From an uncultured Paracoccaceae bacterium (lineage in GTDB: Bacteria; Pseudomonadota; Alphaproteobacteria; Rhodobacterales; Rhodobacteraceae): a stretch of DNA of 64,000 bases. The first letter of the stretch is position 1, and every line of letters starts with the position of its first letter. Positions 1-64,000 of this stretch are shown in pieces. A model generated the notes under the pieces. The model was not told the DNA's origin, made no database searches, and saw only the letters and a program-made list of their open reading frames with translations. The stretch is from contig CANLVP010000002.1 of the NCBI GenBank assembly GCA_947494675.1, forward strand, positions 62,001 to 126,000, in the 5' to 3' direction. A program made the translations under genes and the position numbers.

Positions 1-659
1 GCAGCGTCCTTGCGGGCGAAGGGTTTCATGCTTTCGCCGTGATTGTCGAGGAATGTGATGACGCGGGGCGCGTCGTGTTTGGACAATTCGCGCAGCCACC
101 ACGCCACGGCCTTTTGGATGAACCATTCGGAATCGGTGACATAGGTCGCAGCCCAGCCGAGGATGCGGTCACGTGCTTCGAGTTCCGCTGGTTTGGGGTT
201 GTTTTGCTTGGTCCATGGCAGCGTCATCACAAGCGCCGCGCGGCGGGTCCACATGTGGTCTGACGTTGTCCAGCTTTCCACCTGATCAAGGCGGCTGGGG
301 TCCATCACCAGCCGTTTTTGACCTGCAATGCTGGCGTGATCGGCCACGGCCCAGGCGTCAAATTCAGGGACCCAGCTTGCGATCAGCTCCCAGGCGGCGG
401 TGTCGTCGGGGCGGATGCGGGCTTGGGTCAAAAGCTTGGCCGCGGCAACCCGGCCTTCGTGGACGTTACTGCGCCATAGATCTGCGGCCAACGCCAGCCG
501 GTCGTCGAGGGTGAGCGCGGCACGCCAGTCTTTCACGTGGGCATCGATCACCGGGTTGGCGACGCCAAGGTAGACACGGTCGACCTTGTGATAGGCCCGC
601 ATTTCGGTGGCTTTTTGGACGTCACCGCCCAGTTGCGCGAGGGCGTCATCAGCCGTCAT
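1..659 (-). CDS. DNA alkylation repair protein, AlkD-like (3' end outside window)
   Basis: HEAT-like-repeat DNA glycosylase of the AlkD family, which excises alkylated bases without base flipping. The visible 219 residues start at ATG 657-659 and run without a stop to the window edge, so the C-terminus is missing. The family signature is a run of tryptophan- and charge-rich helices: DHMWTRRAALV near residue 136 and DSEWFIQKAVAWWLRELSK near residue 180, where AlkD proteins keep the Trp and Asp that contact DNA. Its ATG overlaps the glmS stop by 4 bases (ATGA), so it is probably cotranscribed with and coupled to glmS. Family assignment is from motifs only; the substrate is not shown. Confidence 0.85.
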   Translation of the reverse strand, partial: MTADDALAQLGGDVQKATEMRAYHKVDRVYLGVANPVIDAHVKDWRAALTLDDRLALAADLWRSNVHEGRVAAAKLLTQARIRPDDTAAWELIASWVPEFDAWAVADHASIAGQKRLVMDPSRLDQVESWTTSDHMWTRRAALVMTLPWTKQNNPKPAELEARDRILGWAATYVTDSEWFIQKAVAWWLRELSKHDAPRVITFLDNHGESMKPFARKDA

Positions 660-2467
660 TCGACCGTCACGGATTTGGCCAGATTGCGGGGCTGATCGAC
701 ATCCGTGCCCTTGGCCACAGCCGTATGATATGCGAGCAACTGCGCGGGCACCGCATAGACGATGGGCGCGAGCAGGTCAGGCGCCTCGGGCATAATCAGA
801 GTGCGCCAGACACCTGATCCTGCTTCCTCTGCGCCCTTGCGGTCGGTGATCAACAGCACTTTGCCGCCGCGGGCCATGACCTCTTGCATGTTTGAGATCG
901 TCTTGTCGAAAAGCGCATCGCGCGGGGCCATCACGATGACCGGCACATGGGCGTCGACCAGTGCGATGGGGCCATGCTTGAGCTCTCCAGAAGCATAAGC
1001 TTCGGCGTGTATGTAGCTGATTTCTTTCAGCTTCAACGCGCCTTCGTGGGCGAGCGGATACATCTGGCCCCGGCCCAGAAACAGGATGTCACGAGCCTCT
1101 GCCAATTCCTGCGCAATGTCCTGAACGGCCCCTTCGATGGTCAGCGCGACGTTCATGATGCCAGGCAACGCGGCGAGGTCCGCCAGATATGGCGCGAGGT
1201 CGGTGATGTGCCCACGATCCTGCGCGGCCTTCAGCACCAGCATCGCCAGAGTGGTCAATTGGCAGGTAAATGCCTTGGTTGAGGCCACGCCGATTTCCGC
1301 CCCAGCGAGGATCGGCAGGGCAAGATCGCTTTCCCGCGCAATCGTGCTTTCGGCGACGTTGACTACCGACACGATCTTCTCCGCTTTGCCTTCCATATAG
1401 CGCAGCGCGGCAAGGGTATCCGCTGTCTCGCCCGATTGGCTGACGAACAGCGCCACGGTGCCATCCGGCACGGGCGGTTCGCGGTAGCGAAACTCGGACG
1501 CCACATCGATTTCGACGGGCAGACGTGCGATTTGTTCGAACCAGTATTTGGCCACCATGCAGGCGTAGTAGGCGGTGCCGCAGGCAACCATGGTCAAGCG
1601 GTCGACCTTTGCGAAATCGAGGCCATCGCCAGGCAGGGTGACGGTCTTACCATCCGTGTAATGAGCCAGTGCGCCTTGTAGAACGGTGGGTTGTTCGGCG
1701 ATTTCCTTGGCCATGAAGTGTTTGAACCCGGCTTTATCGACGCGGGTCGTGTCAATCTGGATGACACGCATGTCGCGGTTGGCCAGCGCGCCATTGGCGT
1801 CGCGGATTTCAACCGAGTTGCGGGTGATGATGGCCCAGTCGCCTTCATCCAGATAGGTGATTTTGTCGGTCATCGGCGCCAGCGCAATGGCGTCAGAGCC
1901 TACGAACATTTCGCCTTCTCCGTGTCCAATCGCGAGGGGAGAGCCCTTGCGCGCCGCGATCAGCAGATCGTCCTCGCCGTCAAAAAGAAAACACAGCGCG
2001 TAAGCCCCTTCGAGGCGGGCAATCGTCTGCTCTGCTGCATCGCGCGGGCTGTTGCCTTGATCGAGGTAGTATTGTGCCAACAAAGCGACCGTTTCTGTGT
2101 CGGTCTCGGTGCTGAAACTGATGCCATTGTCGGAGAGAAAACTACGCAACTCGCGGAAGTTTTCGATGATACCGTTATGGACCACGGCCACGCCGCGAGC
2201 CGCATGGGGGTGGGCATTGCTGACCGTCGGTGCACCGTGGGTTGCCCAACGGGTATGGCCGATGCCGGACTTGCCCGCGAGTGGGTTGTGCACCAGTTCA
2301 TCCGAGAGGTTCACAAGCTTGCCAACCGCGCGTCTGCGGTCCAGCCGGTCGTTGTGGACGGTCGCAATTCCGGCGCTGTCATAGCCCCGATATTCGAGCC
2401 GCTTCAGAGCTTCAACTAGGATGGGGGCGGCTTCGTGATCGCCGAGAACACCTACAATTCCGCACAT
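656..2467 (-). CDS. glmS: Glutamine-fructose-6-phosphate aminotransferase (isomerizing)
   Basis: Makes glucosamine-6-phosphate from fructose-6-phosphate and glutamine, the first committed step to UDP-GlcNAc for peptidoglycan and LPS; cytoplasmic. The 603 residues match the family length. The N-terminus MCGIVGVLG places the catalytic Cys at residue 2, exposed after Met removal, in a class II glutaminase domain of about 220 residues. Two SIS domains follow (SQSGETADT near residue 345 and the second near 460), and the protein ends with the conserved tail KSVTVE. The start lies 2 bases from the glmU stop, so the two form an operon, and the AlkD-like gene follows with a 4-base overlap. No space for a glmS ribozyme exists upstream. 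Confidence 0.98.
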   Translation of the reverse strand: MCGIVGVLGDHEAAPILVEALKRLEYRGYDSAGIATVHNDRLDRRRAVGKLVNLSDELVHNPLAGKSGIGHTRWATHGAPTVSNAHPHAARGVAVVHNGIIENFRELRSFLSDNGISFSTETDTETVALLAQYYLDQGNSPRDAAEQTIARLEGAYALCFLFDGEDDLLIAARKGSPLAIGHGEGEMFVGSDAIALAPMTDKITYLDEGDWAIITRNSVEIRDANGALANRDMRVIQIDTTRVDKAGFKHFMAKEIAEQPTVLQGALAHYTDGKTVTLPGDGLDFAKVDRLTMVACGTAYYACMVAKYWFEQIARLPVEIDVASEFRYREPPVPDGTVALFVSQSGETADTLAALRYMEGKAEKIVSVVNVAESTIARESDLALPILAGAEIGVASTKAFTCQLTTLAMLVLKAAQDRGHITDLAPYLADLAALPGIMNVALTIEGAVQDIAQELAEARDILFLGRGQMYPLAHEGALKLKEISYIHAEAYASGELKHGPIALVDAHVPVIVMAPRDALFDKTISNMQEVMARGGKVLLITDRKGAEEAGSGVWRTLIMPEAPDLLAPIVYAVPAQLLAYHTAVAKGTDVDQPRNLAKSVTVE

Positions 2468-2469
2468 TT

Positions 2470-3822
2470 CTAAGCCCCCTTGGCCTTTTTGGCCTTCATT
2501 TTCTTTAACTTTTCGAACATCCGCGTGGCAAAGCCCGCTTTGTTGTCCTGCCGCGCGCGGGCCACGGCGAGATCGCCGGCAGCCACGTCGCGGGTGATGA
2601 CGGACCCGCTTGCGGTCATTGCGGCATCGCCCAGTGTTACCGGGGCAACAAGCATCGTATTCGACCCGACAAAGACGTTTTCGCCAATCGTTGTCTGGTG
2701 CTTAAAGACGCCATCGTAGTTGCAGGTGATCACGCCCGCCCCGACGTTAGTGCCCGCGCCAATGGTCGCGTCGCCGATATAGGACAGGTGGTTGACCTTG
2801 GCCCCTTCGGCGATCTGCGCTTTTTTAATTTCCACAAAGTTGCCGACCTTAACGTTCTCGGCCAGTTCAGCGCCGGGGCGCAGACGGGCATAGGGGCCGA
2901 CGACAGCACCGCGGCTGACGTGGCAGCCTTCTAAGTGGGAAAAGGCGCGGATCGTGGCACCGGTTTCCACTGTGACACCGGGGGCAAAAACTACGTTAGG
3001 CTCAATCACCGCGTCGCGTCCGATCACTGTGTCATGCGACAAAAAGACCGTCTCTGGGGCCTGCAATGTGACGCCATCGCCGATCAAGGCGGCGCGTGCG
3101 TTTTGCTGAAACAGCGCCTCTGCTGCGCTCAGCTCTGTGCGGGAGTTGATGCCAAGGGTCTCGGCCTCATCGCAGGACACGGCGGTGGCGGTCAGCCCCT
3201 TGTCGCGGGCAATCTCAACGATATCAGTCAGGTAGTATTCGCCCGCCGCATTGTCGTTACCGACTGCGTCGACCAGATCAAACAGGGTGGCGGCATCGGC
3301 GCAAACCACACCGGAATTGCACAGAGTGATCTCGCGCGTCGCTTCATCGGCGTCCTTGAACTCAACGATCCGGGTCAAGGTCGTGCCATCCATCACCAAC
3401 CGCCCGTAGCGGCCGGGATCAGCGGCCTCAAACCCCAGCACGACCACGTCGTGGGTTGTGCGGGCTGCGGCCATCGCGGCCAAGGTGGTATCGGTGATAA
3501 AGGGGGTGTCGCCGTAAAGGACAAAGGCATCGCCCTTGTGGTCCTTCAGCGCCGGACGGGCCTGCGCCACCGCATGCGCGGTGCCAAGCTGTTCCGATTG
3601 CACCACAATCTGTGCGTCGGGGTTCCAGTCTTTGGCCGCAGCCTCAACCAGATCAGCGCCGTGGCCTGCGACGACCACCATAGCGGCGGGATCAAGGGCC
3701 GCGCCTGATTTCATGGCGTGGACCAACAAAGGCGCACCAGCGAGCGGGTGCAACACTTTGGGCAGATCCGACTGCATGCGCGTGCCTTTGCCCGCGGCTA
3801 GAATGATGAAAGCTGTGGCCAT
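2470..3822 (-). CDS. glmU: Bifunctional UDP-GlcNAc pyrophosphorylase / GlcN-1-P acetyltransferase
   Basis: Catalyses the last two steps to UDP-GlcNAc: acetylation of glucosamine-1-phosphate and uridylyl transfer; cytoplasmic. I start at ATG 3820-3822, giving MATAFIILAAGKGTRM, the nucleotide-binding loop expected at the extreme N-terminus, and 450 residues, the family length; an AGG lies a few bases upstream. A longer in-frame start at 3873 would add 17 residues without homology. Residues 1 to about 225 form the uridylyltransferase domain and the rest is a left-handed beta-helix of hexapeptide repeats (KVGNFVEIKKA, NHLSYIGDA) with a basic tail KKMKAKKAKGA. It is directly upstream of glmS and divergent from gph. 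Confidence 0.97.
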   Translation of the reverse strand: MATAFIILAAGKGTRMQSDLPKVLHPLAGAPLLVHAMKSGAALDPAAMVVVAGHGADLVEAAAKDWNPDAQIVVQSEQLGTAHAVAQARPALKDHKGDAFVLYGDTPFITDTTLAAMAAARTTHDVVVLGFEAADPGRYGRLVMDGTTLTRIVEFKDADEATREITLCNSGVVCADAATLFDLVDAVGNDNAAGEYYLTDIVEIARDKGLTATAVSCDEAETLGINSRTELSAAEALFQQNARAALIGDGVTLQAPETVFLSHDTVIGRDAVIEPNVVFAPGVTVETGATIRAFSHLEGCHVSRGAVVGPYARLRPGAELAENVKVGNFVEIKKAQIAEGAKVNHLSYIGDATIGAGTNVGAGVITCNYDGVFKHQTTIGENVFVGSNTMLVAPVTLGDAAMTASGSVITRDVAAGDLAVARARQDNKAGFATRMFEKLKKMKAKKAKGA

Positions 3823-3937
3823 ATACCTGTCTCGCCCGTTTTTGGGTCTTGTATCCGCTTTGCACGATATCACAAGACATGGGGGTTCACATCCAATTAC
3901 GCATCGTTACAACGCTCGCGACAGCAAAGGGGCAGAT

Positions 3938-4600
3938 ATGCGCGGCGTGATCTTTGATTTGGACGGCACATTGGCAGATACCAGCGGCGATTTGATTGCC
4001 GCCGCGAATGCCTGTTTTCGCGATCTGGGCCTCGGCGATGTGTTGGACCCCACCCAAGACGCGGGCACCGCGCTCAAAGGTGGGCGGGCGATGCTACGGC
4101 TGGGGTTTTCGCGCACCGGCACTCATGGCGAAGACGAGGTCGACCGCCAATACCAGCCGCTGCTCGGTTACTATGACGCCGCGATCAATAATCACACGGT
4201 GCTTTACCCCGGCGCGATGGAGGCTGTGCGCGATCTGCGCGGTGAAGGCTACAAGGTCGCGATCTGCACCAATAAGCCCGAGGCGCTGGCGATTAAGCTC
4301 CTGCGGTCGTTGGACATCTTGGACGACTTTGGCGCGGTTTTGGGCGCCGACAGCCTGCCTGTGCGCAAACCAGACCCCGAACATCTGCACGAAACCTCAC
4401 GCCGTGCCGGGGCGGACCCCCAGCGCGTCGTGCTGGTGGGCGATACCGATACCGACCGCAACACGGCGCGGAATGCCGGCGTGCCGTCCATCCTGGTCAC
4501 TTTTGGCCCTGGCGGCGGCGATATGGCGGCGCTGGAACCGGAAGGCTTGATCAGCGACTACAGTCAGCTTGGGGCAGTGGTCACCCGCCTGATCGGATAG
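3938..4600 (+). CDS. gph: HAD-superfamily phosphoglycolate phosphatase-like
   Basis: HAD hydrolase of 220 residues, most like phosphoglycolate phosphatase, which removes 2-phosphoglycolate produced by DNA repair or oxygenation. Motif I is DLDGT at residues 7-11 (nucleophile Asp7, general acid Asp9). Motif II is the CTNKPE segment, motif III the Lys in VRKPDPEHL, and motif IV GDTDTD. A helical cap sits between motifs I and II. The start ATG at 3938 has GGGGCAG just upstream. It is divergent from glmU, with 115 bp between their start codons, and is followed after 31 bp by the DegT gene's first possible start. Substrate is inferred from family; HAD enzymes are often promiscuous. Confidence 0.85.
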   Translation: MRGVIFDLDGTLADTSGDLIAAANACFRDLGLGDVLDPTQDAGTALKGGRAMLRLGFSRTGTHGEDEVDRQYQPLLGYYDAAINNHTVLYPGAMEAVRDLRGEGYKVAICTNKPEALAIKLLRSLDILDDFGAVLGADSLPVRKPDPEHLHETSRRAGADPQRVVLVGDTDTDRNTARNAGVPSILVTFGPGGGDMAALEPEGLISDYSQLGAVVTRLIG

Positions 4601-4618
4601 CGCGCGGACCCGATTGAC

Positions 4619-4630
4619 GTAAGCGCTTAC
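4619..4630. promoter_or_regulatory. 12-bp perfect palindrome (operator-like)
   Basis: GTAAGCGCTTAC is a perfect 12-bp palindrome 19 bases before the DegT start codon. The TGTAAGCGCTTACA type of sequence is a typical LacI-family operator core; here the flanking bases are C and A, so only the inner 12 are symmetric. A possible -35 TTGACG (4614-4619) abuts it on the left, so a bound regulator would cover the promoter. No LacI-family gene is in the window. Confidence 0.5.
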
Positions 4631-4632
4631 AT

Positions 4633-4650
4633 TGACGCATTGTAGCGTCA
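4633..4650. promoter_or_regulatory. Inverted repeat ending on the DegT start codon
   Basis: TGACGC (4633-4638) and GCGTCA (4645-4650) are perfect inverted arms with a 6-base loop. The right arm ends on the A of the ATG at 4650, so either an RNA hairpin hides the start codon or a dimeric protein binds the site. No Shine-Dalgarno sequence is visible for this gene. Confidence 0.5.
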
Positions 4651-5846
4651 TGACAGAGCGATTCACCGGCAGTTTCACCCAGCAAGAACCGATCCCAGAT
4701 GAAGGGATTGATGCGGCCATCGCGGTGATGCGGGGCGGGCGTTTGCACCGCTACAACACTGTGCCCGGAGAGGTCGCCGAAACGGTCCTGCTGGAACAGG
4801 AATTCGCGGCCTCTGTCGGGTCCGCCTATTGTCTGGCTGTCGCGTCTGGCGGCTACGCGATCGGCACCGCGCTGCGGGCCTGTGGCGTCAAGCCGGGCGA
4901 CAAGGTGCTGACCAATGCCTTTACGCTGGCCCCGGTGCCGGGCGCCGTTGCGGGTGTCGGGGCGGTGCCGGTCTTTGTCGGCGTGACCGAGGACCTCGTG
5001 ATCGACCTAGATGATCTGGCCGCCAAACTGGATCAGGCAAGCGTGCTGCTTCTCAGCCATATGCGAGGGCATCTGTGCGATATGGATGCGCTGATGGCCA
5101 TGTGTGATGCCGCAGACGTCGCAGTGGTCGAGGATTGCGCGCATACCATGGGCGCTGCGTGGAATGGCAAACCCTCAGGCACCTTCGGGCGGTTCGGCTG
5201 TTTTTCGACGCAGACCTACAAACACATCAACTCGGGCGAGGGCGGCCTGCTGATTTCCGACGACGCGGAGGGGATGGCGCGGGCGACGATGCTGTCAGGT
5301 AGCTATATGCTTTATACCTCTCATGCCGCAGGGCCGCCGCCTGAGGCCTTTGCGCAACTCCGCTATGAGACGCCGAATATCTCTGGCCGCATGGACAACC
5401 TGCGCGCTGCGATCCTGCGCCCGCAGTTGCGCGATCTGGCGACGCAAGCCTCCCGCTGGAATGCGCGCTATGCCGTGGTTGAGGACGGTTTGCGCGACGT
5501 GCCGGGCCTGACTCTCGTGCCGCGGACCGCATCCGAAAGCTATGTGGCGTCGTCTTTCCAGTTCCTGCTGCTGGATTGGTCACCCGAAGCCATCGCCGAT
5601 GTGCAGGCCCGTTGTGCGGCGCGGGGGGTTGAGCTGAAATGGTTCGGCGGGGCTGAGCCGGTGGGCTTTACCAGCCGCTATGACAGCTGGCGCTATGCCC
5701 CCGCAGAGGCCATGCCCGCAAGCGACCGCATCCTGACGGGCATCATGGACATGCGCCTGCCACTGACCTTTTCAGAGGACGACTGCGCCCTGATCGCCCG
5801 GATCATCCGCGCCGAGGTCAGCGCCGTCTGGCAAGCCGCCGCCTGA
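4650..5846 (+). CDS. DegT/DnrJ/EryC1/StrS-type PLP aminotransferase
   Basis: PLP-dependent fold-type I sugar-aminotransferase relative of 398 residues. The Schiff-base lysine is K191 in TQTYKHINSGEGG, and EDCAHTMGA (residues 161-169) provides the PLP-ring Asp; LAVASGGYAIGTAL is the phosphate-binding region. I choose ATG 4650 because the alternative TTG at 4632 lies inside the inverted repeat and adds only residues unlike the family. No sugar-nucleotide, LPS or antibiotic-sugar genes are nearby, so the substrate is unknown. The gene follows gph at short distance but has its own operator-like palindrome. It shows no Shine-Dalgarno sequence, so translation of a leaderless transcript is possible. 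Confidence 0.85.
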   Translation: MTERFTGSFTQQEPIPDEGIDAAIAVMRGGRLHRYNTVPGEVAETVLLEQEFAASVGSAYCLAVASGGYAIGTALRACGVKPGDKVLTNAFTLAPVPGAVAGVGAVPVFVGVTEDLVIDLDDLAAKLDQASVLLLSHMRGHLCDMDALMAMCDAADVAVVEDCAHTMGAAWNGKPSGTFGRFGCFSTQTYKHINSGEGGLLISDDAEGMARATMLSGSYMLYTSHAAGPPPEAFAQLRYETPNISGRMDNLRAAILRPQLRDLATQASRWNARYAVVEDGLRDVPGLTLVPRTASESYVASSFQFLLLDWSPEAIADVQARCAARGVELKWFGGAEPVGFTSRYDSWRYAPAEAMPASDRILTGIMDMRLPLTFSEDDCALIARIIRAEVSAVWQAAA

Positions 5847-5895
5847 CCCACACCTCTTTCCATCGGTCATTCCACCTTTCGGGTGTTGATGACGC

Positions 5896-5925
5896 TTGAC
5901 CTGCGGGCCCTTGCCGCCATAAAAT
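5896..5925 (+). promoter_or_regulatory. Predicted sigma-70 promoter of the liu operon
   Basis: -35 TTGACC (5896-5901), an 18-bp spacer and -10 TAAAAT (5920-5925), each one or two bases from consensus. It lies 31 bp upstream of the ivd start and is the best promoter match I saw in the window. Confidence 0.6.
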
Positions 5926-5938
5926 GAACAAGCGTTCA
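5925..5938. promoter_or_regulatory. Operator-like inverted repeat over the liu start site
   Basis: TGAAC and GTTCA are perfect inverted arms around a 4-base spacer (AAGC). The site begins on the last base of the -10 box and would cover the transcription start, the position expected for a repressor. The 5-4-5 layout resembles TetR-family fatty-acid regulators such as PsrA. The actual regulator is not in the window. Confidence 0.5.
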
Positions 5939-5955
5939 ATAAATGGAGTCGCCGC

Positions 5956-7119
5956 ATGTTTTTGTCTTCCATGACCTTTGATCTGGGCGAAGATACCAAT
6001 GCGCTGCGCGACATGGTCCACGCTTGGGCGCAGGAACGGCTTAAGCCGATGGCCGCTGCCATCGACGCAGAAAACGCTTTCCCGTCAGAGCTTTGGACCG
6101 AAATGGGTGAGCTGGGGCTTTTGGGCGTCACGGTGGAAGAGGCCTATGGCGGGGCGGGCATGTCCTATCTGGCCCACACCGTTGCGGTTGAGGAAATCGC
6201 CCGCGCCAGCGCCTCGGTCAGCCTGTCCTATGGCGCGCATTCCAACCTCTGCGTGAACCAGATCAAGCTGAACGGAACCGAAGACCAGAAACAGAAATAC
6301 CTGCCGGGCCTTGTCTCGGGGCGCCATGTGGGCGCGCTGGCCATGTCAGAGGCCGGGGCAGGGTCCGACGTTGTGTCGATGTCGCTGCGGGCGGAAAAAC
6401 GCAACGATCACTACCGGCTGAACGGCAATAAATACTGGATCACCAATGGCCCCGACGCCGACACGCTGGTGGTCTATGCCAAGACCGACCCCGATGCCGG
6501 GTCACGCGGGATTACCGCCTTTTTGATCGAAAAGGACATGACCGGCTTTAGCACCTCGCCGCATTTCGACAAGCTGGGGATGCGCGGGTCCAACACCGCC
6601 GAACTGGTGTTCGACGACGTAGAAGTGCCGTTTGACAACGTGCTGGGGCAAGAGGGGCGCGGCGTTGCGGTCCTGATGTCTGGGCTGGATTATGAGCGTG
6701 TGGTGCTTGCAGGCATTGGCCTTGGCATCATGGCCGCCTGTCTGGATGAGGTGATGCCCTATCTCGCGAGCCGCAAACAATTCGGCCAACCTATTGGGAA
6801 CTTTCAACTTATGCAGGGCAAGATCGCGGATATGTATACCGCGATGAACTCTGCCCGGGCCTACGTCTATGAAGTCGCAAAGGCCTGCGATGCGGGCACG
6901 GTAACCCGTCAGGATGCCGCCGCTTGCTGCCTGTATGCCAGCGAAGAGGCGATGAAACAGGCCCACCAAGCGGTGCAGGCGATGGGCGGTGCGGGGTTCC
7001 TTGCAGATGCGCCTGTGGCGCGGTTGTTCCGCGACGCCAAGCTGATGGAGATTGGTGCCGGCACCAGCGAAATCCGCCGGATGCTGGTGGGCCGCGAATT
7101 GATGGGGACGATGCTATGA
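5956..7119 (+). CDS. ivd: Isovaleryl-CoA dehydrogenase
   Basis: FAD enzyme oxidising isovaleryl-CoA to 3-methylcrotonyl-CoA in leucine breakdown; passes electrons to ETF. It has 387 residues, the family length. YERVVLAG places Glu247 where isovaleryl-CoA dehydrogenases keep their catalytic base, unlike short-chain acyl-CoA dehydrogenases whose base is near the C-terminus. Other signatures are [11 protein letters not shown] and the C-terminal [20 protein letters not shown] lies upstream of ATG 5956; a second ATG at 5971 is possible. It is the first gene of the liu operon, and its last bases overlap the next start (ATGCTATGA). Confidence 0.96.
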
Positions 7120-7595
7120 AGTGGCTTGCGATCTTGTCTATGGTACTCGCGACACCTGCGGCTGCCGAACAGCATTTAGCCGAATTATATCAAAGCATTA
7201 TGTCCTGCGAGAGCACGGAGTGTATCGGGGAAGCGGCCAGTTTCTGCATGGAAAATGAAGAGGGCGGCCAATCCACTGTGGGGATGATGTTCTGCCTTTT
7301 GGATGAACGGGACGTTTGGGACGAGCGGTTGAACGTCGCCTATCAAGAGGCCCGCGCCTTCGCCAAGGCGATGGATGAGGCGGATCTAGAATACTTCCCC
7401 GAATACGCCGTCCGCGACCAACAGGTGCTAGAGGCGCAGCGCGCCTGGATCGCTTTTCGCGACGCCAATTGCGCGATGGAATATGGGGCCTGGGGATCCG
7501 GATCATTCCGCCAAATCGCAGGGGCCGATTGCGTGATGCAGATGACGGCGGAACGCACCTTGGACCTGATCGCCTACACCGGAACGCTGCGATGA
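7116..7595 (+). CDS. LprI-like (DUF1311) secreted protein
   Basis: Protein of 159 residues with an N-terminal signal peptide (cleavage expected after ATPAAA, residue 17) and a domain like the lysozyme inhibitor LprI/DUF1311 family: [12 protein letters not shown] followed by [12 protein letters not shown] and a final Cys in DCVMQMT. The pattern of paired cysteines suggests an oxidised, periplasmic protein. It overlaps the ivd stop and the next start by 4 bases each, so it is translated as part of the liu operon. What a periplasmic lysozyme-inhibitor-like protein does there is not evident; the family name rests on one mycobacterial protein and may not describe this one. Confidence 0.75.
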
Positions 7596-7882
7596 ACCGG
7601 TGGCTCATCGTTTTGCCCATCGCTGGCTTAGTGGTTTTTGCTGGCGTTTTGGGCTTTCGCATCGGTCAACCGGTCACGGAAACGGACATCATCAATCGCT
7701 ATGCCGCTGAATATGTTGCGGAATTTGGGGCCGGTGCGGCTTTGACAGACTGCCTTGCGACCGCAGGAATGGGTAACGTGCGGCTTGTCGTGCGGTGCCA
7801 GCACCCCGATGGGCGAAAGGCGATCTATCCTGCCGGACCGCATGGTGGGCTGTTGGACTTGAACCAGGGGCCAGAGGCATGA
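7592..7882 (+). CDS. Small membrane-anchored protein of unknown function
   Basis: 96-residue protein with one N-terminal hydrophobic segment (residues 4-23, [19 protein letters not shown]) and a short hydrophilic part with two cysteines (DCLATAG and VVRCQHPDG). It is probably membrane-anchored with the C-terminal part in the periplasm. I do not recognise a family. Both ends overlap neighbours by 4 bases (ATGA), placing it between the LprI-like gene and mccB in the liu operon; it may work with the LprI-like protein. Confidence 0.7.
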
Positions 7883-9438
7883 GCAGAGACGCACATATGC
7901 AAGCCCTTGAAATGGTTCAGAAAGCCGCGCAAGCAGCCGCCTTGGGTGGAGGGGAAAAATCACGCGCCCGGCATGTCGGCCGGGGAAAGATGCTGCCGCG
8001 TGACCGGGTCGCCAACTTGCTTGATCCGGGGGCGTCGTTTCTAGAGATTGGGGCAACGGCGGCCCACGACATGTATGACGGTGCCGCCCCCTGTGCTGGC
8101 GTCATTGCGGGGATCGGGACGGTCGAAGGTGTGCAGGTCATGGTGGTCTGCAACGACGCCACGGTCAAAGGCGGCACCTATTATCCGATGACCGTCAAGA
8201 AGCACCTTCGTGCGCAAGAGATTGCGGAAAAGTGTGAGATTCCATGCGTTTATCTGGTGGACTCAGGCGGGGCAAACCTTCCCAATCAGGACGAGGTTTT
8301 CCCCGATCGCGACCATTTTGGCCGCATCTTTTACAATCAGGCTCAGATGTCCGCCAAGGGGATCCCGCAGATCGCGGTGGTCATGGGGTCTTGCACGGCG
8401 GGCGGGGCCTATGTGCCTGCAATGGCGGATGTGTCGATCATCGTGCGGGACCAAGGCACGATCTTTCTGGCGGGTCCGCCACTGGTCAAGGCCGCCACGG
8501 GAGAGGTCGTCTCGGCCGAGGATTTGGGCGGCGGGGATGTGCACACGAGGCTGTCGGGCGTGGCCGATTATCTGGCCGAGGATGATGCACATGCGCTTGC
8601 CTTAGCGCGGCAAGCGGTTGCCTCTTGTAGCCTAAAGAAGGCAAAAGAAAACAGACGGTTGCAATCCGAACCTCCGGCAATTTCTGCGGACACTTTGTTC
8701 GACGCGGTACCTGCCGATTTGCGGACGCCCTATGATATCCGGGAGGTGATTTCGCGCATCGTGGATGGGTCAAAGTTCGACGAGTTCAAGGCACGATTTG
8801 GCGACACGCTTGTCACCGGATTTGCCCATATCGACGGCTGGCCTTGCGGGATTGTGGCCAACAATGGCGTGCTGTTTTCCGAGGCTGCGCAAAAGGGCGC
8901 ACACTTTGTAGAGCTTTGTTCACAAAGGAAAATCCCGCTGATCTTCTTGCAAAATATCACCGGGTTCATGGTGGGGCAAAAGTATGAGAACGAAGGCATC
9001 GCCCGGCACGGGGCCAAGATGGTCACTGCCGTCGCCACCACGCAGGTGCCCAAAATCACGATGGTCGTCGGCGGGTCTTATGGTGCCGGAAATTATGGCA
9101 TGGCTGGAAGGGCTTACAGCCCGGACTTCATGTGGTCCTGGCCCACGTCCCGCACCGCTGTGATGGGCGGTGAACAGGCCGCAGGGGTGCTTGCCACGGT
9201 GAAACGCGACGCAATGGAACGTGCGGGCAAGGACTGGTCGGCAGAGGATGAAGCGGCGTTCAAACAGCCCACGATTGATATGTTCAACACACAATCGCAT
9301 CCGCTTTATGCCAGTGCGCGGCTTTGGGATGACGGTGTGATCGACCCGCGCGACAGCCGCGCGGTGCTGGCGTTGTCCTTATCTGCCGCAATGAATCGCG
9401 AAATACCTGAGACGCGCTTTGGCGTGTTCCGGATGTAA
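7879..9438 (+). CDS. mccB: 3-methylcrotonyl-CoA carboxylase, carboxyltransferase (beta) subunit
   Basis: Transfers CO2 from carboxybiotin to 3-methylcrotonyl-CoA, giving 3-methylglutaconyl-CoA. The protein has 519 residues. [13 protein letters not shown] (CoA/oxyanion pocket) and the second oxyanion region around [13 protein letters not shown] are clear. The start ATG 7879 overlaps the previous stop by 4 bases; the N-terminus is some 15 residues shorter than usual, but alignment with the family begins by [26 protein letters not shown], so nothing essential is lost. It is followed by a 107-bp gap holding an 11-bp repeat array and then by mccA. Confidence 0.96.
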
Positions 9439-9445
9439 AATGGCC

Positions 9446-9494
9446 ATGCAGAACCCATACACGACCCGTGCAGAATGTATGCACAACCAATGCG
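9446..9494 (-). repeat. Array of five 11-bp-spaced TGCAT-like motifs (copy A)
   Basis: Read on the minus strand, five TGCAT-like pentamers stand at exact 11-bp spacing. Their plus-strand complements are ATGCA 9446, ATACA 9457, GTGCA 9468, ATGCA 9479 and ATGCG 9490. The 43 bp 9446-9488, read on the minus strand, match 55018-55060 at 38 of 43 positions by eye. It lies in the mccB-mccA gap, in antisense orientation to the operon. I do not recognise it. Confidence 0.8.
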
Positions 9495-9545
9495 CATCAA
9501 AGTCTGAACGCGCCTTAACCCAGCAACGGCGGGGGGCGGACACAG

Positions 9546-11459
9546 ATGTTTAACCGGATCCTGATTGCGAATCGCGGAGAGATTGCCTTCCGGGTCATGC
9601 GGACCGCCCGTGCCTTGGGGGTTGAGACGGTGGCGGTCTATTCTGATGCCGACGCAGGTGCCTTGCATGTGGAAATGGCGGATCGGGCTGTGCGCCTCGG
9701 CCCGGCACCCGTGGCCGAGAGCTATTTGCGGGGCGACGCGATCATTCAGGCGGCACTTGATACCGGGGCGGAGGCGATCCATCCGGGATATGGGTTCCTG
9801 TCCGAGAACCCCGATTTCGTGGCAGCGGTCGAAGCGGCCGGGCTGGTCTTTATCGGACCCTCCGCAGATGCGATCCGCGCGATGGGACTCAAGGACGCAG
9901 CGAAGGACCTTATGGTCGCCGCAGGCGTGCCGGTGGTGCCGGGCTATCAGGGCGAGGACCAGACGCCCGCGACCTTGGCCAAGGCGGCGGGCGACATCGG
10001 CTATCCGGTGCTGATCAAGGCAGTGGCCGGTGGCGGCGGCAAGGGGATGCGGTTGGTGGAAACGCCCGACGCATTCGACGCCCATCTGGCCAGTGCGAAG
10101 GCCGAGGCCAAGACCGCCTTTGGCAATGAACGCGTTCTCATCGAGAAATACATCCAGCAGCCGCGCCATATTGAAGTGCAGGTGTTTGGCGATGGCACCG
10201 ACGCGGTGCATCTGTTTGAGCGGGATTGCTCGCTGCAGCGGCGCCACCAGAAGGTGATCGAGGAAGCGCCTGCGCCCGGCATGACCGATGCGGTGCGTGA
10301 CGCGATGGGATCAGCGGCAGTCGCAGCGGCCAAGGCGATTGGCTATGCCGGGGCGGGCACGGTGGAATTCATCGTCGACGGGGCAGGCGGGCTGCGTGCC
10401 GACGGCTTTTGGTTCATGGAGATGAATACGCGGTTGCAGGTCGAACACCCGGTGACGGAAGCGATCACGGGGGTCGATCTGGTTTCTTGGCAATTGCAGG
10501 TCGCGGCGGGCGGCGGATTGCCGATGCGCCAGGACGATTTGCAGATTACAGGCCATGCGTTTGAGGCGCGGCTTTATGCTGAGGATGTGCCAGCGGGGTT
10601 CTTGCCCGCGACCGGGCGGATCGATCATTTGATGTTCCCTGAGGATGCGCGGATCGACAGCGGCGTCCGCGCAGGGGATGAGATTTCGCCGTGGTATGAC
10701 CCGATGATCGCGAAAGTGACGGTCGCGGGAGTGGATCGGACGGCGGCCTTGGCGGGTTTGCGCCGGGCCTTGGCCGGAACGGAGGTGGCCGGGTTGGTCA
10801 CCAATATCGGGTTCTTGCAGCGGTTGGCGGCAGATAAGGGCTTCGCTGCGGGTGAAGTAGATACCGGGCTGATTGCGCGTGATCCTGATTTGGTCGCGGC
10901 ACCTGACGCAGGTGGCTGGCGGCTCGCCTGGGCGGCGATTGTCGCGGCGGGTTTGGATGTGGCGCGGCCTTGGCAGGGGTTTACCCTGTGGCAGCCGTTG
11001 ACGCGCCGGATTGAGATTGGCGAGACGGCAGTTTCACTGGTCGTTGCGCGTGATGCGATTACGGCAGAGGTGGAGGGCACGGCTTACCACTTCGCGCGGC
11101 GCGGAGCGGCGTGGTTCTGCGATGGTGCGGCTTGTCCAAGGGCCTATCGTGGTGCCAATGCTGTTACTGTTTTCGGAGATGATCCCGTGACCTTTGCGCT
11201 GCCCGATCCGCTGGATCGCGGGGCAGAGGGGCTGGGCGGTGATGTCGTTTTGGCCCCGATGCCGGGGTTGGTGCAAGCGGTGAAAGTAGCTGTGGGCGAC
11301 ACGGTGACCACAGGCCAGCGCATGGTCGTTTTGGAGGCGATGAAAATGGAACATGTTTTGACCAGCCCCCGCGATGGCGTGGTGGCGGCAGTCACTGCCA
11401 CAGCAGGCGGACAGGTGGTGGCCGGTGCGCCGCTGGTGACGCTTGAGGCCGCGACATGA
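9546..11459 (+). CDS. mccA: 3-methylcrotonyl-CoA carboxylase, biotin-containing (alpha) subunit
   Basis: Biotin carboxylase plus biotin carrier, 637 residues; partner of MccB in leucine breakdown. The biotin carboxylase domain starts with FNRILIANRGEIAFRV and has the ATP-grasp loop GGGGKGMR (near residue 165). The C-terminal biotinyl domain has EAMKMEH with the target Lys at residue 600. An acyl-CoA carboxylase BT linker region lies between. The order in the operon (ivd, mccB, mccA) is as in other liu clusters and distinguishes it from propionyl-CoA carboxylase. Its stop overlaps the GST start (ATGA). Confidence 0.95.
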   Translation: MFNRILIANRGEIAFRVMRTARALGVETVAVYSDADAGALHVEMADRAVRLGPAPVAESYLRGDAIIQAALDTGAEAIHPGYGFLSENPDFVAAVEAAGLVFIGPSADAIRAMGLKDAAKDLMVAAGVPVVPGYQGEDQTPATLAKAAGDIGYPVLIKAVAGGGGKGMRLVETPDAFDAHLASAKAEAKTAFGNERVLIEKYIQQPRHIEVQVFGDGTDAVHLFERDCSLQRRHQKVIEEAPAPGMTDAVRDAMGSAAVAAAKAIGYAGAGTVEFIVDGAGGLRADGFWFMEMNTRLQVEHPVTEAITGVDLVSWQLQVAAGGGLPMRQDDLQITGHAFEARLYAEDVPAGFLPATGRIDHLMFPEDARIDSGVRAGDEISPWYDPMIAKVTVAGVDRTAALAGLRRALAGTEVAGLVTNIGFLQRLAADKGFAAGEVDTGLIARDPDLVAAPDAGGWRLAWAAIVAAGLDVARPWQGFTLWQPLTRRIEIGETAVSLVVARDAITAEVEGTAYHFARRGAAWFCDGAACPRAYRGANAVTVFGDDPVTFALPDPLDRGAEGLGGDVVLAPMPGLVQAVKVAVGDTVTTGQRMVVLEAMKMEHVLTSPRDGVVAAVTATAGGQVVAGAPLVTLEAAT

Positions 11460-12106
11460 TCCGGCTGCATCACTGTCCCGGCACCCGATCGATGCGGGTG
11501 CTTTGGCTGCTTTATGAGCTGTCTGTGGATTTCGATCTGGAGGAATATCCCTTTGATAAGTCCCTGCGATCAGAGGATTATCTGAAGCTCAACCCCGCAG
11601 GGCGGGTGCCCGCGCTGGAGCTGGATGGCCATGTGATCCGCGAAAGCGGCGCAATGATCCAGGTGCTGTGCGAGCGATTTGATCCACGCGGGCTGGGGCG
11701 GCCTTTGGGGCATAAGGATCACGCGGCATGGCTGGACTGGATCCACTTTGCCGAGACGGTGAGTTCTCATTGCGCGAACCTGACCCAGCAGCATCTGATG
11801 CTGCGCGAGGATCATATGCGGTCACCGATTATCATGAAGCTGGAAGCGGCGAGGCTCGGCAAGACGCTGGAGGCGATTGAGGCGGTGATGGCGGGTGATT
11901 ACCTGTTGGGGTCGGGGTTTTCGGCGGCTGATATTGCTGTGGGGCAGGCCGTTTATATGGCCAAGCATTTTGTGCATCTGGATGCGACGCCGCAGGTCGC
12001 TGCGTGGTTTGCCCGGCTGGAGGCGCGTGAAGGGTTTCAGGCGGCGAAGCCGGAGGGCACAGGGCTGTATCAGCGTAACTTTTATCCGGCGTGGCCGGTG
12101 GAATGA
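11456..12106 (+). CDS. Glutathione S-transferase family protein
   Basis: Soluble protein of 216 residues with a thioredoxin-like N-terminal domain (residues 1-75, ending in the ESGAMIQVL glutathione-gamma-Glu contact) and an all-helical C-terminal domain (FSAADIAVGQAVYM, the N-capping box region). The N-terminus IRLHHCPGTRSMRVLWLL has the loop that precedes the catalytic residue, here probably Ser. It overlaps mccA and the HMG-CoA lyase gene by 4 bases each, so it is cotranslated with leucine catabolism enzymes. Its substrate is unknown; protection from reactive acyl-CoA intermediates is only a guess. Confidence 0.88.
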   Translation: MIRLHHCPGTRSMRVLWLLYELSVDFDLEEYPFDKSLRSEDYLKLNPAGRVPALELDGHVIRESGAMIQVLCERFDPRGLGRPLGHKDHAAWLDWIHFAETVSSHCANLTQQHLMLREDHMRSPIIMKLEAARLGKTLEAIEAVMAGDYLLGSGFSAADIAVGQAVYMAKHFVHLDATPQVAAWFARLEAREGFQAAKPEGTGLYQRNFYPAWPVE

Positions 12107-12963
12107 GCTTTGTCACCCTGCACGAGGTCGGGCCGCGTGATGGCTTGCAGAATGAGCCGGGGGTGATTTCGGTGGCGCAGCGTGTGGCTTTGGTGCGGGC
12201 GCTGGCGGATGCCGGTTTGCGACATATCGAGGTCGGATCATTTGTCAGCCCCAAGTGGGTGCCGCAGATGGCGCAGACCGATGCGGTGATGGCAGAACTG
12301 GCGCCGGGGCCGGAATACGCAGTTCTGGTGCCGAACATGCGCGGCTGGGACGGGTTTGCGGCGGCGCAAAAACATGGGGGTTACGCGGTGGCGGTCTTTG
12401 TCGCGGCGACCGAAGGGTTTAGCCGCGCGAACCTGAATTGCTCGGTCGCGGAAAGCCTTGAGCGGGCAGCACCGGTGATCGCTGCGGCCAAGGCGGCGGG
12501 GGTCTCGGTGCGTGGTTACGTGTCCTGCGTGACGGATTGCCCCTATGAGGGGCAGGTGGCCCCGGCGCAGGTTGCGGATGTGGTGGCGCGGTTGTTTGCA
12601 TTGGGCGTGGGCGAGGTGTCCTTGGGTGAGACCATCGGCAAGGGCGACCCGGCGCGGGTCAGCGCGATGTTGGATGCGGTGATGCAGGTGGTCCCGGCAG
12701 AGGCGCTGGCCGGGCATTTCCATGACACGGGCGGGCGGGCGCTGGACAATATCGCGGTGAGTTTGGAAGCAGGCTTGCGCAGCTTCGACGCCGCGGCGGG
12801 CGGTCTGGGCGGTTGTCCCTATGCGCCGGGCGCGCCGGGGAATGTGGCGACAGAGGCGGTTGTCGCGATGCTGCATGAGGCGGGATATGAGACCGGGGTT
12901 GATGCAGAAAAACTGGCTCTCGCGGCAGATATGGCGCGCGGATTGCGCGGAAAGGGGCAGTGA
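12103..12963 (+). CDS. mvaB: Hydroxymethylglutaryl-CoA lyase
   Basis: Splits HMG-CoA into acetyl-CoA and acetoacetate, the last step of leucine breakdown. TIM-barrel enzyme of 286 residues with the family N-terminus VGPRDGLQNE, the HFHDTGG metal-binding segment near residue 205 and the signature GLGGCPYAPGAPGN, whose Cys is essential. I start at ATG 12103, which overlaps the GST stop (ATGA), not the upstream GTG at 12091. It overlaps the hydratase start by one base (TGATG). Confidence 0.95.
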   Translation: MSFVTLHEVGPRDGLQNEPGVISVAQRVALVRALADAGLRHIEVGSFVSPKWVPQMAQTDAVMAELAPGPEYAVLVPNMRGWDGFAAAQKHGGYAVAVFVAATEGFSRANLNCSVAESLERAAPVIAAAKAAGVSVRGYVSCVTDCPYEGQVAPAQVADVVARLFALGVGEVSLGETIGKGDPARVSAMLDAVMQVVPAEALAGHFHDTGGRALDNIAVSLEAGLRSFDAAAGGLGGCPYAPGAPGNVATEAVVAMLHEAGYETGVDAEKLALAADMARGLRGKGQ

Positions 12964-13739
12964 TGCTGGCAAGGGTTGAGGTCGATGCGCGCGGGGTGGC
13001 GGTGCTGACGCTGGCGCGGTCGGACAAGCATAACGCGCTGTCTGCGGCGCTGATCGCCGATTTGCATGCTGCGGCCACGCAGTTGGATCAAGACCCAGCG
13101 GTGCGCGTGGTGGTCCTCGCGGCAGAGGGGCCGACGTTTTGCGCAGGGGGCGATTTGGGCTGGATGCGCGAGCAGATCGCCGCGGATGCGGCCACACGGC
13201 GAGCGGGGGCGGAGAGCATTGCGGCGATGTTGGGGGCGCTCAATGGCCTGTCCAAACCGTTGATTGGGCGGGTGCAGGGCAATGCCTTTGGCGGCGGGGT
13301 CGGGATGTGCTGCGTGTGCGACGTCGTGGTCGCGGTGGACGGCGCGCAGTTTGGCCTGACAGAAACCAAGCTGGGGCTGATCCCGGCGACCATCGGGCCG
13401 TATGTGATTGCCCGGATGGGTGAGGCGGCGGCGCGGCGGGTCTTTATGTCGTCGCGGCGGTTTGATGCGGCAGAGGCGCAGACCCTGGGGATTGTGGCCA
13501 AAGTGGTGGCACCTGACGATCTGGATATGGCCATCGAGGCAGAAGTCGCCCCCTATCTGGATTGCGCGCCCGGTGCCGTTGCGGCGGCCAAGGCATTGGC
13601 GCAGCGCTTAGGCGGCAATATCGATGCCGATGCCGTGGCCCATTCGATTGATGCGTTGATTGCGCAATGGGAAGGGGACGAGGCCCCCGAGGGGATTGCG
13701 GCGTTTTTTGAAAAGCGCAAACCGCGCTGGGCGAGTTAA
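12963..13739 (+). CDS. liuC: Methylglutaconyl-CoA hydratase (enoyl-CoA hydratase family)
   Basis: Crotonase-fold enzyme of 258 residues; by context it hydrates 3-methylglutaconyl-CoA to HMG-CoA. The oxyanion-hole segments are PTFCAGGDL and QGNAFGGGVG, and LTETKLGLIPATI supplies the catalytic Glu matching Glu164 of rat enoyl-CoA hydratase. The position of the other hydratase Glu is a Gly/Val region, as in methylglutaconyl-CoA hydratases. I start at ATG 12963 (TGATG overlap); a GTG three bases earlier is possible. It is the last gene of the liu operon. After it a weak stem (13765-13781, CCGCAG/CTGCGG) has no T-run. Confidence 0.9.
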   Translation: MLARVEVDARGVAVLTLARSDKHNALSAALIADLHAAATQLDQDPAVRVVVLAAEGPTFCAGGDLGWMREQIAADAATRRAGAESIAAMLGALNGLSKPLIGRVQGNAFGGGVGMCCVCDVVVAVDGAQFGLTETKLGLIPATIGPYVIARMGEAAARRVFMSSRRFDAAEAQTLGIVAKVVAPDDLDMAIEAEVAPYLDCAPGAVAAAKALAQRLGGNIDADAVAHSIDALIAQWEGDEAPEGIAAFFEKRKPRWAS

Positions 13740-13785
13740 CCCACCCAATCGCCATCAATTTCCGCCGCAGAACGCCTGCGGGCCG

Positions 13786-13814
13786 TTGACCCCCAAAGGG
13801 CTGCCTTGTAAGTG
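13786..13814 (+). promoter_or_regulatory. Possible promoter of nuoA
   Basis: TTGACC (13786-13791) is a good -35 box in the 133-bp gap before nuoA. With a 17-bp spacer the -10 would be TAAGTG (13809-13814), a poor match. A promoter is expected here because the liu operon ends just upstream, but the -10 is unconvincing. Confidence 0.3.
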
Positions 13815-13872
13815 TCGGGTCAAATAGGGTGCGGTTTCGCCACCGCGCCGCGTAGGGAAAGGAACACCCCCC

Positions 13873-14238
13873 GTGCAAGAGCTTGCAACGCAATATCTGC
13901 CGATCCTGATTTTTCTGGGCCTCGCCATTGGTCTGGGCGTCATTCTGATCCTTGCAGCGGCGATTGTCGCGGTGCGCAACCCTGACCCCGAAAAGGTCAG
14001 CGCCTATGAGTGCGGATTTAACGCTTTTGACGATGCGCGGATGAAGTTCGACGTGCGGTTCTATCTTGTGTCGATCCTGTTCATCATCTTTGACCTTGAG
14101 GTGGCATTCCTGTTCCCGTGGGCCGTGGCGTTCCAGGACATAAGCATGGTCGGCTTTTGGTCGATGATGATCTTCCTTGCGGTGCTGACCATTGGCTTTG
14201 CCTATGAGTGGAAAAAGGGCGCGCTTGAGTGGGAATGA
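13873..14238 (+). CDS. nuoA: NADH-quinone oxidoreductase subunit A
   Basis: Membrane subunit of complex I near the quinone site; 121 residues with three transmembrane helices (about 9-33, 64-86 and 92-112). The loop [31 protein letters not shown] is the family signature; its Cys is the conserved one of the NuoA/ND3 loop, which moves during the active/deactive transition in mitochondria. Start is GTG 13873 with AAAGGAA upstream. It is cut off from nuoB by a converging diguanylate cyclase gene on the other strand, which is unusual for nuoAB. Confidence 0.95.
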
Positions 14239-14266
14239 GCCACGCAAACCGTTTCTTTTCAACTAT

Positions 14267-15610
14267 CTAGCTGGCGATTTCGACGGTTGATCCGAACATG
14301 ACAGGGGCCGTGCTGCGCGACCGTTTGGCCTGATACATCGCCTCATCCGCGTTATCCATTAGCTTATCCCACGCTGCGCCCGGTTCGGCCAGCGCGATCC
14401 CAATAGAAGCGCCGGTGACGATGCTGACATCGCCGTTTCTGATCGGGCGTTCGGATCGCTGGGCAAACCTTTTTGCCACCGCATGGGCCGCAACTGCGGG
14501 ATCGTCACCGATGACAAGGCAGACGAATTCATCGCCGCCCATCCGGGCCACGTGATCCTGCGCACGCACCGAAGAGATCAGACGCTTGGCCGTCACAACA
14601 ATGGCCGCATCGCCGACGGCGTGGCCATAGTTATCATTCACTTCCTTAAGCCCGTTCATATCCAGATTGAGCAGTGCAGCGCGCCCTTCGGTCAGGGCAG
14701 ATTGCACCTCAGGCAATGCGGCCACGTCGGCCAGCCCGTTGCGATTCAGTACGCCAGTCATGGGGTCGGTGCGGGCTGACAGCCGTTCCGTCAGATAGTC
14801 ACGGGCTTGCTGCGCCGATACGCGACCCGCAATCAAACTCCCTGCCAGCAGCAAAAGTGCGACCATCGCGACAATGGGTGCCACCTGCCTCATCAGGGTG
14901 GGTCCGGGACGTGGCGGTTGCCAGACCAACTGACCAAACGCTTGCCCGTTGATGTCAACAAGACGCAGGGCTGATGACGGATCTGTTGTCAGATCAAGTG
15001 GCGCAATCGACAGGCCGTCAATCAGCAGGTCATGCGCCAAAAAACCGGGATCGACCCATCGTAGACCGATGAAGAGGGGCATATCGGTGGGCGACAGCGC
15101 GGCGACATCGTCAGGTTGTATCCGGCCGACAGAGACGGCGGCCACCTCATCATCCACGTTTATCAGGCCGGAAACCTGAAAATAGGGGCTCAGCGGTTGA
15201 TCAGTGATGAGGGGCGCGATGGTCGCGACAATCGAGGGTTCGACAAATTCCAAATCCGATTGATACACGTCTGGGCCATAGGCATGGGTGACCTGTTTGT
15301 CGGCGTTCAGCAGGTAGATCATATCAAATGATGGGCTATCTGCGGCACCGCTGCCCAGATTGTCATAAAGCGCATCATCATCGGCGGCCAGATACCAATC
15401 ATAGGCCGATTCCCAATTGGCGTAGTCTGCCGAGATTGTGGCGTTTGCCAAAACCAGTCCATCAACCGCATGCGCCACACGCTTTTGCACCTCTGCCGCT
15501 GCGATTTTGTCGGTTTGGGCGGCGATCCAGAATAGCAAGCACACGACCGTTGCGAGCGCGGTCACAGCCGTTAGCAGGCTGGTCAGAAATATCTTTACCG
15601 GCACCGACAC
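14267..15610 (-). CDS. Membrane diguanylate cyclase with CHASE4-like sensor and GGDEF domain
   Basis: Makes c-di-GMP from two GTP. 447 residues: TM 7-30, a periplasmic domain of about 210 residues whose start (DYANWESAYDWY, 62-73) resembles CHASE4, TM 241-262, then a GGDEF domain. The active-site loop is intact (GGDEF 358-362) and the product-inhibition I-site RxxD (R349-D352) stands five residues before it, so the enzyme should be active and feedback-controlled. No EAL domain. It is transcribed against the nuo genes and ends 28 bp from the nuoA stop. Its ligand is unknown. Codon use and G+C look like the neighbours, so recent transfer is not indicated. Confidence 0.92.
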   Translation of the reverse strand: MSVPVKIFLTSLLTAVTALATVVCLLFWIAAQTDKIAAAEVQKRVAHAVDGLVLANATISADYANWESAYDWYLAADDDALYDNLGSGAADSPSFDMIYLLNADKQVTHAYGPDVYQSDLEFVEPSIVATIAPLITDQPLSPYFQVSGLINVDDEVAAVSVGRIQPDDVAALSPTDMPLFIGLRWVDPGFLAHDLLIDGLSIAPLDLTTDPSSALRLVDINGQAFGQLVWQPPRPGPTLMRQVAPIVAMVALLLLAGSLIAGRVSAQQARDYLTERLSARTDPMTGVLNRNGLADVAALPEVQSALTEGRAALLNLDMNGLKEVNDNYGHAVGDAAIVVTAKRLISSVRAQDHVARMGGDEFVCLVIGDDPAVAAHAVAKRFAQRSERPIRNGDVSIVTGASIGIALAEPGAAWDKLMDNADEAMYQAKRSRSTAPVMFGSTVEIAS

Positions 15611-15755
15611 AATTCACCGCGCGTTTGCATTCAACGGAAGGGCTAGGAAACACCCAAAAAGTTAATGAAATGAAAATTTCCTTCGGCAATCGGCAGGATC
15701 GGCAACTTGATGGTTTTGTTGGGCCTTTGGATCGTCATTGCGCGGCCATGTCGCC

Positions 15756-16376
<621 letters not shown>

Positions 16377-16414
16377 GCGCATCTGCGCCAGACGACACGC
16401 GGAAAGGACAAGAC

Positions 16415-17020
16415 ATGACTGAGGCACTGCAAGAGCTGGGCACCCATCTGGAGCTAAAGCGCAACGATTGTGTGCTGTCGTGGGAGGTGACCCATGATGA
16501 GCTGACAGTGACCGTGGCCCCGTCGAACCTTGTGGGCTTTGTCGAATTCCTGCGCGAAGATCAGGCCTGCCAGTTCAGCACCTTGGTCGATATTACTGCC
16601 GTCGATTACCCCACGCGGGGCAAGCGGTTTGATGTCGTCTATCATTTCCTGAGCATGTATCAGAACCACCGCATTCGTCTGCGTGTGCAAATCCGGGAAG
16701 AGGAGATGCTGCCCTCGATCATCTCTGTGCATCCGTCGGCCAACTGGTTCGAGCGCGAGATTTTCGACATGTTCGGCATTCTGTTTTCGGGCCACCCCGA
16801 TTTGCGCCGTATCCTGACCGACTATGGTTTCCGCGGATATCCGCTGCGCAAGGATTTCCCGACCACCGGTTACACCGAGGTGCGCTATGATGAGGTGCAA
16901 AAGCGGGTGGTCTATGAACCTGTCAGCCTTGTGCAGGAATACCGCCAGTTTGATTTCATGAGCCCTTGGGAAGGTGCCGAATACATCCTGCCCGGTGACG
17001 AGAAAAAAGAAGAGGCTTAA
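16415..17020 (+). CDS. nuoC: NADH-quinone oxidoreductase subunit C
   Basis: Peripheral-arm 30-kDa-type subunit at the interface with NuoD; no cofactor. 201 residues. The family signature is [31 protein letters not shown] split over residues 109-139, followed by the PLRKDFP motif. It is a separate gene, not fused to nuoD as in Escherichia coli, and the two are separated by a sulfotransferase gene. Confidence 0.97.
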
Positions 17021-17026
17021 GGCCAG

Positions 17027-17926
17027 ATGTCCGACCCCACGATCCTTTATTGTGTTGGTGCGACCAAGGCGGGGACGTCTTGGCTGCATGACGCGTTGAA
17101 GGGGCATAGCGCTTGTGCGTTGCGGGACATCAAGGAAGCGCATTACTGGGATACGGTGAATGGCGCCGACCGGCTGGATTACCTGGAAACGCTGGAGGGG
17201 CAGTTGCATCGTTTGCGCGTCAGCCGCCACCGGGCGAACCTTGGCAATCGCGGCTGGCAGGCGGCCAATGTGGACCGGCAGATTGCAGCGTTGACCGAGC
17301 AGATCGATATGCTCTGCGCCGACCGGCAGGGCAATGCGGCGTATCTGGCGTGGCTGATGGCCGATCGCACGGATCAGGACGTAGTTGCGGATTTCTCGCC
17401 CAGTTACGCCCTGCTGGATGGTCCCGCGCTAGATCGGATGGTGCGGGTCAGCCCGCGCACCAAGATCATTTACCTGATGCGTGACCCGCTGTCGCGGCTG
17501 TGGAGCCATGTGCGCATGGCGGCCAAGCGCAAGGTGGGCGAGGGCGAGGCGCTGGAAGGCACCGCCAACAATATCCTACGCCGGGTGCTGACCGAACAAT
17601 CGCACAAGCAGATCGGCTTGCGCAGTGATTACGAGGGTGCCGTGACGCGCCTGACCGCGACGGTGCCGGAAAACCGCCTGTCGCTGATGTTTACCGAGGA
17701 ATTGCTCGCCCCCGGCGGGTTTGAGCAGGTCTGCGCCTTTCTGGGCATCCGGCAAGAGCCAGCGGATACGACAAAATCCGTGCATGCAGGCACAAAGGCC
17801 AAGATGGAACCGGGGCTGCGCGAGATGGCGCTGGCATTCCTCAAAGACCAATACGATTGGGCTGCCCGCACGTTCGGCAGCCTGCCACAGGCGTGGCAGA
17901 ACAACCTTGAGAGGGTGAGCGCATGA
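17027..17926 (+). CDS. PAPS-dependent sulfotransferase family protein
   Basis: Cytosolic P-loop-like sulfotransferase of 299 residues that should transfer a sulfuryl group from PAPS. The 5'-phosphosulfate loop is GATKAGTSW (residues 11-19) with Lys14; the 3'-phosphate motif is [15 protein letters not shown] near residues 145-159 (Arg and Ser). The region between contains a charged helical segment (about 50-95). The acceptor is unknown. It lies 6 bp after nuoC and overlaps nuoD by 4 bases, so it is made from the nuo transcript; nothing in complex I chemistry needs a sulfotransferase. Confidence 0.88.
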
Positions 17927-19161
17927 TGGACGGCGATATTCGCACCAACACCTATGATGACGGGTCCACGGACGCGCGCACGGGCGAGCAGAAGATCCGC
18001 AACTTTAACATTAACTTCGGCCCGCAACACCCTGCGGCACACGGGGTTTTGCGGCTGGTGCTCGAACTCGACGGCGAGATCGTGGAACGCTGCGATCCGC
18101 ATATCGGCCTGCTGCACCGTGGCACTGAAAAGCTGATGGAAAGCCGCACCTATCTGCAGAACCTGCCGTATTTCGACCGGTTGGATTACGTGGCCCCGAT
18201 GAACCAGGAACACGCCTGGTGTCTGGCCATTGAAAAGCTGACGGGCACCGAAGTGCCGCGCCGCGCTAGCCTGATCCGCGTGCTGTATTCCGAGATTGGC
18301 CGCGTACTGAACCACCTGCTGAACGTCACCACGCAGGCGCTGGATGTGGGCGCGCTGACGCCGCCGCTTTGGGGCTTTGAAGAGCGTGAAAAACTGATGG
18401 TGTTTTACGAGCGGGCTTGCGGTGCGCGCTTGCACGCCGCCTATTTCCGCCCCGGTGGGGTGCATCAGGACCTGCCGGACCAGTTGATCGAGGACATTGA
18501 TCAATGGGCGGTGGAATTCCCGGAATTGCTGAGCGATATCGACGGGCTGCTGACCGAGAACCGGATTTTCAAGCAGCGTAACGCCGATATCGGTGTTGTC
18601 ACCGAGGAAGACATTCAGAATTACGGCTTTTCGGGCGTGATGGTGCGGGGCTCGGGCTTTGCCTGGGATTTACGGCGGTCCCAACCTTATGAATGCTACG
18701 ATGAGTTCGACTTCCAAATCCCGGTCGGCAAGAACGGCGATTGCTATGACCGCTATCTGTGCCGCATGGAAGAGATGCGCCAGTCCACATCCATCATCCG
18801 TCAGGCCTGTGAAAAGCTCCGCCATGAAAAGGGTGATATCATGGCCCGGGGCAAGATGACGCCACCGACGCGGGCGGCGATGAAGACCGATATGGAAAGC
18901 CTGATCCACCACTTTAAGCTTTATACCGAAGGGTTCCACGTGCCCGCCGGTGAGGTTTACTGCGCGGTAGAAGCGCCCAAGGGCGAGTTTGGCGTCTACC
19001 TTGTGGCGGATGGGTCCAACAAACCCTACCGCGCCAAGCTGCGCGCGCCCGGTTTCCTGCATTTGCAGGCGATGGATCATGTGGCAACCGGCCACCAACT
19101 GGCCGATGTGGCCGCGATTATTGGCACGATGGACGTTGTTTTTGGGGAGATTGACCGATGA
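17923..19161 (+). CDS. nuoD: NADH-quinone oxidoreductase subunit D
   Basis: 49-kDa-type subunit forming the quinone pocket with NuoB. 412 residues. The N-terminal [13 protein letters not shown] holds the quinone-binding His; [10 protein letters not shown] and the C-terminal VFGEIDR are family signatures. ATG 17923 overlaps the sulfotransferase stop (ATGA). Related to hydrogenase large subunits but without the nickel-binding cysteines, as expected. The end overlaps the next start by 4 bases. Confidence 0.97.
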
Positions 19162-19499
19162 AACGCATTTTCGCTTTGACCGCTTTGGTGGGGCTGACGG
19201 CCTGTGGCAACGGCTTTGAAATTCCCGATTTTCGCGGGTCGAACCCGGCACCTGCGCCCACGCCTGCGGTGGCCCCAGCAGTGCCCGCACCAACGGTGTT
19301 GACGGCCAAGGAACGGCTGGTGGACGCGATTGAAAGCAACGGCTGCCAGTTGAACGCAACCAACGTGGGCGCGATCCTGAGCCAGGCGACCATCGGCACA
19401 GAAGAGCTGAAGTCGTTGACCGCAGAGCTGAGCGCCGAGGGCCGCGCAGAGGTGGCCGGTGACGGTGCGATCCGCGTGATCACGAGCACCTGCGCCTGA
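19158..19499 (+). CDS. Small lipoprotein in the nuo locus
   Basis: 113-residue protein with a lipoprotein signal (LVGLTAC, lipidated Cys16), an alanine/proline linker (about 30-48) and a C-terminal part with two cysteines ([10 protein letters not shown] and the final STCA), plausibly disulfide-bonded in the periplasm. I do not recognise a family; short cysteine-containing lipoproteins occur inside nuo loci of Rhodobacteraceae. It overlaps nuoD and a 40-codon ORF by ATGA or similar overlaps, so it is part of the transcript. Confidence 0.75.
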
Positions 19500-19621
19500 T
19501 GATTTTGCTGGGATCGAGCATGGGCGCGGTCCTGCTGTTGACAGGGTTTGGCGCCACTGCCATTCCCACGCTGACTTTTGCGAGCCTCACGGCTGGCATC
19601 CTTTTGACCGGAATGAACTGA
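19499..19621 (+). CDS. 40-residue hydrophobic micro-protein
   Basis: ATG 19499 overlaps the preceding stop by one base (TGATG), and the stop ends one base before the nuoE start codon. The 40 residues are almost wholly hydrophobic: two candidate membrane stretches, [15 protein letters not shown] (8-22) and [12 protein letters not shown] (27-38), around a Pro-Thr turn. No signal peptide or charged residue. The tight fit between neighbours argues it is translated, but no homologue is known to me. Confidence 0.45.
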
Positions 19622-19622
19622 T

Positions 19623-20717
19623 ATGCTGCGCCGTTTGCACCCTGACCAACCTGACAGTTTCGCCTTTACGCCAGAGAACCAGCGCTGGGCTGAAGGGCAG
19701 ATCACCAAGTTCCCCGAGGGCCGTCAGGCCAGCGCGATCATTCCGCTGTTGTGGCGCGCGCAGGAACAAGAGGGTTGGCTGTCACGCCCTGCGATTGAAC
19801 ATGTCAGCGCGATGTTGGGTTTGGAATATATCCGTGGGCTTGAGGTCGCGACCTTCTATTTCATGTTCCAATTGCAGCCCGTTGGCGCGGTTGCCCACAT
19901 CCAGATTTGCGGCACGCTGTCTTGCATGATTTGCGGCGCGGAGGATCTGGTCGCGGTCTGCAAGGACAAGATTGCTGACAAGCCGCATGCGCTGTCTGCT
20001 GATGGCAAGTTCTCGTGGGAAGAGGTGGAATGCCTTGGGTCCTGCGCCAATGCGCCGATGGCGCAAATCGGCAAGGATTATTACGAAGACCTGACGGCGA
20101 CACGTCTGGGCCAGATCATTGATGAGCTGGCGGCAGGGCAGGTGCCTGTGCCCGGCCCGCAGAACGGTCGTTTTGCGGCCGAGCCGTTGAAAGGGCTGAC
20201 CAGCCTGAAGGACTATGACAGCGGTAAGACCAAGTATAACGCCAGCGTGCAACTGGCGACCGACATTGGTGACACTGTCAAGCGCATTGATGGCACGGAA
20301 GTGCCGATCCTGACGCCGTGGAATGACGGCGGTGTTGCGACCAAGGCGAAGCCTGCGGCGAAAAAGGCCCCGGCGAAGGCGAAAGCCCCGGCGAAAGCCG
20401 CGCCAAAGGCAAAGGCTGCCCCCAAGGCCAAAGCACCTGTCGAAGCGGAAGCGCCCAAGGCGGCCGCACCTGCGGGCGAAAAGAAGCCACGCACCATGAC
20501 CGCACCGCGCAAATCGGGGGCGGATGATCTGAAACTGATCAGCGGTGTCGGGCCAAAACTGGAAGGCGTGCTGAATGAGCTTGGTTTCTGGCATTTTGAT
20601 CAGATCGCCAAATGGACCGAGGCCGAGGTTGCCTGGGTCGACAGTCGTTTGAAATTCAAAGGGCGCATTGAGCGTGACAATTGGATGGCGCAAGCGGCAG
20701 AGTTGGCCAAAAAGTAA
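19623..20717 (+). CDS. nuoE: NADH-quinone oxidoreductase subunit E with C-terminal helix-hairpin-helix extension
   Basis: 24-kDa-type subunit with the N1a 2Fe-2S cluster (Cys96, Cys101, Cys137, Cys141). Residues 1 to about 200 are an ordinary NuoE. Then come an Ala/Lys/Pro-rich linker (about 236-300) and a C-terminal domain (301-364): [14 protein letters not shown] is a helix-hairpin-helix, followed by WHFDQIAKW and a tryptophan-rich helix pair. At 364 residues it is about twice the length of E. coli NuoE (166). The same C-terminal domain ends the protein encoded at 20885. Such helix-hairpin-helix domains usually bind nucleic acid or act as protein contacts; which applies is unknown. Confidence 0.95.
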
Positions 20718-20884
20718 TCATCCGGCCACCCGGCAAACCCTGAGGGGAATGGCGGGTGCAAATTCTCTTATATTTTCGGGCAAAACTCCGCTAAGACTGC
20801 GGGGCGGGGTGCTTTTCTGTGCAAAATCCCCGGTTTGACGGAATAATACGGCCCGCTTGAACGGTGCCGGAGGGAGAATAATCG

Positions 20885-21631
20885 ATGAAAGATTCTGCAC
20901 CAATTAGTTTGGGCATCATCGTGGTTGCTGCGTTGTTTGGGCTTATCGCTGCGGGCGTTGCCTGGGTCGTGTGGGAATTCGGCGCGATGGGATCGCTTTT
21001 TGTGGGGGCGATTGTCGCGATTATCACAATCATTTGCCTGATGCTGGGCTGGCGTGATCCGGCCCCGAAAATGGGTGAGGTCAAAGCGCCTGCGGCGTCT
21101 GCGCCTGTGGCGAAAGCTGCCCCTGCGCCTGCGCCTGCGCCAGCGCCTGCGGCAGCGGCTCCGGTTGCTGCGGCAGTGACGGCCACGCCTGAACCCGCTG
21201 CTGCTGCGCGAAAGAAGGCCAAACCGGCGGCCAAACCCAAGGCGAAGCCGGCGGCGGCGAAAGCCAAACCCGCTGCTGCGAAAGCCAAACCCGCTGCTGC
21301 GAAATCAAAACCTGCAGTCGCCAAGGCCAAGCCTGTGGCCGCCGATGGCAAGCCCGAAATGCTGTCCGCGCCGCGCGGTGGTGCAGGGGATGATCTGAAA
21401 CAGATCAAGGGCGTGGGGCCAAAGCTGGAAAAGATGCTGAACACGATGGGTGTCTGGCACTTTGATCAGGTCGCGGGCTGGCGCAAAAAGGAAGTCGAAT
21501 GGGTGGATGAGAACCTTGAAGGCTTCAAAGGCCGGGTCAGCCGGGACGAATGGGTCAAACAGGCCAAGGTTTTGGCCAAAGGTGGCACCACCGAGTTTTC
21601 CAAAAAGGTCAAAAAAGGCGGCGTTTACTAG
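20885..21631 (+). CDS. Membrane protein with Lys/Ala-rich linker and helix-hairpin-helix domain
   Basis: 248 residues: two transmembrane helices (8-29 and 36-54), an Ala/Pro then Lys/Ala/Pro-rich linker (65-157, with several KAKPAAA units), and a C-terminal helix-hairpin-helix domain (168-233: DDLKQIKGVGPKLE, WHFDQVAGW). This domain is clearly paralogous to the end of NuoE. Start ATG 20885 has GGAGGGAG upstream. An intrinsic terminator follows after 24 bp. It may dock NuoE or nucleic acid at the membrane; this is inference. The repeats in the linker are low-complexity coding sequence. Confidence 0.85.
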   Translation: MKDSAPISLGIIVVAALFGLIAAGVAWVVWEFGAMGSLFVGAIVAIITIICLMLGWRDPAPKMGEVKAPAASAPVAKAAPAPAPAPAPAAAAPVAAAVTATPEPAAAARKKAKPAAKPKAKPAAAKAKPAAAKAKPAAAKSKPAVAKAKPVAADGKPEMLSAPRGGAGDDLKQIKGVGPKLEKMLNTMGVWHFDQVAGWRKKEVEWVDENLEGFKGRVSRDEWVKQAKVLAKGGTTEFSKKVKKGGVY

Positions 21632-21655
21632 ACCGTCAGCGCTTTGATGATAGAG

Positions 21656-21686
21656 AGCCCCGTTTGCACCGCAAGCGGGGCTTTTT
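21656..21686 (+). terminator. Intrinsic terminator inside the nuo locus
   Basis: Stem AGCCCCG (21656-21662) with CGGGGCT (21676-21682), extended by inner pairs TTGC/GCAA around an ACC loop, followed by TTTTT (21682-21686). It lies between the helix-hairpin-helix gene and the two-helix protein gene before nuoF. Confidence 0.8.
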
Positions 21687-21754
21687 GCTGTCCCATGCCT
21701 CGACACTTCACCGGGTGAGGGATAAATCGGGGCGAGGACAAGTTGGAGACGGCG

Positions 21755-21967
21755 ATGGACGGCCACGACAAAAGCACCGAACGGCAGGGGCGGATCATCG
21801 CGATCACCATTGCTGTTGCGGGCGTTTTGGCGATTGCCGCGCCCTGGATCACCTCTGTCTTGGGGCTGGCCCCGAAATTCGAAATTCTGCTTTACCTGAT
21901 ATCCTTGGCTGCGTTCATTTGGTCACTGGTCGTCACGTGGAAGCTGTGGCAAAAGACCCGTAGCTAG
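21755..21967 (+). CDS. Two-helix small membrane protein, DUF5337-like
   Basis: 70-residue protein with two transmembrane helices (about 15-36 and 44-63) joined by a short loop (LGLAPKF), a charged N-terminus and a basic C-terminus (WQKTRS). It resembles the DUF5337 proteins that sit next to nuoF in Rhodobacteraceae. I start at ATG 21755 with GGAG 7 bases upstream; a TTG at 21743 is the alternative. It ends 16 bp before nuoF. A role in complex I is suggested only by position. Confidence 0.75.
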
Positions 21968-21983
21968 CAAGGGAACGTATCTG

Positions 21984-23270
21984 ATGCTCAAAGATCAGGA
22001 CCGCATTTTCACCAACCTCTACGGGATGCACGACCGCACGCTGAAAGGCGCGCAGGCGCGTGGCCATTGGGATGGCACAGCTGCCATCATCAAAAAGGGC
22101 CGCGACTGGATCGTGGAAGAGATGAAGGCCAGCGGCTTGCGCGGGCGTGGTGGTGCGGGTTTCCCGACAGGTCTGAAATGGTCCTTTATGCCCAAGGAAA
22201 GCGATGGGCGTCCGGCCTATCTGGTTGTGAATGCCGACGAATCCGAGCCGGGCACATGTAAGGACCGCGAGATCATGCGCCATGATCCGCATACGCTGAT
22301 CGAAGGCTGCCTGATCGCCAGCTTCGCGATGAATGCCAACGCCTGCTATATCTATATCCGCGGCGAATACATCCGCGAGAAAGAGGCGCTGCAAAACGCC
22401 ATTGATGAGGCTTATGCCGCAGGGCTGGTGGGCAAGAACGCCGCCAAGTCGGGCTGGGATTTTGACATCTATCTGGCCCACGGGGCAGGTGCCTATATCT
22501 GCGGTGAAGAAACCGCGCTGCTCGAAAGCCTTGAAGGCAAAAAGGGCATGCCACGGATGAAGCCGCCGTTCCCGGCGGGCGCGGGTCTTTATGGCTGCCC
22601 GACAACCGTGAACAACGTGGAATCGATTGCCGTTGTGCCGACAATCCTGCGCCGTGGTGGGGCATGGTTTGCGGGCATGGGCCGTCCGAACAATGCGGGC
22701 ACGAAGCTGTTTGCGATCTCGGGCCACGTCAACAACCCTTGTGTGGTTGAAGAAGAGATGTCGATCCCGTTTGAAGAACTGATCGAGAAACACTGTGGCG
22801 GTATTCGCGGCGGGTGGGGTAACCTCAAGGCGGTCATCCCCGGTGGGTCCTCGGTCCCTTGTGTGCGCGGTGAGCACATGAAGGACGCGATCATGGATTT
22901 CGATTACCTGCGCGGTGAGCTGGGCTCCGGCCTTGGCACGGCAGCCGTGATCGTGATGGATAATTCGGTCGATATGATCAAGGCGATCTGGCGGTTGTCG
23001 GCGTTTTACAAGCACGAAAGCTGCGGCCAGTGTACGCCATGCCGTGAAGGCACCGGTTGGATGATGCGGGTGATGAAACGTCTGGTCGAAGGCGACGCGC
23101 GCCCCGAAGAGATCGACATGCTGTTTGACGTGACCAAACAGGTTGAGGGCCACACGATCTGCGCCCTCGGCGATGCGGCGGCCTGGCCGATTCAGGGCCT
23201 GATCAAGAACTTCCGTGATGAGATCGAAGACCGCATTGCGCACAAACGGGTTGGCGTCGCTGCCGAGTGA
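21984..23270 (+). CDS. nuoF: NADH-quinone oxidoreductase subunit F
   Basis: 51-kDa-type subunit, site of NADH oxidation, with FMN and the N3 4Fe-4S cluster. 428 residues. [13 protein letters not shown] is the NADH/FMN-binding glycine-rich loop; the cluster ligands are in [12 protein letters not shown] and, distally, [24 protein letters not shown] is a further family signature. Its stop overlaps the next start by one base (TGATG). Confidence 0.97.
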
Positions 23271-23881
23271 TGCGGCATTGGGCGATCCCGTTTCTAGCGC
23301 TTTGTGCTTGCGATGTGGCGCCCCGACCGGTTGATCTGGAACGGAGTCTTATCGAGACCCCGGAAGAGGGCTATCAGTTCTTTGTCGACACGATCATTGC
23401 GAGCAGCACGGCAAGAAGCATTGCCGAAGGTTGCAATGCCTATACGTTTGATCAGACTGCAAGAGATCAACGGATGCGCTTCTTCGAGGCTGAAATGGAA
23501 CGGTTGGCAGTCGATGATCCAAACACACTTAACGCAATTCACAGACGCCTCGGTGTCACAGTCACTGCGGAGCAGGTGGCGGCGAATGGTTATGAGGGGC
23601 TGACGGCGCCAGACGTCAATACCGGGTTTCTTGTTCGGAATGCCGGGCTGACGGTCGATATAGGCACGCGAGCCATCGGAATGGTCGCGCGAAGCGGGCT
23701 TGAAGACGATTGCGCCAATGCGGAACGCGAGATTTCGCAAGGGACGCTTGCTGGTACATTTTTGAAAAGCGTGCCCGACGATCAATTGGGCGGCTTTGTT
23801 ATCCGCTTCCTTGAGGCGCCAGAATTGCGAGAGGGCGCGCAGGAAGGCAGTCTTGCGGCACCGCCCACTCCGGTTGAATAG
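23270..23881 (+). CDS. Lipoprotein, distantly DUF5333-like
   Basis: 203 residues with a lipoprotein signal (LALCAC, lipidated Cys14). The mature part resembles the DUF5333 protein encoded at 25062: a start segment with a Cys (RSIAEGCNAYTFDQ), and a later Cys followed by an amphipathic segment (DDCANAEREISQGTLAG) matching YCTVGRSEMAKNSTIGQ of the other. I infer a shared fold and a disulfide. It overlaps nuoF by one base. Function unknown. Start ATG 23270 is preferred over GTG 23267. Confidence 0.65.
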   Translation: MRHWAIPFLALCACDVAPRPVDLERSLIETPEEGYQFFVDTIIASSTARSIAEGCNAYTFDQTARDQRMRFFEAEMERLAVDDPNTLNAIHRRLGVTVTAEQVAANGYEGLTAPDVNTGFLVRNAGLTVDIGTRAIGMVARSGLEDDCANAEREISQGTLAGTFLKSVPDDQLGGFVIRFLEAPELREGAQEGSLAAPPTPVE

Positions 23882-23888
23882 GATTGCT

Positions 23889-24167
23889 ATGTTGGACGAT
23901 TTTGATCTGAGCGCGGGCACCGAGGGCACCAACTGGATGCGCATTGTGTCGGGTGCGATTGGGGCGTTGTTGGGCGGGCTGCTTGCATATTTCTATAGCA
24001 CGGTCAGTGCCTCGGCGGCGGCACCTTCGCTTGTCTACGCCCTTGGCGGGGCGGCAGTTGGTGGGTTTTTCGGGGCGGTCTTCTCGTTCTGGGTCATTTT
24101 GGGGTTGTTGATCGTCGTCGCCGTTGCGGGCGTGATTGGTTACCAGTGGCTTTTTGGTAGCGCGTGA
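23889..24167 (+). CDS. Small glycine-rich membrane protein
   Basis: 92 residues with two or three hydrophobic segments: 19-35, 46-67 (glycine-rich, ALGGAAVGGFFGAVF) and 69-87. The N-terminus is acidic (LDDFDLSAGTEGTN). It begins 7 bp after the previous stop and overlaps the DUF3291 gene by one base. I recognise no family; glycine-zipper-like spacing suggests helix packing in the inner membrane. Confidence 0.6.
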   Translation: MLDDFDLSAGTEGTNWMRIVSGAIGALLGGLLAYFYSTVSASAAAPSLVYALGGAAVGGFFGAVFSFWVILGLLIVVAVAGVIGYQWLFGSA

Positions 24168-24631
24168 TGCCCCTCGCTGAATTCAATTTTGGCACGCTGA
24201 GGTATCCTTGGGATGATCCGCGGCTGCGCGATTTTCAGGATAATCTGGACCGGGTGAATGGCTTGGCGCAGCGCAGTGACGGGTTTGTCTGGATGCTGGA
24301 CGAAGACGGGATGGATGCGGTGCAGAATGATCCGGATGGGCCGCTGAGCGCGCGACCCAATACGGCGAGCACCCTGTCGGTTTGGCGCGACGCGGAAAGT
24401 CTTTGGCGATTTGTGGAAAAGACGCTGCATGGGCACTTCATGCGGCGCGGGGGTGAGTGGTTTGAGGCGGATGACCGCAGCCATCTGGTGATTTGGGAGG
24501 TGCCGGAGGGGCATATCCCGAGCGTGGCCGAGGGGATGGCGCAGTGGACCGCGTTACAGACACATGGCGACACGGCGCAGGTCTTCGGCGGGGTAGAGTT
24601 GCGCCGCCGCGCTGAGTCGCGAAAAACATAA
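24167..24631 (+). CDS. DUF3291 family protein
   Basis: 154-residue soluble protein. LAEFNFGTLRYPWDDPRL, NLDRVNGLAQRSDGFVW and the later SLWRFVEKTLHGHF are the DUF3291 signatures; the family has an antibiotic-monooxygenase-like ferredoxin fold with no agreed function. Start ATG 24167 overlaps the previous stop (TGATG). It closes a run of coupled genes after nuoF and is followed by a 430-bp gap. Confidence 0.85.
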   Translation: MPLAEFNFGTLRYPWDDPRLRDFQDNLDRVNGLAQRSDGFVWMLDEDGMDAVQNDPDGPLSARPNTASTLSVWRDAESLWRFVEKTLHGHFMRRGGEWFEADDRSHLVIWEVPEGHIPSVAEGMAQWTALQTHGDTAQVFGGVELRRRAESRKT

Positions 24632-25061
24632 CAAATCCTTGATTGGTGCGGTGTGGTGCACAGTCTTCTGTTGCGGGCCAAGACTGTCACGATATCCGTG
24701 CGCATCGGTCTCAATTTCAGACCCAATCGGATGCCATTCCCCCTTTCTGACGGGGCACCGCCGGACTATATGACAGGTGTAGACAGACAGTAGTTTTGTA
24801 AATGCCGGTTGTTCCCCGGTCAGAATAGTGAGTTGGTTGGTGATATGGTTGACGCTAAGGTAAAATCATTCAAACGAAAGAATGATATGCGCAAATGTTT
24901 CTATCTGTTCTTACTTTTGGCTGCTGTGCAGCTTGGCTATACGCAGGCGATATTTGTCTGATACGCGCAAAACCGCGCGTCTGTCCGACCTGATATTGAA
25001 TAGCACACCAAAAACCCCGACATGAGCCTTGAACCGGCACCAAGCTGGATGAAGGAAGAGC
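24632..25061. other. 430-bp gap with several inverted repeats
   Basis: The longest non-coding stretch in the window, richer in A+T than its surroundings. It has three inverted repeats: ACAGTCTT (24660-24667) with AAGACTGT (24680-24687); GGTCT (24707-24711) with AGACC (24719-24723); and ATCATTC (24865-24871) with GAATGAT (24880-24886). A 38-codon ORF (24845-24961) is described separately. I found no clear sigma-70 promoter, though one for the DUF5333 gene and nuoG is expected here. Confidence 0.5.
24845..24961 (+). CDS. Possible 38-residue membrane micro-protein
   Basis: ATG 24845 to TGA 24959-24961. The product has a basic N-terminal part (KVKSFKRKNDMRK, 5-17) and one hydrophobic stretch (CFYLFLLLAAVQLGY, 18-32), the layout of a signal anchor. 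An inverted repeat lies within its first codons. The Shine-Dalgarno sequence is weak and no homologue is known to me, so it may be chance. Confidence 0.25.
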   Translation: MVDAKVKSFKRKNDMRKCFYLFLLLAAVQLGYTQAIFV

Positions 25062-25466
25062 ATGTTGAAACGAACCCTTTTTGCAATCGCAACACTGTCC
25101 ACCGTCACCATTGCGGGGGCGACATCCGCCAAGCCTGCATTGAAAGATGTGGCATATGTGCGCGAGGGCATCATCGCCGCAGGCATCGCCTATGAAATCA
25201 GTGAAGAATGCGGGCAGATCTCTGCGCGGCTGTTTCGCGGGCTGAGCTTTCTCAATGGGTTGAAAAGCCATGCCAGCGGACTGGGCTATACCAATGCCGA
25301 GATCGAGGCCTACATCGATGATAAGGCTGAGAAAAATCGCCTTGAAGGCATTGCGCGCGGGCGGCTGGCCGACATGGGTGCCGTGGTCGGAGACGCTCAA
25401 AGCTATTGTACCGTAGGCCGCAGCGAGATGGCCAAGAACAGCACGATCGGACAGCTGTTGCGCTAA
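25062..25466 (+). CDS. DUF5333 family secreted protein
   Basis: 134 residues with a signal peptide (cleavage about residue 22, GATSA). The mature protein has two cysteines, in SEECGQIS and SYCTVGRSEM, probably joined in the periplasm, and the family pattern FLNGLKSHA / GYTNAEIEAYIDD. DUF5333 proteins lie beside nuoG in Rhodobacteraceae, so a role in complex I assembly or stability is plausible but unproven. It has no lipobox, unlike its distant relative at 23270. Confidence 0.75.
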   Translation: MLKRTLFAIATLSTVTIAGATSAKPALKDVAYVREGIIAAGIAYEISEECGQISARLFRGLSFLNGLKSHASGLGYTNAEIEAYIDDKAEKNRLEGIARGRLADMGAVVGDAQSYCTVGRSEMAKNSTIGQLLR

Positions 25467-25601
25467 GGCTGCGCTAAGTCACGATAAGCCCCTAAAAAAT
25501 CTACGTTCGCGCTGGCATCGGGCATCCGTTAGCGTTAGAACCCGTTCCAAACGCGCGCGTGCATAGCCGCCCGGCGCGACCAGGGAACGGAAGGCTCGTT
25601 T

Positions 25602-27617
25602 ATGTCCGATCTGCGCAAGCTTGTCATTGATGGAACCGAGGTCGAGGTGGATGGGGCGATGACCCTGATCCAAGCCTGCGAAGAAGCGGGCATCGAAATC
25701 CCGCGATTCTGCTATCATGAGCGTCTGACGATTGCCGGTAACTGCCGCATGTGTCTGGTTGAGGTTGTGGGCGGTCCGCCCAAGCCCGCCGCCTCTTGCG
25801 CGATGCAGGTCAAGGATTTGCGCCCCGGTCCGGAAGGGCAGCCGCCGCAGGTCAAGACGAACTCTCCCATGGTCAAAAAGGCCCGCGAGGGCGTGATGGA
25901 GTTTTTGCTGATCAACCACCCGCTGGATTGCCCGATTTGCGACCAAGGCGGTGAGTGTGATCTGCAGGATCAGGCGATGGCTTACGGCGTCGATTTTTCC
26001 CGCTTCCGCGAGCCGAAGCGCGCGACCGACGATCTGGATCTTGGACCGCTGGTTGAAACCCATATGACGCGCTGCATTTCCTGCACCCGGTGCGTGCGTT
26101 TCACGACCGAGGTCGCGGGCATACACCAGATGGGCCAGACCGGCCGCGGTGAGGATGCAGAGATCACCAGCTATCTCGGCGAGACGCTCAATTCCAACAT
26201 GCAAGGCAATATCATTGATCTTTGCCCTGTGGGTGCGCTGGTGTCGAAGCCTTATGCCTTTACCGCGCGACCTTGGGAGTTGACCAAGACCGAATCCATT
26301 GATGTGATGGATGCGCTTGGGTCGAACATTCGGGTGGATACCAAGGGCCGCGAAGTGATGCGGTTCTTGCCGCGCAACCATGATGGCGTGAACGAGGAAT
26401 GGATTTCCGACAAGACACGCTTTGTCTGGGATGGGTTGCGCCGCCAACGGTTGGACACACCTTACATCCGCGAGAACGGCAAGCTGCGCAAAGCAAGCTG
26501 GCCAGAGGCGTTGCGTGCGGCAGCGACGGCGATGCAGGGCAAGAAGCTGGCCGGTCTGGTCGGTGATCTGGCCCCGGTTGAGGCGGCATTTGCGCTTAAG
26601 CAGTTGATCGAAGGGCAGGGCGGTGTCGTGGAATGCCGCACCGATGGTGCGAAACTGCCAGCGGGCAACCGGTCCGGCTATGTCGGCACGGCCAGCATCG
26701 AGGATATCGATGAGGCCGAGATGATCATTCTGATCGGCACCAATCCGCGTGAAGAAGCGCCGGTGCTGAACGCGCGCCTGCGCAAGGCCTGGAGCCGGGG
26801 CGCACGCATCGCGCGGATTGGCGCGCCGGATGATCTGACATTCCCTGTGATGGAGCTTGGCACAGGTCGCAAGGCACTGGCTGATCTGGCGGCAATGGAC
26901 CATTCCGACAAGGCGGGCGTCAAAGGCGTGATGATCATCGGGCAGGGTGCCTTGAACGAGGCTGATGGCGCTGCGGTGCTGGGCACCGCGATGGCCACAG
27001 CAGAGGCCGGATCGTCGAAGTTCATGGTGCTGCACACGGCAGCGGGCCGTGTCGGCGCGATGGATGTGGATGCCACGACCGAGGGCGGCATGGAGGCGTT
27101 GAAAGACGCCGAAGTGATCTACAACCTTGGTGCCGATGAAGTTGAGATCGCGGCGGGCCCCGTGGTGATTTACCAAGGCAGCCACGGCGACCGAGGCGCG
27201 CACCGCGCAGACATCATTCTGCCAGCGGCGGCCTACACTGAGGAAAACGCGCTGTTTGTGAACACCGAAGGACGGCCCCAATTGGCAATGCGGGCAGGCT
27301 TTGCCCCCGGAGAGGCCAAGGAAAACTGGGCGATCTTGCGGGCGCTGTCGGCTGAGATGGATGCCACATTGGGCTACGATTCACTGGCACAGCTGCGCAA
27401 CGCGCTTGTGGCGGCACACCCGCATCTGGCGGCGATTGACGAGGTGGCCGAGAACGCTTGGCAGCCGTTGCCCGCCAAAAAGATGGGTGACGCGGATTTC
27501 AAAGGGGCAATCAAGGATCACTACCTGACCAACCCGATTGCCCGCGCCAGCCAGTTGATGGCGGAACTGAGCGCCAACGCAAAGGCCCGCAACACCCCAG
27601 CGGTGGCGGCGGAATAA
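25602..27617 (+). CDS. nuoG: NADH-quinone oxidoreductase subunit G
   Basis: 75-kDa-type subunit, 671 residues, carrying several Fe-S clusters. The 2Fe-2S ligands are in [19 protein letters not shown] with the later Cys in AASCAMQ; the His/Cys N5 cluster region is [19 protein letters not shown]; the N4 cluster is [10 protein letters not shown] with a distal Cys in [10 protein letters not shown]. The C-terminal half is molybdopterin-oxidoreductase-like without cofactor. ATG 25602 is preceded by ACGGAAGG. The next gene begins at the base after its stop. Confidence 0.97.
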
Positions 27618-27998
27618 GTGAAGGCCTGGCCGTTCATATGTCTGGCCCTTGCGGCCTGCGCTGGCCCGCAGGTCAGCCAAGGCACGGCGCGTCCGTCCTA
27701 TGACGGTGTGCAGACACGGCTATTGGATGGCGAATTGGTCAGCTTTGACGTGGCTTTGCGCGGGGCAGAGGGGCCAGAGGCCGTGACCCGCTACGCCGAA
27801 TGCGCCGCCGCGCAGTACGCGCTGATCCGCGGCTATGGATTTGCACGCCATGTGCGCACCAATTTGGACAGCCGGGGTGGCACTTGGCGGGCCGATGCTG
27901 TTTACACAATCTCGCCGGACCTGCCAGCCGGGGCCAAAACGATAGACGCTGAAGTGACCGTCGCAAATTGCGGCGCGTCAGGCATACCGACAGCGTAG
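27618..27998 (+). CDS. Small lipoprotein between nuoG and nuoH
   Basis: 126 residues from GTG 27618, directly after the nuoG stop. Lipobox LALAAC with lipidated Cys14. The mature domain has the cysteines YAECAAAQ and VANCGAS, and [13 protein letters not shown] with alternating hydrophobic residues suggests a small beta-rich periplasmic domain. I do not recognise a family; lipoproteins at this place are common in Rhodobacteraceae. The position implies coexpression with complex I. Confidence 0.7.
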
Positions 27999-28009
27999 AG
28001 GACAAGACG

Positions 28010-29050
28010 ATGATGGCATTCTTTACAGAGACCACGCTGGGCATGGGGCTTGTGATCTTGGGGCAGTGTTTGCTGGTCCTGATCCCATTGCTGCTGGCGC
28101 TGGCGTTCCTGATGTACGCCGACCGCAAGATCTGGGCCGCTGTGATGATGCGCAAGGGCCCCAACGTGGTGGGGGCCTTTGGCCTGCTGCAGTCTTTTGC
28201 GGATTTTCTGAAATACATCGTCAAGGAAATCGTGGTGCCTGCTGGGGCCGACAAGGCGGTGTTCTTCCTTGCGCCGATGATTTCCTTTGTGCTGGCCGTG
28301 ATTGCCTGGGCGGTGATCCCGTTTAACGACGGTTGGGTCGTGTCGGACATCAACGTGGCCATTCTATACGTCTTTGCCGTGTCATCGCTGGAAGTTTACG
28401 GCGTGATCATGGGCGGCTGGGCGTCGAACTCAAAATACCCATTCCTCGGCTCGCTGCGCTCTGCCGCGCAAATGATTTCCTATGAAGTCTCGCTGGGTCT
28501 GATCATCATCGGTGTAATTATCTCAACCGGTTCGATGAACTTCGGGGATATCGTGGCGGCGCAAGACGGGTCGGCGGGTATCTTTAACTGGTATTGGGTC
28601 GCGCATTTCCCGATGCTTTTCCTCTTCTTTATCAGCGCCTTGGCGGAGACAAACCGCCCACCGTTTGACCTTCCCGAAGCGGAATCAGAACTGGTCGCGG
28701 GTTATCAGGTGGAATATTCTTCCACGCCGTTCCTGCTCTTTATGATCGGTGAATTGATGGCCGTGGTGCTGATGTGCGCGCTGGTGTCGCTGCTGTTCTT
28801 TGGTGGCTGGCTGTCGCCGATCCCCGGCTTGCCGGACGGCGTGCTGTGGATGGTGCTGAAAATGGGTCTGGTGTTCTTTGCCTTCTCCATGGTCAAGGCG
28901 ATCACCCCGCGCTACCGCTACGACCAATTGATGCGCATTGGCTGGAAGGTCTTCCTGCCGATGTCGCTGGCATGGGTCGTGTTTGTGGCCTTTATGGCGA
29001 AATTTGAAGTGTTTGGCGGCCTTTGGGCACGCTACGCAATCGGAGGGTAA
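28010..29050 (+). CDS. nuoH: NADH-quinone oxidoreductase subunit H
   Basis: ND1-type membrane subunit that joins the peripheral arm and forms the mouth of the quinone channel. 346 residues, eight transmembrane helices by eye. [19 protein letters not shown] and [20 protein letters not shown] are the family signatures; the acidic residues of the latter lie in the E-channel. Two consecutive ATGs (28010 and 28013) are available; AGAGGACA lies upstream of the first. Confidence 0.97.
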
Positions 29051-29053
29051 GCG

Positions 29054-29539
29054 ATGGACTACAACCGCGCCGCCAAATATTTCCTGCTGATGGACTTCTG
29101 GCAGGGGTTCCGACTGGGGTTCAAACACTTCTTTCGGCCCAAGGTCACGCTGAACTATCCGCATGAAAAAGGCCCGCTAAGCCCCCGTTTTCGTGGGGAA
29201 CATGCGTTGCGCCGCTATCCCAATGGCGAAGAGCGTTGCATCGCGTGCAAACTGTGTGAGGCCGTGTGCCCCGCGCAAGCGATCACCATCGATGCAGAGC
29301 CGCGCGATGACGGCAGCCGTCGCACCACGCGCTATGATATCGACATGACCAAGTGCATCTACTGCGGCTTCTGCCAAGAGGCCTGCCCGGTGGATGCGAT
29401 TGTCGAAGGCCCGAATTTCGAGTTCTCAACCGAGACCCGCGAAGAGCTGTATTACGACAAGGACAAACTGCTGGCCAACGGCGACCGCTGGGAAGCCGAG
29501 ATTGCACGCAACCTTGAGATGGATGCGCCTTACAGATGA
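29054..29539 (+). CDS. nuoI: NADH-quinone oxidoreductase subunit I
   Basis: 23-kDa-type ferredoxin subunit, 161 residues, with two 4Fe-4S clusters (N6a and N6b): ligands in [12 protein letters not shown] and [12 protein letters not shown]. It carries electrons towards NuoB. The N-terminus ([22 protein letters not shown]) is the usual amphipathic helix that lies on the membrane. Its stop overlaps the following CMD-fold gene by 4 bases. Confidence 0.97.
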
Positions 29540-29925
29540 ACCAGCCCACCCCAGCATATGAGCAAGGTCAGGCATTGTCGGAACAGGTGAACCCCGGCAT
29601 GGAGGCGGCATTAGCGGCCCGCTATGACGCGCTTGTGCCCGGCCTGTCCCGCATGGTGGTCGAGGTGCCTTATGGCACGTTCTATGCACGCGGTGTGGTG
29701 GACGAAAAGACCCGGTTGCTGGCGACGGTTGCGGCGCTGACGGCGCAGGGCGGGCAGACAAAGCCACAGCTGAAGGTGAATATCGCGAGCGCCCGCAATG
29801 TGGGCGCAAGCCGCGAAGAGATTTGCGAAATCATCTATCAGATGACGCTTTACGGTGGCTTTCCGGCAATGATCAACGGGTTGAACGCCGCGATTGAGGT
29901 CTTTGAGGCGGAGGACGCGGCATGA
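29536..29925 (+). CDS. Carboxymuconolactone decarboxylase (CMD) fold protein, first of pair
   Basis: 129-residue all-helical protein of the AhpD/CMD superfamily: [18 protein letters not shown], then [27 protein letters not shown] (residues 86-112, in two pieces) and [11 protein letters not shown]. The CxxC pair that makes AhpD a peroxidase is absent; only one Cys (EICEII) is present. The His of gamma-CMD is replaced by Asn-Ile. So neither known chemistry is supported. It overlaps nuoI and the second CMD gene by ATGA. Confidence 0.85.
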
Positions 29926-30320
29926 CCGACCAGAACCCCTTTGAAGCCATGATGAAGATGAGCCAGGACTGGCTCAAGCAGGTGAACCCGGCGATGGAAT
30001 CCTTCACGCCCAAAGGGTTTGAGAACATGTTCCCCACCATGCCCAAGGACGTCATGGAGACGTTTATGGGCAAGGGCATGAACCCTGAAGGGTTGGACGC
30101 CAAGACCCGATTGCTGCTCACCCTGATGGGGCTGACAATCATGGGCGCGCAGGCCGAGGCGCAGGTGCGTCTAACCGTGCGCCATGCGGTCGAGGCAGGG
30201 GCCACGAAACAAGAAATTGCCGAAACCATCGCGCAGGCCGCGATGTTTGGCGGGGTGCCTGCCATGACCAAAGCCATGGAATTGGCCACAGACGTCCTAG
30301 ACCAGGAGAGCGACGCATGA
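29922..30320 (+). CDS. Carboxymuconolactone decarboxylase (CMD) fold protein, second of pair
   Basis: 132-residue paralogue of the preceding protein: [53 protein letters not shown]. It has no cysteine at all, so it cannot be an AhpD-type thiol peroxidase. A Met-rich N-terminal segment (residues 9-58) is distinctive. It overlaps its partner and nuoJ by 4 bases each. The tandem pair probably makes a hetero-oligomer, as CMD folds are usually trimeric or hexameric; this is inference. Confidence 0.82.
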
Positions 30321-30922
30321 CCGTGTTTGCCTTTACCTTTTATCTCTTCGCGATCTCGACCGTTTTGGGCGGGTTGATGACCGTGATCAGCCGCAACCCG
30401 GTGCATTCGGTGCTCTGGCTGATCCTTGCGTTCCTGTCCTCTGCCGGGTTGTTCGTGACCTTGGGGGCAGAGTTCGTGGCGATGCTGCTGATCATCGTCT
30501 ACGTGGGCGCGGTGGCGGTGTTGTTCCTGTTCGTGGTGATGATGCTGGACGTCGATTTTGCCGAGTTGAAAGCGGAGATGTCGAAGTATCTGCCGCTGGG
30601 CCTGCTGATCGGGGTTGTGATCCTGATGCAGATGGCAATCGCCTTTGGCACATGGGGCTTTGCCGACGGTGCGGCAGGCCGGATCGGTGCCCCTGCGGGC
30701 GAGGCCGAGAATACGGCGGCCCTGGGCCTGCTGATCTATGACAAATACATCATGCTGTTCCAGCTTGCCGGTCTGATCCTGCTGGTCGCGATGATCGGGG
30801 CGATTGTCCTGACCCTGCGCCACCGCGTGGACATCAAGCGCCAGAACGTGGTCGCCCAGATGCACCGCGACCCGGCCTTGGCGATGGAGCTGAAAGACGT
30901 GAAGCCGGGGCAGGGGTTGTGA
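30317..30922 (+). CDS. nuoJ: NADH-quinone oxidoreductase subunit J
   Basis: ND6-type membrane subunit, 201 residues with five transmembrane helices by eye. [20 protein letters not shown] and [20 protein letters not shown] (helix 3, with the pi-bulge that changes between states in ND6) are the signatures. The stop overlaps the start of a 34-codon ORF by one base (TGATG). Confidence 0.96.
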
Positions 30923-31026
30923 TGGCAAATTTTTACGAAAAATTTGACCCCAAATCCTCCCCGAGGATTTGTCGCCAAACTCTTTCAAAGAGTTTGCTTT
31001 CCAAGATGCAAGGACAAGCGCAATGA
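30922..31026 (+). CDS. 34-residue micro-ORF made of a triple-hairpin element
   Basis: ATG 30922 overlaps the nuoJ stop (TGATG), and its TGA (31024-31026) overlaps the nuoK ATG (ATGA). The 34 residues ([13 protein letters not shown] at the start, basic after residue 15) show no homology I know. Almost the whole ORF is three 21-bp hairpins, so the coding capacity may serve only to keep ribosomes moving from nuoJ to nuoK. Whether the peptide is stable is unknown. Confidence 0.4.
30926..30996. repeat. Three tandem 21-bp hairpins, period 25 bp
   Basis: Hairpin 1: CAAATTTTT (30926-30934), loop ACG, AAAAATTTG (30938-30946). Hairpin 2: CAAATCCTC (30951-30959), loop CCC, GAGGATTTG (30963-30971). Hairpin 3: CAAACTCTT (30976-30984), loop TCA, AAGAGTTTG (30988-30996). 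Each is a perfect 9-bp stem with a 3-base loop, starting CAAA and ending TTTG, with 4-base spacers. The inner stem sequences differ completely, which shows selection for structure. No T-run follows. Confidence 0.9.
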
Positions 31027-31328
31027 TCGGACTTGAACACTACCTCACGGTCGCGGCGGCGCTGTTTGTCATTGGCATCTTTGGCCTGTTCCTGAACCGC
31101 AAGAACGTGATCATCCTGCTGATGAGCATCGAATTGATGCTGCTGGCAGTGAATATCAACTTTGTGGCGTTCTCGGCCTATCTGAATGATCTGGTGGGGC
31201 AGGTGTTTACGCTGTTCGTGCTGACCGTCGCCGCCGCCGAGGCCGCGATTGGGCTGGCGATCCTTGTGTGTTTCTTCCGCAACCGCGGGACCATCGACGT
31301 TGAAGACGTCAACGTGATGAAAGGCTAA
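31023..31328 (+). CDS. nuoK: NADH-quinone oxidoreductase subunit K
   Basis: ND4L-type membrane subunit with three transmembrane helices, 101 residues. [16 protein letters not shown] contains the Glu of the proton path in helix 2, and [13 protein letters not shown] the second conserved Glu in helix 3. I start at ATG 31023, which overlaps the preceding 34-codon ORF by 3 bases (ATGA context); the family start is MIGLEHYL. Confidence 0.96.
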
Positions 31329-31331
31329 GCC

Positions 31332-31466
31332 ATGACCACTGCACTCGCCTACATCTGGTTGCTTCCCGTCGCTATCGGCACCTTGGGCGCCTATTATTTT
31401 GCGATGCAAGACTTGGGGCCGCAGCCCTGCAAGGTGCCGTCAAAGGCAAAGACTGAGGACGAATAG
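31332..31466 (+). CDS. 44-residue single-helix micro-protein between nuoK and nuoL
   Basis: ATG 31332 (3 bp after the nuoK stop) to TAG 31464-31466 (3 bp before nuoL). One transmembrane helix (about 6-24, YIWLLPVAIGTLGAYYF) and a hydrophilic tail with a Cys and acidic end (KTEDE). Snug spacing on both sides and in-frame membrane topology support translation. It could be a supernumerary complex I subunit or an assembly helper; I know of no family. Confidence 0.55.
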   Translation: MTTALAYIWLLPVAIGTLGAYYFAMQDLGPQPCKVPSKAKTEDE

Positions 31467-31469
31467 ACT

Positions 31470-33593
31470 ATGGAAACCATCATCCTCTTTGCACCGCTGG
31501 TGGGCGCGCTGATTGCGGGCTTTGGCTGGAAGATCATCGGTGAGACGGCGGCGCAGTGGCTGACGACCTCGCTGCTTTTCCTCAGCGCGTTCCTGTCGTG
31601 GATCGTGTTCCTGACGTTTGACGGCGTGACCGAGAGCATTCAGATCCTGCGCTGGATCGAAAGTGGCAGCCTGAGCACGGATTGGGCGATCCGGATGGAC
31701 CGGTTGACGGCGACGATGTTGATCGTGATCACCACGGTCTCGGCGCTCGTGCATCTTTATTCCTTTGGCTACATGGCCCATGACGAGAACTTTGGCGAAG
31801 GCGTCGCCTATAAGGCCCGGTTCTTTGCGTACCTGTCGTTCTTTACCTTTGCGATGTTGATGCTGGTCACAGCCGACAACCTTGTGCAGATGTTCTTTGG
31901 CTGGGAAGGGGTGGGCGTCGCGTCTTATCTGCTGATCGGCTTTTACTACAAGAAACCAAGCGCCAATGCCGCCGCGATCAAGGCCTTTGTGGTCAACCGC
32001 GTGGGCGACTTTGGCTTTGCCTTGGGTATCTTTGGCCTGTTCTACCTGACCGACAGCATCAAGTTTGATGACGTATTTGCCGCCGCACCTGAGCTGGCGG
32101 AAACCACAATTGGATTCATGTGGCGCGAGTGGAATGCGGCGAACCTGCTGGCCTTCCTGCTGTTTGTGGGGGCCATGGGGAAATCGGCGCAGCTCTTCCT
32201 GCACACATGGTTGCCGGACGCGATGGAAGGTCCGACACCTGTGTCGGCGCTGATCCACGCCGCGACCATGGTGACGGCGGGTGTGTTCCTTGTCTGCCGC
32301 ATGTCGCCGCTCATGGAATTCGCGCCAGAGACCAAGACATTCATCGTCTATCTGGGGGCCACAACCGCATTCTTTGCCGCGACCGTAGGCCTTGTGCAGA
32401 ACGACATCAAACGCGTGATCGCTTATTCGACCTGTAGCCAGCTCGGTTACATGTTCGTGGCCGCAGGCGTTGGCGTCTATTCGGTGGCGATGTTCCACCT
32501 GCTGACGCACGCGTTCTTTAAGGCGATGCTGTTCCTTGGGGCCGGTTCCGTGATCCACGGGATGCACCATGAACAAGACATGCGGAACTATGGCGGCTTG
32601 CGTCACAAACTGCCCAAGACCTTCTGGGCGATGATGATCGGGACGCTGGCGATTACCGGCGTAGGTATTCCGCTGCTTTATATCGGCTTCCCGGTCGGCT
32701 TCGCAGGCTTTGTGTCCAAGGATGCGATCATCGAAAGTGCCTTTGCCGCGCACGCAGGCTATGCTTTCTGGATGCTGGTGGCCGCAGCGGCGATGACCAG
32801 TTTCTACAGCTGGCGTCTGATGTTCCTCACGTTCTACGGCACGCCGCGCGGCGACGCGCATACGCATGAGCACGCCCACGAAAGCCCCAATGTGATGTTG
32901 GTGCCGCTGGCGGTGCTTGCGGTTGGCGCGATCTTCTCGGGCATGGTGTTTTACAAGCCGTTCTTTGGCAGTGACGCCAGCGTCGGCAAATACTTTGGTG
33001 TGCTTGAAGCTAAGGAAGAGGTCGAGGACCACGCTTTGGGCTTTAGCCTTGTGGCACCCGCCTATGCCGCCGGTGAAGAAACCGACGATCATGGTGATGG
33101 GCACGGCGACGATCATGGCGCGGCTTGGCCTGCGGAGCCGGGCAAGGGGGCTATCTTCAAGCACCCTGACAACCACGTGTTGCACGAGGCGCATCTGGTG
33201 CCCAAGTGGGTCAAGGTCAGCCCCTTCATCGCGATGCTTGCGGGCTTCCTGCTGGCCTATCAGATGTACATCCGGCGGCCTGATTGGCCTGCGAAACTGG
33301 CCGAAAACCAGCGCCCACTCTACAATTTCCTGCTCAACAAATGGTACTTTGATGAGCTTTACGACGTGATCTTTGTGCGTCCGGCCTCGGCCCTTGGCAA
33401 TCTGCTGTGGAAGCGCGGCGATCAGGGCACGATTGACGGCGGGATCAACGGCGTGGCCATGGGGATCATCCCCTTCTTCACCAAGCTCGCGGGCCGTGCG
33501 CAGTCGGGCTATTTGTTCACTTACGCCTTTGCGATGGTTCTGGGGATTGCGGTGCTGATTACATGGGTCTCGCTGACCGGAGGGTATGAGTAA
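31470..33593 (+). CDS. nuoL: NADH-quinone oxidoreductase subunit L
   Basis: ND5-type antiporter-like subunit at the distal end of the membrane arm, 707 residues, about 15-16 transmembrane helices and the long lateral helix near the C-terminus. [16 protein letters not shown] holds the conserved helix-5 Glu; [23 protein letters not shown] is the core signature with the channel His and Lys region. The C-terminal third has two His/Asp-rich stretches: [10 protein letters not shown] (about 467) and [12 protein letters not shown] (about 539-550). It shares one base with nuoM (TAATG). Confidence 0.97.
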
Positions 33594-35134
33594 TGGGCAA
33601 CCTTCTTTCGCTCACCACATTTATCCCACTGCTAGGTGCGGCCATTCTGGCGCTGTTCCTGCGGGGCGACGATGAAGCCGCACAGCGCAACGCCAAATGG
33701 GTTGCGCTAGTGGTGACAAGCGCCACTTTCCTTGTGTCGCTGTTCATCTGGTTCGGGTTTGACCCCAACAACACCGATTTCCAGTTTGTCGAGGAGCGTC
33801 CCTGGCTGCTGGGACTGCAATACAAGATGGGTGTCGACGGGATCAGCGTTCTTTTTGTGATGCTGACCACCTTCCTGATGCCGCTGGTGATTGCCGCCTG
33901 TTGGGACGTCAAAACCCGCGTGAAGGAATACATGATCGCCTTCTTGCTGTTGGAAACGCTGATGCTCGGCGTGTTCATGGCGCTCGATCTTGTGCTGTTC
34001 TATCTGTTCTTTGAAGCAGGCCTGATCCCGATGTTCCTGATTATCGGCATCTGGGGCGGCAAGGACCGCATCTACGCGTCCTTCAAGTTCTTCCTATATA
34101 CCTTCCTTGGCTCTGTGCTGATGCTGGTGGCCATGGTGGCGATGTTCACGGACGCGGGCACCACGGATATTCCAGCGCTGATGGCGCATGAGTTTGGGTC
34201 TGAGGACTTTAGCCTCTTGGGTATTCAGATCATCGGTGGGGCGCAGACCCTGATGTGGATCGCTTTCTTTGCCAGCTTTGCAGTGAAAATGCCGATGTGG
34301 CCGGTCCACACATGGTTGCCTGATGCCCACGTGCAGGCCCCGACCGCAGGGTCGGTGGTGCTGGCAGCGATCCTGCTCAAGATGGGTGGCTACGGCTTCT
34401 TGCGGTTCTCGCTGCCGATGTTCCCCGTGGGGTCAGAGGTGATGGGGCCGCTGGTGCTGTGGCTGTCGGCGATTGCCATCGTCTACACCTCGCTGGTGGC
34501 GCTGGTGCAGCAGGACATGAAAAAGCTGATTGCTTATTCATCCGTCGCGCACATGGGATACGTGACCATGGGTATCTTTGCGGTGAACCAGCAGGGGATC
34601 GATGGTGCGATTTTCCAGATGATCAGCCATGGCTTTATCTCTGGCGCGCTCTTCTTGTGTGTTGGTGTGATCTACGACCGCATGCATACGCGCGAGATTG
34701 ACGCCTACGGTGGCCTTGTGAACCGGATGCCAGCCTATGCGCTGATCTTTATGTTCTTCACCATGGCCAACGTTGGTCTGCCGGGAACATCCGGGTTTAT
34801 CGGTGAATTCCTGACGCTGATGGGTATCTTCCAGGTCAACACTTGGGTCGCGGTGATCGCGACAACCGGCGTGATCCTGTCGGCGGCCTATGCGCTGTGG
34901 CTCTATCGCCGGGTCGTGATGGGTGATTTGATCAAGGAAAGCCTCAAGACGATTTCCGACATGACCACGCGAGAACGCGCGATCTTTGCGCCGCTGGTCT
35001 TTATGACCTTGCTGCTGGGCGTCTATCCCGCACCTGTGCTGGACACCATTGGGCCAAGCGTGCAGGCGCTGATCGGACAATATGATATCGCGACGGCCGC
35101 CTTTGAGGCCGCCAACCAAGTCGCATCGAACTAA
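33593..35134 (+). CDS. nuoM: NADH-quinone oxidoreductase subunit M
   Basis: ND4-type antiporter-like subunit, 513 residues with 14 predicted transmembrane helices. [17 protein letters not shown] carries the essential helix-5 Glu, and [20 protein letters not shown] the discontinuous helix region; [17 protein letters not shown] is the next signature. ATG 33593 shares one base with the nuoL stop. Followed by nuoN after 12 bp. Confidence 0.97.
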
Positions 35135-35146
35135 GGACGCCGGGCT

Positions 35147-36592
35147 ATGATCTCTGCTGATATTCAAACCGTTCTGCCGGAAATCCTGCTGTCGCTTTAT
35201 GCGATGGGGGCCTTGATGGCAGCCGTTTATACGATCAAGGACGGGGCGGCGGCGCTGCTGACATGGGTGACGGCGGGGGTCTTTGTCCTGCTGGCGGTCT
35301 GGATCGGGATCAACGGGTCGGGCAGCACATCCGCCTTTGGCGGGATGTTCGTGGACGACAGCTTTGCCCGGTTTTCCAAGATCGTGATCCTGATCTCGGC
35401 GGCGATTGTCCTGCTGATGAGCGAGGGCTACATGGCCCGCCGCAATCTGCTGCGGTTCGAATATCCGCTGCTGGTGGCCTTGGCCGTGGTCGGCATGATG
35501 GTCATGGTCAGCGCGGGCGACCTGATGGCGCTTTACATGGGCCTCGAACTGCAATCCCTGTCGCTTTACGTGGTGGCATCGCTGCGCCGTGACAGCGCCA
35601 AGTCGACAGAGGCGGGGCTGAAGTATTTCGTGCTGGGCGCGCTGTCGTCCGGTTTGCTGCTGTACGGTGCCTCGCTGACCTACGGCTTTGCAGGCACAAC
35701 GCTGTTTTCTGGGATCATCGATGCGCTGCATCATGAGGTGTCGCTGGGTCTGCTCTTTGGTCTGGTCTTCTTGCTGGCGGGCTTTGCCTTCAAGGTCAGC
35801 GCCGCACCGTTCCATATGTGGACGCCCGACGTCTACGAAGGCTCGCCCACACCGGTCACGGCCTTCTTTGCGACAGCCCCCAAGGTTGCCGCGATGGCGC
35901 TCTTTGCCCGTGTGGTCCATGACGCCTTTGGCGGGATCGTCGGTGAATGGCAGCAGATCGTGGCATTCCTTGCTGTGGTCTCCATGTTCCTGGGTGCGAT
36001 TGCCGCGATCGGGCAGCGCGATATCAAGCGCCTGATGGCCTATTCATCGATTGCCCATATGGGCTTTGCCCTGATGGGCTTGGCGGCGGGTACAGCGCTC
36101 GGTGTGCAGGCGATGCTGATCTATATGGCGATCTATGTGACGATGAATATCGGCACCTTTGCCCTGATTCTGAGCATGGAAAAGGATGGCCGTCCGGTCA
36201 CCGATATCCAGGCGCTGCAAAGCTATTCCAAGCGTGACCCGCTGATGGCGCTGGTCATGCTGATCATGATGTTCAGCCTTGCGGGCGTGCCGCCGATGCT
36301 GGGCTTCTTTGGCAAGTTCTACGTACTGCGCGCCGCTTATGACGCGGGCCTTGGTTGGTTGGCTGTCGCTGGCGTGATCGCGTCGGTGATTGGTGCGTTC
36401 TACTATCTGCGCATCGTCTACTACGTCTACTTTGGCGCGGAGGGCGAGGGCACGGATAGCCGTCCGACGCCGGTTTTGTGGGCCGCTGCCGTGGTCAGCG
36501 CGGTGATTGTCGCGGTGGCGTGGTTGCCGGGCATCAACCTGTTCGGGATTGAGCCTGTTGCCGCAGCGGCTGCTGCTACTCTTGTCAACTAA
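35147..36592 (+). CDS. nuoN: NADH-quinone oxidoreductase subunit N
   Basis: ND2-type antiporter-like subunit, 481 residues with about 14 transmembrane helices. [16 protein letters not shown] has the helix-5 Glu; [16 protein letters not shown] has the neighbouring conserved Lys; [20 protein letters not shown] is the discontinuous helix signature. It is the last nuo gene and overlaps the most likely birA start by 11 bases. Confidence 0.97.
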
Positions 36593-37343
36593 CCCCAACA
36601 AACACCCCGAATGGCCGCAAGGCTATCGCTGTCTGGCTTATGAGACGTTGGACAGCACCATGGCTGAGGCCGCGCGCCTTGCCCCCACTATTGATGGCCC
36701 GACATGGGTGATGGCCCGCGCCCAGACCCATGCGCGTGGACGCCGGGGCCGGGAATGGAAAGCGCCCGCAGGCAACCTCGCTGCAACCTTGGTGTTCAAT
36801 CCGTTCTGCACCCCGCAGGTGGCGGCGCAACGGTCGTTCGTGGCGGCAAACGCGCTGTTTGAGACGCTGGCGCTCTATGTGGATCGGAGCAAGCTAGCGC
36901 TGAAATGGCCTAACGACGTGCTGCTGAATGGTGGCAAGGTCGCGGGCATTTTGCTGGAGACCGCGGGTCGTGGGCCTTTTGTTGACTGGCTGTCGGTAGG
37001 CATCGGCGTGAACCTGCGCGAGACACCACAGGGGGTCAAAGACGCCAAGTTCGCGCCAGTCAGCCTGAGCAGTGAAGGCGGTGCGGATGTCAGCGCGTCG
37101 GAATTCCTTGTCTACCTCGCCTGCAACTTTGCCACGCAAGAGGGCAAGATGGACCGCTTTGGCTTTGACAAGATCCGGACCGATTGGCTCAAAAACGCGG
37201 CCAAGCTGGGCGAGACGATCACGGCGCTGCAGGGCGCCGAGGTCATTCAGGGGATATTTGACACCATTGATGCCGACGGCAATCTGGTGCTGATCACTGC
37301 CAAAGGGCCGCGTGCGATCCCGGCGGCAGACGTCTATTTTTAA
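36582..37343 (+). CDS. birA: Biotin-[acetyl-CoA-carboxylase] ligase, no DNA-binding domain
   Basis: Attaches biotin to carrier proteins; the window's own MccA is a likely substrate. 253 residues, only the catalytic and C-terminal domains, so it cannot be a DNA-binding repressor like E. coli Bir[10 protein letters not shown] and GRRGREW (the biotinyl-AMP loop, normally GRGRRGR-like) are visible, with [17 protein letters not shown] as the ATP/biotin signature. No ATG fits: the only reasonable start is TTG 36582, inside nuoN; the exact start is uncertain. The nuoN-birA-coaX-rnj order is common in alphaproteobacteria. Confidence 0.88.
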
Positions 37344-37355
37344 GGGGGGCAGGGC

Positions 37356-38129
37356 ATGCTTCTGGCGATTGACTGCGGCAACACAAACACGATGTTTTCC
37401 ATTCTGGATGGCGACACCACGATCGCCACATGGCGTACCAGCACCGAATGGCAGCGCACGGCGGATCAATATTACGTCTGGCTGTCCTCGCTCATGCGGT
37501 TCCAGAACCTTGATGTGCATATTGATGAGGTCATCGTCAGTTCCACCGTGCCGCGCGTGGTGTTTAACCTGCGGGTGCTGTCGGATCGCTATTTCAATTG
37601 TCGCCCGCTTGTGGTGGGTAAATCCGATTGTGCCTTGCCCAAGGAACCGCGCGTTGATGCGGGCACTGCGGTGGGGCCGGACCGTTTGGTGAACACCGCT
37701 GGGGCCTTTGACCGGCATGGCGGCAACCTGATCGTGGTGGATTTCGGCACCGCCACGACCTTTGATGTGGTGGATGACGACGGGGCCTATATCGGCGGCG
37801 TCATTGCGCCCGGTGTGAACCTGTCGCTTGAGGCGCTACACAATGCCGCCGCTGCATTGCCCCACGTGGATATCAGCAAACCGCAGGCGGTGATCGGCAC
37901 CAATACGGTCGCTTGTATGCAGTCTGGTGTCTTTTGGGGTTACATCGGGCTTGTCCGCGAGATATGCGCACGGATCAAAGCCGAACGCGGGCGCGAGATG
38001 AAGGTCATCTCAACCGGTGGTTTGGCACCGCTTTTTCAACAGTCCGAGGCGCTTTTTGATGCGTTTGAGGATGATCTGACGATGCACGGTCTGACCGTCA
38101 TCCACCGTTTTAACAAGGACATCGCATGA
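37356..38129 (+). CDS. coaX: Type III pantothenate kinase
   Basis: First step of coenzyme A synthesis, phosphorylation of pantothenate; 257 residues. ASKHA-fold motifs: MLLAIDCGNTNTMF (phosphate 1, Asp6), DAGTAVGPDRLVN (the pantothenate-binding GPDR), VDFGTATTFDVV (phosphate 2) and ISTGGLAP (adenosine). GGGGGGCAGGGC lies upstream as a ribosome site. It overlaps rnj by 4 bases. Confidence 0.96.
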   Translation: MLLAIDCGNTNTMFSILDGDTTIATWRTSTEWQRTADQYYVWLSSLMRFQNLDVHIDEVIVSSTVPRVVFNLRVLSDRYFNCRPLVVGKSDCALPKEPRVDAGTAVGPDRLVNTAGAFDRHGGNLIVVDFGTATTFDVVDDDGAYIGGVIAPGVNLSLEALHNAAAALPHVDISKPQAVIGTNTVACMQSGVFWGYIGLVREICARIKAERGREMKVISTGGLAPLFQQSEALFDAFEDDLTMHGLTVIHRFNKDIA

Positions 38130-39805
38130 GTGCCGCGAAAGCCAACGACCGCCTGATTTACCTGCCGCTGGGTGGCGCCGGAGAGATCGGCATGAACGCC
38201 TATGTCTATGGCTACGGCAAACCGGGCAAGGAGCGGCTGATCGTGGTCGATCTTGGCGTGACCTTTCCTGATATGGACGGCACGCCGGGGGTTGATCTGA
38301 TCCTGCCCGATATTGCTTGGCTGAAGGAACGCAAAGCTCAGATCGAGGGCATCTTTATCACCCACGCCCACGAAGACCATGTGGGTGCCATCGGGCATTA
38401 TTGGGAAGAGCTGGGCGCGCCGGTTTATGCGCGGAAGTTCACCGCCAATATTGCGCGGCGCAAGCTGTCTGAACATGGGCATCCCGACAGCGTTGTCACC
38501 ATCGTTGACGTCTGGCCGCAGGTGGTGGATTGCGGGCCGTTCAAGGTGGGATATCTGCCGATCAGCCACTCGATCCCTGAAAGCGCGGGCCTTGTGATCG
38601 ACAGCTCCGAAGGCCGTGTACTGCATACGGGCGATTTCAAGATTGACGAAACGCCGGTCGTCGGCGACCCCTTTGATCGGACCCTCTGGGAAGAGGTGTC
38701 AAAGGACGGCGTCAAGGCACTGGTCTGTGACAGCACCAACATCTTTTCCCCGGCACCTGGCCGGTCAGAAGCCTCGATCTACGCCGAGGTCGAAGGGCTG
38801 ATGCGCGACGCACCGGGTATGGTCGTCGCGACGACATTTGCGTCGAACATCGCGCGTCTCAAGACGCTGGCGATGGCGGCGGATGCGGCGGGCCGGACCG
38901 TGTGCCTCTTGGGCCGTGCGATGCGCCGGATGACAGAGGCGGCGGTGGAGACCGGGTTGCTAACGGGCTTCCCCCCCAGCGTCGGGCCAGAAGACGCGCA
39001 AAGCATTCCGCGCGAGAACCTGATGTTGCTGGTCACCGGATCGCAGGGCGAACGCCGCGCGGCATCGGCACAGCTGGCCAATGGGTCATATCTGGGGCTG
39101 AAAATGAAGGAAGGGGATACCTTCCTGTTCTCGTCCAAAACCATCCCGGGTAATGAACGCGGCGTTATTCGCATCATGAACCAGTTTTCGGAAATGGGCG
39201 TGGATGTGATCGATGATGCGGGCGGCAAATACCATGTGTCGGGCCATGCCAACCGGCCCGATCTGGAAGAGATGCACCGCATCGTCAAACCGCAGATCCT
39301 GATCCCGATGCACGGCGAACATCGCCACCTGCGCGAACACGTCAAGGTGGGCGCGGCCAGCGGGCTGTCGGGCATCGTGGCCGTCAACGGCATGATGCTG
39401 GACCTGTCGGGCAATCAGCCCACCGTGGCCGAATATATCGACACCGGGCGGACCTATCTGGACGGCTCTGTCCATATCGGCGCGATGGACGGGATTGTGC
39501 GCGAGCGGATCAAGATGGCGCTGAACGGGATGATCGTCGTGACACTGATCATCGATGAAAACGATGAGCCACTGGGCGATCCTTGGGTTGAGCTTGCCGG
39601 TCTGTCCGAAACGGGGTCGTCAAACGCAGCACTTGTTGAGGTGATCGAGGAAGACCTGAGCCAGTTTGTGAACCGCGCCAATGCCAAGACCCTGCGCGAT
39701 GATGTGAAGCTGGAAAAAGAGCTGAAGACGATTGCACGGCGCAGCGCCCAGGGCGAGATCGGCAAAAAGCCTGAGGTTACGGTGATTGTCAGCCGTTTGA
39801 GCTAA
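38126..39805 (+). CDS. rnj: Ribonuclease J
   Basis: Metallo-beta-lactamase/beta-CASP ribonuclease with 5'-3' exo- and endonuclease activity in mRNA decay and rRNA maturation; 559 residues. The metal site is FITHAHEDHVGAIG (HxHxDH), plus the GDFKID aspartate and later beta-CASP motifs including VSGHANRPDL and the PMHGEHRHL histidines. The C-terminal part (about 460-559) holds the dimer domain. The gene overlaps coaX (ATGA) and is followed by a 21-bp hairpin (39810-39830). Confidence 0.95.
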   Translation: MSAAKANDRLIYLPLGGAGEIGMNAYVYGYGKPGKERLIVVDLGVTFPDMDGTPGVDLILPDIAWLKERKAQIEGIFITHAHEDHVGAIGHYWEELGAPVYARKFTANIARRKLSEHGHPDSVVTIVDVWPQVVDCGPFKVGYLPISHSIPESAGLVIDSSEGRVLHTGDFKIDETPVVGDPFDRTLWEEVSKDGVKALVCDSTNIFSPAPGRSEASIYAEVEGLMRDAPGMVVATTFASNIARLKTLAMAADAAGRTVCLLGRAMRRMTEAAVETGLLTGFPPSVGPEDAQSIPRENLMLLVTGSQGERRAASAQLANGSYLGLKMKEGDTFLFSSKTIPGNERGVIRIMNQFSEMGVDVIDDAGGKYHVSGHANRPDLEEMHRIVKPQILIPMHGEHRHLREHVKVGAASGLSGIVAVNGMMLDLSGNQPTVAEYIDTGRTYLDGSVHIGAMDGIVRERIKMALNGMIVVTLIIDENDEPLGDPWVELAGLSETGSSNAALVEVIEEDLSQFVNRANAKTLRDDVKLEKELKTIARRSAQGEIGKKPEVTVIVSRLS

Positions 39806-39809
39806 GCTT

Positions 39810-39830
39810 CGATTATTCGCCGAATAATCG
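39810..39830. terminator. 21-bp hairpin after rnj, no T-run
   Basis: CGATTATTC (39810-39818), loop GCC, GAATAATCG (39822-39830): 9-bp perfect stem and 3-base loop, 5 bp after the rnj stop and 13 bp before the end of the converging gene. No T-run on either side, so not a standard intrinsic terminator; it may protect both 3' ends. Same 9-3-9 architecture as the three hairpins at 30926-30996. Confidence 0.55.
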
Positions 39831-39842
39831 CGGTTCCGTTGC

Positions 39843-40466
39843 TTAACGGTTGCACATCCACATGGACCCACCGACCGCAACGACGCTGAGCGCCGTGGCG
39901 GACAGGCCCATCGGGGTGGTGAGTGCCGCGACCAAGGCGGCTGAACCAAGCTCTTCGGCCTTGTCCTGTATCGCATCGCGGCCCAGCGTCATGATCATCA
40001 CGCCAGAGGCATGGGCCATGACTTGGCTGTTGGGGTCCGGCTCACCATAAAGCATTAGCGCCATGCGGTTGGTCAGCCCGACGATGTCATCGGCCGCGCC
40101 GTTGATCTGCTGGCAGGTTGAGACTGCACAGCGGCCCCGAAAATTGCGGTCCCCCGGGACCAATAGCCAGCCGGTTTGTGCGTCACCTTCGGCAAGACAA
40201 TAGCCATCGGTGTTGGGCAGGCCTTCGATACCGGCCATGAAATCTAGGGTGATATCGCTGGCGCAGGTTGGCAGCGTCCCTGTCAAAGCATTCAGACTGC
40301 GGCGCGGCCATGACAACACATCTTCGCGGAGCGTCGCGCCTTCGCCAAAAAGGTCGGTGTTCACGACAACATCCATCGCGTTGACCCGCACCGTGCATTC
40401 ATCGGCGAGGGCGGGGGAGCTGGCCAATGCGGCCAGCGCCAAAACGCTAGGTCTTAGCCCGTTCAT
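39843..40466 (-). CDS. Secreted cysteine-rich protein of unknown function
   Basis: 207 residues with a signal peptide (cleavage after SPALA, about residue 21). The mature part has cysteines in ADECTVRV, LPTCASDI, DGYCLAEG, GRCAVSTCQQ and the final MWMCNR, an even set suited to disulfides, so it is probably periplasmic. A hydrophobic C-terminal stretch (about 180-204, LSATALSVVAVGGSMWM) could anchor it. No family recognised. Start ATG 40466 overlaps the 3' end of the helicase gene by 20 bases on the same strand. Confidence 0.7.
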   Translation of the reverse strand: MNGLRPSVLALAALASSPALADECTVRVNAMDVVVNTDLFGEGATLREDVLSWPRRSLNALTGTLPTCASDITLDFMAGIEGLPNTDGYCLAEGDAQTGWLLVPGDRNFRGRCAVSTCQQINGAADDIVGLTNRMALMLYGEPDPNSQVMAHASGVMIMTLGRDAIQDKAEELGSAALVAALTTPMGLSATALSVVAVGGSMWMCNR

Positions 40467-41934
40467 CAAAGCTTAGCGCGATAAAGGCCGGGGTGTCGTC
40501 GCCCATGCCAACAATCTTTTCATGCCGACCGCCACCGTCGCGGTTGTTGTTGCCGCCGCGATTGCGACCGCCGCGGGACCGTTGTTCACGCTTGGGCTTG
40601 TCCTGTGGCGCATCCGCCTTGGGCGCGGCTTCGGCCTCAACAGGTTTGGCTTCCGCCTTGGCTTCGACCTCGGGCGTTGCTTCAGCCTCTGGCTTTGCCT
40701 CTTCGCGGGGTTTACGCGTCCGGGTGCGGCGCGGTTTTTCCTCGCGTGCGGGCTTCACGTCTTCGGCCTCGGCGCCGCCTGTGCTGCCGGTGGGGTTCTC
40801 AAGGCGGGGGATCTCGCGCGCGACCAGACGTTCCACATCTGCGAGGTTCTTCTCATCCCGTGGATTGCAGATCATGATCGCGACGCCAGAGCGCCCGGCG
40901 CGACCCGTGCGGCCAATCCGATGCACATAGTCTTCGGCGTGGCTGGGCACGTCAAAGTTAAACACGTGGCTCACGGCTGGAATGTCCAGCCCGCGCGCGG
41001 CAACGTCAGAGGCCACAAGGAAGCGCAGTTTGTTGTCCCGGAACCCGTCGAGCGTGCGGGTCCGCACGCTTTGGTCCAGATCGCCATGGATCGCACCGGC
41101 ATCATAGCCGTATTTTTTCAACGATTTCGCGACGATATCGACATCCGACTTGCGGTTGCAGAAGATGATCGCGTTGGAACATGCGTCGCCCTCGGCATCG
41201 ATCAAGGCACGCAAAAGCTTGCGCTTTTCGCTGTCGGCCCGATCGCGGCGCGAGCCTTTGAACATGACCACGCCTTGTTTGATGTTCTCATTCGTGGTGG
41301 CCGCGCGGGCCACTTCGATCTTGACCGGCGCGGACAGGAAGGTGTTGGTGATCCGCTCAATCTCTGGCGCCATGGTTGCGGAGAAGAACAGGGTTTGCCG
41401 GGTGAAGGGCGTCTTTTTGAAGATTTCCTCGATGTCCGGGATAAAGCCCATGTCGAGCATCCGGTCGGCTTCGTCGACGACCATGACTTTCACGTCGGAC
41501 AGGATCAGCTTGCCGCGTTCAAAGTGGTCAAGCAGGCGGCCCGGTGTCGCGATCAGCACGTCAACGCCTTTATCGATCAGCAGGTCCTGTTCCTTGAACG
41601 AGGTGCCGCCAATCAGCAGCGCCTTGGTCAGTTTGGTGTATTTGGCGTAGGTGTCGAAATTCTCGGCCACCTGTGCGGCCAATTCGCGCGTTGGTGCCAA
41701 CACAAGGCTGCGCGGCATCCGGGCGCGGGCGCGGCCACGGCCCAAAAGTGTGATCATCGGCAGGGTGAAGGCGGCAGTTTTGCCGGTGCCTGTCTGGGCG
41801 ATACCCAGGACATCCTTACCCTCAAGCGCCGGGGGAATTGCGCCTTCCTGGATAGGGGTAGGCGAATCGTAGCCGGTTTCGGCAATCGCTTTGAGAACCT
41901 TTTTGTCGAGGTTCAGGTCGGTGAATAAAGTCAT
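40447..41934 (-). CDS. rhlE: DEAD-box RNA helicase, RhlE-like
   Basis: ATP-dependent RNA helicase of 495 residues. Motifs: Q motif near SPTPIQEGAIP, motif I AQTGTGKT, Ia PTRELAAQV, II VVDEADRML (DEAD), III FSATMA, V VASDVAARGLDIP, VI HRIGRTGRAGR. The C-terminal tail (about 380-480) is disordered, with alternating Glu/Ala and Arg-rich stretches and a glycine-rich RNA-binding end (RGGRNRGGNNNRDGGGR). A 9-bp hairpin lies 14 bases before the start codon in the 5' leader. Probable roles are ribosome assembly or cold adaptation, by family. Confidence 0.93.
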   Translation of the reverse strand: MTLFTDLNLDKKVLKAIAETGYDSPTPIQEGAIPPALEGKDVLGIAQTGTGKTAAFTLPMITLLGRGRARARMPRSLVLAPTRELAAQVAENFDTYAKYTKLTKALLIGGTSFKEQDLLIDKGVDVLIATPGRLLDHFERGKLILSDVKVMVVDEADRMLDMGFIPDIEEIFKKTPFTRQTLFFSATMAPEIERITNTFLSAPVKIEVARAATTNENIKQGVVMFKGSRRDRADSEKRKLLRALIDAEGDACSNAIIFCNRKSDVDIVAKSLKKYGYDAGAIHGDLDQSVRTRTLDGFRDNKLRFLVASDVAARGLDIPAVSHVFNFDVPSHAEDYVHRIGRTGRAGRSGVAIMICNPRDEKNLADVERLVAREIPRLENPTGSTGGAEAEDVKPAREEKPRRTRTRKPREEAKPEAEATPEVEAKAEAKPVEAEAAPKADAPQDKPKREQRSRGGRNRGGNNNRDGGGRHEKIVGMGDDTPAFIALSFDERAKT

Positions 41935-41947
41935 GTAGCCCTTTCAA

Positions 41948-41972
41948 TTTTGCGGCTGTTCTGGCCGCAAAA
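41948..41972 (-). promoter_or_regulatory. Hairpin in the rhlE 5' leader
   Basis: TTTTGCGGC (41948-41956) and GCCGCAAAA (41964-41972) pair perfectly around a 7-base loop. On the minus strand the hairpin ends 13 bases before the ATG, just ahead of a GAAAGGG ribosome site. It could gate translation or stabilise the leader, as seen in some DEAD-box helicase mRNAs. Confidence 0.5.
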
Positions 41973-42069
41973 CTGCACGGCCCGGCTGACCGGATTGTCA
42001 GCGCGTTCGACTGTGGCTGCGTTACGCGGTTACGCGGGAAAGGTCAAGGAATTCAGGTGGATCAGGGGG

Positions 42070-42681
42070 TTATTCGGCAGAAGCATGCACAATCGGGCGA
42101 TATCCGGCGGATAGGACAGCGACCGTCGGGGCAGGGGTCATGACGGTGACGCACCCGCCCTTGGGGCGGGCGATGGGTGGGGCGTAGCCCGCGGGGGTGT
42201 AGGGGTGCAAATGACCTGCCGTCACAAGGTGGGGCTGACCGTTTTTCGTGATGAACGTGCCAACCGGCAGGGTGGAAAGGTCGGCCACATGCGTGATCTG
42301 TTGCCTGTCGCGCGTGACCCGTTTGCGGTGCAAGGCGGCATCCATCTGTGGGGCGCTGGGGCGGTGACCTGCAGCCTTGGTCCACGCGGCCTGATAGCGG
42401 GTGTAAGCGTCGCGGCGGCAATAGGCGCAGGGGCGGTGACCGGCGGCAAAGGCGGTCGCCTCGTCGAGAAAGAAAAGCTCTGTCCAGTTGCGCCCGGTCA
42501 TGACCTGCCGTTTGCGGCCCTGCCAATCCAGCACGCAACAAATCCATGCCTTGTGCCGCCAGCGGGATGTGCCCAGCACCCGGTCGGGGCCATGCAGGAT
42601 ACCGCGATTGCCCGTCAGCGTGCCGCGGGCAGGGGTGGCGATAATCTGGCCGTCAGGCAGGACACGGTTTTGCAGTGGCAT
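42070..42681 (-). CDS. Conserved protein of unknown function with CxxC motif
   Basis: 203-residue soluble protein. The pattern LTGNRGILHGPDRVLG, RWRHKAWICCVLDWQGRKR, TELFFLDEATAFAAGHRPCAYCRRDAY is one I associate with a widely distributed bacterial hypothetical protein. The cysteines in WICCVL and CAYC could bind a metal, but only two pairs are present. No signal peptide or TM. The start ATG 42681 lies 9 bp from the end of the lipoprotein gene at 42691 on the same strand, suggesting an operon. Function unknown. Confidence 0.65.
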   Translation of the reverse strand: MPLQNRVLPDGQIIATPARGTLTGNRGILHGPDRVLGTSRWRHKAWICCVLDWQGRKRQVMTGRNWTELFFLDEATAFAAGHRPCAYCRRDAYTRYQAAWTKAAGHRPSAPQMDAALHRKRVTRDRQQITHVADLSTLPVGTFITKNGQPHLVTAGHLHPYTPAGYAPPIARPKGGCVTVMTPAPTVAVLSAGYRPIVHASAE

Positions 42682-42690
42682 ATCGCCAGC

Positions 42691-43185
42691 TTAGGGCGCG
42701 GTCCCGGTTTGTGCCAGTACACGGGCGAAAGCCTCTGCCGGGACAATGCCTTCGTAGCGGCCACGGGTGCCCCAGATCCGCAGGGGCAGGCCAGCGCGGG
42801 CGGCGGCGTGAAAGGTGGCTTGTGAAAGGTGGATCGCGCCGACCTCTGCCGCTTGGCAGCCATCAATGCAATGGGTCCACAGGCGGTCGTGCGCAACATA
42901 ATGCATGTCGTGGCCGAGCGATGTCACCCTTTCAATGTAAGGACTATTGGCATCGCGTCTGCGTAGATTGGTCAGCACCGCATAGTCCGCGCGCCCGTCT
43001 TTGACGATGATCGTGGGGCGGGCCACAAATATTGCATCGCCATCGCGATATATTTCGCGTTCCTGCACGGTGATGGATTGATGCCCGGTCCAGGCGTCGC
43101 GTGTCACAAGGACCTGATCGCGAATACAGCCCGACAGGCAAAGACAGAAACAAAGGGCGCGCCACATCCCGCTAGCTTGGGTCAT
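42691..43185 (-). CDS. Lipoprotein of unknown function
   Basis: 164 residues from ATG 43185, or 158 from the second ATG (MWRALCF) which gives a more usual signal peptide. Lipobox CLCLSGC. The mature part contains DRLWTHCIDGCQAAEVG, a CxxxC pair, and a C-terminal segment ending in FARVLAQTG. No family recognised. It may share a transcript with the conserved unknown that follows. No signal for secretion beyond the outer membrane is seen. Confidence 0.65.
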   Translation of the reverse strand: MTQASGMWRALCFCLCLSGCIRDQVLVTRDAWTGHQSITVQEREIYRDGDAIFVARPTIIVKDGRADYAVLTNLRRRDANSPYIERVTSLGHDMHYVAHDRLWTHCIDGCQAAEVGAIHLSQATFHAAARAGLPLRIWGTRGRYEGIVPAEAFARVLAQTGTAP

Positions 43186-43214
43186 TGTTGGTTAACAAAC
43201 CGCGAAGACCCACG

Positions 43215-43240
43215 AAAAAGGGCGCCCCAATGGGACGCCC
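43215..43240 (-). terminator. Intrinsic terminator of the VPLPA-CTERM gene
   Basis: On the minus strand, GGGCG plus CCC (with one A/C mismatch) pairs with GGG plus CGCCC around a 3-base loop (stem 43220-43240), followed by TTTTT (43219-43215). It lies 25 bp after the stop of the minus-strand gene at 43265. Confidence 0.75.
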
Positions 43241-43264
43241 AATGCAAATTTCTGCGTGTAGCGC

Positions 43265-44014
43265 TTAGGCCTTGCGGCGCTTTGCAGCAGCGAGACCACC
43301 GAAGGCCGCGATCAGCAACCAGCCAGCTGCGGGCAGAGGCACGTCGTTGATGTTGGGATCGGGATTGTCGGCGAGGTTCAGGTTGAAATCGCCGCTGCCG
43401 CCATTGGCGTAGATGATGTTGCTGTTTGCATCACTGGTCTTTGCCCAGTTGAACCAGAACGACATTCCGTTCTTGTCGTTGTCAGCAAGTGCGTTCGCAT
43501 CGACGCCGACCTGCGCAGGGTGCGCGCTGTTGGTTTTGTCAGTGATATCATAGCTCAGCCCAGCAAGCGACCCGAGACCGGAAATGGTCGAACCAGTGCC
43601 AATGTCAAAGAAGTTCCAGAGATGCTGGTCGATGTCCGCATCCGTGACGGCACCCAATGGGTCCCAGTTGTCACAACCCGGATCATGTGCGCCGTTGAAC
43701 TGGCAAAACCCGGGGCGAGCGCCAGCAGCCTGTGTCAGCTGGATGTTCACGGCCATTTCGATTGCGGGACTTGCGACGTTCGTGATTGTCCCGACGAGCT
43801 GGGCGGCTGTCCCACTATTACCGACGATTAATGCAGCGTCGGCAGCGAATGACCAAAGGTGACCGACACCTGTACCAATATCAAAACCCCAGACTGTCCG
43901 ATTACCGTCAAAGTCCGACGCGGCATAGAGCCCATCGGTCAATTGTGCGGCTGAAGCGGAAATTGGGGCAGCGGTTGCGAGAATCGCAGACGCTATCAGG
44001 GCTTTGATTTTCAT
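43265..44014 (-). CDS. VPLPA-CTERM sorting-domain surface protein
   Basis: 249-residue secreted protein. Signal peptide residues 1 to about 23 (ILATAAPISASA). The C-terminus is the tripartite VPLPA-CTERM signal: DVPLPA (224-229), a hydrophobic helix (GWLLIAAFGGLAAA) and a basic tail KRRKA, which an exosortase-type enzyme is expected to process. The mature domain has two cysteines (FCQFN and GCDNWD) and a high Asp/Asn content; no enzyme motif. Start ATG 44014 has GAGG upstream. No exosortase lies in the window. It ends in an intrinsic terminator, so it is monocistronic. Confidence 0.85.
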   Translation of the reverse strand: MKIKALIASAILATAAPISASAAQLTDGLYAASDFDGNRTVWGFDIGTGVGHLWSFAADAALIVGNSGTAAQLVGTITNVASPAIEMAVNIQLTQAAGARPGFCQFNGAHDPGCDNWDPLGAVTDADIDQHLWNFFDIGTGSTISGLGSLAGLSYDITDKTNSAHPAQVGVDANALADNDKNGMSFWFNWAKTSDANSNIIYANGGSGDFNLNLADNPDPNINDVPLPAAGWLLIAAFGGLAAAKRRKA

Positions 44015-44094
44015 AACTTTAATCCTCGTTAACATACAATTAACGAAAGATTAGCGGATTTCCGCCTAGTTTTCAACACAATTGGCAGGTGGGC

Positions 44095-45702
44095 CTAAAC
44101 CATCATCTCTTTGGTGTTGGACAATGTGACGTCTGGATAGTCGCGGGCAACGCGGTCGATGTCCCATTGCAGGCGGGTCAGGAACACCGTGTCACCGTCA
44201 TTATCCAGCGCGATGTGCTGTTTGTTGGCGGCAGCAAAGGCATCCACCGCGTCCTTTGCACCGTGCACCCAACGAGCAGAGGTGAATTGCGAGCCTTCAA
44301 AGCGGACAGGCAGGCCGTATTCCATCTCAATCCGGCTGGCGAGCACCTCGAATTGCAAGGCCCCCACGACGCCGACGATGAAGCCAGAGCCGAAGGTGGG
44401 CTTGAACACTTTAGCGGCCCCTTCTTCGGCAAATTGCATCAGCGCTTTTTCAAGGTGCTTGGCTTTCATCGGATCGCCCGCGCGGCAGTTCTGCAAAAGC
44501 TCTGGCGCGAAAGAGGGGATGCCGGTGACGCGGATCGCTTCGCCTTCGGTCAGGGTGTCGCCGATACGCAGCTGGCCGTGGTTGGGGATGCCGATGATAT
44601 CGCCAGCCCAGCCTTCCTCGGCCAATTCGCGGTCAGCGGCAAGGAACATCACCGGGTTGGCCACGGCCATCACCTTTTTTGACCGCACATGGGTGAGCTT
44701 CATCCCGCGCTGGAAATGCCCGGAGGCGAGCCTGACAAAGGCGACGCGGTCGCGGTGCTTGGGGTCCATGTTGGCCTGCACCTTGAACACAAAGCCCGCC
44801 ACGTTCTTTTCCTCGGGCGCGATGGCGCGGGGTTCGGCCTTTTGCACCTGTGGCTCGGGGCCATAGGTGCCGATGCCGTCCATCAATTCCTTGACGCCGA
44901 AAGAGTTGATCGCAGAGCCGAACCAGATCGGCGTCATTGACCCGTTCAGCACGCTTTCATGGTCAAGCGTTGGCAACAGCTCTTTCGCCATCTCGATCTC
45001 TTCGAGGAATTTGTCCAACAGATGCGCGGGGATATGCTCGGCGAGCTTGGGATCATTAAGGCCGTTGATCTCAACGCTTTCGGCGACCTTGTTGCGATCG
45101 GCGCGGTCCATCAATTCCAGCCGGTCGCGCAGGATGTCGTAGGTGCCCATAAAGTCGCGGCCCACGCCAATTGGCCAAGCGGCGGGGGTGACGTCGATGG
45201 CCAGATTTTCCTGAATTTCATCGATAATCTCGAACGTATCGCGGCTTTCGCGGTCCATCTTGTTACAGAATGTCAGGATCGGAAGATCACGCAGGCGGCA
45301 AACCTCAAAAAGCTTTTGCGTTTGGCTTTCGACACCCTTTGCGCCGTCGATCACCATCACAGCCGCATCAACGGCCGTCAGCGTGCGGTAAGTGTCCTCG
45401 GAAAAGTCGGAGTGACCGGGCGTATCCACCAGATTGAAGCGAAAGTTGTTGTCTGCATTAGTAAAATCAAACGACATCGCAGAGGCCGAGACAGAGATGC
45501 CGCGGTCCTTTTCCATCTGCATAAAGTCGGACCGCGTGCGGCGCGCCTCACCCTTGGCACGGACCTGTCCGGCCATCTGAATGGCACCACCATAAAGCAG
45601 GAATTTCTCGGTCAGGGTGGTCTTGCCCGCATCCGGGTGCGAGATGATCGCAAAGGTGCGGCGGCGGGCAATTTCGGCAGGAAGTGCGGGGCGATTTGTC
45701 AT
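44095..45702 (-). CDS. prfC: Peptide chain release factor 3
   Basis: GTPase that recycles RF1/RF2 from the ribosome after termination; 535 residues. G-motifs: HPDAGKTTLTEK (G1), DTPGHSDFSED (G3), NKMDRES (G4). SVSASAMSFDF lies in switch 1. I start at ATG 45702 because GAGG lies 6 bases upstream; ATG 45708 would leave no space. Other EF-G-like domains follow, with RF3-type ends. Monocistronic by spacing. Confidence 0.97.
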   Translation of the reverse strand: MTNRPALPAEIARRRTFAIISHPDAGKTTLTEKFLLYGGAIQMAGQVRAKGEARRTRSDFMQMEKDRGISVSASAMSFDFTNADNNFRFNLVDTPGHSDFSEDTYRTLTAVDAAVMVIDGAKGVESQTQKLFEVCRLRDLPILTFCNKMDRESRDTFEIIDEIQENLAIDVTPAAWPIGVGRDFMGTYDILRDRLELMDRADRNKVAESVEINGLNDPKLAEHIPAHLLDKFLEEIEMAKELLPTLDHESVLNGSMTPIWFGSAINSFGVKELMDGIGTYGPEPQVQKAEPRAIAPEEKNVAGFVFKVQANMDPKHRDRVAFVRLASGHFQRGMKLTHVRSKKVMAVANPVMFLAADRELAEEGWAGDIIGIPNHGQLRIGDTLTEGEAIRVTGIPSFAPELLQNCRAGDPMKAKHLEKALMQFAEEGAAKVFKPTFGSGFIVGVVGALQFEVLASRIEMEYGLPVRFEGSQFTSARWVHGAKDAVDAFAAANKQHIALDNDGDTVFLTRLQWDIDRVARDYPDVTLSNTKEMMV

Positions 45703-45884
45703 GCGCATCCTCTAGCGCGGGCTGCGGCAAAGGGCAATCGGGGTTGCGCGGGCCAATCCTTGCCCAAAGGAGGCACGTCCGGTGGCCGAAAGCTGCTTTG
45801 CTATGCGATAGCAGGCGGGCATTATTGCTTAGCGTCTGCACCCTGGTGCCTAACCCTTGCAGGTTTTCATCTGAGGGGATCGCT

Positions 45885-46493
45885 ATGATCAACACAACAT
45901 CATCCAAACTGGCGCTGCTGGCTGTTCTGGGCCTTGCGGCATGTGGCGGCACCGGCGTGCCAGTGGGCACAACGAACCCGGTGCCCGCGACGCCGCTAAC
46001 CTTTGCTGAGATCGCGGATATTGCCGACGATGTGAATGTCGGCTTTAACGCGGTGCCAATCACGCCGAAGGCGCTTGTTCCAAACGCTGGTGGGGCGACT
46101 TACGAGGGCGCCGTTGGCGGCACCATCGCGGTGCAGGGCAATGTCACGGATGTGGCGGGCGTCATGGCCGTTGACGTCGATTTTGGCCGCGATCAGGTCG
46201 GCGGTCTGCTGGGCAACTTTGTGACCCGCGCAGGCGACGATATTGATGGGATGCTGAGCCTGCGGAACGGTGTGCTGAACCGCCAAAGCAACAGCCAGCA
46301 GGTCGCGATTTTTGCCGATGTGGATGGCAATCTGCGCAGTGCGGCAGGTGAGTTCATCGAGGTGGACGCGCGTCTGCGCAATAGTGGCTTCAAGGGTAAC
46401 AACGTTGAATTCATCGGCGGCGATATCCAAGGGGACATCTACGTTGACGGCGTGCGCGGCGATCTGGATCTGTCCACGCAGTTGGAACGTTAA
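45885..46493 (+). CDS. TbpB-barrel-like lipoprotein, first of pair
   Basis: 202 residues with lipobox LGLAAC (lipidated Cys20). The mature part resembles the eight-stranded handle/barrel domain of transferrin-binding-protein-B-like lipoproteins: short strands with the pattern VDVDFGRDQVGGLLGNF, DGMLSLRNGVLNR and GDIQGDIYVDG. GAGGGGAT lies upstream as a ribosome site. The gene at 46561 is a paralogue with matching segments. Probably outer-membrane, surface or periplasm facing; ligand unknown. Confidence 0.75.
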   Translation: MINTTSSKLALLAVLGLAACGGTGVPVGTTNPVPATPLTFAEIADIADDVNVGFNAVPITPKALVPNAGGATYEGAVGGTIAVQGNVTDVAGVMAVDVDFGRDQVGGLLGNFVTRAGDDIDGMLSLRNGVLNRQSNSQQVAIFADVDGNLRSAAGEFIEVDARLRNSGFKGNNVEFIGGDIQGDIYVDGVRGDLDLSTQLER

Positions 46494-46560
46494 ACCTGGA
46501 TTAACCCGTCATTAACCGACCTTATGAAATCCTGACCCCGGAATTTGAACTGGGGACAGG

Positions 46561-47136
46561 ATGCGATCAATCATTGGCATGATATGTGGCGCGGCACTTG
46601 CAGGGTGCAGCTCTGGCGGCGGATCGGGCGGCGAAACGCTCAGCCGCAGCGAACAGGCGCAAGAGCTTGAGGCGACGCTGTCGGCCACCAATGTCACGGA
46701 ACCAGCAAACCTGCCGACGTCCGGTGCGACGACCTATGCCGGTTTCATGACCGCAGGTCTGCCCACCGGGGCCGGGGGAGCGCGGACGGAGTATTTGGGT
46801 GATTTGTCCCTGACCGTGGATTTCGAGGCCAACCGCAATCAGGTGCGGGGCAGGGCCAAGAACTTTGCAGATGGCAACAACCGGCTGTCCGGACAGCTCA
46901 ATATCCGTAACGGCGATCTATTCCGCAATACGGTCATTGACGAAAACTACACCTTTACTGGCAACGTAAAGGGCACGCTGGGCAAAGGGTCGGATGACTA
47001 TGTTGTAGATGCCGAAATCGCCGGAGAATTCCGTGGCCGCAACCAGGAAGGCGTCAGTGGATTGCTCTTTGGCGATGTGGAAGGCCCCGCAGGCCAAGAC
47101 ATCTTTGACGGCAGCTTTTTCGCCGCCAGCGACTAG
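46561..47136 (+). CDS. TbpB-barrel-like lipoprotein, second of pair
   Basis: 191 residues, lipobox GAALAGC (lipidated Cys16) and a Ser/Gly spacer. Strand pattern as in the preceding gene: TTYAGF, LTVDFEANRNQVRGRAKNF, SGQLNIRNGDLFRN, LFGDVEGPAGQDIFDG. The end overlaps the converging Hint gene by 4 bases. GGGGACAGG precedes the ATG. It follows the first copy after 67 bp, which holds a TTAACC direct repeat but no clear terminator. Confidence 0.75.
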   Translation: MRSIIGMICGAALAGCSSGGGSGGETLSRSEQAQELEATLSATNVTEPANLPTSGATTYAGFMTAGLPTGAGGARTEYLGDLSLTVDFEANRNQVRGRAKNFADGNNRLSGQLNIRNGDLFRNTVIDENYTFTGNVKGTLGKGSDDYVVDAEIAGEFRGRNQEGVSGLLFGDVEGPAGQDIFDGSFFAASD

Positions 47137-48140
47137 CTTTGTGAGGCTTTGCGCAAGAGCGCGACGGCATCGGGCGTCGACAAAAGGCTGCCCTGCACCT
47201 CGTAATCCAGATGATGCCGGTGGCTGTGATTGTCGCCCCCTACGCCACCGGGCAGGGCCGCGCGGGTGCGTGGGTCAACCAGCAGCGATTCCGCCGCGAT
47301 CCCTTCGGCATAGATGATCTGGTGGTTGTCAAAGAGCAGCTGGAAATAGTCCACAAAGCCGCCGTCTTGTTGGTAAACCGTGTCGCCGTTGATCAGGTGG
47401 CGGACCTTGACCAGCACCTCGCTCCGCCCCGCGCCAAGGCGGTCCTGACGCTGGTAAACAAAGAGCCGGTGATCGGGGCTGACCACAAGATCGTTCATGT
47501 TGTGCAGCGCATCGGCCTTGATCACCACAGGGGCAAATTCGCCCACAGCGCGATAGGTCGTATGGCCAATCCAGCGGATTTGCTGCGGGCCATCGTCGCG
47601 GGTGAGGACCTTGTCACCCACGGACAAATCCTCAATCGGGGTCTGCTGACCAGAGGCCATGGTGATATGGGTGCCGCGGGTAAAGGACACGCAGGCGACT
47701 TCGGCAAAGCGGGTGATGGCGGATTTGCGGTCAATGCCCACAAGCCGGTAGTCGGTTTTGGGCATTAGCGTCGCCAGCGGCAGGATATAGACCGCCTCAA
47801 CCCCGTCTTGCTCGATCTCGACCATCACGAGGGCCTCAAACGTGCTGCCGTCGCGTGCCATCAGGGTCAGGCAGCAATCCAATACGACGGCGTTGCCGGG
47901 CTTGCCGACCTCTGTGCTGGCGTCGACCTCAAAGAACAGCTGGTCGTCGCCCATGGCGAGGGTCAACCGGGACCGTTTCGCCCCCTTGGCCAATTGGTAG
48001 ACGTCATCCATCACCAATTCATCGGCAAAGGACATCGCATCGCCCAAGGCCACCCCGTCGGACACCGTGAAATCGGCGGCTTTCAGGACCGGAACAGCCT
48101 GTAGGCTGCGGGTGTTGGTGGGGGTCGTCATATGCGGCAT
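47133..48140 (-). CDS. Hint (Hedgehog/intein) domain protein
   Basis: 335 residues. The Hint domain starts near Cys150 in EVACVSFTRGTHITMASG, continues with TPIEDLSVGDKVLTRDDG and QIRWIGHTTY, and has VVSPDHRLFVY and the later LLVKVRHLI motif of the Hint_2 type. The first 149 residues are a beta-rich N-terminal region. Free-standing Hint proteins of this type are frequent in Rhodobacteraceae and occur with RTX-type secreted proteins. An Asn/Cys splice junction is not evident, so autocleavage rather than splicing is the likelier activity. A second ATG at 48131 is possible. Confidence 0.85.
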   Translation of the reverse strand: MPHMTTPTNTRSLQAVPVLKAADFTVSDGVALGDAMSFADELVMDDVYQLAKGAKRSRLTLAMGDDQLFFEVDASTEVGKPGNAVVLDCCLTLMARDGSTFEALVMVEIEQDGVEAVYILPLATLMPKTDYRLVGIDRKSAITRFAEVACVSFTRGTHITMASGQQTPIEDLSVGDKVLTRDDGPQQIRWIGHTTYRAVGEFAPVVIKADALHNMNDLVVSPDHRLFVYQRQDRLGAGRSEVLVKVRHLINGDTVYQQDGGFVDYFQLLFDNHQIIYAEGIAAESLLVDPRTRAALPGGVGGDNHSHRHHLDYEVQGSLLSTPDAVALLRKASQS

Positions 48141-48264
48141 TACCGGTGGTGTGAGGGTGCGCGCAACCTATGGTCAACGGCCCCCCGCGTCAACGCGACA
48201 GACCCCCTGTCCTTGGCGGGCTGACATGCTAAGTCTGGGGCAAGCAAATGAAAGGAAGATGAAG

Positions 48265-49041
48265 ATGGATCTGGGGATCAAGGGAAAACGCGCGCTGGTC
48301 TGCGCAAGCTCCAAGGGTTTGGGCAAGGGATGTGCTGTGGCGTTGGCCGAAGCAGGCGTTGATCTGGTGTTGAACGGGCGCGGTGTCGAGGCGTTGGAGG
48401 CGACAGCAGACGAGCTGCGCGCAATCGGCGTCAATGTCACACCCGTAGCGGCGGATGTGACCACCGAAGAGGGGCGCGCGGCGCTGTTGGATGCGGCGCA
48501 AGGCGTTGATATTCTTGTCAATAACGCAGGTGGTCCGCCTCCGGGTCTGTGGTCCGACTGGGACCGCGCCGATTTTATCAAGGCGCTCGATGCCAATATG
48601 CTGGCGCCAATTGCGCTGATGAAAGCACTGTTGCCCGGCATGATCGATCAGGGCTGGGGCCGCGTGGTGAACATCACATCGGCCTCCGTCAAAGCGCCGA
48701 TTGCGCAGCTTGGTCTGTCCAACTCTGCCCGTGCCGGTCTGACCGGATATGTCGCTGGAACCTCGCGGCAGGTGGCACCACATGGGGTCACAATCAACAA
48801 CATGCTGCCCGGTATTCATGCCACGGACCGCGCGGTCAGCCTTGATACCGGCGTCAGCAACGCACAGGGCATCAGCATTGAACAAGCCATCGCGCAGCGC
48901 GAAGCGACGATCCCGGCGCGGCGCTACGGTACCGCGCAGGAATTTGGTGCCATGTGTGCGTTCCTGTGTTCGCAGCACGCAGGGTTCCTCGTGGGGCAGA
49001 ACATCGTTCTTGATGGCGGCGCGCTGAACGCCACGATCTGA
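48265..49041 (+). CDS. Short-chain dehydrogenase/reductase with atypical active site
   Basis: 258-residue Rossmann enzyme. NAD(P) loop ASSKGLGKG (14-22), the NNAGG motif (86-90) and Ser139 are present, but the Tyr-x-x-x-Lys of classical SDRs is replaced by Ser152-x-x-x-Arg156 (LSNSARAG). The C-terminus has the usual VGQNIVLDGGALNAT. So the name 3-oxoacyl-ACP reductase would rest on overall likeness only. I start at ATG 48265 with AAAGGAAG upstream; ATG 48259 is possible. It overlaps the AlkC-like gene by one base. Confidence 0.85.
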   Translation: MDLGIKGKRALVCASSKGLGKGCAVALAEAGVDLVLNGRGVEALEATADELRAIGVNVTPVAADVTTEEGRAALLDAAQGVDILVNNAGGPPPGLWSDWDRADFIKALDANMLAPIALMKALLPGMIDQGWGRVVNITSASVKAPIAQLGLSNSARAGLTGYVAGTSRQVAPHGVTINNMLPGIHATDRAVSLDTGVSNAQGISIEQAIAQREATIPARRYGTAQEFGAMCAFLCSQHAGFLVGQNIVLDGGALNATI

Positions 49042-50159
49042 TGGCGCAGGGGTTCAGCCTGAAGGACGATTTGTTCAACGTCCAGACGGTTGGGCGATTG
49101 GCGGGCTATTTCGAAGGGGCAGGTGTTTTTGCGTCTGCTCCGTTCGAGGCGGAGGTCATGGCGCGCATGCCGCCCCTTGAGCTGAAAGAGCGGATCAACA
49201 TGATCGCGGATGTGCTTGCCACGCATCTGCCCGCTGATTTCGCAGCGGCAGGACAGGCGATCCAAGCGGCCTTGCCGCCGCCGTTGGACCCTACAAAGAC
49301 CGACGACGACTTTGGGCATTTTATCTTTGCGCCATTGGGCGTTTACGTTGAAAATCATGGGCTTGAGGATCACCTCTCATCTTCGCTTGATCTGCTGGAG
49401 GCGCTCACCCAGCGCTTTTCGATGGAGTTTTCGATCCGCGCGTTTCTGAACCACGCGCCCGACGCGGTGCTGGAGCGGATGCAGGGTTGGGTGGGGCATG
49501 AGCATTACCATGTGCGCCGTTTGATCAGCGAAGGGACCCGGCCGAAGCTGCCATGGGGGCAAGGAATCGGCATTGGGGCAGACAAGACGTTGCCGCTGTT
49601 GGACCAACTGCATGGTGATCCGACGCGCTTTGTCACGCGGTCGGTGGCGAACCATTTGAATGATATCACAAAATCCGAACCCGATCTGGTGCTCGCACGC
49701 TTTGACAAGTGGTCCAAATCCGGTCAGCAGCAGGCGAAAGAGCTGGATTGGATGACCCGGCACGCGCTGCGCGGGTTGATCAAGGCCGGGCATCCGGGTG
49801 CGATGAAACACCTTGGTTTCGCGCCCGATGTGGCGCTTGAACAGGCCGAGATTTCAATTGCGCCGGGGGCTTTGGAGATCGGCGAGGCTGCGGAAATTGA
49901 TGTGACGATTACGACCAAGGTTGATGCAGGTCTGATCGTGGATTATGTGATCGACTTTGTGAAGGCGAATGGGTCAAATGCGCCAAAAGTGTTCAAAATG
50001 AAGGTTTTGCAGGCCAAAGCCAATGTGCCTCTCACCTTGAAAAAGAAGCATCTGTTCAAGAAAGGTGCGACCACATTCACCCATTATCCCGGCGCGCACC
50101 GGGTGCATGTACAGGTGAATGGGCGCAAAGTCGCGGCGGCGGACTTTACCTTGTCCTAG
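49041..50159 (+). CDS. DNA alkylation repair protein, AlkC-like
   Basis: 372 residues. Helical HEAT-like repeats run to about 270: FSIRAFLNHAPD, EHYHVRRLISEGTRPKLPW, FVTRSVANHLNDITKSEPD, MTRHALRGLIKAGHPGAMKHLGF; these are AlkC signatures. A C-terminal Ig-like beta domain (about 280-372: EIDVTITTK, HYPGAHRVHVQVNGRKV) follows, as described for AlkC. It is expected to excise 3-methyladenine and related lesions. ATG 49041 overlaps the SDR stop (TGATG), so it shares that transcript. No regulatory ada-like gene lies nearby. Confidence 0.85.
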   Translation: MAQGFSLKDDLFNVQTVGRLAGYFEGAGVFASAPFEAEVMARMPPLELKERINMIADVLATHLPADFAAAGQAIQAALPPPLDPTKTDDDFGHFIFAPLGVYVENHGLEDHLSSSLDLLEALTQRFSMEFSIRAFLNHAPDAVLERMQGWVGHEHYHVRRLISEGTRPKLPWGQGIGIGADKTLPLLDQLHGDPTRFVTRSVANHLNDITKSEPDLVLARFDKWSKSGQQQAKELDWMTRHALRGLIKAGHPGAMKHLGFAPDVALEQAEISIAPGALEIGEAAEIDVTITTKVDAGLIVDYVIDFVKANGSNAPKVFKMKVLQAKANVPLTLKKKHLFKKGATTFTHYPGAHRVHVQVNGRKVAAADFTLS

Positions 50160-50213
50160 GCTGGTATCGTTGTTAGGTGCTTTCCTGACTGAATTGCTCA
50201 AGAGTTGACATCC

Positions 50214-51287
50214 ATGACCACCCCGCGGCTTGAGATCGCCAAGATCAGCAAGGCTTTTGATGACCGCCGGATTGTCGACGAGATTGATCTGACGGTGATG
50301 CCGGGGCAGGTGACCTGCCTGTTGGGGCCGTCGGGCTGCGGCAAGTCCACGACCCTGCGAATGATTGCGGGCGTTGAGATGCAGGACAGCGGCACGATCC
50401 ATGTGGACGGCAAGCTGGTCTGTGATACCGTCAACCGCGTGCCGCCAGAGGGGCGCGGGATTGGCCTGATGTTTCAGGACTTTGCGCTGTTTCCACACCT
50501 GAATGTCGCGCAAAACGTAGGGTTTGGCCTGCCCCGGCGCGGCAGTGAGGCGCGGATCAAAGAACTGTTGGGCAAGGTCGGGATGCAGCGTCATATCGAC
50601 CGCTACCCGCATGAGCTGTCGGGCGGTGAACAACAGCGTGTGGCGCTGGCAAGGGCGCTTGCCCCCAAGCCCGGCATCATGTTGATGGACGAACCGTTTT
50701 CGGGACTGGATGACAGGCTGCGCGATGACATCCGGGACGAGACGCTGGATGTGTTGAAGGAAGAAGGCGCAGCAGTGCTGCTGGTCACCCATGAGCCGGC
50801 AGAGGCGATGCGCATGGCTGATGAGATCGCGCTGATGCGGGACGGGCGGATCGTGCAGCGCGGCGCGCCTTACAACATTTACAACGCGCCGGTAGACCTC
50901 AAAGCCGCATCATTCTTTAGCGATATCAATGTGATCCAAGGCAAAGTTGAAGGGGCGCTGACCGAAACGCCCTTTGGTCAATTCCTGGCCCCTGGCGTGC
51001 CGGACGGGACAGAAGTCGACATCTGCATTCGGCCCCAGCACCTCAAGATTGACTTTGATCGTCAAGGCCGTGGCCCCAATCCCACCCCGTCAGAGGGCAC
51101 GCCCGCCCGCGGGATCGTCCGGCGCGCGCGGTTCATGGGCAACGAAAGCCTTGTGGAATTTACGATGGATTATGACGGGTCGATGTTGCGCGCAGTGGTG
51201 CCGTCCGTGTTTTTGCCCAAGCCCGGCACGGCGCTTTGGATCATGATCCGCCGCGACCGTTGCTTCGTCTTTCCCCGCGCGGCTTAG
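50214..51287 (+). CDS. ABC transporter ATP-binding protein, FbpC/PotA-like
   Basis: 357-residue ATPase: Walker A GPSGCGKST, Q-loop MFQDFALFP, signature LSGGEQQR, Walker B ILLMDEP-like (MLMDEPFSGLDD), His switch VTHEPAE. Residues from about 245 form a TOBE-like regulatory domain (ICIRPQHLK). It resembles ATPases of ferric-iron or polyamine importers. No permease or binding protein is adjacent, so it is an orphan here; the partner genes are elsewhere or downstream of other loci. Start ATG 50214 is preferred to TTG 50205. It ends overlapping the converging DUF1289 gene by 4 bases. Confidence 0.88.
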   Translation: MTTPRLEIAKISKAFDDRRIVDEIDLTVMPGQVTCLLGPSGCGKSTTLRMIAGVEMQDSGTIHVDGKLVCDTVNRVPPEGRGIGLMFQDFALFPHLNVAQNVGFGLPRRGSEARIKELLGKVGMQRHIDRYPHELSGGEQQRVALARALAPKPGIMLMDEPFSGLDDRLRDDIRDETLDVLKEEGAAVLLVTHEPAEAMRMADEIALMRDGRIVQRGAPYNIYNAPVDLKAASFFSDINVIQGKVEGALTETPFGQFLAPGVPDGTEVDICIRPQHLKIDFDRQGRGPNPTPSEGTPARGIVRRARFMGNESLVEFTMDYDGSMLRAVVPSVFLPKPGTALWIMIRRDRCFVFPRAA

Positions 51288-51511
51288 GCCAAACGCCCGG
51301 CACGCCCACCGCGGCGGCGGGTCAGTTTCGACCGGCGGCTTTCCAGCTCATCCATCACCGCGCGGCGATCGTCGGGCGACATGGACGACCAGGCGCCAAT
51401 CTCGTCAATTGACCGCAGACAGCCTGTACACAACCGGGTTTCGGGCTGGATCACACAGATCTTGATGCAGGGGCTTTCCACCTCGGCCCGCTTCCAGATG
51501 TCGTCGGTCAT
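51284..51511 (-). CDS. DUF1289 family small cysteine protein
   Basis: 75 residues with the family pattern SPCIKICVI (two Cys) then LCTGCLRS (two Cys), a likely Zn or Fe-S site; EIGAWSSM and an Arg-rich tail (RRSKLTRRRGGRAG) follow. Cytoplasmic. Function unknown. It overlaps ruvX by 4 bases on the same strand and the ABC ATPase 3' end by 4 bases on the other. Confidence 0.9.
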   Translation of the reverse strand: MTDDIWKRAEVESPCIKICVIQPETRLCTGCLRSIDEIGAWSSMSPDDRRAVMDELESRRSKLTRRRGGRAGRLA

Positions 51512-51984
51512 GTCGCGTTTCCCAAATGGCTCAGCCGGTCGAGCAGCCCTTGCAGGATATAGGCAGCGGCGACGTGATCGATCAGCTCTCCGCGACGTTT
51601 GCGGGACATATCCGCCTCGAGCATGGCGCGTTCGGCAGCAACGGTAGACAGACGCTCATCCCAGAAGGTGATCGGCAGCGGTGTGAGGCGTTCCAGATTG
51701 CGGGCAAAGGCGCGGGTCGCCTGACAGCGTGGCCCTTCGGACCCGTCCATGTTCATCGGCAGGCCCAGCACCAGCCCTGCAACTTCGCGCTGTTCACACA
51801 GTGTGAGCAGTTTGGCGGCATCGACACCGAATTTCTTGCGTTTGATCGTCTCTACCGGTGTCGCCACGCCGCGCATCCGGTCGGAGATGGCCACGCCCAA
51901 GGTCACGGTCCCAAGGTCGAGCCCGGCCAAAGCACCAAAGCCGGGTAGGGTGGCCGCAAAATCGGCGGGATCGTCACAGATCAT
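51508..51984 (-). CDS. ruvX: Holliday junction resolvase-like YqgF/RuvX
   Basis: 158-residue RNase H-fold protein: LAGLDLGTVTLGVAISD (first Asp), GLPMNMDGSEGPR, FWDERLSTVAAERAM, and DHVAAAYILQG. In E. coli YqgF is needed for 16S rRNA 5'-end processing and is grouped with Holliday-junction nucleases. It overlaps ccmI by 4 bases and the DUF1289 gene by 4 bases. Confidence 0.95.
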   Translation of the reverse strand: MICDDPADFAATLPGFGALAGLDLGTVTLGVAISDRMRGVATPVETIKRKKFGVDAAKLLTLCEQREVAGLVLGLPMNMDGSEGPRCQATRAFARNLERLTPLPITFWDERLSTVAAERAMLEADMSRKRRGELIDHVAAAYILQGLLDRLSHLGNAT

Positions 51985-53171
51985 TCGGACAACCCCGCAG
52001 CTGTCGCGGCCTCTTGCAGGGCAGCAATGGCGTCCGCATCGGCGGCAAAGACCTGCTGCGCCTCGGCCCAGATGCGCCCGGCCTGTTCGGTGTCGCCGAG
52101 CACACCATAGGCCGTGATCAGCCGCGCCCAGTCGGAGGCTGTGCCGCCCTCGGTCGCCAGACGATCCGACAGGCCTGCGACCATATTGCCGATCATCGCG
52201 GCACGATCTTCGGGCGACATGTCCTGCGCATTGGCGATATCGTCTATCGACGGGCCACGCACGGCAGGGGCGGTGTAGGACACGCCCGCGCGTGCTGCCG
52301 TGCCTTCGATCTGCAACCGCGCGAGCGAGGTGTGATAACCCTCTGGCTCATCTTCCACCAAGGGACGCCAAAGGCGGAATGCGATGTCCGCACGGTCGGT
52401 TTGGTCAAACAGGGCGCCCAAATGGTAGCGGGCCGCGACGTTATCAGAATCACGCTCAAGCAGCTGGCGCAACACGTCCTCCGCCTCTGGTGAGACATAG
52501 CCGTCTGTCGCCAGCGTCATCAGGTCCAGCTGGCGACGCAGATCCTCATCCGTGGCAGCGTCGCCTTTCAGCGCATTGACCCGGGCCTGAGCGGCGGCGG
52601 CGGCGCTGTAGTTGCGCAGTTCAGCCTCGTGATAGGCCAGCAGCGACCAGCCCTGCAGGTCGTCGGGGCGGTCTGGCATGATGCGGCGCAGCTCTTCGAC
52701 GCTGGCCAGGTAGGATTCCGGTGGGTTCACCGCTGGTGGCGCAGGCGCAATCGCCTCAAGCGCCGCCTGACTGGGCCGATTGGCGCGCATCTCTTCGGAG
52801 GCTGCGTGGCGTTGCGCCAATGGCTGGTCCGGAATGGCGGGAGAGCCCAACTGCCAATAGGTCAGCGCAGCGACGCCGACCACCGCGACGCCGATGACCC
52901 CGGCCACAACCGGGCTGCTTTGAAAGACGCCTGCGCTGCGCGGTGAGGCGTTCGCGGCCAGCAATCTGCGTGCGACTTCGGTGCGCGCGCGCTCTGCCTC
53001 TTCGGCGGACAGAATGTCGCGGGCCAGATCACGCTCAATCTCGGCCAATTGCCCGGTGTAGATCGCCACATCGCTCGCGCCTTCGGAAGGCGTCGCCGCC
53101 GCGCGCAGCAATGGTTTGACCAAGGTCACCAAGACAAAGGCGGCAAGCACCGCTGCGATCACCCAAAACAC
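51981..53171 (-). CDS. ccmI: Cytochrome c biogenesis protein CcmI (CycH)
   Basis: Membrane chaperone that delivers apocytochrome c to the heme ligation complex; 396 residues. N-terminal helix 2-20, a cytoplasmic loop whose start (AIYTGQLAEIERDLARDILSAEEAERARTEVARR) is the family signature, a second helix about 89-108 (VVAGVIGVAVVGVAALTYW), and a long periplasmic TPR-like part (about 150-396). Other ccm genes are not in the window. A 186-bp divergent gap separates it from the sox operon. Confidence 0.93.
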   Translation of the reverse strand: MFWVIAAVLAAFVLVTLVKPLLRAAATPSEGASDVAIYTGQLAEIERDLARDILSAEEAERARTEVARRLLAANASPRSAGVFQSSPVVAGVIGVAVVGVAALTYWQLGSPAIPDQPLAQRHAASEEMRANRPSQAALEAIAPAPPAVNPPESYLASVEELRRIMPDRPDDLQGWSLLAYHEAELRNYSAAAAAQARVNALKGDAATDEDLRRQLDLMTLATDGYVSPEAEDVLRQLLERDSDNVAARYHLGALFDQTDRADIAFRLWRPLVEDEPEGYHTSLARLQIEGTAARAGVSYTAPAVRGPSIDDIANAQDMSPEDRAAMIGNMVAGLSDRLATEGGTASDWARLITAYGVLGDTEQAGRIWAEAQQVFAADADAIAALQEAATAAGLSE

Positions 53172-53253
53172 GTGGATTTCCCCTTTGATTGCAGGTCTTA
53201 TCTAGGGGCTCTATCCGCCAAGGGAAAGGCAAAGCCGCAGAACCGAGGACACC

Positions 53254-53361
53254 ATGTCGCAAATCTGTGATGGCCTGCCGCTGCGAGTATCCTATCATAC
53301 GCCACATCAGGCCAAAAAGTGGCAACCGGGACGCCCGGTGATCAGGGGATTCGACACATGA
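53254..53361 (+). CDS. 35-residue coupled ORF before soxB
   Basis: ATG 53254 has GAGGA 6 bases upstream, the best ribosome site in the region; the TGA (53359-53361) overlaps the soxB ATG (ATGA). The peptide has one Cys and is basic (HQAKKWQPGRPVIRG near its end), without membrane segment. A 6-bp hairpin, ACCGGG/CCCGGT (53326-53340), lies within its end. It may be a regulatory leader that couples translation to soxB; the product is unknown to me. Confidence 0.4.
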   Translation: MSQICDGLPLRVSYHTPHQAKKWQPGRPVIRGFDT

Positions 53362-54602
53362 AGCGGTATTCAGCCTTTGCCATCGCCAGAGAGGCGTTCC
53401 GCCAGCATAAGGGCTGGGACCGTGCATGGCGTTCCCCGGAACCAAAGAAGAAATACGACGTCATCATTGTCGGTGCTGGCGGGCACGGTCTGGCGACGGC
53501 GTATTTTCTGGGCAAGAACTTTGGCATCACCAATGTCGCGGTGATCGAAAAGGGCTGGTTGGGTGGCGGGAATACCGGGCGCAACACGACGATCATCCGG
53601 TCGAATTACCTGCAAGACCCTTCTGCTGCGATCTACGAGAAGGCCCGCAGTCTATATGAAACCATGAGCCAGGACCTGAACTACAACGTGATGTTCAGCC
53701 CCCGTGGCGTGCTCATGCTGGCGCAGACCGAACACGAGGTGCGCGGCTACAAGCGCACAGCCCATGCCAACAGCCTGCAAGGGGTCACGACCGAATGGGT
53801 GGGCCCGAAAAAGGTCAAGGAAATCTGCCCGATCATGAATATCGAGGGGCCGCGTTACCCGGTGCTTGGCGGGCTTTGGCAGGCGCGCGGCGGCACCGCA
53901 CGGCATGATGCGGTCGCTTGGGGCTATGCGCGGGCCTGTTCGGACATGGGCATGGATATCATCCAGCAATGCGAGGTCACCGGCGTTGTGACCTCTGGCG
54001 GCAAAGTGACGGGCGTGAACACCACCAAGGGTGACATCGGTTGCGACAAGCTGGGGATGGTTGTGGCGGGCCACGCAAGTGTTTTGGCTGCAAAGGCCGG
54101 GTTCCAACTGCCGATTGAAAGCGTGCCACTGCAAGCGCTTGTGTCAGAGCCGATCAAGCCCTGCATGGACATCGTTGTCATGGCGAACACGGTGCACGGC
54201 TATATGTCGCAATCCGATAAAGGCGAGATGGTCATTGGCGGCGGCACCGACGGGCACAACGCCTATACCCAGCGCGGATCGTTCCACCATATCGAAGAAA
54301 CCGTGCGGGCATTGGTTGAGACCTTCCCGATGATCGCCAACCTCAAGATGCTGCGCCAATGGGGCGGGATTGTGGATGTGACAGGCGACCGGTCCCCGAT
54401 CCTGTCCAAAACCCCGGTGGAGGGCATCTTTGTGAATTGTGGCTGGGGCACCGGCGGGTTCAAGGCGATCCCGGGGTCTGGTTGGGCCATGGCCGAATTG
54501 ATGGCCAAGGGGGCATCGCCGCTCACCGAAGAATTCAACATGTTCCGTTTCCGGCAGGGCAAATTCATCGACGAAAGCGTCGCGGCCGGGGTGGCGCACT
54601 GA
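53358..54602 (+). CDS. soxB: Sarcosine oxidase subunit beta
   Basis: Heterotetrameric sarcosine oxidase beta subunit, 414 residues; binds noncovalent FAD and covalent FMN and oxidises sarcosine. The FAD loop is DVIIVGAGGHGLATAYF (34-50, GxGxxG). GGTARHDAVAWGYA (178-191) contains the His expected to bind FMN by analogy to known beta subunits. CGWGTGGFKAIPGSGW is a C-terminal signature. AGGGG lies upstream of ATG 53358, inside the preceding ORF. It is followed by a 136-bp stretch without a convincing gene, then the small membrane protein. Confidence 0.96.
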   Translation: MKRYSAFAIAREAFRQHKGWDRAWRSPEPKKKYDVIIVGAGGHGLATAYFLGKNFGITNVAVIEKGWLGGGNTGRNTTIIRSNYLQDPSAAIYEKARSLYETMSQDLNYNVMFSPRGVLMLAQTEHEVRGYKRTAHANSLQGVTTEWVGPKKVKEICPIMNIEGPRYPVLGGLWQARGGTARHDAVAWGYARACSDMGMDIIQQCEVTGVVTSGGKVTGVNTTKGDIGCDKLGMVVAGHASVLAAKAGFQLPIESVPLQALVSEPIKPCMDIVVMANTVHGYMSQSDKGEMVIGGGTDGHNAYTQRGSFHHIEETVRALVETFPMIANLKMLRQWGGIVDVTGDRSPILSKTPVEGIFVNCGWGTGGFKAIPGSGWAMAELMAKGASPLTEEFNMFRFRQGKFIDESVAAGVAH

Positions 54603-54738
54603 TGGCTTGGGCAATCTCCAGCGCACGGGGCGCAGGGATTCCGGCTGCGGCCCGCCCAATTTGTTCGGGGATTTCCGCCGATCTGGCATTGGCCGGGCAG
54701 GGCGCGATGATGGGCTCACCTGATAAGGAGAGATACCC

Positions 54739-54939
54739 ATGGTTGACTACACGACAGGAAAATCTGGCGGCAGCGGCATCGGCCTCTATCTGGCCGCAGG
54801 CGTTGTTGTCCTTGTGCTGCTTTACGCGCTGTTCGCAGGCGGCAGCGGCACGACCACGCTTGACCCCGCAACACTGGGAGAAGACCCAGGCGCGGCCATC
54901 GCGGTCGAACCAGAAGCGGCCCCAGCCGTCACCGAATAA
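54739..54939 (+). CDS. Small membrane protein inside the sox operon
   Basis: 66 residues: an N-terminal Gly-rich part, one transmembrane helix (about 14-34, GLYLAAGVVVLVLLYALFAGG), and an acidic/Ala/Pro tail. AAGGAGAG precedes the ATG. No family recognised. It separates soxB from soxD, which are usually adjacent. Localisation would be the inner membrane; a role in sarcosine metabolism is inferred only from position. Confidence 0.65.
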   Translation: MVDYTTGKSGGSGIGLYLAAGVVVLVLLYALFAGGSGTTTLDPATLGEDPGAAIAVEPEAAPAVTE

Positions 54940-54964
54940 CCCCCATCACCACTCACACACCTGG

Positions 54965-54988
54965 GGCGGGCGCAGCGATGCGTCCGCC
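54965..54988 (+). promoter_or_regulatory. GNRA-loop hairpin before soxD
   Basis: GGCGG plus G plus CGCA (54965-54974) pairs with TGCG plus T plus CCGCC (54979-54988) as a 10-bp stem (one G-T pair) with a GCGA tetraloop, followed by only TTT. Too short a T-run for a strong terminator; a weak attenuator or RNA processing site is possible. Confidence 0.45.
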
Positions 54989-55009
54989 TTTGGTCGTGTC
55001 CGGACACTG

Positions 55010-55060
55010 TGCATACAGGTTGTGCATGGTTTCTGCATGGGTCGTGCATGGGTTCTGCAT
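55010..55060 (+). repeat. Array of five TGCAT pentamers, mostly 11-bp spaced (copy B)
   Basis: TGCAT at 55010, 55023, 55034, 55045 and 55056: the last four are exactly 11 bp apart, the first 13 bp before the second. 55018-55060 match copy A (9446-9488, minus strand) at 38 of 43 positions by eye. Here the array reads in the same sense as the operon and ends 20 bp before the soxD start codon. Confidence 0.8.
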
Positions 55061-55080
55061 CCTTGTTTTGAGGCCAAACC

Positions 55081-55410
55081 ATGCTGATCCTGCATTGCCC
55101 CAACTGCGGTCAAAATGTCGACGAAACCGATCTGCACAGCGGCGGAGAAGCGCATCTCAAACGCTTTGGTCCCGGATCGTCCGATCAGGAGTTCGAGGAT
55201 TATCTGTTCATGCGCGAAAACCCCAAGGGGGTGCATTTTGAACGTTGGCACCACAGTTTTGGCTGCGGAAAATGGTTCCTTGCGGCGCGTTGCACCAACA
55301 CGTTGGAGGTGTTTGGCACCTATTCCGCGCAGACATTGGAGCCGCCGAAAGAGATCATTGATCGCATCATCGCGCGGCGACCTGACTGGGTGAAGGGGGC
55401 AAAAACATGA
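55081..55410 (+). CDS. soxD: Sarcosine oxidase subunit delta
   Basis: Zinc-binding delta subunit of the heterotetrameric enzyme, 109 residues. The Zn ligands are Cys6 and Cys9 (CPNCG), a Cys/His region in HHSFGCGKWF and Cys in ARCTNT. The start ATG 55081 lies 20 bp after the 11-bp array; no clear Shine-Dalgarno beyond GAGG at 55070. The end overlaps soxA by 4 bases. Confidence 0.93.
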   Translation: MLILHCPNCGQNVDETDLHSGGEAHLKRFGPGSSDQEFEDYLFMRENPKGVHFERWHHSFGCGKWFLAARCTNTLEVFGTYSAQTLEPPKEIIDRIIARRPDWVKGAKT

Positions 55411-58400
55411 GCACCCGTTTGGCCCGGACGGGGCGTTTTATCAATAAATCCAAGCCTGTAGCCTTTTCCTTTAACGGAAGGAACCTGAAGGGGGTCGCAG
55501 GCGATACGCTCGCCTCTGCCTTGCTGGCGAACGATCAGATGCTTGTGGGGCGGTCGTTCAAATACCACCGTCCGCGTGGGGTGATTGCGTCGGGTGCCGA
55601 AGAACCCAACGGGCTGGTCAATCTCGGCAAGGGCGAGAGCTTTGAGCCCAATGCGCGGGTCACAACGACCGAGCTTTTTGAGGGTCTGACAGCCACCAGC
55701 CAGAACCATTTTCCCAGCCTTGAATTCGACGTGGGCGCGATCAACACCCATCTGTCGCGTTTCTTGCCTGCGGGCTTCTACTACAAGATGTTCATGTTCC
55801 CGGCGCCATTCTGGAAGCATGTCTATGAACCCTTCATCCGAAAATCAGCGGGCCTTGGGAAGGCACCAAAGCAGCGTGATGAAAACACTTATGAGCACTT
55901 TAATATCGAGGCGGATGTCCTTGTTATTGGGGGCGGAATTGCTGGTCTTGCCGCGGCCTTGGCGGCGGGGCAATCCGGTGCGCGCACGGTTGTGATGGAA
56001 CAGACCGCCCATTGGGGCGGACGCGCGCCAGTGGATGGCGCGGTGATCGATGGCAAACCCGCAGAGGATTGGATCGCGGAGACACTTGCGGCGCTTTCCG
56101 AGATGCCTAACGTCACCCTGCGCACGCGCTGCATGGGGGCGGGTGTTTATGATCATGGTTTTGTTTTGGGGTATGAGCGTGTGTCGGATCATGCGCCACA
56201 GCCCGGCGGGTTGAAGCACCGTTTGTGGCGGGTGCGGGCCAAGCAGGTTGTGACGGCAACGGGTGCGATTGAGCGGCCTTTGTCTTTTGCAACTAATGAC
56301 TTGCCCGGCGTTGTTCTTGCAAGTGCAGTGCGGGATTATGTGGTGAATTTTGGTGTCTCGCTCGGCGACCGCACCGTCGTTGTGACCAATAATGACGACG
56401 CCTACCGCACGGCGATCACCTTGAAAGAAGCGGGACTAGAGGTGCCGGCGATCATCGATGCGCGCACGGAGGCAAATGGTGAGCTGCCCCAGAAAGCACG
56501 GGCCTTGGGCATCCGGGTGGAAACCGGCAAAGGCATCGCATCGGTCAAGGGCGGCAAGCGAGTCACAGGTGTTGCGATCTGCGCGCAAGCGGGTGAAGGC
56601 GCTGTTTTGGAAGAGATTTCTTGCGATTGTGTCGCCATGTCCGGTGGCTGGTCACCCATTGTGCACCTGTGGTCGCATTGCGGTGGCAAGCTGAACTGGG
56701 ACGCGGATCAGGCCATGTTCCGCCCTGATCTGGACCGCGCACCAACTGGGGCAGACGGTTTGCCCTTTGTCACAGCCGCCGGGGTCGCCAATGGGCATTT
56801 ATTCACCGCCGAAGGCATCGCGGATGGCTTTGCCGCCGGACGTGCGGCGGCCAAAGTTACCGGGCATTCTCAGAAGGCAGGGCAGGCCCCGATGGGTGAG
56901 GATGCCGCCGAAGACCCGCTTGAACCGGTGTGGCTGATGCCGCAAGGCGCGTCATACAAGCTGCGGTCGAAGGCATGGTTGGATTTTCAGAACGACGTGA
57001 AGGTCAGTGACGTGCAATTGGCGGCGCAAGAAGGCTTTGAAAGTGTTGAGCACGCCAAGCGCTACACCACGCTTGGTATGGCGACGGATCAGGGGAAGAT
57101 CAGTAACATCAATGGCTTGGCAATCCTCGCCGATCAGCTGGGGGCAGAGATACCCGCCGTGGGCACCACAACATTCCGTCCGCCCTACACGCCGATCTCC
57201 ATGGCCTCCATTGCCGGTCCGGCGCAGCGCGACTTGTTCCAGCCGGTGCGCAAAACGCCGATGTCGGGCTGGCATACGGCCAATGGGGCGTTCTATGAAC
57301 CGGTGGGCCAATGGCGCAGGCCCTATGCCTATCTGCGCGGGTCCGAAACGGTGCATGAGGCGGTCAACCGCGAGGTGGTGAATGCCCGGACAAACACCGG
57401 GCTGCTTGACGCTTCGACCCTTGGCAAGCTGATCGTGTCCGGCCCGGATGCGGGCAAGTTTCTGGACATGATGTACACTAACATGATGTCGACGCTGCCG
57501 GTTGGAAAATGCCGTTATGGCCTGATGTGCACCGAAAACGGGTTCCTGAGTGACGATGGCGTGGTTGCGCGAATCGATGACAACACATGGCTGTGTCACA
57601 CGACGACCGGCGGGGCAGAGCGTATTCACGCCTGGATGGAAGACTGGCTGCAATGCGAATGGTGGGATTGGCAGGTCTATGTCGCCAATGTGACCGAGCA
57701 ATTGGCACAGGTCGCGGTTGTCGGACCGAATGCCCGTAAGCTGCTGGAATCATTGGGCGGTATGGACCTGAGCAAAGAGGCGCTGCCGTTCATGCAATGG
57801 GCGGATGGCACCTTGGGCAGCTTTGATGCGCGGGTCTACCGGATCAGTTTTTCGGGCGAGCTGTCATACGAAATCGCCGTGCCTGCCTCGCAGGGCCGTG
57901 CGTTCTGGGACAAGCTGCTGGAAGCGGGTGAAGCCTTTGGGATCATGCCTTATGGTACCGAAGCCTTGCATATCATGCGGGCCGAGAAGGGCCTTATCAT
58001 GATCGGGGATGAGACTGATGGCACGATCATTCCGCAGGACTTGAACCTGCAATGGGCCCTGTCCAAGAAAAAGGAAGACTATCTGGGCAAGCGCGCGCAT
58101 TTGCGCAGCCATATGGCCGACCCGAACCGCTGGAAACTGGTGGGGCTTGAGACGCTGGATGGCTCGGTTTTGCCCGACGGGGCTTATGCGATTGCGGATG
58201 GCGTCAATGCAAACGGGCAGGGCAATACGCAGGGGCGCGTAACCTCGACCTATTTCTCGCCCACGCTGAAAAAGGGGATCGCCATGGGGCTGGTCCACAA
58301 GGGGCCGGATCGCATGGGTGAGGTGATTTCGTTCACCAATATCGGGGGTGAGCCGATCAAGGCCCGGATCGTTGATCCGGTGTTTTATGACAAGGACGGG

Positions 58401-58418
58401 GAGAAGCAGAATGTTTAA
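55407..58418 (+). CDS. soxA: Sarcosine oxidase subunit alpha
   Basis: 1003 residues, the family length. N-terminal 2Fe-2S-like fold region (FNGRNLKGVAGDTLASALL), NAD-binding domain VLVIGGGIAGLAAALAAGQ near residue 172, and a C-terminal GcvT/aminomethyltransferase-like domain (about 600-1003) that passes the methyl/formaldehyde group to tetrahydrofolate. ALHIMRAEKGLIMIGDE is a late signature. It overlaps soxD (ATGA) and soxG by 8 bases. Sarcosine is converted to glycine, with methylene-THF as the other product. Confidence 0.96.
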   Translation: MSTRLARTGRFINKSKPVAFSFNGRNLKGVAGDTLASALLANDQMLVGRSFKYHRPRGVIASGAEEPNGLVNLGKGESFEPNARVTTTELFEGLTATSQNHFPSLEFDVGAINTHLSRFLPAGFYYKMFMFPAPFWKHVYEPFIRKSAGLGKAPKQRDENTYEHFNIEADVLVIGGGIAGLAAALAAGQSGARTVVMEQTAHWGGRAPVDGAVIDGKPAEDWIAETLAALSEMPNVTLRTRCMGAGVYDHGFVLGYERVSDHAPQPGGLKHRLWRVRAKQVVTATGAIERPLSFATNDLPGVVLASAVRDYVVNFGVSLGDRTVVVTNNDDAYRTAITLKEAGLEVPAIIDARTEANGELPQKARALGIRVETGKGIASVKGGKRVTGVAICAQAGEGAVLEEISCDCVAMSGGWSPIVHLWSHCGGKLNWDADQAMFRPDLDRAPTGADGLPFVTAAGVANGHLFTAEGIADGFAAGRAAAKVTGHSQKAGQAPMGEDAAEDPLEPVWLMPQGASYKLRSKAWLDFQNDVKVSDVQLAAQEGFESVEHAKRYTTLGMATDQGKISNINGLAILADQLGAEIPAVGTTTFRPPYTPISMASIAGPAQRDLFQPVRKTPMSGWHTANGAFYEPVGQWRRPYAYLRGSETVHEAVNREVVNARTNTGLLDASTLGKLIVSGPDAGKFLDMMYTNMMSTLPVGKCRYGLMCTENGFLSDDGVVARIDDNTWLCHTTTGGAERIHAWMEDWLQCEWWDWQVYVANVTEQLAQVAVVGPNARKLLESLGGMDLSKEALPFMQWADGTLGSFDARVYRISFSGELSYEIAVPASQGRAFWDKLLEAGEAFGIMPYGTEALHIMRAEKGLIMIGDETDGTIIPQDLNLQWALSKKKEDYLGKRAHLRSHMADPNRWKLVGLETLDGSVLPDGAYAIADGVNANGQGNTQGRVTSTYFSPTLKKGIAMGLVHKGPDRMGEVISFTNIGGEPIKARIVDPVFYDKDGEKQNV

Positions 58419-58983
58419 TGCCGTCAGTGCCTTGGATCATCGCACATTTGCCGGTGACGTCACCATCCGCGAAGACGGTCTGCGCGGGATGATCAGCCTG
58501 CGGGGGGATATGTCGCTTGCCAAGTTAAAGTCGGTTTGCACCAGCCTGACCGGTGTGGCCTTTCCCGCGCAAGGGCAGGCCAATTCCGACGGCGCACAGG
58601 GGCTTGCGTGGATGTCGCCGGATGAAGTTCTGGTGATGGTGGCCCATGACGCGGTGGACGATGCCTTGGCCAAGATCGCCAAGGCCCTCAAAGGTCAGCA
58701 TCACTTGGCGGTCAACGTGTCTGACGCGCGGGCGGTCTTGATCGTTGAAGGGCCATATGTCCGCGATGTGATTGCCAAACTCGCCCCGGTTGATCTGCAT
58801 CCCGATGCCTTTGGGCCGGGCAGTTTTCGCCGCTCGCGGCTCGGGCAGGTCGCGGCCGCCTTTTGGATGCGCGATGACCAAAGCGTTGCGGTAATTTGCT
58901 TTCGCTCGGTGGCCGATTATGCCTTTGATTTGCTGAAAGCGGCGGCACAAGGCGGGCCAGTGGGGCATTTCCCCGACAGCTGA
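58411..58983 (+). CDS. soxG: Sarcosine oxidase subunit gamma
   Basis: 190-residue GcvT-fold subunit. DGLRGMISLRGD, VLIVEGPYVRDVIAKL, DLHPDAFGPGSFRRSRLGQV and ICFRSVADYAFDLLKAA are family signatures. I start at ATG 58411 (MFNAVSALDH), 8 bases inside soxA; a longer in-frame start at 58348 would lie wholly in soxA. It ends the operon; no intrinsic terminator is visible in the 82 bp before sodB. Confidence 0.93.
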   Translation: MFNAVSALDHRTFAGDVTIREDGLRGMISLRGDMSLAKLKSVCTSLTGVAFPAQGQANSDGAQGLAWMSPDEVLVMVAHDAVDDALAKIAKALKGQHHLAVNVSDARAVLIVEGPYVRDVIAKLAPVDLHPDAFGPGSFRRSRLGQVAAAFWMRDDQSVAVICFRSVADYAFDLLKAAAQGGPVGHFPDS

Positions 58984-58999
58984 TTGCGGCGTTTCGGGG

Positions 59000-59028
59000 T
59001 TGACGCCCGCGCCAATCGCGCTTTGTTA
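59000..59028 (+). promoter_or_regulatory. Possible promoter of sodB
   Basis: -35 TTGACG (59000-59005), 17-bp spacer, -10 TTGTTA (59023-59028), 38 bp before the ATG. The -35 box is near consensus; the -10 is moderate. Confidence 0.4.
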
Positions 59029-59065
59029 AGCGGCAACGAAACATCGCATCAAAGGGGTCCTGAAA

Positions 59066-59665
59066 ATGGCTTTTGAACTTCCCGATCTTCCATATGCACA
59101 CGACGCGCTGGCATCCAAAGGCATGTCCGCCGAGACGCTGGAATTCCACCACGACCTGCACCACAATGCCTATGTCACCAACGGCAACGCGGCGATTGCG
59201 GGCACCGAGTGGGAGGGTAAATCCCTCGAAGAGATCATCGTCGGCACCTACAATGCCACCTCCGTCGCGCAGAACGGAATTTTCAACAACATCAGCCAGT
59301 TGTGGAACCACAACCAGTTTTGGGAAATGATGGGCCCCGGCGACAACGGCGTGCCCGGCGAGCTGGAGAAAGCCCTGACAGAGAGCTTTGGCTCGGTTGA
59401 TGAATTCAAAAAGCAGTTCTCAGCCGCAGGTGCCGGGCAGTTCGGCTCTGGCTGGTGCTGGCTGGTCAAAAACGCAGACGGTTCCTTGGCCGTGACCAAG
59501 ACCGAAAATGGCGTGAACCCGCTGTGCTTTGGCCAAACGGCGCTGCTGGGCTGTGACGTGTGGGAACATTCCTACTACATCGATTTCCGCAACAAGCGCC
59601 CCGTCTACCTGACCAACTTCCTGGATAATCTGGTCAACTGGGAAAACGTCGCGGGCCGCATGTAA
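59066..59665 (+). CDS. sodB: Superoxide dismutase, Fe/Mn type
   Basis: Cytoplasmic superoxide dismutase of 199 residues. Metal ligands: His in LEFHHDLHHNAY, His in LWNHNQFWEMM, and Asp/His in CDVWEHSYY. WEMMGPG and FGSGWCWLV are family signatures. ATG 59066 is preceded by AAAGGGG. The residues around FNNISQ and the GAGQFGSGW Gln position suggest Fe rather than Mn, but this cannot be settled from sequence alone. It is followed by an intrinsic terminator. Confidence 0.95.
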   Translation: MAFELPDLPYAHDALASKGMSAETLEFHHDLHHNAYVTNGNAAIAGTEWEGKSLEEIIVGTYNATSVAQNGIFNNISQLWNHNQFWEMMGPGDNGVPGELEKALTESFGSVDEFKKQFSAAGAGQFGSGWCWLVKNADGSLAVTKTENGVNPLCFGQTALLGCDVWEHSYYIDFRNKRPVYLTNFLDNLVNWENVAGRM

Positions 59666-59689
59666 GCCACTGCGCAATAGACAAAATCG

Positions 59690-59721
59690 AAGGTCCGTGG
59701 GATGAACCTCGCGGGCCTTTT
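59690..59721 (+). terminator. Intrinsic terminator of sodB
   Basis: AAGGTCCGTGGG (59690-59701) pairs with CTCGCGGGCCTT (59708-59719, with some G-T pairs) and ends in TTTT (59718-59721), 25 bp after the sodB stop. Confidence 0.75.
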
Positions 59722-59735
59722 GCGTTGGGGAAGAC

Positions 59736-60689
59736 ATGTTTGATTTGGATGAAATTGCGGTCGCTGCGGACAAGCTGCGGGGCGTGGTCATTGAAACGCC
59801 AGTTTTGTCCTTGGCGTCAGACCGTTGGCAGGGGCTGCCGGATGCGGATGTGACGGTCAAGCTTGAGTTGTTTCAACAGGCGGGATCGTTCAAGGCGCGT
59901 GGGGCCTATCTGGGGATCGCGGGCTTGTCGGCGGCGCAGCGAAAGGCTGGCGTTGTGGTGGCGAGCGGCGGCAATCATGCGCTTGCGGTCAGTTGGGCGG
60001 CCAAAGCGGCGGGCGTTTCAGCGCATATTTGCATGCCGCGCGCCACCGATCCGGCGCGGGTAGCGCTGTCCGAGGCGATGGGCGCAGAGGTCAGCCTGCA
60101 CGACGACATGGCCGCCGCCTTTGCCGAGATGGAGCGGATCGCTGGGGAAGGTGCGACGTTGATGCACCCGTTTGAGGCACCGCACATGGTGCTGGGTGCG
60201 GCAGTCTGTGGCGCTGAATTCCTCGCACAGGCCCCTGATCTGGACACGCTGGTTGTGCCGGTTGGCGGCGGTGGCCTGATCGCGGGCATGGCGCTGGCGC
60301 TCAAGCTGATCCGGCCCACGGGGCAGGTAATCGGGGTCGAACCTGTGGGGGCAGACAGCACCTCACAGAGCTTGGCACAGGGCAAACCGATCATTCTGGA
60401 GCGTGTTGCGACAATTGCCGATAGCCTTGGTGCGCCTAAATCGCTGCCGATGACCTTTAGCTTGGCGCAGGCCCATGTGGACCGGATGGTGCAGATCACC
60501 GATGACGAGATGCGGGACGGGATGCGCGACTATGCGGACGTTTTGCGGATCATGGCAGAGCCTGCATGTGCCGCCTCGCTGGCCGCGATCAAGGGGGTCT
60601 TGCGCGATGATCTGAAGGGGCGACGCGTCGGGATCATCGCCTGTGGATCGAACATCGGGATGGACCGTTACCGGAGCTTATTGGCCTAG
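59736..60689 (+). CDS. Threonine/serine dehydratase-like PLP enzyme
   Basis: Fold-type II PLP enzyme, 317 residues, like threonine deaminase without regulatory domain. FQQAGSFKARGA has the Schiff-base Lys53; VVASGGNHALAVSWAAK binds phosphate/carboxylate; VPVGGGGLIAGMA is the PLP phosphate loop; IIACGSNI is the end motif. Probable reaction: threonine or serine to 2-oxoacid and ammonia. The related hydroxy-aspartate dehydratase or serine racemase is possible. Its 3' end overlaps the converging LOG-family gene by 12 bases. Confidence 0.87.
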   Translation: MFDLDEIAVAADKLRGVVIETPVLSLASDRWQGLPDADVTVKLELFQQAGSFKARGAYLGIAGLSAAQRKAGVVVASGGNHALAVSWAAKAAGVSAHICMPRATDPARVALSEAMGAEVSLHDDMAAAFAEMERIAGEGATLMHPFEAPHMVLGAAVCGAEFLAQAPDLDTLVVPVGGGGLIAGMALALKLIRPTGQVIGVEPVGADSTSQSLAQGKPIILERVATIADSLGAPKSLPMTFSLAQAHVDRMVQITDDEMRDGMRDYADVLRIMAEPACAASLAAIKGVLRDDLKGRRVGIIACGSNIGMDRYRSLLA

Positions 60690-61238
60690 GTCACGCGCAA
60701 TCTGCGTGGCAAGATCGGGCACGTCTTTTGCGATGCTGACATAGGTCTGGATGTCTTCACCGGCAAAGCCTTGGGCCACAATGTGATCCATCAAACCCAA
60801 AAGCGGATCCCAGAACCCGTTGATATTCAGCAGATAAATCGGTTTGGAATGGAGTTTCAGCTGTCGCCATGTCAGGGCCTCAAAGAACTCATCCAGCGAC
60901 CCCGCGCCACCGGGAAGCACAACTACGGCGTCGGCATTCATGATCATGACCTTCTTACGTTCGTGCATGGTTTCGGTGATGACAAAGCTATCAAGATCGC
61001 GTTTGCCGACCTCCCAATCGAGCAGATGGGTGGGGATCACACCGAAGGTCTCGCCACCTTTGGCCTGCGTCGCCCGCGCCACTCGGCCCATCAAGCCTAC
61101 GTCGCCTGCGCCATAGACCAAACGCCAGTTGCGATTGGCAAGCATCACGCCCACATCCTCGGCCGCTTGGGCATAGGCGGGATCACTGCCGTCGCGGCTG
61201 CCGCAGTAGACGCAGATCGAGTGTTGGAACTTGGACAT
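60678..61238 (-). CDS. LOG-family nucleoside 5'-monophosphate phosphoribohydrolase
   Basis: 186-residue Rossmann-like protein of the TIGR00730/LOG family: SICVYCGSRDG at the N-terminus, LVYGAGDVGLMGRVA, and the LOG catalytic motif VLPGGAGSLDEFFEALTW (PGGxGTxxE type). LOG enzymes release the base from cytokinin or purine ribotides; in bacteria the substrate is often uncertain. I start at ATG 61238, as MSKFQHS precedes the conserved start; a longer form to 61316 has no homology. It converges on the dehydratase gene. Confidence 0.9.
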   Translation of the reverse strand: MSKFQHSICVYCGSRDGSDPAYAQAAEDVGVMLANRNWRLVYGAGDVGLMGRVARATQAKGGETFGVIPTHLLDWEVGKRDLDSFVITETMHERKKVMIMNADAVVVLPGGAGSLDEFFEALTWRQLKLHSKPIYLLNINGFWDPLLGLMDHIVAQGFAGEDIQTYVSIAKDVPDLATQIARDLGQ

Positions 61239-61362
61239 GGTATTCTTCTTTGTGTGATTGCAGACCCTTTGACCCGTGATACCCCTGTTGCTATGGTCGC
61301 TCAACCGTGCAGCCACTAGGTCTTGTGCGGGACTGGGGACAAACGATAGCGGGACTTTGAAT

Positions 61363-62751
61363 ATGGCGTCGAATGCGGTTCAGCTTGGGCTGGGTGCACT
61401 GGCTGCGGCAGCGGTTGGGGTGGCTGTGATTGCCATTGTTCCGGGTCCAGAGCAGGAAGAAGCGGAGCCGCTCAGCGTTGCGGATGCGGGCGCTGTTGCG
61501 CCTGCGGTCGAAGAGCCATCGCAAGAGGCTGAAACACCGGAGGTCACACCGCAAGAGGTCGAGGTGACCGAAACGGAGCCCGAAGACCCTGTTGAGGAGT
61601 CGCAAGTGGCGGAGGTTGAACCGCCTGCGCCGACAATTCCCAGCATCGATCATTTCAGCATGTCACCTGATGGCTTTGGCACCGTGTCTGGCAAGGCTGA
61701 TCGCAGGCAGGTCGTGGCGGTCCTGGTGTCCGGAGAAGCGGTGACGCGCACGCGGGCAGATGATCGTGGAAATTTCGCGGCTGTGCTGGTGCTTGATCCC
61801 TCGCCACAGCCACGGCGTTTGACGTTACTGGCTGATCCGGATGGCGCGCGCATCGCCTCAGAGGGGCAGTTCTTTGTTCAACCGATCGTGGATGCTGTGG
61901 CCGAAGCTGAGGAAGTGCCTGCGGAAGAAGAGGCCGTGGATACGCCCGTGGTGGTAGGGTCCGTGATCCCGGTTGAGGTGGAAGAAGCACCCGAAATTGC
62001 AGAGGCCGAGCCGGAACCCGAAGCTGCGGTTGAGGCGGATGAGGTCCCGGTTGAAGTTGTTGTTGCTGAGCCGGAAGCGGAGACAGTGCCAGAGCCTGAG
62101 ACAGAGCCAGTCGCCGTCGCTGAAGCCACGCAAGACCCTGTGGTCGAGCCTACACCGGAGCCTCTCGCTGAAATCGAACCGACGCCAGAGCCGGTGGCCG
62201 AGACACCGACCGTGATCGTCGCGGACGCCGACGGCGTGCGGGTCGTGCAGGATGCACGCGGGCCAGAGGTGATGTCGGCCATCGCGCTGGATACGATCAC
62301 CTATGATCCGGCGGGCGAGGTTACATTGGCCGGACGTGCGGTGGGTGAGGGCTTTGTCCGGGTGTATGTCGACAACCGGCCCGTCACCACGTCGCGGATT
62401 ACCGAAGGTGGTTGGCAAACCGACCTGCCTGAGGTCGACACCGGCGTTTACACCTTGCGGATCGATGAGGTGGACGCCGAAGGCACCGTCGTGTCGCGGA
62501 TCGAAACCCCATTCAAGCGCGAAGAGCCCGAGGCGGTCGCCGCCGTGATGTCGGAAGACACCGAAAAAGAAGGCTTTGACGTGGCCGTGCGCACCGTGCA
62601 ACCTGGTGCGACCCTTTGGGCTATTGCGCAGGAAGAGATGGGCGAGGGCGTGATGTATGTCGCCGTCTATGAGGCGAACCGCGACCTGATCAAAGACCCT
62701 GATTTGATCTTTCCGGGGCAAGTCTTCCGCATTCCGCAGGCCGATCAGTAA
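61363..62751 (+). CDS. LysM-domain protein with acidic repeats, membrane-anchored
   Basis: 462 residues. N-terminal helix 7-28 (LGLGALAAAAVGVAVIAIV), then an acidic Glu/Pro/Val-rich stretch (about 30-90), an Ig-like beta segment (about 100-180), a long second acidic stretch (about 195-300), a second Ig-like segment (YDPAGEVTLAGRAVGEGFVRVY on), and a C-terminal LysM domain (about 408-460: VQPGATLWAIAQEE, LIFPGQVFRIP). It should reach from the inner membrane to peptidoglycan. GGGA lies upstream of ATG 61363. No enzyme domain. The low-complexity acidic DNA has no transfer signs. Confidence 0.85.
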   Translation: MASNAVQLGLGALAAAAVGVAVIAIVPGPEQEEAEPLSVADAGAVAPAVEEPSQEAETPEVTPQEVEVTETEPEDPVEESQVAEVEPPAPTIPSIDHFSMSPDGFGTVSGKADRRQVVAVLVSGEAVTRTRADDRGNFAAVLVLDPSPQPRRLTLLADPDGARIASEGQFFVQPIVDAVAEAEEVPAEEEAVDTPVVVGSVIPVEVEEAPEIAEAEPEPEAAVEADEVPVEVVVAEPEAETVPEPETEPVAVAEATQDPVVEPTPEPLAEIEPTPEPVAETPTVIVADADGVRVVQDARGPEVMSAIALDTITYDPAGEVTLAGRAVGEGFVRVYVDNRPVTTSRITEGGWQTDLPEVDTGVYTLRIDEVDAEGTVVSRIETPFKREEPEAVAAVMSEDTEKEGFDVAVRTVQPGATLWAIAQEEMGEGVMYVAVYEANRDLIKDPDLIFPGQVFRIPQADQ

Positions 62752-62812
62752 CTGTGGGGCTGGTTCTTTGGCCGTCGCACCACTAACTCTTGTCGTCTGA
62801 CAGGAGACGCTG

Positions 62813-64000
62813 ATGCGCGGACTTAGCAAGACAAATGCCAATCTCGATGACACCGCCCGCATTCAGGGGCTGAACGTACTGCGTCGTGTGGTGCCCTATC
62901 TGTGGCCAGAGGGGCAGACATGGGTCAAGCGCCGCGTGGTGGCAGCGATTGCAGTGCTGTTGCTGTCCAAGATCATCGCGGTCACAACGCCTGTTCTGTA
63001 CAAGCAGGCGGTGGACGCGCTGGCGCCGGAAGGTGCGGATGCGGCGACGTTCCTGGCGCTGGGCGCGGTGGGGCTGACGCTCGCCTATGGTATGGCGCGG
63101 CTGATGACCGTGGGGTTCCAGCAGCTACGCGACGTGATCTTTACCAAGGTCGGGCAGCGGGCGTTGCGCACCCTCGCGCGTGAGACGTTTACCCATATCC
63201 ACCGGCTGTCGATGCGCTACCACATCACACGCAAGACGGGCGGTCTGTCGCGGGTGATTGAGCGGGGCGTAAAAGGCGTTGATTTCCTGTTGCGGTTCCT
63301 GCTGTTCAGTATGGGGCCGCTTGTGCTCGAGCTTTTGATGATTTCGGTCATCCTCTTTTTCCTCTTTGACGTCTTGTATCTGGCTGCCGTCGTCGTGACC
63401 ATCGCGCTTTATGTCTGGTTCACATTTGCCGTGACAGAATGGCGGGTGAAGATCCGCAAGATCATGAATGATCAGGATACGGACGCGAACCAGAAGGCGG
63501 TCGATAGCCTGCTGAACTTTGAGACGGTCAAATATTTCGGGGCAGAGCGTTGGGAAGCCGACCGCTATGATCGCGCGATGGAGGCCTATGAGACGGCCGC
63601 GATCCGCACCAACTATTCGCTGGCTTTCCTGAACTTTGGACAGTCGGTGCTGATCACCGGCGGGCTTGTCGCGGTGATGGTGATGGCTGCGGTTGGCGTG
63701 CAGCGGGGCGATTTGACGGTGGGCGATTTTGTCATGGTCAACGCCTATATGATCCAGATCACCATGCCGCTGAACTTTCTGGGGACCGTCTATCGCGAGA
63801 TTAGGCAGGCCCTGATCGATATGGGCGATATGTTCGATTTGTTAGAGCAACCGCCCGAAGTGCAGGACAAACAGGGCGCCAAGGTTCTAAAAGTGCAAGG
63901 CGGTGCAGTGCGTTTGAACGATGTTGTCTTTGGCTATGATGCGGAACGCCCGATCCTGAAAGGTGTGACGATCGCCGCAGAGCCAGGGGAGACCGTCGCC
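62813..64000 (+). CDS. Atm1-type ABC exporter (3' end outside window)
   Basis: First 396 codons of a half-transporter ABC permease-ATPase, open to the window edge. GGAG lies upstream of ATG 62813. Transmembrane region: six helices between about 40 and 315; the intracellular part has RKTGGLSRVIERGVKG and LLNFETVKYFGAERWEADRYD, Atm1-type signatures of mitochondrial/bacterial exporters of glutathione-linked or Fe-S-related compounds. The nucleotide-binding domain starts near residue 365 (VRLNDVVFGYDAERPILKGV), but Walker A lies outside. The Atm1 assignment, rather than a generic MsbA type, rests on these segments. Confidence 0.88.
   Translation, partial: MRGLSKTNANLDDTARIQGLNVLRRVVPYLWPEGQTWVKRRVVAAIAVLLLSKIIAVTTPVLYKQAVDALAPEGADAATFLALGAVGLTLAYGMARLMTVGFQQLRDVIFTKVGQRALRTLARETFTHIHRLSMRYHITRKTGGLSRVIERGVKGVDFLLRFLLFSMGPLVLELLMISVILFFLFDVLYLAAVVVTIALYVWFTFAVTEWRVKIRKIMNDQDTDANQKAVDSLLNFETVKYFGAERWEADRYDRAMEAYETAAIRTNYSLAFLNFGQSVLITGGLVAVMVMAAVGVQRGDLTVGDFVMVNAYMIQITMPLNFLGTVYREIRQALIDMGDMFDLLEQPPEVQDKQGAKVLKVQGGAVRLNDVVFGYDAERPILKGVTIAAEPGETVA

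Follow-up and report, generated by a model that had tools for sequence, protein, structure and literature searches.

The short insert between nuoJ and nuoK of an uncultured Paracoccaceae bacterium is one copy of a dispersed family of hairpin arrays found in Rhodobacteraceae, mostly marine ones. In the window, the whole 64,000-nucleotide stretch that was analyzed, nuoJ occupies 30317–30922 on the forward strand (Pfam Oxidored_q3, E 1e-39), with its TGA stop codon at 30920–30922, and nuoK follows on the same strand at 31023–31328 (Oxidored_q2, E 8e-32). The array begins 3 nt past the nuoJ stop codon. Along the nuo transcript, it consists of H3 (30926–30946, CAAATTTTTacgAAAAATTTG; assigned to its place in the family by alignment), H2 (30951–30971, CAAATCCTCcccGAGGATTTG; stem CAAATCCTC, our search key) and H1 (30976–30996, CAAACTCTTtcaAAGAGTTTG; stem CAAACTCTT, for which the family consensus is CAGACTTTC), all on the forward strand. 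Each is a 21-nt hairpin with a perfect 9-bp stem and a 3-nt loop, and the starts are spaced by 25 bp, as an earlier note on this DNA had described. The motif AAGGA at 31010–31014 of the forward strand was read by eye as a possible Shine-Dalgarno site of nuoK. No other perfect CAAA-5-3-5-TTTG palindrome occurs in the window, and the three hairpins account for three of its five perfect 9-bp stems with 3–8-nt loops. The 75-nt array folds at −25.9 kcal/mol against −10.0 kcal/mol for shuffled sequences (z −6.6; 0 of 200 shuffles as low), while the wider 141-nt stretch folds ordinarily (z −1.3; 22 of 200 as low) and the window H3 alone forms a weak RNA fold of −2.7 kcal/mol. Elsewhere in this operon, two neighboring ORFs of the carboxymuconolactone decarboxylase family (29536–30320), an unusual insertion for a nuo operon, lie between a ferredoxin-type (nuoI-like) ORF and nuoJ, and a 44-residue ORF without a Pfam match (31332–31466) lies between nuoK and nuoL.

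The earlier note took the hairpins for a palindromic element tolerated within the nuo operon, and the junction does hold one. The alternative of a single chance occurrence fails, as related arrays are dispersed through both the genome and the family. In a genome-wide palindrome search, which the note had suggested, the H2 pattern CAAATCCTCNNNGAGGATTTG occurs seven times in 3.9 Mb, against none for the reversed-pattern control, and all seven copies have at least one further 8–9-bp hairpin about 25 bp away; the array is thus more than chance. A covariance model built on these seven copies, applied to the window genome (G000) with a cut-off of E 0.01, gave at least 11 places, a lower bound since 150 of 829 first-look candidates were scored. 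The exact H2 pattern is present in six of 295 sampled family genomes, with 2–9 copies each and none for the control. Among the matches listed from genome_contigs, at least 113 stretches carry it, of which 108 belong by record title to Rhodobacteraceae or alphaproteobacteria, including Litoreibacter, Loktanella, Yoonia, Ruegeria, Sulfitobacter, Pseudooctadecabacter, Anianabacter and other genera; L084, for instance, displays an array in Ruegeria pomeroyi SZCCDBG043. Five lone matches from other phyla (L086, L089, L116, L133 and L137) were removed before counting as chance hits, of which we estimate that about four are expected.

The usual hairpin order is H1 (CAGACTTTC), H2 (CAAATCCTC) and H3 (CAATTTCTC or CAATTCCTG), and the hairpins neighboring H2 fall at −25 in 35 cases and at +25 in 37 cases across 80 loci. 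From 108 loci and the window genome, 114 of 115 elements could be classed, comprising 56 H1H2H3, 53 H1H2, 3 H2H3 and 2 with H2 only; H1-like hairpins flank both sides at L073 and L134. Away from H2, no hairpin pairs 15–150 bp apart were found in 0.9 Mb, and none of the 27 other hairpins of at least 9 bp in the same sequence, many of them GC-rich and terminator-like, is arrayed. A blastn search with one array and the low-complexity filter on revealed no copies on plasmids or phages. Rfam gave no match in the window at the gathering score, three matches far under the cut-offs at the window array (E 5.9–8.4), and none at E 1 at the arrays of L117, L256, L337 and L345. The portion of the open-access literature searched yielded no earlier description of the family; one report describes the Rhodobacterales RNA motifs HRC-8-4, between cco operons, and uORFC-8-2, upstream of cysS (PMC8632094). 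A hairpin pair with CGAATATTC/GAATATTCG and an AAAT-type partner, at a seemingly orthologous site in the window genome (L054) and in G004 (L187), may represent a further set of stems.

Comparison of orthologous arrays indicates that the paired stems are what selection keeps. Grouping by flanking-protein matches on both sides gave 17 groups and 105 usable pairs, which share ancestry and are not independent; the H2 stems, being the search key, were left out of the divergence counts. Divergence is 3.8% in H1 stems (71 of 1890 bases) and 12.2% in H3 stems (57 of 468), far below that of the loops (56.5% for H1, 65% for H2 and 35% for H3), the linkers (63% for H1–H2 and 54% for H2–H3) and the flanks (53% beside H1 and 46.5% beside H3). 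H1 stems therefore change about 15 times less, and H3 stems about three times less, than their own loops at the same sites. The information content is likewise concentrated in the stems, at 0.86–1.97 bits per base except for the closing pair of H3 (0.1 bits), and reaches at most 0.48 bits in the loops, linkers and flanks, with some enrichment of G just outside H1. Pairing is maintained through change: double-changed Watson-Crick cells outnumber one-sided ones by 47 to 23 in H1 and by 39 to 26 in H3, where six further cells are unpaired, and the two arms of one palindrome agree in 958 of 981 H1 cells and 499 of 531 H3 cells. For the seven copies of the window genome, the covariation score is higher than in any of 500 shuffles; pairs in which both sides have changed are more numerous than in 498 of them, and further pair types than in 481. 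The drift of loops between arms that remain matched makes tract gene conversion an unlikely explanation. The count of G.U against A.C cells (20 to 7) was not used as support, because some of these cells come from hairpins that were misplaced, including those of the window array.

The arrays sit just after genes and favor convergent gene ends. The median distance from a stop codon to the array start is 12 bp, with 92 of 119 distances between −10 and 60 bp as determined with a crude ORF caller. The 114 elements comprise 41 in convergent, 37 in tandem and 13 in divergent contexts, 13 inside a called ORF and 10 at a locus edge, whereas background gaps of 60–400 bp in the same loci number 41 convergent, 119 tandem and 48 divergent; a second ORF caller assigned 45, 43, 12, 10 and 4 elements to the same context classes. 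The transcript order H3-H2-H1 of the window array recurs in 33 of 43 tandem cases, and in 22 of 31 (p 0.015) when orthologs are counted once, which is a modest bias.

The largest orthologous group comprises 14 loci in the trp region from at least five named genera, including C3:660522 of the window genome. In the six of these loci that were read, the gene order is trpF, a small ORF, the array and trpB; for L117, Pfam confirmed trpF and a PLP enzyme of the trpB type. This trpB-upstream array is an old copy, located directly 3′ of the gene for a small protein, mostly of 75–90 codons. The region upstream of trpB was surveyed by script in 115 genomes, namely five congeners together with 110 genomes from the 119 sampled ones that gave a match (nine were not fetched). 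ORF and array occur together in 11, the ORF alone in three, the array alone in one (G153) and neither in 100 (Fisher p 6e-12), these genomes being members of one family and not independent. In two of the ORF-only genomes, G083 and G093, inspection by eye shows adjoining palindromes overlooked by the greedy script; the remaining one, G070, has a degenerate ORF (E 0.003) with one hairpin and a broken H2. Among 72,556 plasmids, tblastn with the small protein retrieved one record, Tropicibacter oceani NZ_CP124617.1, in which the ORF is annotated as an aspartate aminotransferase and adjoins uvrB, not trp. Two hairpins 24 bp apart lie at its end and are the sole perfect stems of at least 9 bp (loops 2–5) in 8.2 kb. 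When the fetched loci are taken together, the ORF has a hairpin close to its stop codon, or no more than 180 nt away, in 29 of 31 cases; the exceptions are L155, which reads through its own array, and L173, an uncultured Sulfitobacter locus in which the ORF appears frameshifted while the array persists. As many of the 31 ORFs were found via arrays, the evidence free of this bias comes from the census and the plasmid. The linkage of the old copy to the small gene is strong, and the small protein is the probable partner of the array. The idea that loss of the small gene is followed by decay of the arrays holds only in part: G002 has no model matches and G004 one weak place, but G001, which lacks the gene at trpB, keeps about nine array places, some with intact hairpins.

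The small protein gave nothing above cut-off in Pfam, NCBIfam and PHROG (best E 0.066), and no relatives were found in phages and viral contigs. Among solved structures, the best sequence matches were norovirus capsids (E 0.012), which we judged to be chance. The AlphaFold2 model of its 72-residue core (pLDDT 91.7, pTM 0.79) has the order H-H-E-H-H-E-E, a winged-helix-like arrangement in our reading. Foldseek returned no match at E 0.001 or better; its weak matches included winged-helix domains, SepF-like proteins and parts of EPSP synthases, so a winged-helix-like fold is only a suggestion of the model.

Other stems accompany the same small ORF in other lineages, such as CAAGCGGTTTCGAAACCGCTTG and its relatives, CAAAGCCTT/CAGACCCTT in G003 and G005, and CCGCTTTCTT/CCGAAATCTT in Tropicibacter. 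The core GCGGTTTCGAAACCGC is present in 26 of 395 genomes with up to 30 copies, while the control gave single matches in two, and 22 neighboring palindromes at 21–25 bp were seen in 26 loci viewed, one per genome. Some single matches are solitary, and those at L325 and L329 resemble coding sequence. In G056 (L351–L353), copies of this core are paired, 112–137 bp apart, at five listed places. Many palindromes of this second vocabulary have TCGA at the center. According to one study, a few sites enriched in an R. sphaeroides RNase E mutant carry a UCGA motif (PMC6238624), and a link between the two is possible. On a tree of the small protein, the vocabulary labels require five changes, where shuffled labels need 13.5 on average and none of 200 shuffles is as low, although the tree is small and poorly supported (2 of 28 inner branches starred), G003 and G005 were scripted into the second vocabulary, and such clustering is also expected from relatedness alone. 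A bolder proposal, which we consider rather unlikely though worth stating, is a previously undescribed two-part system, in which a winged-helix-like small protein and its cognate hairpin arrays, dispersed past stop codons, would form a genome-wide post-transcriptional regulon. Protein and stems would change together, with lineages swapping codes (CAGACTTTC/CAAATCCTC; AAGCGGTTTCGAAACCGCTT and relatives; CAAAGCCTT/CAGACCCTT; CCGCTTTCTT/CCGAAATCTT) while the architecture stays constant.

We tentatively favor, at somewhat short of even confidence, the reading that the arrays are REP-like dispersed elements forming RNA hairpin stacks past stop codons and probably partnered by the small protein, a function that we infer from sequence. 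The place, the order and the conservation of paired stems fit this reading. Against it speak the 13 divergent contexts, the weak fold of the window H3, the modest size of the order bias, the arrays kept by G001, the array without the small gene in G153 and the weakness of the Foldseek matches. The array would act in RNA, as a hairpin stack starting a few nucleotides past a stop codon. At nuoJ–nuoK, it would delimit the nuoJ segment at its end and retard 3′-to-5′ decay, such that the segments on either side could differ in lifetime while transcription would continue. The suggestion of the earlier note, that the hairpins protect mRNA or set nuoK output, is plausible from the sequence. In the Rhodobacter puf operon, an intercistronic hairpin was reportedly studied for mRNA stability by Klug in 1987. 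The arrays resemble it in lying after a stop codon, within an operon, and in the same bacterial family, but they are a dispersed repeat family, whereas puf is a single locus. The position just past stop codons, with transcripts assumed from gene order, is that of an mRNA decay barrier, and REP RNA is said to impede 3′–5′ exonucleases (PMC5082802). However, the conservation of stem sequence beyond pairing exceeds what an exonuclease barrier needs and counts against a barrier alone. It calls for a reader, for which the small protein is the natural candidate. Stem recognition by this protein would explain both the kept stem sequence and the change of vocabulary with protein clade.

The arrays also come and go between close relatives, which lends some weight to a purely selfish REP- or MITE-like element, whose stems would be kept for a copying enzyme and for which gene ends would be harmless insertion spots. 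Four of six congeners, the window genome included, carry an array at nuoJ–nuoK. The window genome and G001 share the 100-bp form, with H2 broken in G001, and G003 and G005 have a 70-bp form with two palindromes. At the same junction, G004 has an empty site of 1 bp and G002 a different 433-bp stretch. At the liv and thiolase sites (genes named by Pfam), arrays are present in G000, G001, G003 and G005 and absent from G002 and G004; the L053 site shows the same pattern, except that it was not found in G001. The L043 array is present in G000, G003 and G005, and the L050 array in G000 alone of the six. At the L046 site, where G002 and G004 are the sole genomes aligned, both lack the array; so does G005, the only one aligned at L045. 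Where G004 is empty, at nuo, liv and thiolase, the flanking genes nearly touch or overlap. With regard to the MITE features of terminal inverted repeats and target-site duplication, the empty sites were aligned and are too diverged to display a duplication. Across the six congeners, the places matching the model range from 0 to about 22 per genome, as counted from the listing; this range, the presence and absence within one genus at the nuo, liv, thiolase, L053 and L050 sites, and the patchy spread of exact H2 all suit a selfish element. In the family at large (L010–L039), the nuoJ–nuoK junction, as read in 28 of 30 loci, varies from 1 to several hundred bp, at times with other open frames.

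REPs are defined as repeated, extragenic palindromes of 20–40 bp, with a GTAG or CGTC tag at one end (PMC3733652), and usually exceed 100 copies (PMC2817692). The arrays match in size and extragenic palindromic nature, and share with the REP/RAYT systems the occurrence of several short palindromes per locus, dispersed and near gene ends (PMC3733652, PMC2817692), the lineage-specific stems and one copy adjoining a small gene. They differ in lacking the tag, as their flanks hold at most 0.38 bits and the palindromes end CA...TG; in numbering at least 11 places in the window genome instead of the usual 100 or more; in combining different palindromes in a recurring order at a 25-bp phase; and in having an unrelated small protein. 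The Y1_Tnp (PF01797) RAYT gene was found in 0 of 17 genomes and in 5 of 14 controls. Of known systems, REP elements are the nearest in kind, although the tag, transposase and copy-number features failed as tested. The lack of a Y1_Tnp gene in the 17 genomes, the shared position of the trpB copy across 14 loci of five or more named genera, and a contrast between stem and loop divergence that is unlike post-insertion decay make the purely selfish account doubtful.

The conserved stems could instead serve as double-stranded DNA operators, with a winged-helix-like protein on each 21-bp dyad and the rows acting as a roadblock or a chromosome-organizing complex at gene ends. The 9+3+9-bp dyads, their 25-bp phasing, the conserved stem sequence with free spacers, and the topology of the predicted model are compatible with this. 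However, the arms match within each palindrome though H1, H2 and H3 differ, and a dimer accepting all three should tolerate mixed arms. Together with the order bias along transcripts and the weakness of the Foldseek matches, this renders an operator role improbable. Intrinsic termination for one or both convergent genes would account for the excess at convergent gene ends, but the stems are A/T-rich, no T-run follows H1, the 27 other hairpins in the same 0.9 Mb, many of them GC-rich and terminator-like, form no such arrays, and in nuo, liv and trp an array separates tandem genes; we regard this explanation as very unlikely.

The earlier note had emphasized a 34-codon frame that couples nuoJ to nuoK across the array (30922–31026, forward strand). 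The frame does run from TGATG (30920–30924) to ATGA (31023–31026) as described, but its importance is unsupported. Two of the four array-bearing congeners lack it, as the 70-bp junction of G003 and G005 has no ATG, and G004 has no insert. Between the window and G001, the 13 differences in the frame affect 2 of 54 stem bases and 11 of 51 other bases, and 7 of 11 changed codons are non-synonymous. We therefore judge the frame, from these comparisons, to be an incidental by-product of the palindromes, itself not conserved. The in-frame insertion bias that the note had envisaged does not arise, because most arrays lie outside genes, with 13 of 114 in a called ORF. Rickettsia palindromic elements are palindromic repeats readable as protein, as is the window array, but the arrays are mostly outside genes and lack coding constraint. 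That the array is a coding element of this style, inserted in frame for an important peptide, can be set aside almost entirely, even with the open frame through the window array and the small ORFs of L155 and L073 that continue through theirs as C-terminal extensions (NPRRGF and NPLRGF), given the absence of coding constraint against G001, of the frame in G003 and G005, and of most arrays from called ORFs.

An odd insert in one operon has thus become a family with a candidate partner protein. Should the stems be read by this protein, a genome would have a second route, free of a transposase, by which to retain short palindromic repeats and evolve along with them. The arrays would also offer a means of studying, at the sequence level, how Rhodobacteraceae keep the fates of adjacent genes apart in operons such as nuo, liv and trp.
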